Shown here: in pieces, positions 1-31,849 of the stretch
Numbering within the stretch: the stretch's first letter is position 1
How the letters are laid out: each line of letters starts with the position of its first letter
Source: a virus
Length of the DNA stretch: 31,849 nucleotides
Virus record (IMG/VR): IMGVR_UViG_3300009285_000224
Coordinates: 1-31,849 of that record
Strand: one strand, 5' to 3'
Translations under genes and position numbers: made by a program
The notes under the pieces: generated by a model
Databases searched by the model: none
What the model was told of the DNA's origin: nothing
Seen by the model: the letters and a program-made list of their open reading frames with translations, nothing else

Positions 1-2
1 TG

Positions 3-1142
3 GTACAGTATAATATTACGGGACTTCAATATCACAGACAGGTAGTGCCGCACGAAAGATTGACAAAGACCCACCCCGATGAATTTGAATTTTTTTATTT
101 GCGCCCCGATAGTAATAATGATGAGACTAACGTAGATTGGATGACAGACGAGCAGTTAAAGGAATATTCTGCTGTTGTTTTTCTAAGGCAAATAAGTTTT
201 AATTTAGCCAAGGCGCAAGAGAGAATAGACAGATTAAAATATTTAGGGATAAAAATATTTATGGATATTGACGATATTTGGGAGCTACCAAAAAGTCACT
301 TTTGGTATAGTTCGTATATCAAAAACAACGTACAAGCATCGGTAACATCCTCGTTAAAGCAGGTAGACTATGTTACTACTACCACATCCACCTTTACCAG
401 AAAGATAAACGAATACAACCCTAACACCACGGTACTACCTAACTGCATCTCCCCGGACGCTAACCAATTTAAAGAAAGGGAAATTAAGAATAACCGGATG
501 AGGTTCGGCTGGATAGGGGGCGTATTCCATAAGGAGGACATAAAAATAATGTCGGATGGGATTAAAAGACTTTATGATGCGAAGGAACTAAAAGATAAAT
601 GGCAATTATGTTTAGGCGGTTATGGGAACAATCCTGAATATAACGAAATAGAGAGAGTGCTATCAAACAACTATTACTTTAAGGAATCGGATGTTACCTA
701 TTACGAATACTTAATGCAACAGACGCAGTTATGTGAGCATATTTCTTACGACAAATGTTATAGAAGATTATACGGCAGAGAAATAAATTCATACGGGGAA
801 TTGTATAATGAAATTGACGTTGCTTTAATTCCCTTACAAGACAACAAATTTAATAACTGTAAGTCAGAGTTAAAAATAGTTGAGGCGGGATGGATGAAGA
901 AAGCGGTTATAGTTTCTTGCGTAACCCCTTACAAGGAATGGATTAAAGATGGAGTGAATGGGTTAATAGTTAAGCCTGCACGAAATAACATAGACTGGTT
1001 TAATGCTATTCATAAACTAATAAACAACCCTAACATGGTAGAAGATTTGGCGGGAAGGCTGCATGAAACAATTATTAAAAACTTTGACTTAGATACTCAC
1101 AACCTAAAGCGCGTAGAGCTTTATAAACAACTCATAAAATGA
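3..1142 (+). CDS. GT-B glycosyltransferase (GT4-like), 5' partial
   Basis: The frame is open from the first base of the window, so the gene begins upstream. A GTG at 45 is only an internal codon, because the residues before it (GLQYHRQVVPHERL) fit the G-x2-Y-x-R-x3-P start seen in phage GT4-like proteins. An MDIDD segment lies near residue 75 counted from position 45, and an R-F-G-W-I-G-G stretch opens the second Rossmann half. The C-terminal donor site reads KSELKIVEAGWMKKAVIVS, with the E-x2-K and EA residues typical of GT-B retaining enzymes, followed by DGVNGLIV. It would transfer a sugar from an NDP-sugar to an unknown acceptor. The stop overlaps the next start by ATGA. The fold class is clear; substrate and product cannot be read from sequence. 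Confidence 0.85.
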   Translation, partial: VQYNITGLQYHRQVVPHERLTKTHPDEFEFFYLRPDSNNDETNVDWMTDEQLKEYSAVVFLRQISFNLAKAQERIDRLKYLGIKIFMDIDDIWELPKSHFWYSSYIKNNVQASVTSSLKQVDYVTTTTSTFTRKINEYNPNTTVLPNCISPDANQFKEREIKNNRMRFGWIGGVFHKEDIKIMSDGIKRLYDAKELKDKWQLCLGGYGNNPEYNEIERVLSNNYYFKESDVTYYEYLMQQTQLCEHISYDKCYRRLYGREINSYGELYNEIDVALIPLQDNKFNNCKSELKIVEAGWMKKAVIVSCVTPYKEWIKDGVNGLIVKPARNNIDWFNAIHKLINNPNMVEDLAGRLHETIIKNFDLDTHNLKRVELYKQLIK

Positions 1143-1477
1143 AAAAACTAATCTTCCTAATCTTTATCTCAGGTTGCTTTGTCGCTGCCTGTAAAAAGAA
1201 AGACGAACAACCTAATAACTCGACTACTCATAATGTTAAGTACGAGGTAAAAGGATTTTTAGATTTGAATATCACATACGATGGAAAAAACATATTTGCA
1301 GGTAAGACATCAACATGGGACTATACCCAAACCGCTTCCACGGGAAAAAGTTTAAGCCTATCAGCAAGCAATGCAAGCGGAACGCAGACCATTGAAGTAA
1401 GCATTTATGTAGACGGGGTACAGACACAGACCGCAAACGGGTACGGAACACAGAGCATAACGGATATTGTGAAATGA
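1139..1477 (+). CDS. Small lipoprotein with SPII signal
   Basis: 112 aa. The N-terminus is a lipoprotein signal: MKK, a hydrophobic stretch, then two possible lipoboxes, ISGC ending at Cys13 and VAAC ending at Cys18. Cys18 is favoured because it leaves a normal-length hydrophobic core and is followed by KKKDEQ. The mature part is polar and rich in Thr, Ser and Asn, with alternating hydrophobic residues (NITYDG, TIEVSIYVDG), which suggests one small beta-sandwich. It should be lipid-anchored in the host envelope. The gene sits inside the glycosyltransferase operon with ATGA overlaps on both sides. Phage lipoproteins expressed this way sometimes block superinfection, but nothing here proves that role. 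No enzyme motif is seen. Confidence 0.8.
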   Translation: MKKLIFLIFISGCFVAACKKKDEQPNNSTTHNVKYEVKGFLDLNITYDGKNIFAGKTSTWDYTQTASTGKSLSLSASNASGTQTIEVSIYVDGVQTQTANGYGTQSITDIVK

Positions 1478-1746
1478 AATTTTATAGATTAGACTGTTCA
1501 GCTAATTTTAGATTTGTGATTCAAATTAAAAACCCTAAAATAATAACAAGGTTAAGAGAGTGGTATAAACTCAAGAAGAGAGTTAATGGCTATGATTTAA
1601 AAGACATAATGATGTTTAATGAGGCGTTAAATGCCTATCAGACCCAAATAGAAAAAAGTTTGATTGAAGAAAAAGACCAGTATTTCCTTAATAATGCCGA
1701 TTCTCATATCTTTCGTCAAATAAGAATAACCATAAAAAAACTATGA
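1474..1746 (+). CDS. Hypothetical protein, 90 aa
   Basis: I do not recognise this protein. It is basic and probably mostly helical, with a Tyr/Phe-rich N-terminus, Lys/Arg-rich patches (TRLREWYKLKKRVNGYD) and no Cys pair, signal peptide or membrane segment. The start is fixed by an ATGA overlap with the lipoprotein, and the stop overlaps the next glycosyltransferase in the same way. Its position between two coupled genes of the sugar-modification block argues that it is translated. The size and helical character would suit a small accessory or regulatory partner, but that is only a guess. Confidence 0.6.
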   Translation: MKFYRLDCSANFRFVIQIKNPKIITRLREWYKLKKRVNGYDLKDIMMFNEALNAYQTQIEKSLIEEKDQYFLNNADSHIFRQIRITIKKL

Positions 1747-2444
1747 GAATCGGAATCGGTTGCACAACTTTCAACAGGGCAAAGCATTTAAAGTTTTGGA
1801 CAAAGCAATTTGTTTTTAATTCCAACTTTGATTATCAACTTCATATTGCCGATGACACCGAAGATCGAAAGGGTATAGCCTACCGAAAGAATGAATGTCT
1901 AAGGGCGTTAAAAGATTGTGATTATATTTTCCTGTTTGACGATGACTGCTTTCCGATTAAGGAGGGATGGGCAGAGTTCTTTATTGAAGCAAGTAAGGCA
2001 AGCGCGCAACAGCATTTCATGTATCTCAAGGAAACGCCTATGATAAAATGGATAGGGTCGAAACACGTAAACCCATCTGAAGCATTATATACAGAAAACA
2101 CATTTGAGATAAAACAATACAACAACTGTTCCGGCTGCATGATGTTCTTTACAAAAGAGGTTATCGAAAAGGTAGGATCGTACAATCCTGCATACGGCAT
2201 ATACGGATTTGAACACGCGGGATATTCCAACCGCATACATTCAGCGGGTCTTACACCGTTAGGCGCTTATACATGTCCGGAAGCAGCGGGAGAATATATT
2301 TATTCACTAGACTTTGACAACCACCTACTATTTAACAAGGAGTTGAACCACAACCCCTCAATAGAAGTTTCAAAGATTAATGAGTACGTAGAAGATAATA
2401 AAAAAATATATTTGAAGGACACAGATATATATATTCCACTTTAA
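1743..2444 (+). CDS. GT-A family glycosyltransferase (GT2-like)
   Basis: 233 aa. The N-terminus MRIGIGCTTFNRAKHL is the usual first strand and loop of GT2-type enzymes (strand, then T-x-N/D-R). DYIFLFDDDCF has an acidic DDD cluster at residues 66-68, the DxD-type site that binds the metal and nucleotide-sugar diphosphate. YGIYGFEHAGYSNRI near residues 150-165 matches the G-x-E-[DH] region that often supplies the catalytic base. The protein is cytoplasmic, with no membrane segment. It lies between two coupled genes, overlapping the 90-aa gene by ATGA and abutting the next gene with TAAATG. Donor and acceptor are unknown. It is shorter than typical GT2 enzymes, as phage versions often are. Confidence 0.8.
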   Translation: MRIGIGCTTFNRAKHLKFWTKQFVFNSNFDYQLHIADDTEDRKGIAYRKNECLRALKDCDYIFLFDDDCFPIKEGWAEFFIEASKASAQQHFMYLKETPMIKWIGSKHVNPSEALYTENTFEIKQYNNCSGCMMFFTKEVIEKVGSYNPAYGIYGFEHAGYSNRIHSAGLTPLGAYTCPEAAGEYIYSLDFDNHLLFNKELNHNPSIEVSKINEYVEDNKKIYLKDTDIYIPL

Positions 2445-3149
2445 ATGAGAATACTTTACAAGTTCGCCTCACGTTCTCGTCCAGAAAAGTTTATTAAATG
2501 CCTTGATAACATTATGACCAACCATCTTCATAAAGACTTTTTAATACTTGCTACCCTTGACGAAGATGACATTACTATGAACGATCCGGAGATGCGTCAG
2601 AAGATGGATGGGTACGACAAACTAAAATATATTTTCGGAAAGTCAGAGAACAAGGTTCATGCAGTGAACAAGGATATGGAGCACACTGGAGAGTGGGATA
2701 TACTTGTGGTGATGAGTGATGATATGCTATTTATACAAAAAGGGTTTGACAAAATAATCATAGACGCTTTTCGACATCCACACCCAGAGATAGTATTTGA
2801 CTTAGACCAGTTAATACATTTTCCTGACCAACACCAAGGGCGTAATTGCATGACCATGTATATAGCTGGAAGAATTTATTACGAGCGCGAAGGATTTATA
2901 TACGATCCACGCTGTAAGTCTTTATGGGTAGACATCATAAGCCAGGAGACAGGGCAGATACGGGGGAAGTATAAATTTATAAACGAGAGGATATTCAATC
3001 ACATTCATCCCTCTTTCATGGATTGTAAGTATGATGAGCAATATCTAAAAACCGAGTGCATGGAAATTAGGCAGCATGACTACGCAGTATATCGGACGGC
3101 TAAAATTGAATATGACAAAGAAAACATTCTACCAATAAGGAACCCATGA
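2445..3149 (+). CDS. GT-A-like glycosyltransferase
   Basis: 234 aa. MRILYKFASRSRPEKF is a nucleotide-binding first strand, and the S-R-x-R-P start is common in phage and capsule GT-A proteins. Acidic clusters occur at TLDEDD (about 38-42) and at WDILVVMSDDM (D92-D93), the second being the likely DxD-equivalent metal site. The C-terminal half contains several Cys and aromatic residues but no membrane segment. The start codon directly follows the previous stop, and the end overlaps the next gene by ATGA. The family call rests on the N-terminal pattern and the acidic motif. The sugar transferred is unknown. Confidence 0.72.
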   Translation: MRILYKFASRSRPEKFIKCLDNIMTNHLHKDFLILATLDEDDITMNDPEMRQKMDGYDKLKYIFGKSENKVHAVNKDMEHTGEWDILVVMSDDMLFIQKGFDKIIIDAFRHPHPEIVFDLDQLIHFPDQHQGRNCMTMYIAGRIYYEREGFIYDPRCKSLWVDIISQETGQIRGKYKFINERIFNHIHPSFMDCKYDEQYLKTECMEIRQHDYAVYRTAKIEYDKENILPIRNP

Positions 3150-3694
3150 AACTATCCATCCTTATTTCCTCCCTTGTTGGACGTTACTGCCAGCGCAACG
3201 ACCTAATTATCGCCCTACAAAAACAAGATTTAACTGGAGTAGAGATATTAACTGAAATAGATAGCGGGATAAACAGTATAGGGTATAAGCGTAATAAACT
3301 ACTCGACAGGGCCAAGGGGGAATATGTGGCATTCATTGACGATGATGACATGATAAGCTCGGACTACATTTATAAGATAATGTATGCGATAGAAAGCAAA
3401 CCGGATTGCTGTTCTTTGATGGGTGTTATATCATGGGATGGAAAGAACGAAGAAATATTTGAACACAGTATAAAGTATAAAGAGTATAAAACTACTAACA
3501 ACCCGATAAGGTATGAGCGTTACCCGAACCACTTAAATGTTATAAAGACTTCAATAGCAAAACAGTTCAAGTTTGAAGAGATTAATCACGGAGAAGATAC
3601 GGCTTGGGCTACGCAGATTTTCAAATCAGGATTAATAAAAACGGAGGCACCAATAGAAGGTGTGATATACCACTATCAATATAAAACCAAATGA
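3146..3694 (+). CDS. Short GT2 family glycosyltransferase
   Basis: 182 aa, one compact GT-A domain. MKLSILISSLVGR is the first strand. GINSIGYKRNKLLDRA then GEYVAFIDDDDMI (D65-D68) is the classic GT2 block, in which the RN-x5-A-x-GEY segment precedes the metal-binding Asp cluster. The C-terminal part (NHGEDTAWATQIFKSG) holds a G-E-D-T motif like the ED catalytic base pair of GT2 enzymes. This is the best-supported GT2 call in the block. It is about a third shorter than many family members and has no membrane anchor. Both ends overlap neighbours by ATGA. The likely role is NDP-sugar transfer in the pathway shared with its neighbours. Confidence 0.85.
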   Translation: MKLSILISSLVGRYCQRNDLIIALQKQDLTGVEILTEIDSGINSIGYKRNKLLDRAKGEYVAFIDDDDMISSDYIYKIMYAIESKPDCCSLMGVISWDGKNEEIFEHSIKYKEYKTTNNPIRYERYPNHLNVIKTSIAKQFKFEEINHGEDTAWATQIFKSGLIKTEAPIEGVIYHYQYKTK

Positions 3695-4566
3695 AGGCAA
3701 TATCATATTCCATTTTCGGTTATGACAGAGAGAGGGTGACAAATTGTTTTGATTTTAATTCTTACTTAAGGGGGCTTATGCTTTGCATTAGATTAAACCG
3801 ATTAATATACCCCGGGTGGCAAAACATTTTAAACACGGACTACGTTACCTATTCAGCTTTTGAACCGCTATTTAAGTATTTAGAAGACAGGAATATTTTA
3901 ATCATATACAAAAACAATAACGGGGCGCAACTTTGCGAGGCTATGTTATGGAGGTTAAAACCTCTTTACAAAAACGGGTACACACACGTTCTATGTAGAG
4001 ACCTTGACAGTCTTTCTACGTATAGGGAAAGACAAGCGGTTGATTACTGGATAGCTCAAGAAACAAAAGCAGCGCATGCAATTACAGACAGCGTGAGTCA
4101 CGATCTTCCCATGCTTGGTGGAATGATAGGATTTATAAGAGAGCATTTTACTACAAGAACAAACACGAATGATTATAACTCCTTGCTTAATCTAAAGCGC
4201 ATGGATTTTTCTGCTAAGGGTAGCGACCAGATATTTTTAAACAAAGCCCTTTATCCATTATTCGGAGAGAAAGGACACGATTCAATTACCCAGCATTACT
4301 TTAGCGGTCACAGCAATACCTTCCTTTCAGATTTCCATACTTGCGCTTGCCCGCCCCCTTCAGGCCACGCGGATAAATGCCCAAACAATTACAGGATAGA
4401 TTTACCTGATGAATTTAAAGAAAGTAATTCAATATGCGGTCATATTGGTGCCAGTGGGTGGTACGAAACTACTACCTTTAAGTTTCTTAGAAAATATTGG
4501 GATAGATTTACAGACCTTACCGAAATAGAAAAACAATATCCGCAAATCTTTTACTGGAATGGATGA
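3691..4566 (+). CDS. Glycosyltransferase-like protein with DxD motif
   Basis: 291 aa. The protein opens with AISYSIFGYDRERV and carries HVLCRDLDSLSTY around residues 99-111, in which D104-L-D106 is a DxD metal site followed by Ser. The sequence GGMIGF near residue 140 and a GHIGASGWYE stretch near the C-terminus resemble acceptor-side loops of GT-A enzymes that report on a 'core' sugar. A Cys-rich insert (HTCACPPPSGHADKC) lies near residues 215-228 and could bind a metal or form a disulfide-like knot. It overlaps the upstream gene by ATGA and the small downstream gene by 8 bases. The enzyme class is fairly likely; the specific family is not certain. Confidence 0.7.
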   Translation: MKAISYSIFGYDRERVTNCFDFNSYLRGLMLCIRLNRLIYPGWQNILNTDYVTYSAFEPLFKYLEDRNILIIYKNNNGAQLCEAMLWRLKPLYKNGYTHVLCRDLDSLSTYRERQAVDYWIAQETKAAHAITDSVSHDLPMLGGMIGFIREHFTTRTNTNDYNSLLNLKRMDFSAKGSDQIFLNKALYPLFGEKGHDSITQHYFSGHSNTFLSDFHTCACPPPSGHADKCPNNYRIDLPDEFKESNSICGHIGASGWYETTTFKFLRKYWDRFTDLTEIEKQYPQIFYWNG

Positions 4567-4732
4567 AATATTTAAACATAAAGACTTCACGATAACGGAG
4601 GAAGTCATGGATATGGAAAGCAGTACCGATACTGCAAACAGAATTATTATTCACACGAAGGAAGATGAATTTATTTTTGACTTCGCGTATGGGGAATTAT
4701 TAAATTTTGTAAGATGCAAAAAATATCAGTAA
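4559..4732 (+). CDS. Small acidic protein, 57 aa
   Basis: A 57-codon ORF fills the only apparent gap in the sugar block. It starts at the ATG at 4559, overlapping the previous gene by 8 bases, and ends with TAA at 4730-4732, overlapping the next gene by 19 bases. The product (MDEIFKHKDFTITEEVMDME...) is acidic and mixed in character, ends in LLNFVRCKKYQ, and has no recognised motif. Support comes from position and tight packing: without it there would be ~147 bases of non-coding DNA inside a run of overlapping genes. I do not know its function. The alternative is that this stretch is a leader for the 4714 gene. Confidence 0.55.
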   Translation: MDEIFKHKDFTITEEVMDMESSTDTANRIIIHTKEDEFIFDFAYGELLNFVRCKKYQ

Positions 4733-5457
4733 TAAGCGCGAACAATAATCCAGATTATTTATTCTATGCACCTTATCAGGAACGTGCATGGAACTCTTTA
4801 GGTTGGAGGCTTTGTATTATGATAACACATGATGTAAACCCGCTCGACCTTAACATAGAGAATCCAGAAACTATTATAGTTCGGTTACCCGAAATCCCCG
4901 AACTAAGAAGTGCAACCATAGCACAGGCGGGGAGGTTATACGCTGCAAATTATCTATCCGAAGACGCTTTGATTATGACCTGCGACATGGATTTAATACC
5001 TCTATCAGATTATTGGAAGCCCGAACCGTTTGATGTAACAGTTTACGGGCATGACCTGACATGGCATAGTTTCTATCCGATGGGTTATTGTGCTATGAGC
5101 GGAAAGAACTGGAAGAAATATATGAATCTTACAGGCTTAACAGAAAACGATTTGGTAAGGGATGCGAAGGAAGTAGAGTTAGCCTATATGCCGGATTGGG
5201 AGCAATGGTGGAACCACGATTGGACACTTTTAACCAAGCGCCTAAAGCCATACGCCTCCATCATTAAATTTAATGACAGAGGGCAAATAAACATTGCAGG
5301 GGCTACACTTGCAAAGGGGAGGATAGACAGGCATAACTGGATGGAAACCCAAAATCAACCAGAACCTTTTATTGATATGCACTGCGAAAATAATAATGTA
5401 CAACATCCGGTTAAATTAGATCCGTTTTTAAAAGTGTTTAATAAATTTTATCCATGA
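4714..5457 (+). CDS. GT-A-like glycosyltransferase with DMD motif
   Basis: 247 aa. MQKISVISANNNPDYLFYAP is the nucleotide-sugar strand. ALIMTCDMDLIPLSDYW places D91-M-D93 after a hydrophobic strand, a classic DxD metal site, and RSATIAQAGRLYAANY just upstream matches the helix that packs behind it. DWEQWWNHDW near residue 150 is an aromatic and acidic patch that could be the acceptor site. No signal or membrane segment is seen. The start overlaps the small gene at 4559 and the end overlaps the next gene by ATGA. This is a good glycosyltransferase call with unknown specificity. Confidence 0.75.
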   Translation: MQKISVISANNNPDYLFYAPYQERAWNSLGWRLCIMITHDVNPLDLNIENPETIIVRLPEIPELRSATIAQAGRLYAANYLSEDALIMTCDMDLIPLSDYWKPEPFDVTVYGHDLTWHSFYPMGYCAMSGKNWKKYMNLTGLTENDLVRDAKEVELAYMPDWEQWWNHDWTLLTKRLKPYASIIKFNDRGQINIAGATLAKGRIDRHNWMETQNQPEPFIDMHCENNNVQHPVKLDPFLKVFNKFYP

Positions 5458-6083
5458 ACTGCATAGTAAGCGTTGCCTTCCGTGAGCCGTATGTTTCGCA
5501 TAGTAAAAGGCAATGGAGTTTAATTTATTCCGAAGATATACACATGGAATATTTCATAGATGAACTTCCATTTAAAGGAGGGGTATATTCCGAAAACATA
5601 GTAACTGAATTTCAAAAATCTTTATACGGCTTCAAGCCTCATGCAATACAACAAGCTTTAGATAAAGAATACACAAAAATAATATGGCTCGACCCTTCCG
5701 TACTACCTACCGTTTCTATACAAGTTTTATTTGATTCGCTCGACACCCACCCCATAATAGCCAGATCAGGTGAGGAGCCATTAACCAAGATGTGTAATGC
5801 TAAAGCCAAGAAATGGTTTGAGGTAACGAATGAAGACATCATGGATCAGAGAACAGTAGCTGGTACAGTTTACGGTTTCAACTTCAACAATCCTAAAGCC
5901 TTAGAAGTTTTTAACCTTTGGAAGAAAGCAGAGGAGGATGGTATCTTTGGTACGCAGGATGAATTTATGGCCGGCCACTGGTCTGACGAGGCATGTATGA
6001 GTTTGGCTATGTATAAATGCGGTATGAAAAAATATTGGGAAGAAAAATTTACTTATCTAAATCAGAAGGAGATACCAGCATGA
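5454..6083 (+). CDS. Glycosyltransferase-like protein lacking DxD
   Basis: 209 aa. The overall layout is GT-A-like: a first strand NCIVSVAFREPYV, a helix KPHAIQQALDKEY, then YTKIIWLDPSVLP, in which a single Asp (D80) takes the place of the DxD pair. This D-P-S form occurs in bacterial proteins related to capsule and lipopolysaccharide transferases. TQDEFMAGHWSDEACMSLAMYK near the C-terminus has a D-E pair that could act as base. The missing second Asp may mean a metal-independent or altered enzyme, so the function is less certain than for its neighbours. It overlaps both neighbours by ATGA. Confidence 0.6.
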   Translation: MNCIVSVAFREPYVSHSKRQWSLIYSEDIHMEYFIDELPFKGGVYSENIVTEFQKSLYGFKPHAIQQALDKEYTKIIWLDPSVLPTVSIQVLFDSLDTHPIIARSGEEPLTKMCNAKAKKWFEVTNEDIMDQRTVAGTVYGFNFNNPKALEVFNLWKKAEEDGIFGTQDEFMAGHWSDEACMSLAMYKCGMKKYWEEKFTYLNQKEIPA

Positions 6084-6952
6084 AACCCCTACACGAAGAT
6101 CAAATCCATAACGCTCCATTCATTGAGGCTTGTACCCATATTTGGAGTGACGATGTAAGCCGTTCACAGAAATCAGGAGTATGGGATTACTATCAGGCTA
6201 TCTCAAAGGAGTTTAACAAACCCTTAATAGATCACACTAACATCCCCCAAAAGGCGGTTATCTTTGTGGGGATGTGCCATATATTAGAATCTATATTTCA
6301 GGTAATTCCAACAAGCGGAGAATACATATTTATTCACCGCACGAATGACAGGCCATACACGGAGCAGATGAACGACTGCAAGCCCCTGTCTGTGAAGCAT
6401 GTTTATAGCTGCGACTGCAGAGTTTATGCCCAAGACGTATCTGCTATAATGTGGGGGAACGCTTCAGTAGGGGGGGAGGACAATATAGTAAAGCAGGTAG
6501 CGAATGAAGAAATAACACCAGCAGAAACTAAATTATTTGTTTGTTACAATGTGAACAGAGATACTCCCCAAAGAACCGAATCGCTACCTATATTAATAGG
6601 TAAACCATTTGCTAAAGTCATAGACACAAGAGAGAAAATATTCCCGATAGGCGCAGATGATTTTTATAGACAAGTTAAAGCACATAAGTTTACTATGTGT
6701 TTAGCCGGATGTAGTGCAGATGCTTCACGGCAATGGGCAGCTATTCAGTTAGGCTCTATTCCTATCGTAACGGACTGCCCGGAGATGCGACACTTTTCCG
6801 ACCTGCCTTTAATATTTTGCCCTAAAAATATCAATGACATAACAGAAGAGTGGTTAAGTTTGCAGAGTGTTGGAGGGAAGAGTACGGATAGGATGAGGGC
6901 GAGTTACTGGCAACAACACATAGGAGAAAACAGAACCTTTTACCATATATGA
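6080..6952 (+). CDS. Exostosin-like glycosyltransferase
   Basis: 290 aa. The ATG at 6080 is chosen because an AAGGAGA Shine-Dalgarno lies 8-14 bases upstream and it makes an ATGA overlap with the previous stop. The frame stays open to 6017 but only inside the neighbour. The C-terminal half holds the recognisable block: KFTMCLAGCSADASRQW, then GSIPIVTDCPEMRHF. That is the F-x-L-x-G-x2-D-x2-R-x-W-A/E and IPIV pattern of GT47/exostosin-type GT-B enzymes. FVCYNVNRDTPQR precedes it as an inter-domain strand. It is cytoplasmic. Its fold class differs from most others here, so the block holds both GT-A and GT-B enzymes. Confidence 0.72.
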   Translation: MKPLHEDQIHNAPFIEACTHIWSDDVSRSQKSGVWDYYQAISKEFNKPLIDHTNIPQKAVIFVGMCHILESIFQVIPTSGEYIFIHRTNDRPYTEQMNDCKPLSVKHVYSCDCRVYAQDVSAIMWGNASVGGEDNIVKQVANEEITPAETKLFVCYNVNRDTPQRTESLPILIGKPFAKVIDTREKIFPIGADDFYRQVKAHKFTMCLAGCSADASRQWAAIQLGSIPIVTDCPEMRHFSDLPLIFCPKNINDITEEWLSLQSVGGKSTDRMRASYWQQHIGENRTFYHI

Positions 6953-7566
6953 AAACAGTAGGAGGTCACACTTTTGACGAAACACTTTTAACCGATGGGG
7001 TTATTATTGATGTAGGTTGCAGAGATTTTTCTTTTTCAAACTACTTTGAAGGCAAACCTGTTTATTGTGTTGATCTTGATGCGAAAGTTTTTGATGGAGT
7101 AAAAAATAATTTTACACATATTAATTATGCCATATCCGACAAAGCGGGAGATTCAGAATACTACGAGAACGGAGAAGCCACTTGTCTCAAACAACTCCAT
7201 CATTACCAAGACCACCGCATCAAACCTTGCAAGACAATTACAATGGAAGATCTTTACAAAATAACAGGGGAAAACGTAGACATATTAAAGCTGGACTGCG
7301 AAGGGGCGGAGTATGCTATCCTTGGTGAAACCTTCCGACCTGTACCTAAACAGATCACCGTTGAATTTCATCATCATTGCGTACCGGAATTACACAAAGA
7401 TAAATATCAATCAATAGTTGAGCGGTTGATTAAAGATTATGCAATGCACAATGCAGTATGGGAGCAACGGCATGGATGTGGATTTAACTTTTGGGATACT
7501 TTGTTTATTCGCAAGGACATAGACCCTAATCATAAATTTGAATATTCAGAACCAACAAATTATTAA
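6949..7566 (+). CDS. FkbM family methyltransferase
   Basis: 205 aa. Class I SAM-dependent methyltransferase. Motif I is VIIDVGCRD (residues 18-26), followed by the acidic ribose-binding loop CVDLDAKVFDGV (from residue 40). The FkbM signature DILKLDCEGAEYAIL sits at 111-125, with the D-x-E-G-x-E residues of the family. The ending TVEFHHHC is the usual next strand. FkbM enzymes O-methylate sugars and polyketides, and next to glycosyltransferases the likely job is capping or decorating a glycan. It overlaps the upstream gene by ATGA and the next by TAATG. This is one of the safest calls in the block. Confidence 0.9.
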   Translation: MKTVGGHTFDETLLTDGVIIDVGCRDFSFSNYFEGKPVYCVDLDAKVFDGVKNNFTHINYAISDKAGDSEYYENGEATCLKQLHHYQDHRIKPCKTITMEDLYKITGENVDILKLDCEGAEYAILGETFRPVPKQITVEFHHHCVPELHKDKYQSIVERLIKDYAMHNAVWEQRHGCGFNFWDTLFIRKDIDPNHKFEYSEPTNY

Positions 7567-8048
7567 TGGTCATAGGAAGGGGAGATATTGGGAAGGAAAT
7601 TAAGGACCGTGAAGGGTTCTTATTCTATGTCAATGGGATAAGCAACCGCTATCCCATTACCGGCCTCTCCAAAGACAAAGAAGAGGAAGAGATACTCGCA
7701 CACGCGCGAACGCTGAAAATGTTCGTTTATATCAGCACCCTATCTATTTACTATTCATCCTCTGCCTACACTCAGCATAAGATACGGATGGAGCAGTTAA
7801 TAAAAACCAACTTTAGAAACTATTGCATACTTCGGATAGGTAATATTACTTGGGGGGATAATCCTAACACACTGATTAACCACCTGAAGGTAGACCGAAG
7901 TAGGATAGATGGAGTATTCAGATACCCTATTGAAAGGAAAGAATTTCAGCATTGGATAACAATGATACCTAATAAGGGAAAACACGAAATGAATCTAACA
8001 GGTTCAATGATGTCAGTACAAGAAATAGTAAACCAATATGTAGTATGA
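7566..8048 (+). CDS. Miniature NAD(P)-dependent epimerase/SDR-like protein
   Basis: 160 aa, about half the usual length of extended SDR sugar epimerases and dehydratases. G-R-G-D-I-G at residues 4-9 resembles the dinucleotide-binding loop, missing the preceding strand. VYISTLSIYYSSSAYTQHK holds Ser/Thr at 57-60 and Y68-x3-K72, the catalytic S-Y-K set. ILRIGNITWG is the usual following strand. The C-terminal substrate domain is mostly absent, leaving GVFRYPIERKEFQHWI. It may be an active mini-enzyme or a degenerate one. A nucleotide-sugar-modifying step would fit the neighbouring transferases. It overlaps upstream by TAATG and downstream by ATGA. Confidence 0.68.
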   Translation: MVIGRGDIGKEIKDREGFLFYVNGISNRYPITGLSKDKEEEEILAHARTLKMFVYISTLSIYYSSSAYTQHKIRMEQLIKTNFRNYCILRIGNITWGDNPNTLINHLKVDRSRIDGVFRYPIERKEFQHWITMIPNKGKHEMNLTGSMMSVQEIVNQYVV

Positions 8049-8617
8049 AACAAAAATTTACCCCCACCAACAATGACCTATCCTATTACCCCCTACTTTA
8101 CAAAGCGTTGGAAGCAACGAAAGGCGAAGTTATTGAGATGGGCACTGGGCATGGCTCCACTCCCTTACTCCATGAATACTGCACCAAATCTAAAAGGGTA
8201 CTCCACTCCTACGAAACGGAAAAAGAATGGCTATATAAGTTTGAAGATACGGCTAATGATTATCATACTTTTACTCTTTTGGATCGCTCTGCTTGGGATA
8301 GTTGTTCTAACCAGCATGCTTCCCCATCCGTAGTATTCATTGACCACGCACCCGGGGAGCGAAGGAAAGAAGATATTATTCGATTCAAATCCAAATCGGA
8401 TATTATAGTAATTCACGACACCGAACCGACAGGAGCCGGGGATTACCAAGTAAGGCAGCATTTCGGAAAGTTCAAATACTGCGTAGAGGTGCTAAGTAAC
8501 TGGCACGATCCCCGTGAAGCCGGAGCATGGGCCACAGCAGTAAGCGACACGATTGACATTACTAAATGGGTTGGTGAAAAATTCGGAGAGTACAAGATAT
8601 GGGAGCACCAGAAATAA
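8045..8617 (+). CDS. Class I SAM-dependent methyltransferase-like protein
   Basis: 190 aa. EVIEMGTGHGST (motif I, residues 28-39) is a glycine-rich SAM loop. SYETEKEW gives the acidic residue E57 at the end of the next strand. SVVFIDHAPGERR and DIIVIHDTEP follow as motif-like strands, with D100 and D125 as possible metal or substrate ligands. This layout is close to the small-molecule or sugar O-methyltransferases found in cell-surface polysaccharide clusters. There is no DNA-methylase N/DPPY motif. It starts in an ATGA overlap and ends 19 bases inside the next gene. The substrate is unknown. Confidence 0.75.
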   Translation: MKQKFTPTNNDLSYYPLLYKALEATKGEVIEMGTGHGSTPLLHEYCTKSKRVLHSYETEKEWLYKFEDTANDYHTFTLLDRSAWDSCSNQHASPSVVFIDHAPGERRKEDIIRFKSKSDIIVIHDTEPTGAGDYQVRQHFGKFKYCVEVLSNWHDPREAGAWATAVSDTIDITKWVGEKFGEYKIWEHQK

Positions 8618-8844
8618 TAGCCATGGGTTGGTTATCAAACCTATTCGTTTCCCTTTGGATTAACGCAATGTCAAAGACAAGGGTATGGCTGACATTAAAA
8701 CCATTCTCATGTCAGGAGTGCATGGGGTTTTGGATAGGACTTATATATGCAATTTATTTTCACGAAAACATTATTATCTTTGCCTGTCTATCCTCACTCG
8801 TAGCGGTAGGGATAAAAGCAATCCTTGACAGAATTTATAGATGA
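8599..8844 (+). CDS. Small membrane protein with CxxC-GFW motif
   Basis: 81 aa. There are two or three hydrophobic segments: MGWLSNLFVSLWI, GFWIGLIYAIYF and IIIFACLSSLVAVGI. Between them lies FSCQECMGFWIGL (Cys38, Cys41), the C-x2-C-x-G-F-W signature of DUF1360-type small membrane proteins often carried by phages. The function of that family is not known to me. The ATG at 8599 is preceded by GGAGAG at a workable distance, so I keep it although it overlaps the methyltransferase by 19 bases; Met9 at 8623 is the alternative. It overlaps the next gene by ATGA. Confidence 0.72.
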   Translation: MGAPEIIAMGWLSNLFVSLWINAMSKTRVWLTLKPFSCQECMGFWIGLIYAIYFHENIIIFACLSSLVAVGIKAILDRIYR

Positions 8845-9074
8845 TTACGGAAGCCCAATATAATCTACTCCTTCCCCACAAAGAGGACATCATTAAGTTT
8901 CAAGCAACAAAACGCAACCGAAACCATGAAGCAATGATTATAGCTGACAAAATCCGCCAAGCTCACGGAATGGGAGCTATCAACTACGCCTGCGATGGGT
9001 GTAAGATAGTGGCATTAAATGATATATACAATATGTTTATGGAGTATGAAAATAACGCTAACACAAAAGGCTAA
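8841..9074 (+). CDS. Hypothetical protein with single CxxC, 77 aa
   Basis: I do not recognise it beyond general resemblance to short proteins found just before phage terminases in this group. It is helical (MITEAQYNLLLPHKEDIIKF), with one Cys pair in YACDGCKIVALNDIYN (Cys51, Cys54). The second pair needed for a classical zinc site is missing, so metal binding would need a dimer. The start overlaps the previous stop by ATGA. It ends 6 bases before the small terminase gene and closes the leftward coupled block. Confidence 0.6.
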   Translation: MITEAQYNLLLPHKEDIIKFQATKRNRNHEAMIIADKIRQAHGMGAINYACDGCKIVALNDIYNMFMEYENNANTKG

Positions 9075-9080
9075 AATAAG

Positions 9081-9479
9081 ATGGGAGAACTTATACCGCA
9101 AGATCACGGAGGAGCAGTTAATCGGTACTTAAAAGGAGAAAGCGGAAATCTTAATGGACGACCCCGCAAGTGGGTTAGTAAACTTAAAGACAAAGGGTAT
9201 ACGAAAACAGAAATATTAGATGCGATTCAGGTTGTTATGTCTATGGATTCCCCGGCATTACAGGAGATATTGAACGATGAAACAAACACAATCCTTGAGC
9301 GCACTATTGCTAAGGCATTACTTGAAGGACTACGCAAGGGAACACTTTACAGTCTGGAAACCCTCACCACAAGGCTCCACGGAATGCCCAAGCAAGAAAT
9401 AGAACAGAATGTAAATATAACAACCTTCAATATAACCTTAAACCTAAATGGAGACATACCCAAAGTTAATGAGCCTTAA
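9081..9479 (+). CDS. terS: Terminase small subunit (putative)
   Basis: 132 aa. KGESGNLNGRPRK at residues 18-30 is the K-G-x-S-G-N-x-N-G-R-P signature of DUF5681-type proteins that precede large terminases in many phages. The rest is helical (TKTEILDAIQVVMSM, TILERTIAKALLEGL), as expected for a DNA-recognition oligomer. It would bind the packaging site and hand DNA to the large subunit, whose gene starts 6 bases later. The call rests on the motif plus adjacency to an unmistakable terminase. The basic GRPRK patch may contact DNA. Confidence 0.75.
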   Translation: MGELIPQDHGGAVNRYLKGESGNLNGRPRKWVSKLKDKGYTKTEILDAIQVVMSMDSPALQEILNDETNTILERTIAKALLEGLRKGTLYSLETLTTRLHGMPKQEIEQNVNITTFNITLNLNGDIPKVNEP

Positions 9480-9485
9480 CATGAT

Positions 9486-10691
9486 ATGGACGCAAACATC
9501 AACTACACACGTCCCTTTGTTTACGAGTATCAGCGTAGCATAATAGACAGCCTATCACGATTCACGGTTACTGAGGCAAGTACTAAAACGGGCAAGACCG
9601 CTTCGCATATCATTTGGCTATTTGAGCAACCTTTAGTTCTTAAATTAAAACCAGGGGAATCATGTTGGTGGGTAGCTCCCACCTTCTCACAAGCGGAGAT
9701 GGCGTTTAACCGCATGAGGAGGCAAATAGACAATCCGAACTTCTTTAAAGTAAACCTATCCAAACTAACCCTCACCTACCCCACGGGCGCGGATATACAC
9801 TTTAAAAGCGCAGAAAGGCCAGATAACCTTTACGGAGATGATGTATACGCCTGTGTGTTTGATGAGTTCACTCGCGCAAGGGAAGAGGCGTGGCATGCTA
9901 TTAGAAGTACACTGACTAAGACAAACGGAAAATGTAAGTTTATCGGTAATGTAAAGGGTAAGAAGAACTGGGGATACAGGCTGGCACAAAAAGCCAAAGC
10001 TGGAGAACCAAACTTTGCCTACTTTAAAATCACCGCATACGATGCTGTTAAGGAGGGACTTATAACACAAGCAGAAGTTGAGCAAGCAAAGAGGGATTTG
10101 CCCGACAACGTATTCAAAGAGCTTTACCTAGCAGAACCAAGCGAAGATGGATCAAATCCTTTCGGGTACGATCATATCAAGAGGCAACTCAGAGGATTAT
10201 CTCACCATGCACCTGTTGTGTATGGTGTTGACCTTGCCAAGTCAGTAGACTGGACAGTCTGTATAGGCTTGGATGTCCACGGCATGGTATGTGAGCTTCA
10301 CCGGTGGCAGGCTGATTGGGATACTACGAAGAATAAGCTGATAGAGATATGCAGCAAAGTACCAACGATAGTAGACAGTACTGGCGTTGGCGACCCGATA
10401 GTAGAAAACATCCAAAAGGTACGAAGCAACTTTGAGGGGTTCAAGTTCAGCTCAGTATCAAAGCAGCAGATCATGGAAGGACTAGCAGCAGGAATACAAC
10501 AAGGTAAGACATCAGTGATTCAAGGCGTACACAGGGATGAATTAGAATCTTATGAGTTTGAATTTACCAGGTCAGGAGTTAAGTACACATGTCCTTCAGG
10601 GCTACACGATGACACAGTATGCGCTCACGCTTTAGCCTTCCATAAGTTCACCCAAAGAAAGACCGGTAATTATAATATTAGGGTTATTTAG
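9486..10691 (+). CDS. terL: Terminase large subunit
   Basis: 401 aa. An ATPase domain is followed by a nuclease domain. The Walker A-like loop is ASTKTGKT at 31-38, a deviant form common in terminases. WWVAPTFSQA near 61-70 is the Q-motif-like strand. Walker B is CVFDEFTRA, with D126 and E127, and KFIGNVKG holds the coupling motif. The RNase H-like nuclease shows VVYGVDLAKSVDW (D249), TIVDSTGVGD (D298) and HDDTVCA (D375/D376), the three acidic metal positions. It powers DNA translocation into the prohead and cuts concatemers at the portal. Length and motif spacing are normal. It is followed by a 35-base spacer carrying a conserved motif. Confidence 0.95.
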   Translation: MDANINYTRPFVYEYQRSIIDSLSRFTVTEASTKTGKTASHIIWLFEQPLVLKLKPGESCWWVAPTFSQAEMAFNRMRRQIDNPNFFKVNLSKLTLTYPTGADIHFKSAERPDNLYGDDVYACVFDEFTRAREEAWHAIRSTLTKTNGKCKFIGNVKGKKNWGYRLAQKAKAGEPNFAYFKITAYDAVKEGLITQAEVEQAKRDLPDNVFKELYLAEPSEDGSNPFGYDHIKRQLRGLSHHAPVVYGVDLAKSVDWTVCIGLDVHGMVCELHRWQADWDTTKNKLIEICSKVPTIVDSTGVGDPIVENIQKVRSNFEGFKFSSVSKQQIMEGLAAGIQQGKTSVIQGVHRDELESYEFEFTRSGVKYTCPSGLHDDTVCAHALAFHKFTQRKTGNYNIRVI

Positions 10692-10695
10692 TTTA

Positions 10696-10728
10696 CACAA
10701 TTTCCACCTTTTACTGTCCTATAAGTAT
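10696..10728 (+). promoter_or_regulatory. 33-base conserved motif, copy 1
   Basis: The only non-coding stretch after terL carries CACAATTT, five variable bases, TTTT, then ACTGTCC and TATAAGTAT. A second copy of identical length lies at 18908-18940, with 24 of 33 positions the same by my count. It fits a phage promoter or operator but does not match the Bacteroidetes TAnnTTTG box. Its last two bases are the AT of the chaperone start codon, which is hard to reconcile with a simple promoter for that gene unless the transcript is leaderless. Confidence 0.6.
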
Positions 10729-11320
10729 GTGGAAGGACGTAACCATAAATAAATACTACGAGTTACACACCATCACCAAGATGGTAAAAGACCCGGTTGA
10801 GCTTAACATCCGATTACTAGCATGTTACAAAGGTGTTGACTATAAAGCAATTGAGAGGCTAACAGTCCGGCAACTTACAAAAGAACTTCAAGCCATTGCC
10901 TTCCTAAAAGAACTTCCTTCAGAGACCAAACTACAAACTACATTCCGATTGAGAGGGAATATATACAAGGCTATCATACTAACCGAGCAATTAACATCTG
11001 GTCAGTTCATAGACTTTGCCTCAATCGGAAAAGACGAAAAGCCTGAAGATACTATTTACCACATACACGAATTACTAGGGGCAATGTGTATGAAAAGAAA
11101 GTGGATTACTAAACTTCCGTTCCTTACATACGAATACGAAGGTTGGGAAAAGACAGCGGCCGTATTCCACGATCACATGACGATGGACATCGCCTATCCG
11201 TTTTATCTTTTTTTTTGCAACGTATTAAAGAACTTACAACAACCTATGGTAGACTATTCCCTAAAGATAGCGAACAAGGAGATCGAGAAGATGAAGAAGT
11301 TGATAAAGGAATCAGTATAA
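10727..11320 (+). CDS. Tail assembly chaperone, short form (G-like)
   Basis: 197 aa. The start MWKDVTINKYYELHTI resembles the W-K-[DE]-[IV]-T opening of tail chaperones in Bacteroidetes siphophages. The rest is helical, with no catalytic motif. The decisive feature is the 3' end: a run of nine T (11208-11216) holds an in-frame T-TTT-TTT heptamer, and the -1 frame stays open to 11502 with a protein-like extension. This is the G/GT arrangement of long-tailed phages, in which the short form and the frameshifted form together coat the tape measure before tail tube assembly. The gene also follows the first copy of the 33-base motif. Confidence 0.75.
   Translation: MWKDVTINKYYELHTITKMVKDPVELNIRLLACYKGVDYKAIERLTVRQLTKELQAIAFLKELPSETKLQTTFRLRGNIYKAIILTEQLTSGQFIDFASIGKDEKPEDTIYHIHELLGAMCMKRKWITKLPFLTYEYEGWEKTAAVFHDHMTMDIAYPFYLFFCNVLKNLQQPMVDYSLKIANKEIEKMKKLIKESV
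11208..11216 (+). promoter_or_regulatory. Slippery T9 run for -1 frameshift
   Basis: Nine consecutive T. In the chaperone frame the codons read CTT TTT TTT TGC, so a canonical X-XXY-YYZ heptamer of T occupies 11209-11215. Slipping back one base leads to TTG CAA CGT and the long -1 frame. I see no obvious strong downstream stem, so a stimulatory structure is not established. Confidence 0.7.
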
Positions 11321-11502
11321 CAAATAACTACTACTCGTATTGGGGATGGTATATAACACTGGATAAGTTGAGCGGGGGAGACAGAACGAAATGGGATTTC
11401 TTTTTAAAGATGAATATCATAGAGTTTTTAAATACACTGAGTTACTACAAGGATAAGCACGAATTTGAGATCGAGCAAATAAGATTAAATGGCAGGCACT
11501 AA
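11215..11502 (+). CDS. Frameshift extension of tail assembly chaperone (T-like)
   Basis: This is the -1 reading frame after the slippery run. It adds about 95 residues to the first 163 of the short form, giving a fusion of about 258 aa. The added sequence looks like protein, not shadow: NYYSYWGWYITLDKLSG then KWDFFLKMNIIEFLNTL and KDKHEFEIEQIRL, rich in Trp and Tyr with amphipathic helices. The first ~35 added codons overlap the short form's own frame and are lower in complexity. No well-placed start codon with a leader is seen near 11320, which favours frameshifting over independent translation. The end overlaps the next gene by 14 bases. Confidence 0.7.
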   Translation: MQRIKELTTTYGRLFPKDSEQGDREDEEVDKGISITNNYYSYWGWYITLDKLSGGDRTKWDFFLKMNIIEFLNTLSYYKDKHEFEIEQIRLNGRH

Positions 11503-12019
11503 TTTCCCATCAATAGCGCAGATACTAGGCAACAGGATTGAGTTGGCTATTCAGAATATGAGCCAAAACCTAAAAGATGCTGACGCTATCGCTTCTAATG
11601 TTTTAAACCAGTCTTTAGATTTCACCACTCAAATATTTGGTACAAAGGTAGAGATACACATAATGATGGAAGATTACTGGCGTGGAGTAGACGAAGGGCA
11701 GAAGCCTGGACATAGACCACAGATAGATAAAATATTGAAGTGGATGGCTCACAAAGGAATACAACCTAAACCGTCAATAAGACAAAGGAAAGTATTTAAA
11801 GGAAATAGAAAGTTTAAAGCATCTATCATGGCTTTAAACAGGGAGCAACTTGCAAAGCGCATAGTAGAAAAGATTTACCGAGTAGGAACGAAGCCCACTT
11901 ACTTCGCATCCGATGTTATCAATGAAGAATGGCAAACAAGGGTGGCATCACAACTTCAAGCGGTAGGCGCAACAGACATACGATTCACATTAAACGTACC
12001 TAAAGAAACTATAATATAA
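11489..12019 (+). CDS. Neck/tail-completion-like protein (HK97 gp10-like)
   Basis: 176 aa. The central part MMEDYWRGVDEGQKPGHRP followed by IDKILKWMAHKGI matches the Y-W-x2-V-x2-G-x-K-P-G pattern of HK97 gp10-like neck proteins, and IYRVGTKPTYFASDVINEEW is the typical second block. Such proteins close the head or join the tail to the connector. An N-terminal helix (IAQILGNRIELAIQNM) is likely. Its place inside the tail module, far from the portal, is unusual for this family. The start overlaps the frameshift extension, and the stop overlaps the next start by one base (TAATG). Confidence 0.62.
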   Translation: MAGTNFPSIAQILGNRIELAIQNMSQNLKDADAIASNVLNQSLDFTTQIFGTKVEIHIMMEDYWRGVDEGQKPGHRPQIDKILKWMAHKGIQPKPSIRQRKVFKGNRKFKASIMALNREQLAKRIVEKIYRVGTKPTYFASDVINEEWQTRVASQLQAVGATDIRFTLNVPKETII

Positions 12020-13299
12020 TGGCAATCACAAGCATAACAGGCATTGCTGGCAATACAGGATCAGGGGTTACAGTTCCTGCTTATAACCCGATGGTAATAG
12101 CGGCTGTTTCAAATGCAACTGCTCAGGATAACTTCGAGTACATATTTGATATATCAATCACTGGACAAACCTTCGCTGGAGGCGCGACATTTATAAGGCT
12201 TAAAGCACCAGCCGACCCCACGTATGGAAGTGGGTTTTGTAATTTATCTCCAATAGTTCAAAGGTATTTAACGTCCGACATCGGTAATGATATATACGGA
12301 TTTCAGCAAGCAAGCAACTCTATAAAGGAGGTTGTTGTTCAGTTTGGCGAACTGTACGGTGTAGGCTCTGGAGTTACAGCGTACACAAATCAAAACTCGT
12401 ATACTTTTTATGCGTTCAATGGCAGCATACCAGCGCTTGCATGGAGGAACGCTTATACAAGTGCTGACTACGCAGCGAATACATTTGCCACCCCGGTGAA
12501 CCTTTTAACTAATTCACCATCCAGCGGATCAATAAGAACGAGTGAAGATGCTTGGATAGACATTATAAGTCAAACGAGCGGAGCCGTTAAATACGCAGAA
12601 ATAAAGATTTCATCAAATGGTGGAAGTGATAGATACATTACAGTGGTCAACCCCAACTATCATAACACCTCAACGGTGGCAAATAGAATGTTGAGATTCC
12701 CATCAGGCTTTAATCTAAACAGCATAGCTGCTGGGTCTATAATGTACGGAGAATCACAGCCGATACTATCAGCACTAGCAGGGGCAACGGCAACAGAGTA
12801 CGAGATATTCTTTAAGGACAGCAGCTTTAGGCGTATTTCAGATTCGTTCTATTATAAAATATCCGACCTGTGTACGCCACATACTATTTATAGACTTCAT
12901 TTTAAAAACAAGTTCGGAGCATTCGATTCGTTTTCTTTTATACGAGCGTCACAAGTGAGTACCGATATAAACAGAAAGTCTTACGAAAAGACTATTGGTG
13001 AACCAAAGAGTGCCACTTCATACACGTATAACAACACAGACAGATTCCAGAGTAACTATCATACGCAGCACAAACACACTATTAAATTAAACTCCGATTG
13101 GATAAACGAGGATCAATCCGTTTGGTTAGAGGAGCTTTTAACATCTCCTGAAATATACCATGATGATGATACACACGGATTAGTTCCGGTAAACATAGTA
13201 GAAACCAATTATGTTCAAAGGCAGGCAAAGACGGATAAAATATTTAATCTATCGGTAAGTATTCAATATTCATTTAGCGAAACAAGACAAGGGGGATGA
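12019..13299 (+). CDS. Tail protein, distal-tail-like
   Basis: 426 aa, almost all beta-strand by composition and without a signal peptide. FEYIFDISITGQTFAGG then FIRLKAPADPTYGSGFCNL and SPIVQRYLTSD is a block seen in Bacteroidetes phage tail proteins, next to the baseplate gene. A second half contains ATEYEIFFKDSS and repeated strand-turn units, ending in NLSVSIQYSFSE. It probably forms part of the tail tip or a ring joining tube and baseplate. I cannot assign it to a named family with certainty. It overlaps the following gene by ATGA. Confidence 0.62.
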   Translation: MAITSITGIAGNTGSGVTVPAYNPMVIAAVSNATAQDNFEYIFDISITGQTFAGGATFIRLKAPADPTYGSGFCNLSPIVQRYLTSDIGNDIYGFQQASNSIKEVVVQFGELYGVGSGVTAYTNQNSYTFYAFNGSIPALAWRNAYTSADYAANTFATPVNLLTNSPSSGSIRTSEDAWIDIISQTSGAVKYAEIKISSNGGSDRYITVVNPNYHNTSTVANRMLRFPSGFNLNSIAAGSIMYGESQPILSALAGATATEYEIFFKDSSFRRISDSFYYKISDLCTPHTIYRLHFKNKFGAFDSFSFIRASQVSTDINRKSYEKTIGEPKSATSYTYNNTDRFQSNYHTQHKHTIKLNSDWINEDQSVWLEELLTSPEIYHDDDTHGLVPVNIVETNYVQRQAKTDKIFNLSVSIQYSFSETRQGG

Positions 13300-16200
13300 A
13301 CACTCAATTATTATTAATTACATCAATCTCCGTAGATTCAAATACTGTGGCGACCAATGGAAGCGTATTTGATAATGCGGATAGCGGGTTTCCTTCTTCA
13401 TGGGTCACACCCGAAAACGCGGAGCTGTCAGATGATATATATTCCACAGTATCCCTTGGCTTATTCAACCCTAATTCAAAGTATTTGACAGTTACAGGTT
13501 TTGGATTTTCCCTATCGGTACGGGCGGTGGTGTTGGGCATAAAGATAGATATTGAAAGAAGTACGGCAATAGGAATAACAGACTATTCTATAAAGATTAT
13601 AAAAGGCGGAAGCATATCAGGGGACGAAAAGGCAACAGCAACAGCATGGGCGGCATCTGACCAATATGATACATACGGAAGTTCGACTGATTTATGGGGA
13701 CTTACATGGAGTGCATCGGACATAAACGGTAGCGACTTCGGTATTGCTATTGCTGCACATAGAACTTCAGGGGCAGGCACAGCAAAAATAGATCACGTAA
13801 GAACAACGGTGTACTATAGCATAGCGGGGTATGCCACATCCGGTACTATTGATCTGTACGGTGACATTCCAATTTCTTTGAATTATAACATCGCAGATAT
13901 AAAAGAGCCTCAAAAAAGAAACGCTGATTATTCTAAAACAGTTACCTGTCCGGGTTCAAATAATAATAATAAACTACTCGCACATATTTATGAGATAGGA
14001 GTTGATAGACTATTCAATCCAAATAAAAAAGTTGAGGCGAGAGTTGTATACGATAGCGCACAGGTGTTCAAAGGGTACATGAGACTGGCTAAAATTAGGA
14101 AGCTAAGAGATGACAAAATAGAATACGATTTGGAGTTGATAGGAAGGCTGGCGGATTTGTTTGCAAACATACAAGATGCTAAACTTACCGATTTAGAATG
14201 GTCGGACTTGGACCATACATACAACAGGGCAAATCAAATAGCATCATGGAGTACGCCAGTAGGGAGTAACTACGTGTATCCCTTCGTTGATTATGGGTAT
14301 TCTAATAAGTATGACGAATTTGACGTAAACCATTTATTCCCCGCAGTGTACATCAAAGAGGCATGGGATAGAATTTTCCAGTATGCTGGATTTCAATACT
14401 CATCTTCTTTTTTAACATCTACCTATTTTAAAAGTTTGATAATGCCTTTTACGGGGGAGGCTATGAGGTTAACCGATACACAGATAGCAGCGAGGGAATT
14501 TCAAGCGTCAAGGCTTACAACAAATCAAACACACGTACCGTTTTCTACTTCGGGAACTATAGAATACTTTAATAATATATTTAACGATGATAGCACCAAT
14601 CCAAATATAGATACTGGCGCAAACTATAATACAGCAACGGGGGTTTATACAGTACCAGCAAATGGGTTTTATAATTTTACTTCTGTCATTACCATAGGAG
14701 GAGTAGCCACCCCAAGTATACCAAATCAGTACATAGTTTATTTGATACGCGTATTCCCTAGACTCATCGTAAACGGAATAGCAAGATATGGAGGACAATA
14801 CTACCTACAATTTCCAGTAGGCATTGTGTCAACTGCCCAAACTATAACAGCGACAAATGTACAAATAACGTGGAGTGGATTTTTAACGGTTGGGCAGACA
14901 GTTTACTTAGACTATCAAGCGGTATTACAACCAAATCCGGGAGCGAATTTCTTAGCGATAGGAGTGAGCGACAATGTTAATTATCAATTACGATTAGATA
15001 CTGGTTCTTATTTAAATGCTAAAGTAGAAGCTGTTATAAAAGATGGTGATACGGTATCTTTTAGCAACACACTACCCGCAGAGATGAAGGCTAGGGACTT
15101 CGTAATGTCTATTACGAAGATGCACAATCTTTATTTTGAGTACGACAAAGACATTCCAAACAAGATTTACATAGAGCCAAGAAATGACTACTACAACAAT
15201 AAGATACAGAATTGGTCAAAGAGATTAGATGCCAGTAGAGAGCCGGAGATAATCCCTATGGGTGCTTTGAACGCGAAGCGATACAGATTCACGTACAAAG
15301 ACGATGGAGACGTATTGAACAAAACCTATAAAACAACATACGGTGAGACGTATGCCGAGAAACACACGGACATAGATAACGATTTCCTGAAGAATACGGA
15401 AACGATGGATGTTCTCTTTAGCCCAACGCCTCAGTATCATTCAGCAGGAGGAAATAGGTTTTATCCGGCTATGTTTAACGTAGACTCATCGCTAAAAATA
15501 GTCCACAACAAAAGTATGAATCCTCGTATACTTTATTACGGTGGGCTTATATCGTGCGGGAATTGGTATTTAACAAGCAACCTGGCAAAAGGCGCAGCAC
15601 TTACTACATACCCGTATTGCGGTATGATGGACAACCCAACGGCCCCCACCATTAGCTTAGATTTTGGCGCACCTAAAGAAGTATTTTATGTTCCTGCATG
15701 GCAAGGCTCGTATACGAATAATAATCTTTACAACAAGTACTGGAAGCAGTTTATAGATGAGATAACCGATTACAATAGCTCGATAGTGACGGCTTGGTTT
15801 TGGTTAAAGCCAGTTGATATTATGGAGGTGGACTTTAGGCATGTTTATCATTTCCTTGGTCAGAACTTTAGACTGAATAAAATTTACGACTACAACCCTT
15901 CAGAACTTAGCTTAACAAAGTGCGAGTTCATAAAGATAAAGGTCGGTATTCCATTTGTATCAGGCAGAAAATTTATCACTGGAGGAAGAGGAATAGTGTT
16001 TGACGGGACAAGCCCAACGCCTGTGCCATTCGCTCCTCAGCTAACAACCGCGGGAGGGAATAACAATGGCAGATTAGACGACCACAATAATATTATCGGG
16101 AATATAAATTATATCTCACCAACGTCAACTGGCGTGTTAATTATCGGAGATGCTAATTCGGTAGGGGAGGACGCTCATAACATAACCATACAAAATAGTT

Positions 16201-16634
16201 CGGGGTGTATTGTAGCGGGTGGATTGGTAAATGTTAGCATTTTAAATTCCAGCGGTATTACAGTTACAGAGAGCAATACAGTAATAGAGAACGGAGTGAT
16301 CATATCCTCTCAGAGCACTGGAATTAGCTCATATAAAAAATATATAGCAATACTAAACCAGTCAGGAACGAGCGCACCAACAGCGGTAGTGATTGAAAAC
16401 ACATTGGGCGGAACGGTGGTGTGGACATATAGCAGTGCAGGTATTTATTTAGGGACACTAAACGGAGCGTTTACTGTAAACAAAACTATTATATTTATAG
16501 GGACAGGGGAGGATGGTAATTTTTTCACTTCACCAAAGGTATACAGGTCAAGTTCAAATGAAATTACCATTAACACAAATGTAGGCAACGATTATATGAT
16601 AAATGTACCAATAGAAATAAGAGTTTATGCTTAA
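13296..16634 (+). CDS. Large baseplate/tail-tip protein with fibre-like ends
   Basis: 1112 aa, the longest protein here. Residues ~30-175 form a beta-sandwich module (FPSSWVTPENAELSDDIY, then YLTVTGFGFSL and DLWGLTWSASDINGSDFGI) that recurs in phage and bacterial surface proteins. Next comes a tail-hub-like section: DIPISLNYNIADIKEP, YSKTVTCPGSNNNN, and FKGYMRLAKIRKL. The middle has many aromatic strands. From ~930 the chain turns into Asn/Gly/Ser-rich short strands (NITIQNSSGCIVAGG, VSILNSSGITV) like a beta-helix. The last ~90 residues (YIAILNQSGTSAP ... EIRVYA) match a fibre-tip module seen in other phages. It is probably a baseplate hub with receptor-contact ends. Confidence 0.7.
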   Translation: MNTQLLLITSISVDSNTVATNGSVFDNADSGFPSSWVTPENAELSDDIYSTVSLGLFNPNSKYLTVTGFGFSLSVRAVVLGIKIDIERSTAIGITDYSIKIIKGGSISGDEKATATAWAASDQYDTYGSSTDLWGLTWSASDINGSDFGIAIAAHRTSGAGTAKIDHVRTTVYYSIAGYATSGTIDLYGDIPISLNYNIADIKEPQKRNADYSKTVTCPGSNNNNKLLAHIYEIGVDRLFNPNKKVEARVVYDSAQVFKGYMRLAKIRKLRDDKIEYDLELIGRLADLFANIQDAKLTDLEWSDLDHTYNRANQIASWSTPVGSNYVYPFVDYGYSNKYDEFDVNHLFPAVYIKEAWDRIFQYAGFQYSSSFLTSTYFKSLIMPFTGEAMRLTDTQIAAREFQASRLTTNQTHVPFSTSGTIEYFNNIFNDDSTNPNIDTGANYNTATGVYTVPANGFYNFTSVITIGGVATPSIPNQYIVYLIRVFPRLIVNGIARYGGQYYLQFPVGIVSTAQTITATNVQITWSGFLTVGQTVYLDYQAVLQPNPGANFLAIGVSDNVNYQLRLDTGSYLNAKVEAVIKDGDTVSFSNTLPAEMKARDFVMSITKMHNLYFEYDKDIPNKIYIEPRNDYYNNKIQNWSKRLDASREPEIIPMGALNAKRYRFTYKDDGDVLNKTYKTTYGETYAEKHTDIDNDFLKNTETMDVLFSPTPQYHSAGGNRFYPAMFNVDSSLKIVHNKSMNPRILYYGGLISCGNWYLTSNLAKGAALTTYPYCGMMDNPTAPTISLDFGAPKEVFYVPAWQGSYTNNNLYNKYWKQFIDEITDYNSSIVTAWFWLKPVDIMEVDFRHVYHFLGQNFRLNKIYDYNPSELSLTKCEFIKIKVGIPFVSGRKFITGGRGIVFDGTSPTPVPFAPQLTTAGGNNNGRLDDHNNIIGNINYISPTSTGVLIIGDANSVGEDAHNITIQNSSGCIVAGGLVNVSILNSSGITVTESNTVIENGVIISSQSTGISSYKKYIAILNQSGTSAPTAVVIENTLGGTVVWTYSSAGIYLGTLNGAFTVNKTIIFIGTGEDGNFFTSPKVYRSSSNEITINTNVGNDYMINVPIEIRVYA

Positions 16635-16640
16635 ACTATA

Positions 16641-18308
16641 ATGCCAACAGAAATAGCATATAAAATAGTAGTAGAATCTGACTTAGCAGATAAGAGCGTA
16701 GGTACGCTGAAGCAGGATTTTAAAGACCTGACAGATCAGCTCAATAGAACTAAGATAGGGACTGAAGAATACAAAAAAACTCTTTCCTCTTTAGGCGTTG
16801 TTAAGGGAGGGCTTCAGGATTTAAAGCAACAAATACAGGCACTTAATCCCGAACGGACAGTAGCGGCTTTCGCCAAGGTAGGTTCAACAGTAGCTTCTGG
16901 TTTCGCGGCTGGTCAAGCTGCTGTGGCGTTGTTTGGCGGTGAGTCAGAGGACTTAATGAAGGTACTTGTGAAGGTACAAGCTGCGACAGCTTTAGCCTCC
17001 GGCATACAGGGCTTGACGGGAATGGGGAAGGCTTTAGAGACTGCCGGACTAGCTATGAAAGCCTTTGCTTTGTCAAATCCGTTTACGGCTATCGCGGCAG
17101 GAGTAGTGGCATTGGTTGCGGTTATATATGGGATGGTGCAGGCGTTTGATGACACCCAACAAATTGCGGATGAACTAAGAGCTTCCAATGAACATCTTGA
17201 GGAGTCAATGAAAAACCTTAAAGATGAAACAGCTCTTACCGAGAGGGGGATGAAGGCTTTAGGTAAAACAGAAAGAGAGGTATTGGATTATAGAAATAGA
17301 CAAAGGCAAATAGAAATAGAGAACATCCAAGAGCAGTTAAGGAACATAAACGAATTACAAAGAACAAACGAGATAACAGACGAAGACCTAAAGAAAAGAT
17401 TTGAATTAGAGGACAGATTAAACATATTAAGAATGACTCAGAAAATAGAGGAACTTGAACTTACTAAAAAGCAGGGAGAAGATAGTTTAAAGATTACTGA
17501 GGACAATCTTGATAAGGCAGAAAAGATAGTAGAAGAAAAAGATAAAAAAGCAGAGGAAAGAAGAAAACAATTATTGGAAGAGGATAAGGATTTTTATAAA
17601 AGGTACATCCAAGATGTTTATGTACAAAACAAAGTTAATGAATACGAAATTGACCAACAAGCATCAAAAGATAAAAGAGAACTTGCCGCGGAAGACGCTG
17701 ACTTCTTTAAGCGGTACATTACCGATGTTTATATTGCAAATGCACAAGCGTCTAAGGATGAAATAGCATTAGCAAAAACAACAAAGGAAAAGAAGTTAGA
17801 ACACGCCCAGCAGTATCTAAACGCCACAAAAGGTATTAGCGATGCTATTTTTAAAATCGCATTAAATGGAGCAAAAGGGAACTCTGCCAAAGAATTAGAA
17901 ATAAAGAAAAAACAATTTAAGATTGATAAGGCGTTTTCGATAGCTGAAATTAGCATTAATACAGCACAAGCAATAATGAAGGCAGCCCCTATAATCCCCT
18001 TGCAAATAGCGATGGGTGTACTCGGTGCAGCTCAAATAGCCGCTGTTCTCTCTACTAAATTTGAAGGTGAGAGTGGTGGTGGTGAAGGTGGCGGTTCGCC
18101 AAACATCGGTATAGGTGGCGGTGGTGGCAGCTCTGCCGAACCCCCCTCCTTCAAACAACCCGACAACACAGGGGTAAACAGAGATGAAAACGGAGATTTT
18201 ACATCATTCAACAGGAGTGAGCCACTAAAAGTTTTTGTAACAGAAACTGACATAAGCGGAGCATTAACAAGGGTAAAAGTAATAGAAGAACGAGCGCAAT
18301 TTAAATAA
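16641..18308 (+). CDS. Tape measure protein
   Basis: 555 aa. An N-terminal coiled-coil (LADKSVGTLKQDFKDLTDQL) is followed by hydrophobic Ala/Gly-rich segments (VASGFAAGQAAVALFGG, NPFTAIAAGVVALVAVIYG) typical of tape measures. A long charged coiled-coil follows (~190-380), then a second hydrophobic stretch (QIAMGVLGAAQIAAVL) and a glycine-rich tail near the C-terminus. An internal duplication, DKDFYKRYIQDVYV and DADFFKRYITDVYI, lies in the coiled-coil. At the usual ~1.5 angstrom per residue it predicts a tail of roughly 80 nm. It is last in the tail module, downstream of the tip genes, which is unusual. Confidence 0.83.
   Translation: MPTEIAYKIVVESDLADKSVGTLKQDFKDLTDQLNRTKIGTEEYKKTLSSLGVVKGGLQDLKQQIQALNPERTVAAFAKVGSTVASGFAAGQAAVALFGGESEDLMKVLVKVQAATALASGIQGLTGMGKALETAGLAMKAFALSNPFTAIAAGVVALVAVIYGMVQAFDDTQQIADELRASNEHLEESMKNLKDETALTERGMKALGKTEREVLDYRNRQRQIEIENIQEQLRNINELQRTNEITDEDLKKRFELEDRLNILRMTQKIEELELTKKQGEDSLKITEDNLDKAEKIVEEKDKKAEERRKQLLEEDKDFYKRYIQDVYVQNKVNEYEIDQQASKDKRELAAEDADFFKRYITDVYIANAQASKDEIALAKTTKEKKLEHAQQYLNATKGISDAIFKIALNGAKGNSAKELEIKKKQFKIDKAFSIAEISINTAQAIMKAAPIIPLQIAMGVLGAAQIAAVLSTKFEGESGGGEGGGSPNIGIGGGGGSSAEPPSFKQPDNTGVNRDENGDFTSFNRSEPLKVFVTETDISGALTRVKVIEERAQFK
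17577..17775 (+). repeat. Duplicated segment inside tape measure
   Basis: Two diverged copies at about 17577-17680 and 17689-17775 encode E-E-D-K-D-F-Y-K-R-Y-I-Q-D-V-Y-V and A-E-D-A-D-F-F-K-R-Y-I-T-D-V-Y-I, each followed by QASKD and a charged run. The second copy is about eight residues shorter. Codon choice differs between the copies, so the duplication is not recent. Confidence 0.65.
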
Positions 18309-18315
18309 AACATAT

Positions 18316-18900
18316 ATGGAAAACAAACTGCCGGTTTACAAACTTAAAATTAAAGAGACAGACACGGAAATTTCGGAGGTGTCATACCTTGCAATGGTTG
18401 ATGAAGCCGCAATCCTTTTGGATTGGGTGACGTTTGCCAAATGCCAGCGCTTTGTAGCGGATAAAGAAAGGCGTTTAATAATGGGTGCGCTCATGGTTGC
18501 AGATATGCCGATATACCGAAGGTCTGACAAAGGTGAGTTCTATGTGGTTTTTGAAAAAGAAGAGATAATGAAGATAGTACAAAAGTTTTTCCGCAAAGGC
18601 TATGTATCGAACTTTAATATTATGCATGATAGCGAAAAGAAAACAGAAGGTGTTTATATTATAGAATCTTTCATCGTAGACTCCTCACGCGGGGTGTCAG
18701 CACCGAAAGCCTTTGAAGGTATCAGCGAAGGTAGCTGGCTGGTTACGGTGAAGGTAGATAACGAGCAATTATGGAATGATTATATAAAGACAGGCGAGCT
18801 TAAAGGCTTCAGCGTTGAGGGGATGTTTGACTTCGAAATGCAGGGGGAATCTAAGGTATCGGACTTGGAAGAAATAGTAAATATATTAAGGGGAATTTGA
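18316..18900 (+). CDS. XkdF-like prohead protease
   Basis: 194 aa. The layout follows the putative phage serine protease family named after XkdF (Peptidase_S78_2): MGALMVADMPIYRR, FYVVFEKEEIMKI, FNIMHD (His104), GVYIIESFIVDSS, GSWLVTVKVDNEQLW and ELKGFSVEGMFDF (Ser166). H104 and S166 are the likely catalytic pair. It would trim scaffold and capsid N-termini during prohead maturation. The first 45 residues (PVYKLKIKETDTEISEVSYLA) are the usual leader of the family. It sits directly before the scaffold-like and capsid genes, as expected. Confidence 0.83.
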   Translation: MENKLPVYKLKIKETDTEISEVSYLAMVDEAAILLDWVTFAKCQRFVADKERRLIMGALMVADMPIYRRSDKGEFYVVFEKEEIMKIVQKFFRKGYVSNFNIMHDSEKKTEGVYIIESFIVDSSRGVSAPKAFEGISEGSWLVTVKVDNEQLWNDYIKTGELKGFSVEGMFDFEMQGESKVSDLEEIVNILRGI

Positions 18901-18907
18901 TTTATTG

Positions 18908-18940
18908 CACAATTTAAGTGTTTTGCCGTCTTATAAATAT
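18908..18940 (+). promoter_or_regulatory. 33-base conserved motif, copy 2
   Basis: CACAATTT, five variable bases, TTTT, GCCGTCT and TATAAATAT, in a 58-base gap between protease and scaffold genes. It has the same length and internal spacing as copy 1 at 10696-10728. Here the scaffold ATG lies 18 bases after the motif, a normal distance for a promoter with a short leader. It is probably the start of a scaffold-capsid-tube transcript that ends at the terminator near 21000. Confidence 0.62.
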
Positions 18941-18958
18941 ACACCAATAAAAATATAA

Positions 18959-19447
18959 ATGGAAAAGAAAGAAACAGAGCAAATCAAAAATAGCCTTATC
19001 AGCTTTCCCGAATTGGTTAAAAAGATTGAAGGTTATTTCTGTAAACAAGAAGTAAAAGCCGAAGATCCAGTAAAAGCCGAAGAGCCAGGAAAGGCCGAAG
19101 AGCCAGGAAAGGCCGATTTCTCAGCCGTTATCAAAGCAATAGAATCAAACTTTACTAAATCTTCTGTTTTTGAAACATTCAAAGCATCTGAGTTGGAGTC
19201 AGCTAAAAAAAATGCTGATTCAATTACATCGCTTACAAAAGCAAACGAAGAAATCACAGTTAAGTTCACAAAGCAAGAAGAAACAATAAAAGAAATATTT
19301 GAACTTATTAAAAAGATTGGGGCAACATCTTCTGAAGAAAGCAAGTTTAAGAAAAAGGACGGTATCAAAACAGAGGCTTCTGCGTCTAAGATGGATCGTT
19401 TGATGGCAGAGGCAAAAGAACTTTCAAAACAAACATTTAAAAACTAA
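18959..19447 (+). CDS. Scaffold-like protein
   Basis: 162 aa, very rich in Lys and Glu and predicted to be mostly coiled-coil (KKNADSITSLTKANEEITVKF then EETIKEIFELIKKI). A short tandem repeat of K-A-E-E-P-G occurs near residues 33-52. There is no catalytic motif. Position between the protease and major capsid genes, small size and high charge fit a head scaffold that the protease removes. No sequence signature proves this, so the role is inferred from context. It follows copy 2 of the 33-base motif by 18 bases. Confidence 0.65.
   Translation: MEKKETEQIKNSLISFPELVKKIEGYFCKQEVKAEDPVKAEEPGKAEEPGKADFSAVIKAIESNFTKSSVFETFKASELESAKKNADSITSLTKANEEITVKFTKQEETIKEIFELIKKIGATSSEESKFKKKDGIKTEASASKMDRLMAEAKELSKQTFKN
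19055..19117 (+). repeat. 18-base tandem repeat in scaffold gene
   Basis: About 3.5 copies of an 18-base unit (AAAGCCGAAGAGCCAGGA and close variants) encode K-A-E-[DE]-P-[VG]. Copies two and three differ by a single base, which suggests recent slippage. Length variation between related phages would be expected here. Confidence 0.8.
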
Positions 19448-19452
19448 ACAAC

Positions 19453-20436
19453 ATGGCATTTTCATTAGGCGCAATTTCAGCGTGGACAGAAGAACTAGGA
19501 GACAAGGGAGATTTTATTATGAAATCTATCCTTTCAGCAAAAACAATTCAAGCCCTACCACGTATTGATAAACGATATGGTATTTCCGGCTTCACCGAAA
19601 AAATACCTACTATCGAATCAAACAGTTTATGGCAAGCTGGCGCTGCCTGCGGTTTCACAACTTCAGGTTCTACCACAGTAGAGCAAATCAGTTTAACAAC
19701 TGTGCCTATCAAGGTTCAAGAATCTTGGTGTTTGCAAGATTTGGAGACTTATTCCATTCATAAATTGCTTCCCAAGAATGACCGTCCGGAGACATTCCAA
19801 CTTTTGGATATAATCGTTGGTCGTAAACTTGCACAAACCGCGCTTAAATTAGAGAGTGCAATTTGGCAAGCTAAGACTGTCTACACAAATGCAACTCATT
19901 TGAAGCATTTTAATGGGCTCATTTCAGTTTCCGACACAGCTGGGACAGCGGTAGCGGCAACTCAACAGGCTTCTATCACTACTTCAACCATACGCGGTAT
20001 CATTGAAGAAATTGCTTATACAAAAATTCCTTCTGCTATTCGGGATCTTGGAGCGGTTATAGTTTGCGGATATGATACTTTCAACATCTATCGTAACAAG
20101 CTGATGGTTGACAATCTGTATCACTTCAATCCAACGAATGATGCAATGCAGGAATATTCTATGAATGTATTTGGAACTAACGTGAAACTGATAGGATTGC
20201 CCGGTTTGAATAACGATAACGCAGTTGATACCGGAGCGTTACCTACTGCAGTTAAGAACAGAATCTTTGCTACTTATGAAGATAACATCTTAATGGGCTT
20301 TAATGCGCCCGCAGGAATGGAAGATTTCAAAGTATGGTACTCTGACGATGACCAGCTTTTGAAGTTCTCTACACGTTTCTTCTACGGAAACCAAATTAAG
20401 TATAATGACCTGGTAGTTCAGTACACTAATATCTAA
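19453..20436 (+). CDS. Major capsid protein (HK97-fold type)
   Basis: 327 aa. It follows the protease and scaffold genes with a short A-rich leader. IWQAKTVYTNATHLKHFNGLI and TSTIRGIIEEIAYTKIP suit the P-domain spine helix. VIVCGYDTFNIYRNKLM is the strand-helix block seen in many HK97-fold capsids, and the C-terminus ends in KVWYSDDDQLLKFSTRFFYGNQI, a usual late strand pair. The codon use looks more favourable than in the neighbours (Lys AAA/AAG, Phe TTC mixes), in keeping with high expression. The identity rests on context, size and these segments; the exact capsid family was not checked. Confidence 0.8.
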   Translation: MAFSLGAISAWTEELGDKGDFIMKSILSAKTIQALPRIDKRYGISGFTEKIPTIESNSLWQAGAACGFTTSGSTTVEQISLTTVPIKVQESWCLQDLETYSIHKLLPKNDRPETFQLLDIIVGRKLAQTALKLESAIWQAKTVYTNATHLKHFNGLISVSDTAGTAVAATQQASITTSTIRGIIEEIAYTKIPSAIRDLGAVIVCGYDTFNIYRNKLMVDNLYHFNPTNDAMQEYSMNVFGTNVKLIGLPGLNNDNAVDTGALPTAVKNRIFATYEDNILMGFNAPAGMEDFKVWYSDDDQLLKFSTRFFYGNQIKYNDLVVQYTNI

Positions 20437-20445
20437 TAAAATAAA

Positions 20446-20967
20446 ATGGCTTGTTCACTCATAAATAGTATTCCTTTTGCTTGCCGAGATTCAGTTGGCG
20501 GGATAAAGGAAATTAAGATAAAGACATATCCTGGATTATCTGCAATATCACAGGATTTTGTTGCTACATCTGGCGTAGTTGCTATCACGGGAAACTCTTT
20601 AGATACATGGTATGCTTATTATGTAGAAAAGGAAACTGCTTCAATGACCGATGCCGCTAATAACAGCGTTCAGAACGGTACATCATTCATGCAGACAGAT
20701 TTGAAATTTATTTTCAACAAACTATCTGCTACTATTAGAAATGAGTTTAATGTATTGAGACAGACTTCTGTTATTCTTGCTTTTAGAGACATGAACGATA
20801 ATTACTGGCTTATGGGCTATGAGAACGGAGCTGATATGACAACGGGAAGTTTAATGACAGGAACGGCTCGCGGAGATCGTTCGGGTGCAGAAATAATTTT
20901 TACTGCTAAAGAAGCAAATCCTGTTTTCTCTATCAGCGCAGCAACATATAATTCACTTGGATCGTAA
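20446..20967 (+). CDS. Tail-tube-like virion protein
   Basis: 173 aa. It is nearly all beta-strand with a central segment TSVILAFRDMNDNYWLMGYENG, then TGTARGDRSGAEIIFTAKE. This is the D-x-N-x-Y-W-L-x-G and G-D-x2-G-x2-I-x-F-x-[AG] pattern found in tube-like structural proteins of Bacteroidetes siphophages. It lies 9 bases after the capsid gene and directly before an intrinsic terminator, so it should share the capsid's high transcription, as a tube protein needs. Another virion role, such as decoration, is possible. Confidence 0.62.
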   Translation: MACSLINSIPFACRDSVGGIKEIKIKTYPGLSAISQDFVATSGVVAITGNSLDTWYAYYVEKETASMTDAANNSVQNGTSFMQTDLKFIFNKLSATIRNEFNVLRQTSVILAFRDMNDNYWLMGYENGADMTTGSLMTGTARGDRSGAEIIFTAKEANPVFSISAATYNSLGS

Positions 20968-20986
20968 TTGATACATAACTTCACGG

Positions 20987-21022
20987 AAAGCCCTGCCTTA
21001 AACAATAGGGCGGGGTTTTTTG
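20987..21022 (+). terminator. Rho-independent terminator after capsid unit
   Basis: GCCCTGCC (20990-20997) pairs with GGGCGGGG (21008-21015) as a GC-rich stem with one or two G-U pairs and a short A-rich loop, followed by six T at 21016-21021. It lies 20 bases after the tube-like gene's stop and before the next start at 21036. It is the clearest intrinsic terminator in the window. Confidence 0.85.
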
Positions 21023-21035
21023 TTAAAGATGAAAA

Positions 21036-21449
21036 ATGTTACAGATAGCGCGAGGGTCGAACAACACAATAATTTTAACGCTAAACGAAAGCAAGACGTT
21101 AACAAATCCGTATTACCTGATGAAGATGGTAAGCCGGGATTCGAGAACGGTAAAGACTTTTATATTAGCCTCTGACCTAAGCAGTTATACCGATAGATTT
21201 AATAAATTTGTAATAACAGAAAGCGCGAATGAGATATTAACAAGCGGAACAGTAACATTAAAGCCGACAGGGATATGGTATTGGGAAGTATATGAGCAGT
21301 TAAGCGGTACGAATTTAAGCGTTAACGCTGCTGATAACCAAACACCGATAGAATGCGGAGAGGCAAAGGTAACAGGAACAGTTGACACGGTAAAAGCATA
21401 CGATGGGCAAACAAAAGAATATAAATATCCAACCACAGGTTCTACGTAG
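21036..21449 (+). CDS. Virion-associated hypothetical protein, 137 aa
   Basis: The family resembles short beta-rich proteins found near capsid and portal genes of Bacteroidetes phages: MLQIARGSNNTIILTLNESK then TNPYYLMKMVSRD, and TLKPTGIWYWEVYEQ near residues 75-90. That last stretch is the most characteristic part. It has no signal peptide or catalytic motif. The ATG lies about 15 bases past the T-tract of the terminator, so expression needs read-through or a separate promoter. Its exact role in the particle is unknown. Confidence 0.6.
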   Translation: MLQIARGSNNTIILTLNESKTLTNPYYLMKMVSRDSRTVKTFILASDLSSYTDRFNKFVITESANEILTSGTVTLKPTGIWYWEVYEQLSGTNLSVNAADNQTPIECGEAKVTGTVDTVKAYDGQTKEYKYPTTGST

Positions 21450-23457
21450 CGGACAGTTAATGTCCATTTCTATGAATAACCACAAAGTCCCGGATTTTGT
21501 GGAGAAGCATGGTGCTGATTGGACATATTATGGAAAGGATAACAACTATCCAGAGTATTTGCTGAAGTGCTATAACCGATCGAGTAAACATAACGCTATT
21601 ATTAATCAAAAGGCTTCCTATGTTTATGGAAAAGGATTTCAAGGAGACGGTGAGATAGTAAACGAGGAGGGAGAAACTCTTGGTGATATTGTTAAAAAAA
21701 TGATTCTTGATTTTATTTTGTTTGGAGGATTAGATGCTGAAGTTATAAGGAGCAGAGATGCAAGTAAAGTTTTTCTTCGGCATATAGATTTTTCAAGAAT
21801 AAGAAGTGATAAATATAACGAGACTTTTTTTTATTCAGAGTTATGGGCGAAGTGTTACGGTGACGACTGTGATACTTATTTTGCTTTAGATAATCAATCA
21901 GTAAAAAATGGGGATTACGATTTCACAGAATATCAGCCTTTTTCTATTTATGGCAAAGGCAAACAGTTGTTTTATTACAAATCTTACAGACCGAACTTAG
22001 ATACGTACCCTTTGCCGGATTATGTAGGCGCGATGGGTTACATTGAATTGGACTATCAGATAATGAACTACTGGTACAATGCGGTTAAGTACGGATTCAC
22101 GCCTTCGCACATGATTACTTTTTTTAATGGGAGCCCTGCTCCCGAAAAGCAGAAAAAAGTAGAAGATGCAATACTGGCAAAGTTCACAACCACCGATGGA
22201 AGGAAGTTGATTATAAACTTTGCCGAAAACAGAGAGACTGGCGGTAGTGAGATACAAAAGCTGGAGCACGAAGATTTAGATAAGCAATTTCAGATTCTAA
22301 ATAAGACAGTAGAGCAGGAGATATATGCCGGGCATAGGGTGAACAATCCTATGCTAATGGGCATAAAGACCGAAGGACAACTAGGGGGGAGAACCGAATT
22401 GATTGAAAGTAATGAGCTATTCCAAAATGTTTATGTTACTCCCATTCAATTATTGATTTCTAAAGCACTAAAGCCCATTACTGACTTGCTTAAAATAAAG
22501 CCAATAGAATTTATAAAGTCAGAACCTATCGGACTGGACATTATTAGTTCTGCTAACGGGTGGGCGTTACTTACAGAAGATGAGAAACGCAATGCTATTG
22601 GGAAAGAAATTATTATTAAGGATAAGAAATCATCACAGGCTGAAAGTATATCTAACAGTATAAATTCATTGTCTCCGCTTGTGGCGAATAACGTATTAAA
22701 ATCCATGACAACGAACGAAGTTCGTTCGTTGGCTGGACTTCCACCGATTAAAGGGGGCGATAAAATACCTACGGAAGCGGCAACCCCAGCACCCGCAACT
22801 TTCAAAAAAGACTTCAACCTACTGGATGCCCTTAAAAAAATAAAGGTAGAGCGTAAGGGTAGGTTTGTTAAATCCCGACCCCTCGCGCATGAGGACATTA
22901 AGGATGTTAAAGCATCAGAGCAGAAATTTATAGGGGAGAAGTTTGCTACCCTTAAAGATAATCAGTTGGCGGTGCTTGACCTACTCGACAAAGACAATAA
23001 GATTTCATCGCAAGAGATAGCGGATATATTGAAGTTGCCGGTCCAAAAGGTTAACGGAATCATTTCGGGGTTGAAAGAAAAGAAATTATTAAAAGAGGTT
23101 AGTCCTGGCATTTTAAAGCCTACGCCTAATGCCGTAAAAATCCTCGAAGAAACCGAAGCCCCAACTGCTAACATATTTGTCGTGTACAGTTATGAATGGC
23201 GGGAGGGGTTTTCGGACAAAGACGCTCCCGAAAGCCGTCAATTCTGCATAGACCTAATGGCTGAAAGCGAACAAAGGAAATCGGGTAATTCACTTTGGAC
23301 ACGGGAGGATATTGAGTCAATGACAAACGATATGGAGGGTAGTTTCGCCTCGGACGTATGGGAGAGCCGGGGCGGGTGGTACACTATCCCCGGAACGGAT
23401 ACACACCGTCCTTCATGTAGACATGTATGGGTACAAAACATTTATATTAACGAGTAA
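21403..23457 (+). CDS. Portal protein fused to winged-helix and minor-head C-terminal domains
   Basis: Up to 684 aa. Residues ~30-465 are portal-like: DWTYYGKDNNYPEYLLKCY, SSKHNAIINQKASYVYGKG, VNNPMLMGIKTEGQLGGR and TNEVRSLAGLPPIKGG are the usual blocks. Residues ~516-583 read as a winged helix (LAVLDLLDKDNKISSQEIAD, then QKVNGIISGLKEKKLL). Residues ~594-684 resemble the end of a Mu gpF/SPP1 gp7-type minor head protein: YEWREGF, SRQFCIDLMAES, LWTREDIESM, SRGGWY, SCRHVW. The portal ring is the DNA channel and packaging motor dock. The start at 21403 overlaps the previous gene by 47 bases; Met codons at 21460 and 21472 are alternatives and neither has a strong ribosome site. Confidence 0.8.
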   Translation: MGKQKNINIQPQVLRSGQLMSISMNNHKVPDFVEKHGADWTYYGKDNNYPEYLLKCYNRSSKHNAIINQKASYVYGKGFQGDGEIVNEEGETLGDIVKKMILDFILFGGLDAEVIRSRDASKVFLRHIDFSRIRSDKYNETFFYSELWAKCYGDDCDTYFALDNQSVKNGDYDFTEYQPFSIYGKGKQLFYYKSYRPNLDTYPLPDYVGAMGYIELDYQIMNYWYNAVKYGFTPSHMITFFNGSPAPEKQKKVEDAILAKFTTTDGRKLIINFAENRETGGSEIQKLEHEDLDKQFQILNKTVEQEIYAGHRVNNPMLMGIKTEGQLGGRTELIESNELFQNVYVTPIQLLISKALKPITDLLKIKPIEFIKSEPIGLDIISSANGWALLTEDEKRNAIGKEIIIKDKKSSQAESISNSINSLSPLVANNVLKSMTTNEVRSLAGLPPIKGGDKIPTEAATPAPATFKKDFNLLDALKKIKVERKGRFVKSRPLAHEDIKDVKASEQKFIGEKFATLKDNQLAVLDLLDKDNKISSQEIADILKLPVQKVNGIISGLKEKKLLKEVSPGILKPTPNAVKILEETEAPTANIFVVYSYEWREGFSDKDAPESRQFCIDLMAESEQRKSGNSLWTREDIESMTNDMEGSFASDVWESRGGWYTIPGTDTHRPSCRHVWVQNIYINE

Positions 23458-23459
23458 TT

Positions 23460-24032
23460 ATGGCAACGATAGGTCTTTTTTTACATCCAAACGAAATAAA
23501 GAATAACGGGTTCGTTGACGAAAACGTGGACGATAAAAGTATTCGTATTGCTATTCTTTTGGCTATGCAGAAAGAGATGTTTCAATTTCTTGGTTCGGGG
23601 CTTTACAATGAAATTAACGACCAGATAGAAGCGGATACATTAACCTCTGCAAATCAAAGCCTTTTAAGCGATTACATTCAACCGGCTTTAGAATGGTGGG
23701 CAATGTATTATCTTGTAAAGCCAATGGTTTACAAAATAACGAACAAATCAATAATGAAAAAGAACTCGGAGAACTCCAATCCGATTTCAGCGACTGAGGC
23801 TGTTGATTTGCGTAACGACTTTAAGAATTTCGCAGAGGAAAGAACGCAGAGATTGATTAGCTACCTATGCGAGAATGATACCACATATCCGTTGTATTCA
23901 AATCCGGGTACAGGTTCGGATGTTGTTTATCCTAGGAAGTTCGCGTATGAGACAGGATGGAATTTGCAAGACGCTAAATATAAAAACCCATACAAGGATG
24001 ACCCAAACGATAACGGAGACTACGAAGTTTAA
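23460..24032 (+). CDS. Head-tail connector-like protein (DUF6712-like)
   Basis: 190 aa, helical. IRIAILLAMQKEMFQFLGSGLYNEINDQI fits the L-x2-A-x5-L-x4-G-x2-L-Y pattern of gp6-like head-tail adaptors in Bacteroidetes phages. SDYIQPALEWWAMYYLVKPMVYKI follows as the second helical pair, then an acidic DDPNDNGDYEV end. Position just after the portal gene, with a 2-base gap, supports a connector role. The 3' end overlaps a small ORF in another frame. The family label is from pattern memory and was not searched. Confidence 0.65.
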   Translation: MATIGLFLHPNEIKNNGFVDENVDDKSIRIAILLAMQKEMFQFLGSGLYNEINDQIEADTLTSANQSLLSDYIQPALEWWAMYYLVKPMVYKITNKSIMKKNSENSNPISATEAVDLRNDFKNFAEERTQRLISYLCENDTTYPLYSNPGTGSDVVYPRKFAYETGWNLQDAKYKNPYKDDPNDNGDYEV

Positions 24033-24126
24033 AAAGAAACGTGGCAGACCACAGGAAAAAGAAAAGATTGAAAAAAAGGTATTGATATACCTGAAGAAAC
24101 ATGGTAACGATAAAGCAAATAAATAA
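23998..24126 (+). CDS. Small basic protein with AT-hook-like core
   Basis: 42 aa, starting at an ATG preceded by CAAGG and overlapping the connector gene by 35 bases. The middle reads KKKRGRPQEK, the R-G-R-P core of an AT-hook, then a Lys-rich helix (KIEKKVLIYLKKHG). The end overlaps the next gene by 26 bases. The frame is open further upstream but only in low-quality sequence inside the connector gene. It could bind AT-rich DNA in the minor groove. Small size and double overlap leave doubt that it is a real gene. Confidence 0.45.
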   Translation: MTQTITETTKFKKKRGRPQEKEKIEKKVLIYLKKHGNDKANK

Positions 24127-24541
24127 ACATCTAAATACTTTTGCTGATAATCATTTGCAGATACAGGGTTATCACTTCGGACAGTTCTATGACATAAACA
24201 CGAGCGGAACGATCAACTATCCTTTGATGGCAGTACAACCTGAATCGAGTAATATTGTAAAAGGTGAAATGTCTTACGAGTTTACGGTAGCGATAGCGGA
24301 CATAGTACAGAAAGGGGATGGGGACTGGGTTGACATATTGAACGATATGCAACGAATTGCCTCTGATATAGTCACGGAGGTACGACAGGGAGGCTTTGCC
24401 GGGACATACGACTGGACAATGCAGGAAGGGATTAACATGACATCGTTTAAAGAAAGGTGGAACGAAGAAGTAACAGGATGGAGTTTTAAAATAAAAATAA
24501 AAACAGATTGGGATTATAATCAATGTGCAATACCAACTTAA
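24101..24541 (+). CDS. Neck/tail-terminator-like protein
   Basis: 146 aa. INYPLMAVQPESSNIV then YEFTVAIADIVQKGDGDW and VDILNDMQRIASDIVTEVRQG resemble the layout of tail-completion or terminator proteins: beta-strands, an acidic turn, then a long helix. The C-terminus returns to strands (EEVTGWSFKIKIKTDW). It would cap the tail tube so it can dock to the connector. The order connector, then terminator, is normal. No motif is exclusive to the family, so this is moderate. Confidence 0.55.
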   Translation: MVTIKQINKHLNTFADNHLQIQGYHFGQFYDINTSGTINYPLMAVQPESSNIVKGEMSYEFTVAIADIVQKGDGDWVDILNDMQRIASDIVTEVRQGGFAGTYDWTMQEGINMTSFKERWNEEVTGWSFKIKIKTDWDYNQCAIPT

Positions 24542-24555
24542 ATAAATAAAACAAA

Positions 24556-25077
24556 ATGTCACAAAATTTAAAGATTAAAAGATTTACTTACGAGTTTGCA
24601 AGACCTAACAATGCAACCGCTTACGCAGCTCAGGACGCTGTTAGCAATAGCGCAACTGCGCCATCTGTTTTTACACTAACCAATAAACTATCTAACGGTA
24701 CTGACCCCGGAGAAGACCTTGTTGTCGGTGGAACTTACCAGATTAAAACAGTAAAACTTTGCGCCAGTTCAGCAACTACCACTAACGCAAATTTTGATTT
24801 GTGGTTTTACACTTCTGGAGTTACCAACACCAATGATAATGCTGCTATGCCGTTAACCTATGCCAATAGACAAGCTAGGATTGGGAAAGTTGCACTTTCA
24901 TTGGCAATCGCTGGTACAGGAGGTGACTGTGCAGAACAAACAGCGAGCGATGTTAATTTAACTTTCAGGGCAATAGATGCTGCACCTACCGTTATATTAG
25001 TAGCTACCGCTGCATATACGCCCATAGCGGTGGAAAACTTTTTTATAGAAGCAGAAATAATAAGAATTGACGACTAA
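24556..25077 (+). CDS. Virion fibre/decoration-like protein
   Basis: 173 aa, beta-rich, with no signal or metal motif. FARPNNATAYAAQDAV near the start, DLWFYTSGVTNTNDNAAM in the middle and LVATAAYTPIAVENFFIEAEI at the end match a recurrent phage structural module (R-P-x-N-x-T-A-Y-x-A-x-D ... D-N-A-A ... A-Y-T-P). In other phages such proteins are encoded near capsid or tail fibres and are likely head decoration or fibre parts. It precedes a lectin-like protein. Exact place in the particle is unknown. Confidence 0.6.
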   Translation: MSQNLKIKRFTYEFARPNNATAYAAQDAVSNSATAPSVFTLTNKLSNGTDPGEDLVVGGTYQIKTVKLCASSATTTNANFDLWFYTSGVTNTNDNAAMPLTYANRQARIGKVALSLAIAGTGGDCAEQTASDVNLTFRAIDAAPTVILVATAAYTPIAVENFFIEAEIIRIDD

Positions 25078-25089
25078 TTAAAATAAAAA

Positions 25090-25878
25090 ATGAGTTTTTT
25101 AATTTTAGACGGAGCGGGTTACGATTCAGGTGCTAAAGCGTATTTTAATTTTTTGTCTGAAGACCCTTCTACGGCAAGAAAGAAAATACTAAATACCCTA
25201 GTTAAAAATTTAAAGGCAAGCGGTAATTGGGGACTATTAGATAGGCTTTGGCTTTATGCATCTGAAAAACAACAAGCGGGGACTATAAGCCTTGTTAATC
25301 CTTCGTCTACTGCACTTACAGAAGTAAATGCCCCAACATGGGTTGCAAACCAAGGGTATACAAGTGACGGGGCTACGAGTTATATAGATACTAATTTCAA
25401 CCCAAACACACAAGGAATTAATTATGTTTTAAATAGTTGTTGCGTATTCGTTTACAATAGGACAAATATAAAAGAGGATAACAACCACGGGAATTATGAC
25501 GCAACAAACGCAGTACTATTTGCGGAGCGGGTTACATCTCCAGACGAAACAGCTACTGCTAGGATTAACCAAACCGTAGGTGCTGTTACTGTAAGCGCTT
25601 CAAACACTAATTCATCAGGGCTGATTTTGTTTAGAAGAACCGCGTCAAATGCTGTAGCTATTTTTCGAAACGGTAGTTCTTTAGGAACAGGAACAACAGC
25701 ATCCAATGGATTTCCGAACAATAATATGTATTTTTTAGCAAGAAATGCCAACGGAACACCGAATTCATTTTCAACTAAGCAACATAGTATTTTTGGTATT
25801 GGTTCAGGAGCAATAGACCAAGCTGCTCTCTATACTCACATACAACAATATATGACCTCTTTAGGTACCCAAGTATAA
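25090..25878 (+). CDS. Lectin-like virion/fibre protein
   Basis: 262 aa. NWGLLDRLWLYASEKQQAG, then NPSSTALTEVNAPTW and YTSDGATSYIDTNFNP, is a repeated phage pattern leading into a concanavalin-like jelly roll. Strands run through AVAIFRNGSSLGTGTTASNG and a C-terminal helix AALYTHIQQYMTSLGTQ ends it. It probably recognises a surface glycan or decorates the particle. It sits between the decoration-like protein and the lysis genes. The stop overlaps the next start by TAATG. There is no diversity-generating element nearby. Confidence 0.62.
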   Translation: MSFLILDGAGYDSGAKAYFNFLSEDPSTARKKILNTLVKNLKASGNWGLLDRLWLYASEKQQAGTISLVNPSSTALTEVNAPTWVANQGYTSDGATSYIDTNFNPNTQGINYVLNSCCVFVYNRTNIKEDNNHGNYDATNAVLFAERVTSPDETATARINQTVGAVTVSASNTNSSGLILFRRTASNAVAIFRNGSSLGTGTTASNGFPNNNMYFLARNANGTPNSFSTKQHSIFGIGSGAIDQAALYTHIQQYMTSLGTQV

Positions 25879-26114
25879 TGGAGAGCTTCTACAAAATATC
25901 ACCAGGGCAAGCTACTTTAATAAGTAAGTTTATTTATTCTCCTAATCAAATGATAGATCCGTTTGTAGGAGAACAGAAGGATGGGCTATTACTTGTTCGC
26001 AAATCTATGTACGAACTACTAAAAGACCGTGCTGAATTTAAAAAAATAGATTGGACAAAAGTGCCATTAGTTCCTAAAGATCAGCTTGACCCTAAAGTAA
26101 TAACACAACCATGA
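25878..26114 (+). CDS. Hypothetical protein, 78 aa
   Basis: I do not recognise it. The sequence MESFYKISPGQATLISKFIY then MIDPFVGEQKDGLLLVRKSM looks like a soluble alpha/beta protein without signal peptide or Cys. Short proteins like this often follow the lectin-like gene in related phages and may be its partner. It is coupled to both neighbours (TAATG upstream, ATGA downstream), which supports translation. Confidence 0.55.
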   Translation: MESFYKISPGQATLISKFIYSPNQMIDPFVGEQKDGLLLVRKSMYELLKDRAEFKKIDWTKVPLVPKDQLDPKVITQP

Positions 26115-26350
26115 CCGAAAAACCGGAAAGCCATCGTGAGATACTTAGGGATATTCAGTTTTCTCAAACAAGAATATTAAATATCCTGCTCGGTGATGAA
26201 CAGGCAAAACAGGAAGGATTGGTACATAAGGTTGCAAGGCATGGAGAGTATATACGAAAAGATAAGAAATTCAAGTGGGCAGTCGCTTCTATTTTGTTTG
26301 GAAGCACCGGGGGATTCATGGCATGGATAAAGCAACATTTAGGGATATGA
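26111..26350 (+). CDS. Holin-like/XhlA-like membrane protein
   Basis: 79 aa. An N-terminal amphipathic helix (HREILRDIQFSQTRILNILL) and a charged middle precede one C-terminal membrane segment, WAVASILFGSTGGFMAWI, ending in KQHLGI. This layout, with the membrane helix last, is like XhlA-type haemolysin or holin-associated proteins. Its ATGA overlap with an M15 endolysin gene supports a lysis role. One membrane segment alone would form a small type III-like holin or an accessory. The true holin might instead be the gene at 26779. Confidence 0.6.
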   Translation: MTEKPESHREILRDIQFSQTRILNILLGDEQAKQEGLVHKVARHGEYIRKDKKFKWAVASILFGSTGGFMAWIKQHLGI

Positions 26351-26775
26351 AAATTTCCACCTACTTCACCATACATGAACTTGTCCCAAAAGAGCTATAC
26401 GCTAAATTCGAGGATAAGTCTATCTGGTTTTTAGAAAGAGAAACACTACTACTTGCTGATTTTATACGTGATCGGTTCGGGAAGTCCATGACCATTAACA
26501 ACTGGCATGCAGGAGGAAGTCTTAATAACCGAGGATTTAGAATGCCTGACGCTGCAATAGGAGGCACTCTAAGCCAGCATAAGTTCGGAAGGGCAATAGA
26601 CTTCAACATTGCCGGAATAACCCCGCAGGAGGTCTACAAAGACATAATAGACCATTCTGATATGTACATGAAGGCGGGGGCTACAACAGTGGAGGATATT
26701 GCCTTTACATCGGGGTGGACGCACATAGATAGAAGATGGACAAATTCACCAAAAATATTAACAGTAAAACCATAA
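26347..26775 (+). CDS. M15 peptidase endolysin
   Basis: 142 aa. SQHKFGRAIDF holds the S-x-H-x6-D zinc site (His78, Asp85) and SGWTHIDRR holds the third ligand (His126) of M15 D-Ala-D-Ala carboxypeptidase-type enzymes. INNWHAGGSLNNRGFRMP is the conserved block before it. The enzyme would cut peptidoglycan cross-links at lysis. The start at 26347 is chosen because it forms ATGA with the holin-like gene; the frame is open 24 codons further up but only inside that gene. There is no signal peptide, so export depends on a holin. Confidence 0.88.
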   Translation: MKISTYFTIHELVPKELYAKFEDKSIWFLERETLLLADFIRDRFGKSMTINNWHAGGSLNNRGFRMPDAAIGGTLSQHKFGRAIDFNIAGITPQEVYKDIIDHSDMYMKAGATTVEDIAFTSGWTHIDRRWTNSPKILTVKP

Positions 26776-26778
26776 CCA

Positions 26779-27087
26779 ATGACACAAACAGAACCAAAGA
26801 CCAAAGCAGGGAAATTCTTTCAAAATGTACTAAAGCCCATTGTAAGAGCAGCCGTAAAACAAATTCCGGTGATCGGCACGCCCATCGTTGAGATCGTGAC
26901 CAACCTGACACAGCCAAAGGATGCACCAAAGAAGCACAGTTACCTCTCTATTGGCGTACAGGCTGCGATTGCCCTCATTGTGATACTTGACATCGTTCTG
27001 AACAAAGGGGTGAACCTACTGGCCTTAATTGACCTCGTAGGGATATTCCCCGCATCGGAGGTAACTGAGATCAGCCCGGTTCTGTAA
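26779..27087 (+). CDS. Small membrane protein, possible holin
   Basis: 102 aa. The first half is basic and amphipathic (FFQNVLKPIVRAAVKQI). One or two hydrophobic segments follow: YLSIGVQAAIALIVILDIVL and LLALIDLVGIF. It begins 3 bases after the endolysin gene, so a lysis role such as holin or antiholin is likely. No spanin lipobox is present. It is the last gene of the rightward virion/lysis unit. Confidence 0.6.
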   Translation: MTQTEPKTKAGKFFQNVLKPIVRAAVKQIPVIGTPIVEIVTNLTQPKDAPKKHSYLSIGVQAAIALIVILDIVLNKGVNLLALIDLVGIFPASEVTEISPVL

Positions 27088-27138
27088 ACCGCCCATATTC
27101 CAGCATTGCATCCTGTCCGGTTAATACTGGATGTGATT

Positions 27139-27171
27139 CCATAGCCACCTCTACGTCGTAAGTGGCTATGG
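27139..27171 (+). terminator. Perfect 10-bp hairpin after lysis genes
   Basis: CCATAGCCAC (27139-27148) and GTGGCTATGG (27162-27171) form a perfect stem with a 13-base loop, followed by GTAATTTTA instead of a clean T-tract. It sits in the 177-base gap between the lysis unit and the early-type region, so a terminator role is plausible. It could also be an RNA-processing or protein-binding site. The rest of that gap holds only the operator-like repeat and -7 box described separately. Confidence 0.5.
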
Positions 27172-27218
27172 GTAATTTTAGCGAAATTTATCGGTTGCAT
27201 TATTTACTAAAAATAAAT

Positions 27219-27237
27219 ATATACAAAAGTGTATAGG
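27219..27237 (+). promoter_or_regulatory. Operator-like repeat, left copy
   Basis: ATATACAAAAGTGTATAGG. It contains the palindrome TATACA-AAAG-TGTATA (27220-27235). The same 19 bases recur in inverted orientation at 27467-27485 with one difference. It lies about 16 bases upstream of the -7 box of the small HTH gene, a position where a repressor would block transcription. Confidence 0.65.
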
Positions 27238-27252
27238 TAACATAAATGTTAT

Positions 27253-27260
27253 TATATTTG
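27253..27260 (+). promoter_or_regulatory. Bacteroidetes-type -7 box
   Basis: TATATTTG matches the TAnnTTTG consensus of the Bacteroidetes housekeeping sigma factor exactly. It ends only 4 bases before the ATG at 27265, so transcripts would be leaderless or nearly so. No clear -33 TTG is seen at the normal distance. Confidence 0.5.
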
Positions 27261-27264
27261 TATT

Positions 27265-27450
27265 ATGAAAGCAGCAGAACAAATTAAAAGAGCAACTACT
27301 TCATCACCTGATTCTCCCCGTAAATTCAGCAAAACGTTTGTGTCTTCTCTGCTTGAGATGTCCCGTAAAACTTTTTATGAGAGAATGATTAATGATGATT
27401 TTAGCGCAGATGAGATAAAGAAATTAAAAGAAAACAGAATCATTAACTAA
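27265..27450 (+). CDS. Small HTH-type DNA-binding protein
   Basis: 61 aa. KTFVSSLLEMSRKTFYERMI then NDDFSADEIKKLKENRI is a helix-turn-helix pattern, with MSRKTFYERM as recognition helix. N-terminal Lys/Arg residues (IKRATTSSPDSPRKF) may add DNA contacts. The gene is the first of the right-hand region, has its own -7 box, and is flanked on both sides by inverted copies of one 19-base sequence. It is a good candidate for an autoregulator or early switch protein acting at those sites. The size is small for a repressor with a dimer domain. Confidence 0.68.
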   Translation: MKAAEQIKRATTSSPDSPRKFSKTFVSSLLEMSRKTFYERMINDDFSADEIKKLKENRIIN

Positions 27451-27466
27451 AAAAATTTCTCTAACA

Positions 27467-27485
27467 CCTAAACACTTTTGTATAT
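27467..27485 (-). promoter_or_regulatory. Operator-like repeat, right copy (inverted)
   Basis: On the - strand this reads ATATACAAAAGTGTTTAGG, 18 of 19 bases identical to the left copy at 27219-27237. On the + strand it contains CACTTTTG, a near match to the -7 box, and its last bases overlap the ATG at 27484. Binding here would control the downstream operon. Confidence 0.62.
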
Positions 27486-27807
27486 GTCAATTCACAAAAA
27501 AACCTTCAACGACAAAGGCGAGAAGTTTTGTTGTAAATGCAAAGCATATCATCCTGTGTCAGCGTTTTATAAATCAGGATATGTTTGCACCGCAACCTTT
27601 CGCGCATTTTCAGGAATTAAAATAGAGGACAAAACTAAAATGGAAATACCCATTCCTGATAAAGACTTTGTGGACAATGCAGTGAAATTACTTAGATTTC
27701 AATTGCCCGATTTGAAACTTGCCAACCCTTACATCTATCAACGCCCTGATGCTTACGATATTTATATGGAAGATAAACGAACCAACACTAATCCAACTAT
27801 CCTATGA
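27484..27807 (+). CDS. Hypothetical protein with Cys-rich N-terminus
   Basis: 107 aa from the ATG at 27484; a TTG at 27478 is in frame but lies inside the operator-like repeat. KFCCKCKAYHPVSAFYKSGYVC resembles the first half of a treble-clef zinc finger as found in HNH-associated proteins, but only one later Cys is present. The rest is predicted mixed alpha/beta (FVDNAVKLLRFQLPDL). Function unknown; first gene of a coupled string, ending ATGA with the next. Confidence 0.6.
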   Translation: MSIHKKTFNDKGEKFCCKCKAYHPVSAFYKSGYVCTATFRAFSGIKIEDKTKMEIPIPDKDFVDNAVKLLRFQLPDLKLANPYIYQRPDAYDIYMEDKRTNTNPTIL

Positions 27808-28055
27808 CAAACAAATTCCGCTCAAAAGCCTTTATCAAAATTAAACATTCAATACTGAGTGCCACCAATTCCGATCACCTCGTATCGTGCCGGACAATGA
27901 TTGAAAACTCCACGCCCATACTTGACGCTGGAGAGATACTGATATTACAGGAGTACCTTTTATCAGCATGGGATAAAATTAATCCGGTACATGAAACATT
28001 CGCAAACGAAATGGAAACTTACAGAATGAAACAAATAAATAATAATCAAATATGA
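27804..28055 (+). CDS. Hypothetical helical protein, 83 aa
   Basis: No family is recognised. The sequence is helical throughout (KAFIKIKHSILSATNS, CRTMIENSTPILD, EILILQEYLLSAWDKI) and has a basic start and polar tail. Overlaps by ATGA on both sides show it belongs to the coupled early string. It could be a small regulator or anti-host protein, but no motif supports any particular role. Confidence 0.6.
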   Translation: MTNKFRSKAFIKIKHSILSATNSDHLVSCRTMIENSTPILDAGEILILQEYLLSAWDKINPVHETFANEMETYRMKQINNNQI

Positions 28056-28231
28056 AAATAGAAATAAGAAAAGAACGCAGAGTTAGTGGACAAGTTTGGT
28101 ATGTAGTTTATGCTGACAAATCATTCCAAGGCTCGTTTCTGTCAGAGGCGGAAGCAAAAGAGCAACTCGAACTAATAAAGAAAAACCGAAACTTACAAGC
28201 AGATGAAACAATTTACACAGAAACAATATGA
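28052..28231 (+). CDS. Small hypothetical protein, 59 aa
   Basis: An ORF of 59 codons beginning in an ATGA overlap with the previous stop and ending the same way. The product MKIEIRKERRVSGQVWYVVY then ADKSFQGSFLSEAEAKEQLE has a short beta-hairpin followed by a helix, a common plan for small phage proteins. Without it and the next ORF there would be ~350 empty bases inside a coupled operon, so I regard it as real. Function unknown. Confidence 0.6.
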   Translation: MKIEIRKERRVSGQVWYVVYADKSFQGSFLSEAEAKEQLELIKKNRNLQADETIYTETI

Positions 28232-28407
28232 ACAAACTCAACTCCACCCTTGACGAAGCCATTAACAGGCTTAATCAAATCCTATCAGACAGGGCAAAAC
28301 AAAAAACAGATTCCGAACTTCTTGAAATACTTTTGAGTAAAGAAGAATGGGATAACCCACTTATTGAATTAGTAAAGCAGGAAATTAAAAACAGAGCAAA
28401 CCGATGA
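28228..28407 (+). CDS. Small helical protein, 59 aa
   Basis: 59 codons coupled to both neighbours by ATGA. The product is almost wholly helical and amphipathic: LDEAINRLNQILSDRAKQ, SELLEILLSKEEW, PLIELVKQEIKNRANR. No motif or membrane segment. The heptad-like spacing of Leu and Ile suggests a coiled-coil dimer. Function unknown. Confidence 0.58.
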   Translation: MNKLNSTLDEAINRLNQILSDRAKQKTDSELLEILLSKEEWDNPLIELVKQEIKNRANR

Positions 28408-28625
28408 GCTACGACCCCAACCTTCCCGCAGGACTTCCATCGGACTTCAATGATGAAGCCACAATGAAAACTTGCCCGAACTGTATCAAAGGCGAAATAG
28501 TAGATTACGGAGAGGGTACTGAATGTCCGTCTTGCGAAGGGACTGGCGAAGTTGAAATGGATTTTAAGTCCATCAAAGATGCACTCGAAGAAATGCGGGA
28601 GAATGAAAACAGGCACGAATTATAA
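28404..28625 (+). CDS. DnaJ-like zinc finger protein, 73 aa
   Basis: Two Cys pairs, C24-x2-C27 and C41-x2-C44, the second in CPSCEGTGEV, which is the C-x2-C-x-G-x-G repeat of DnaJ-type zinc domains. The rest is short and acidic (FKSIKDALEEMRENEN). Phages often encode such stand-alone fingers; the partner is not known. ATGA overlap with the previous gene. Confidence 0.66.
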   Translation: MSYDPNLPAGLPSDFNDEATMKTCPNCIKGEIVDYGEGTECPSCEGTGEVEMDFKSIKDALEEMRENENRHEL

Positions 28626-28632
28626 TTGAAGA

Positions 28633-28860
28633 ATGAAACCAATAAAAATACAACCATTATTTTCAGAAAAAGATTTTAATATTGAATTTCCACAAATGCC
28701 AGAAATATATATTTGTGCCGGGTTTTATAAAATGAATGGGTATGACGGCTATTGGTCAGTATTTAAAGAATCATTTGAAAATAAGGAACAGGCGGAAAAA
28801 TATTGTAAATCAAAAACAAGAAACGGATGGCTTTGCTTTAAAATATTCAAATTAAAATAA
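28633..28860 (+). CDS. Hypothetical protein, 75 aa
   Basis: No family recognised. Aromatic and mixed alpha/beta: FPQMPEIYICAGFYKMNGYD, YWSVFKESFENKEQAEKYC, NGWLCFKIFKL. Three Cys are scattered and do not form pairs. The stop is directly followed by the next ATG (TAAATG). The start is 7 bases past the zinc-finger gene. Function unknown. Confidence 0.55.
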   Translation: MKPIKIQPLFSEKDFNIEFPQMPEIYICAGFYKMNGYDGYWSVFKESFENKEQAEKYCKSKTRNGWLCFKIFKLK

Positions 28861-29397
28861 ATGAACCAACAAGCCGCGAAAGCGCAAAATCAAATGACAC
28901 AAGAAAAAGAAAAGCATTGGAAAGATTTTTTTAATTACAAATACGCTGGAGGATATTTCCTGGATAAGTCTAAGGACTTGACAGTTGTAATTAATAAAAT
29001 TGTTATTGAGGAAGTGGTCGGGGCTAGCGGAAAAAAGCAGGATTGTCCGGTTTGCTATTTTGGCGGTTTGGAAAAGCCGATGATTTTAAACAAAACAAAT
29101 GCAAAGCAGATTGAAAAATTGTACGGAGAATCCAATCCAGACAAATGGGTTGGTAAAAAAATAATAGTTTATTCGACTAAAGTAGACGCATGGGGATCGG
29201 TTGTTGACGCATGGCGAGTCAGGGACTTCAAACCGGAATCGCAGCAGATAGATAACAAGGCTGCTTTAGAATTGATTGCATCGAGTAAGACGTTCTCTGA
29301 ATTACAAGCTAATTATACTTCTCTTAGTAAGGAACTTAAAGCTGATCCGGAAGTAATGAAAAAGAAGGACGAAATGAAAACCGCTTTAGGCAAATGA
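28861..29397 (+). CDS. Conserved phage protein beside exonuclease
   Basis: 178 aa. The middle MILNKTNAKQIEKLYGES then PDKWVGKKIIVYSTKVDAWG and VVDAWRVRDFKP is a pattern I associate with conserved phage proteins encoded beside recombination exonucleases. CPVC near residue 60 may bind metal. The C-terminus is a helical hairpin (FSELQANYTSLSKELK). It overlaps the YqaJ-type exonuclease gene by ATGA, so a role in recombination or DNA protection is likely, for example as a single-strand-binding partner. The biochemical role is not established by sequence. Confidence 0.6.
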   Translation: MNQQAAKAQNQMTQEKEKHWKDFFNYKYAGGYFLDKSKDLTVVINKIVIEEVVGASGKKQDCPVCYFGGLEKPMILNKTNAKQIEKLYGESNPDKWVGKKIIVYSTKVDAWGSVVDAWRVRDFKPESQQIDNKAALELIASSKTFSELQANYTSLSKELKADPEVMKKKDEMKTALGK

Positions 29398-30014
29398 GAA
29401 TCCACAAAGTAGAACAAGGCTCAGACGCATGGAAGCGAATCCGTCTTGGCAAAATCTCAGGAACACGTATCAAAGATGTTTTCAAATCTGATAACCTAGG
29501 ACTGATTGACGAACTCATTGCCGAATCAATATCGGACGAAATTGAAGAGGATGGATTTATTAATGAAGCCATGCAACGCGGGATTGATTACGAGCCACTT
29601 GCCAGAAAAGAATACGAGAAACGAACAGGATTAAAGGTTGAGCAGTTCGGTTTCTTGGAACATTCTAAATATGATTGGCTCGGATTCTCTCCAGACGGAT
29701 TGGTAAAAGACGGTAATGGGAAATATACTCATGCTATTGAAATAAAATGCCCTAATACATCTACGCACGTAAAATATATTCGTATGGGCGGGATTCCAAA
29801 TGAATACAAGTATCAGATATTCGGGGCTTTTATTGTATGTCAGGACTTAATGTCTTTGGATTTTATCAGCTATGATACTCGCTTTGGGATTAAACCGATG
29901 CACATTTATACCATCAGACGAGAGGATATATTCAAAGAAATTTCCGAAACCGAATCCGGGCTATTAAAGTTTATAGAAAAATATAATAAATACTATGAGC
30001 AAATTGTTATATAA
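29394..30014 (+). CDS. YqaJ/lambda-exonuclease-type nuclease
   Basis: 206 aa. QGSDAWKRIRLGKISGTRI (from residue 8) is the W-x2-I/L-R-x-G-x-I-[ST]-[GA] start of the YqaJ family. RGIDYEPLAR (E67), FSPDGLV (D101), AIEIKCP (E116, K118) and YQIFGAF (Q141) are the catalytic set of the PD-(D/E)xK fold. It would degrade one strand of linear dsDNA to give 3' overhangs for annealing. Length matches the family. The preceding gene is its likely partner; no separate annealing protein is visible in the window. Confidence 0.88.
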   Translation: MRIHKVEQGSDAWKRIRLGKISGTRIKDVFKSDNLGLIDELIAESISDEIEEDGFINEAMQRGIDYEPLARKEYEKRTGLKVEQFGFLEHSKYDWLGFSPDGLVKDGNGKYTHAIEIKCPNTSTHVKYIRMGGIPNEYKYQIFGAFIVCQDLMSLDFISYDTRFGIKPMHIYTIRREDIFKEISETESGLLKFIEKYNKYYEQIVI

Positions 30015-30085
30015 ACGCAACCAGCCCTGCATATTGTCAAGCCCTTGTTAATGGCTGGGCAGGCGGGCTGTTAAAACTCAAAACT
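30015..30085 (+). repeat. Palindromic intergenic spacer E1
   Basis: CAGCCC-TGC (30022-30030) can pair with GCA (30059-30061) and GGGCTG (30065-30070), leaving a GGC bulge; CCAGCC/GGCTGG is an alternative stem. It contains GTTAATGGCTGG and ends in a leader rich in AAAACT-type bases just before the ATG at 30086. The block GGCTGG-N7-GGCTGT-N-AAA is shared with spacer E4 near 31196. Confidence 0.55.
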
Positions 30086-30295
30086 ATGGAAAACGAAATT
30101 GAATATTGGATTGCTTGTGGTAAATTTGGAAATCATCAAGAACCAGAACAAAGAATTTATACAGAATTATTAATAGGCGATTATGTATGTTTTGAAGATG
30201 ATGAAAAGGATGATATACGATGTAAGGTTATAGAAAGATTTTTTGATGCGAGAAGTAATCAATTTATTTTTTATGTAAAAAAAGTAAAAGTATAA
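30086..30295 (+). CDS. Small hypothetical protein, 69 aa
   Basis: No family recognised. The protein is acidic in the middle and looks like a small beta-barrel: EYWIACGKFGNHQEP, LLIGDYVCFEDDEKDDIRC, RSNQFIFYVKKVKV. No Cys pair or membrane segment. It is bounded by palindromic spacers on both sides, so it stands as a single-ORF unit. The DNA is more A/T-rich than the virion region. Confidence 0.55.
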   Translation: MENEIEYWIACGKFGNHQEPEQRIYTELLIGDYVCFEDDEKDDIRCKVIERFFDARSNQFIFYVKKVKV

Positions 30296-30416
30296 TAGTG
30301 GTTGGCTGTTACGCCTGCCTTGCCAATAACGAAAAAGTATTGTGGCAGTTGCTTTGAATTGCCACAATACTATGTTAGCAGTAGTTAAAATTTGCCAAAC
30401 TAAAAACATAAATAGA
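30296..30416 (+). repeat. Palindromic intergenic spacer E2
   Basis: AGTATTGTGGCA (30336-30347) and TGCCACAATACT (30360-30371) are a perfect 12-bp stem with a 12-base loop. Outside it, TAAC (30327-30330) and GTTA (30374-30377) form a second pairing, with 5 unpaired bases on the left and 2 on the right. The spacer starts with GGTTGGCTGTTA and ends in a leader AACTAAAAACATAAATAG before the next ATG. No ORF that looks real crosses it. Confidence 0.65.
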
Positions 30417-30617
30417 ATGACACCAGAAAAAAATTGTTTAAGATGTGGAAAGCCAGAAAGCCAACACTACGAAAAAGATAATTGGAATTGCTATACTTGG
30501 GACAATTTTTTTCTTGAGATAGCAAAATTACATTACTCGGAAAGAGTACAATGGGCAAAAGATAATTATACTGTGCCGATACCCAAAAAAGAACATTACA
30601 CACTCAAAATAAAATGA
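30417..30617 (+). CDS. Small zinc-finger-like protein, 66 aa
   Basis: Start at 30417, since the frame upstream only covers the palindrome. NCLRCGKPESQHYEKDNWNC holds Cys7, Cys10, His17 and Cys25, a plausible zinc site. The rest is aromatic and helical (YTWDNFFLEIAKLHY). Role unknown. It overlaps the next gene by ATGA, so the two form a pair within one unit bounded by spacers E2 and E3. Confidence 0.58.
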   Translation: MTPEKNCLRCGKPESQHYEKDNWNCYTWDNFFLEIAKLHYSERVQWAKDNYTVPIPKKEHYTLKIK

Positions 30618-30838
30618 TAAAAACAAAACAACCTCAATTAGAACAAATGATAGAAGCAACTTGCGACAGTTGTGGAAATCAAATACCAATTCAATTTGGA
30701 AACTTAGCAGACCATTTAAGAATTGGAGGACACCATAACGGCAAGTTATTGGATGGAATTGTTTGCATAAAATGTATGGAAGAAAAATTAGGTTTCATAA
30801 AAATACAACGAAATACTAATACAATAGGATACTGCTAA
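30614..30838 (+). CDS. Four-Cys zinc-binding small protein, 74 aa
   Basis: Cys17-x2-Cys20 (ATCDSCGNQ) and Cys51-x2-Cys54 (VCIKCMEEKLGF) make a four-Cys zinc site, with LRIGGHHNGKLLDGI between. The ending IQRNTNTIGYC is distinctive, and I recall similar short proteins in environmental Bacteroidetes DNA. No catalytic motif. Coupled to the preceding gene by ATGA. Function unknown. Confidence 0.6.
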   Translation: MIKTKQPQLEQMIEATCDSCGNQIPIQFGNLADHLRIGGHHNGKLLDGIVCIKCMEEKLGFIKIQRNTNTIGYC

Positions 30839-30917
30839 TTGCCCATTTTAATTTTGGGTAACACAGGCATAACCGATGTGTGTGGAGAAAAAGATACAAA
30901 CTGAAAACTTAAATAAA
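30839..30917 (+). repeat. Intergenic spacer E3 (partial palindrome)
   Basis: Short arms CCCA/TGGG lie near 30842-30858. GCATAACCG near 30868 matches GCATAACGG in E4, but the matching right half is not seen, so this spacer looks degraded or incomplete. A leader ACTTAAATAAA precedes the ATG at 30918. Confidence 0.4.
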
Positions 30918-31094
30918 ATGACACAAGAAGAAAAAATGAAAATCTTTAGTTACGAAAAATCATTAGAAGCACTAAAGATTTATTTGAAACTGACAAGACA
31001 AATTATGCCAGCATTGGCAGATGAAAAAGACCGAAGAACAGTTTTTTCATTCAATGAGGATATAGAAAACAAACTTAAAAAACTCGAAACTTAA
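30918..31094 (+). CDS. Small helical protein, 58 aa
   Basis: Start chosen at the ATG at 30918 after an A-rich leader; the frame reaches 30876 only through spacer sequence. The product is charged and helical (KMKIFSYEKSLEALKIYLKL, ENKLKKLET), with no Cys pair or membrane segment. It stands alone between spacers E3 and E4. Function unknown. Confidence 0.52.
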   Translation: MTQEEKMKIFSYEKSLEALKIYLKLTRQIMPALADEKDRRTVFSFNEDIENKLKKLET

Positions 31095-31234
31095 TGGCGC
31101 ATTTTTATTGCATAACGGTTCGCAGCCTTGCGTCAATAGGGTTGCAATCCCGAACAATGACAAGGCAACCCTATTGCGACAAGGGTGCTGTTATTGGCTG
31201 GTTGGCGCGGCTGTAAATTTTAAAAACTAAAAAC
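31095..31234 (+). repeat. Palindromic intergenic spacer E4
   Basis: The largest palindrome in the window. CAATAGGGTTGC (31134-31145) pairs perfectly with GCAACCCTATTG (31165-31176). Outside lie GCAGCCTTG (31122-31130) and CAAGGGTGC (31180-31188), with one mismatch, then ATAAC (31112-31116) and GTTAT (31190-31194), separated by 5 unpaired bases on the left and 1 on the right. The nested arms with asymmetric bulges look like a folded attC site. It is followed by GGCTGG...GGCTGT and an AAAACTAAAAAC leader. Confidence 0.7.
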
Positions 31235-31381
31235 ATGGAACTAAAAGAAGTTGCAAATCACATCGCTGAAAAAGTTATTCATGAAATAAATTTTTATCAG
31301 CAATCTGTCAAAGGCGATTTGCCATATAAAAAACAGGAAGTTCTCGAAGAACTTATAAAAATATTACAAGAAAAAGTATGA
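31235..31381 (+). CDS. Small helical protein, 48 aa
   Basis: 48 codons from the ATG at 31235, after an A-rich leader. The product (MELKEVANHIAEKVIHEINF, then QEVLEELIKILQEKV) is wholly helical and amphipathic, with alternating charges. No motif. It overlaps a further ORF by ATGA (31378). Support is from the leader, the overlap and the clean start. Function unknown. Confidence 0.5.
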   Translation: MELKEVANHIAEKVIHEINFYQQSVKGDLPYKKQEVLEELIKILQEKV

Positions 31382-31557
31382 GAAGATTCTGTAAATATAA
31401 TTTGATAGGTGGTGGAGTTCTCTGCGTCATAAAAAAACGCAAAGAATACATTGATTGCTTTGTAACAAATTCCGCCTTAGAAATATTTTATCTGTCTCTT
31501 TATTTTTTCGGAAGTTTCCGGCATTATCGGCCAGATCATCACCGCGATGTGCCTTAA
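31378..31557 (+). CDS. Small ORF crossing the probable junction
   Basis: The ORF starts in an ATGA overlap with the previous gene and its first ~37 residues (RRFCKYNLIGGGVLCVIKKR then KEYIDCFVTNSALEIFY) look like protein. The remainder (from about 31490) is antisense to the metG fragment and reads like shadow sequence. The simplest view is a real small phage gene whose 3' end was lost at a join. Confidence in the 3' half is low. Confidence 0.35.
   Translation: MRRFCKYNLIGGGVLCVIKKRKEYIDCFVTNSALEIFYLSLYFFGSFRHYRPDHHRDVP
31470..31500. other. Probable chimeric junction
   Basis: Left of here the DNA is A/T-rich, + strand and phage-like. Right of here it is visibly more GC-rich and encodes MetRS on the - strand. 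MetRS similarity stops at MPETSEKI, and the reading frame closes a few residues later, which places the join at about 31480-31500. Base-level placement is approximate. Confidence 0.6.
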
Positions 31558-31849
31558 CGCCTCGGCCAAATGGTGCAACATGTCGCAGACTTCCTTGTTT
31601 TTTCCGGCTTTTATCATCGCCCACGGCTGGTTGTCGGAAATCATCTGATCGCAATAGGCGATAAATTTCCACACGTTTTCCAGCGCGCGGTCAAAACGCC
31701 AAATTTTCATCGCCTCATTGTATTCGTCGGCGATTTTTTTGGTAAAATTAATTATTTCGTTATTTACTTCAACTGTTTCCGGGACAACACCGTCACAATA
31801 TTTTTCAATCATGACTAAAATTCGATTGGTAAGGTTTCCAATGCCATTC
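31477..31849 (-). pseudogene. metG: Methionyl-tRNA synthetase C-terminal fragment, partial
   Basis: The - strand frame is open from the window edge: NGIGNLTNRILVMIEKY, then NEAMKIWRFDRALENVWKFI, DNQPWAMIKAG and RHIAVMIWPIMPETSEKI. This is the helical anticodon-binding domain of MetRS, with the G-N-L-x-N-R-x-L-x-M-I-E-K-Y start and the P-W-x(n)-P-x-M-P-E-T-[AS]-x-K-I end. The usual 20-30 residues after ETSEKI are replaced by KRQIKYF and a stop. The gene is cellular, not phage. It is cut at both ends, more GC-rich than the rest, and convergent to the phage genes. It could be a prophage flank, but the loss of the C-terminus suggests an assembly join. Confidence 0.85.

Follow-up and report, generated by a model that had tools for sequence, protein, structure and literature searches.

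Probable integron-like gene cassettes in a viral contig and a related family of hairpin sites in Bacteroidota and their phages

Introduction

Integrons (IntI, attI, attC) spread antibiotic resistance, and they include large sedentary chromosomal ones, for example that of Vibrio cholerae. The locus described here raises the question of whether a run of very small genes in a virus is organized along similar lines. The window, i.e., the whole 31,849-nt stretch of DNA that was analyzed, is a linear IMG/VR virus entry and possibly a fragment. Downstream of a YqaJ-type exonuclease gene it holds five small open reading frames (ORFs), none with a confident family match, and four spacers (E1–E4), which a first-pass annotation from the sequence alone had read as folded attC-like sites between mobile cassettes. 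Here, we find this interpretation supported by recurrence of the sites, covariation of their stems, matched ends within units, exact unit boundaries, and a recombinase at array ends, although the observation on which it was built is only partly confirmed. We conclude that the array is very probably a short run of integron-like gene cassettes of Bacteroidota and their phages.

Results

Features of the window array

The features along positions 29394–31849 are as follows.

29394..30014, + strand: YqaJ-type exonuclease gene (Pfam YqaJ, E=2e-27; PHROG exonuclease), the last clear phage gene 5' of the array
30038..30050, + strand: E1, right half of a recombination site (CAAGCCCTTGTTA), by sequence; no left arm seen
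30047..30330, + strand: cassette 1, from GTTA to TAAC; its own two ends match at 11/13 positions, P~0.001
30086..30295, + strand: cassette 1 ORF, 69 aa; no family match
30327..30377, + strand: E2, a recombination site judged by its architecture; begins with TAACG, ends with TGTTA, and has a stem of 12 bp with 5 + 2 unpaired bases
30417..30617, + strand: small ORF, 66 aa; no family match (Pfam)
30614..30838, + strand: small ORF, 74 aa, with cysteine pairs, zinc-ribbon-like; Pfam matches weak and sub-threshold only
30839..30917, + strand: E3 spacer, perhaps a decayed site; fold z -1.10, TAACC, no right arm, ends not clearly matched
30918..31094, + strand: small ORF, 58 aa; no family match
31113..31193, + strand: E4, recombination site, supported by a two-arm profile score of 42 bits and by its folding
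31157..31216, + strand: short reading frame that begins in the E4 loop and crosses the right arm (MTRQPYCDKGAVIGWLARL); resembles the N-termini of phage cassette proteins
31235..31381, + strand: small ORF after E4, 48 aa; no family match
31477..31849, - strand: methionyl-tRNA synthetase, C-terminal part; only weakly related to Bacteroidota ones

The four spacers differ in how well they represent the site family defined below. E4 (TAACGGTTCGCAGCCTTGCG...CGACAAGGGTGCTGTTA) is a strong member, with a DNA folding z of -3.48 and 0/200 shuffles as good. E2 reads TAAC-GAAAA-AGTATTGTGGCA...TGCCACAATACT-AT-GTTA, in which 12 bp pair perfectly and 5 and 2 bases stay unpaired, and is the top TAAC-N-stem-N-GTTA structure of the entire window on either strand (DNA folding z -2.35); it is assigned by structure because its arms differ in sequence from the family profile, and is thus a member by architecture alone. 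E1 is half a site, having a right arm only (z -0.58), of the same type as the CAAGCCC(T/C)TGTTA-type right arms in the related phage L327. E3 lacks a right arm and carries TAACC where the family has an invariant TAACG, and its membership is unproven. The strong palindromes that had been described for E1, E2, and E4 therefore hold for E2 and E4 and not for E1. The design described for E2 and E4, with 5 bases unpaired on the left and 1–2 on the right, is upheld by the covariation of the site family. GGCTGG-N7-GGCTGT is indeed common to E1 and E4, but the N-AAA reported to follow it is exact in E1 only, and the A-rich leaders ahead of the ATG codons are present as described.

The array has the phage type of orientation, and a cassette recombinase is absent from the window's 31.8 kb. 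The earlier description of cassettes at a phage end without an integrase is thus right about the window's lack of a recombinase, which bacterial arrays do have, but the phage end itself is open to doubt, since the final ~400 bases have a foreign appearance. They are probably either foreign or a chimeric join: the methionyl-tRNA synthetase fragment shares only 15–30% identity with its matches in eight array-bearing genomes, and its presence at the contig end possibly reflects a chimeric assembly or a host of another phylum. Neither the YqaJ gene nor the exact E4 leader has close relatives in the viral contigs searched, and Rfam returned nothing relevant in the window.

A recurrent site family with a covarying hairpin

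BLAST of E4 against phage and plasmid records gave no match, so that a pattern search was needed, and the first one used a 20-base pattern taken from the E4 left arm. The pattern is found in 51 viral contigs, in most of which the right arm matches as well, and a stricter version returned at least 119 bacterial loci, nearly all from Bacteroidota, Ignavibacteria, or Chlorobi. Some matches, in Lentisphaeria and similar contigs and including ~7 viral ones, lack the right arm and are chance matches. With a two-arm profile and a threshold of 24 bits, 1.3 Mb of sequence yields ~300 sites and a Markov-shuffled background yields 2; since the loci were fetched by pattern, this count is no estimate of abundance, and the tests that follow are independent of it. 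The recurrence in Bacteroidetes genomes and phages that had been proposed as a check is therefore found in both.

The sites take the form of a hairpin, TAACG...GTTA, with 5 bases unpaired on the left and 1–2 on the right, and its invariant columns are AACG in the left part and TT in the right. In a set of 50 sites that resemble one another by less than 80%, pairing is seen in 91% of cells, and there are 185 double changes, compared with 64 in shuffled and 14–43 in slid controls, which indicates that the hairpin is kept by compensatory change. Like attC, the family is therefore an imperfect palindrome conserved in structure over sequence. The departure of the R-box from RYYYAAC/GTTRRRY, which had been pointed out for the window, is a property of the whole family, where conservation is limited to GTTA and a GC that follows four bases later, the three bases between them being free.

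Cassette units and the exchange point

Neighboring sites are co-oriented in 156/157 cases, and the bases after the GTTA of one site complement the bases before the TAACG of the next. This match amounts to 0.74–0.84 at the first five positions (0–4), compared with 0.26–0.59 in shuffled pairs, then drops to 0.50 at the sixth, gives way to a constant mismatch at the seventh, and returns to 0.65–0.71 at four more. The seventh base is G opposite T in bacterial and phage cassettes and in the window unit at 30047–30330 alike. The two flanks of one single site match no better than shuffles; because the match is found within the unit and not across the site, the matched ends belong to the unit between sites. 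An integron cassette likewise owns its R-boxes. In the window, the start of cassette 1 (GTTA-ATGGCTGGGCAGGCG) and its reverse-complemented end (GTTA-TTGGCAAGGCAGGCG) agree at the 11 of 13 scored positions given above, with the P value computed against shuffled cassette ends; this is the sole such case, as the later window units have no demonstrable matched ends.

Duplicated units locate the boundaries precisely. In bacterial locus L183, a 947-bp unit is present twice with 100% identity between unrelated neighbors, and the identity takes in the left hairpin, beginning within one base of the left TAACG and ending in the right TAACG. In a second genome (L149, L180, L181, L095), copies of a 437–439-bp unit at ~90% identity have the same boundaries. 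Judged from these copies, the mobile unit is a hairpin plus its segment, and exchange falls in TAACG, which is CG|TTA on the other strand. Exchange had initially been placed at the right arm, as the site was then delimited, and comparison of the duplicated L183 unit moved it to TAACG. The family thus has, by sequence comparison only, the G|TT exchange and the cassette-borne R-box halves of integrons.

These features extend to arrays of chromosomal scale. In G002 (CP058707, 'Bacteroidota bacterium isolate SSA2', the genome of L071), 258 sites, all in one orientation, span 3,478,852–3,982,497 (503 kb), and the array ends 3.3 kb before the recombinase; four control stretches hold no sites. At least 8 of 10 terminal bases match in 127/257 of its units, compared with 1.6% in shuffles, and 170 cassette pairs are more than 90% identical.

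A tyrosine recombinase at the end of bacterial arrays

Bacterial arrays end at a tyrosine recombinase of ~345–380 residues, which reads in the same direction as the cassette genes (exception L185). The matched end of the last unit lies between the last hairpin and the recombinase in 6/7 arrays, about 95–175 bp from the recombinase in 5/7, which makes this place beside the recombinase a candidate attI position. As a safeguard against selection through the site pattern, another set of recombinase loci was assembled from a protein search alone; in 8/12 of them, the expected side carries a site no more than 1.5 kb away. The 13 wider stretches contain 31 sites, of which 29 lie 3' of the recombinase, each of them convergent with it, and 2 lie on its opposite side. 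Among 296 genomes from the phylum of genome G016, the strict pattern occurs in 31 (44 matches; 2 for the reversed control), the recombinase (E<=1e-60) in 95, and both in 20 (co-occurrence P=1.4e-4); with these arbitrary, strict thresholds, 75/95 recombinase-positive genomes are without the strict pattern and 11/31 pattern-positive genomes without the recombinase.

In a phylogenetic tree, this recombinase stands apart from the Xer proteins (XerC/XerD) of its hosts, with IntI1 next to it (support 0.89). The predicted structure (mean pLDDT 79) most resembles the integron integrase 2A3V and XerA, with a pTM of 0.51 that leaves the domain arrangement uncertain. The array recombinases carry an N-terminal extension of ~75 residues, and IntI1 residues 207–249 are absent from those aligned; correspondingly, 2A3V residues 180–241 face only 20 residues. 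This insertion is said to be essential in IntI, and an 'integron-like' recombinase subgroup in which it is not fully conserved is already known (PMC8138268). Without it, recombination of a folded single strand is not a given for the array enzyme. With NF040815, 4/6 array-end recombinases score 218–234 bits, near the cut-off of 220. TIGR02249 has no match over its cut-off in 18 array-bearing genomes; as a discriminator it proved unusable alone, with matches in 14/14 control genomes. On the Chryseobacterium plasmid NZ_CP041688 (L213, 12001–14530), sites and small cargo genes come after a complete recombinase, and the system is therefore also plasmid-borne.

Phage cassettes are mirror images of bacterial ones

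The viral contigs examined are real phages, encoding a portal protein, a primase-helicase, and a DnaB helicase, and they include DNA methyltransferase cassettes. In decided cases, viral genes run in the same direction as the site 39 times and against it once, whereas bacterial genes do so 2 and 82 times, respectively; the site is therefore 3' of the gene in bacteria, as in integrons, and 5' in phages, whose cassettes are mirror images of the bacterial ones. In 30/87 phage sites, a reading frame starts at an internal ATG, crosses the right arm with GTT as a codon, and continues into the cassette, giving, for example, the N-terminus MIDIALKPHYCKTDVSGS in a phage DNA methyltransferase; the corresponding frame of E4 stops after 19 codons. 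The right-arm frames are distributed 30/16/8 in phages and 31/37/21 in bacteria, and because the bias is present in phages and absent in bacteria, the in-site start is not a general feature of the sites.

The closest relative that a terminase search recovered (73% identity; the genes are colinear) carries three sites in roughly the corresponding place, but its cassettes differ from those of the window. The first-pass annotation had suggested looking for such differences among relatives. Both complete cassettes of this relative have ends matched at 17/20 bases, and a protein encoded in one of its cassettes (MARVITFSRKFPSYHP...) is similar, judged by eye, to one from a cassette of phage contig L019 (MAKVITFSRTFPAYHP...). 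Two phage loci, L042 (reverse strand, 1881–4107) and L004 (reverse strand, 6701–8341), encode a tyrosine recombinase of ~250–273 aa downstream of a same-strand site. These shorter proteins are perhaps phage-owned enzymes of the system, in which case use of a host enzyme may not be general among phages; a search for further phage-borne recombinases recovered the query alone.

Resistance genes at a putative first-cassette position

Truncated copies of the recombinase occur next to resistance genes on plasmids. The Acinetobacter plasmid p80-1-2-tetX3 (L215, 5004–7180) has a truncated recombinase, an attI-like junction, tet(X3), and a truncated site, and the Klebsiella plasmid p2 (L216, 5142–6763) has a truncated copy directly before blaVEB-3; the junctions read ...CACTTG|TTATGTGCC and ...GGGAG|TTAGCGG. 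A Bacteroides tet(X2) region is homologous to that of tet(X3) from ~8 bases before the same point, and its end reads GGCACATAAC-hairpin, complementary to the GTTATGTGCC with which tet(X3) begins. Family sites also occur at L220 (7008–8628), L221 (5000–7434), L217 (3974–4101), and L219 (749–3939), the contexts of these four loci being Bacteroides tet(X2), a Riemerella tet(X)/estT/APH/OXA cluster and small plasmid, and a Salmonella plasmid with estT.

The accessible portions of two papers describe xerD/tpnF-tet(X3)-res-ISCR2 modules of Acinetobacter, ascribe their movement to ISCR2, and place the origin of tet(X) in the Flavobacteriaceae; those portions make no mention of cassette sites (PMC7530245, PMC7722449). 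Compared with that description, 'xerD/tpnF' is a truncated member of the array recombinase family, and tet(X3) occupies the place of a first cassette. We infer that tet(X2), tet(X3), and blaVEB-3, which are positioned as cassettes of the system would be, may have been captured by it.

Discussion

In the reading that we favor, each cassette consists of a small gene and one hairpin site of about 50–190 bases. Sequence comparison establishes the cassette units and where they end, the conservation of the hairpin, the uniform orientation within an array, and the presence of the recombinase gene next to bacterial arrays; how the system operates is inferred. A dedicated IntI/XerA-like tyrosine recombinase would recognize the hairpin, as a folded single strand by analogy with attC, and would excise cassettes as circles in which the two cassette ends pair. 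The circles would then be inserted at an attI-like point about 75–175 bp past the recombinase stop codon. As it lacks a recombinase, the window phage would use the enzyme of its host and act as a carrier of cassettes. Since about a third of phage cassettes start translation inside the site, an inserted cassette can bring its own start.

Hairpins between small genes may also be ordinary transcription terminators or RNA structures in an immobile array, and the hairpins in question are indeed intergenic and fold well. We consider this extremely unlikely, because a terminator would not account for matched ends that belong to the unit rather than to the hairpin, identical units that begin and end in TAACG amid unrelated sequence, the recombinase that marks the ends of arrays, or a hairpin whose place relative to the gene is 5' in phages but 3' in bacteria. 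The complementary ends of each unit could instead be the terminal inverted repeats (GTTANNNGC...GCNNNTAAC) of short transposons moved by another enzyme and placed in tandem by chance. Such elements would hardly be arranged head-to-tail in one orientation over hundreds of kilobases; moreover, the hairpin common to the units moves with them, no target is duplicated, and the recombinase lies outside the units at one array end, making this explanation highly unlikely as well.

The arrays could also be classical integrons or CALINs with divergent attC sites that standard software would find. They share with these the grammar of cassette, hairpin, and G|TT exchange, and structurally the recombinase comes closest to 2A3V; integrons have been reported from Chlorobi, Ignavibacteriae, and Salinibacter, with single cases only in Bacteroidota (PMC9024848), and classical attC sites from a Polaribacter phage (PMC9892861). 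Against this stand the missing IntI insertion, the lack of TIGR02249 matches over the cut-off in the 18 array-bearing genomes, an R-box that is not GTTRRRY, 5 versus 1–2 unpaired bases, and a recombinase that reads in the cassette direction, and our two-arm profile has no match to the Polaribacter phage P12002L. We therefore regard a classical integron as improbable. Beyond the integron-like reading of the window, we think it rather probable that the arrays form a separate, phylum-wide integron-like class with its own recombinase lineage, arrays of up to half a megabase, and a mirrored phage branch whose cassettes supply the start codon, and that this class has been directly involved in capturing mobile resistance genes such as tet(X) and blaVEB.

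If so, much of the phylum and many of its phages would exchange genes by a system that integron software would probably miss, which would account for the scattered occurrence of small accessory genes and of DNA methyltransferases among Bacteroidota phages and add a ~500-kb array to the catalog. The need for the IntI insertion in hairpin recombination would become testable. For tet(X) and blaVEB, whose later dissemination is attributed to ISCR elements, capture as cassettes would provide the initial step that has been missing.

Apparently, the hairpin family is a large, undescribed group of gene-cassette recombination sites with its own recombinase and site design; 'undescribed' is provisional and refers to the open-access literature, preprints and most subscription journals being outside its scope. 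Among known systems, integrons are closest, with tandem cassettes in one orientation, a covarying cassette-borne hairpin, paired cassette ends, duplicated cassettes, a G|TT exchange point, and a tyrosine recombinase with a putative insertion point at one array end, the last found in the bacterial arrays and not in the window. The array recombinase differs from theirs in lacking the IntI insertion, in its N-terminal extension, and in reading in the direction of the cassettes, where an integron integrase is divergent from them; the sites differ in their R-box (GTTANNNGC with a free NNN) and their 5 and 1–2 unpaired bases, and phage cassettes are mirrored. The system would thus work like an integron, yet under a strict definition it is not one: it lacks the IntI insertion, departs from the R-box consensus, and has a recombinase that reads in another direction than an integron integrase. 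The window resembles CALINs, including phage ones (PMC9892861), in having cassettes with structured sites and, within a linear record that may be a fragment, no recombinase, but its sites are of a different family, the bacterial arrays do have a recombinase, and the orientation of gene to site is inverted in phages. Finally, the array recombinase approaches the XerA/IntI-like 'simple' tyrosine recombinases (NF040815) in its near-cut-off scores and fold, and is distinguished from that group by its N-terminal extension and its association with cassette arrays, while being separate from the XerC/XerD of its hosts.
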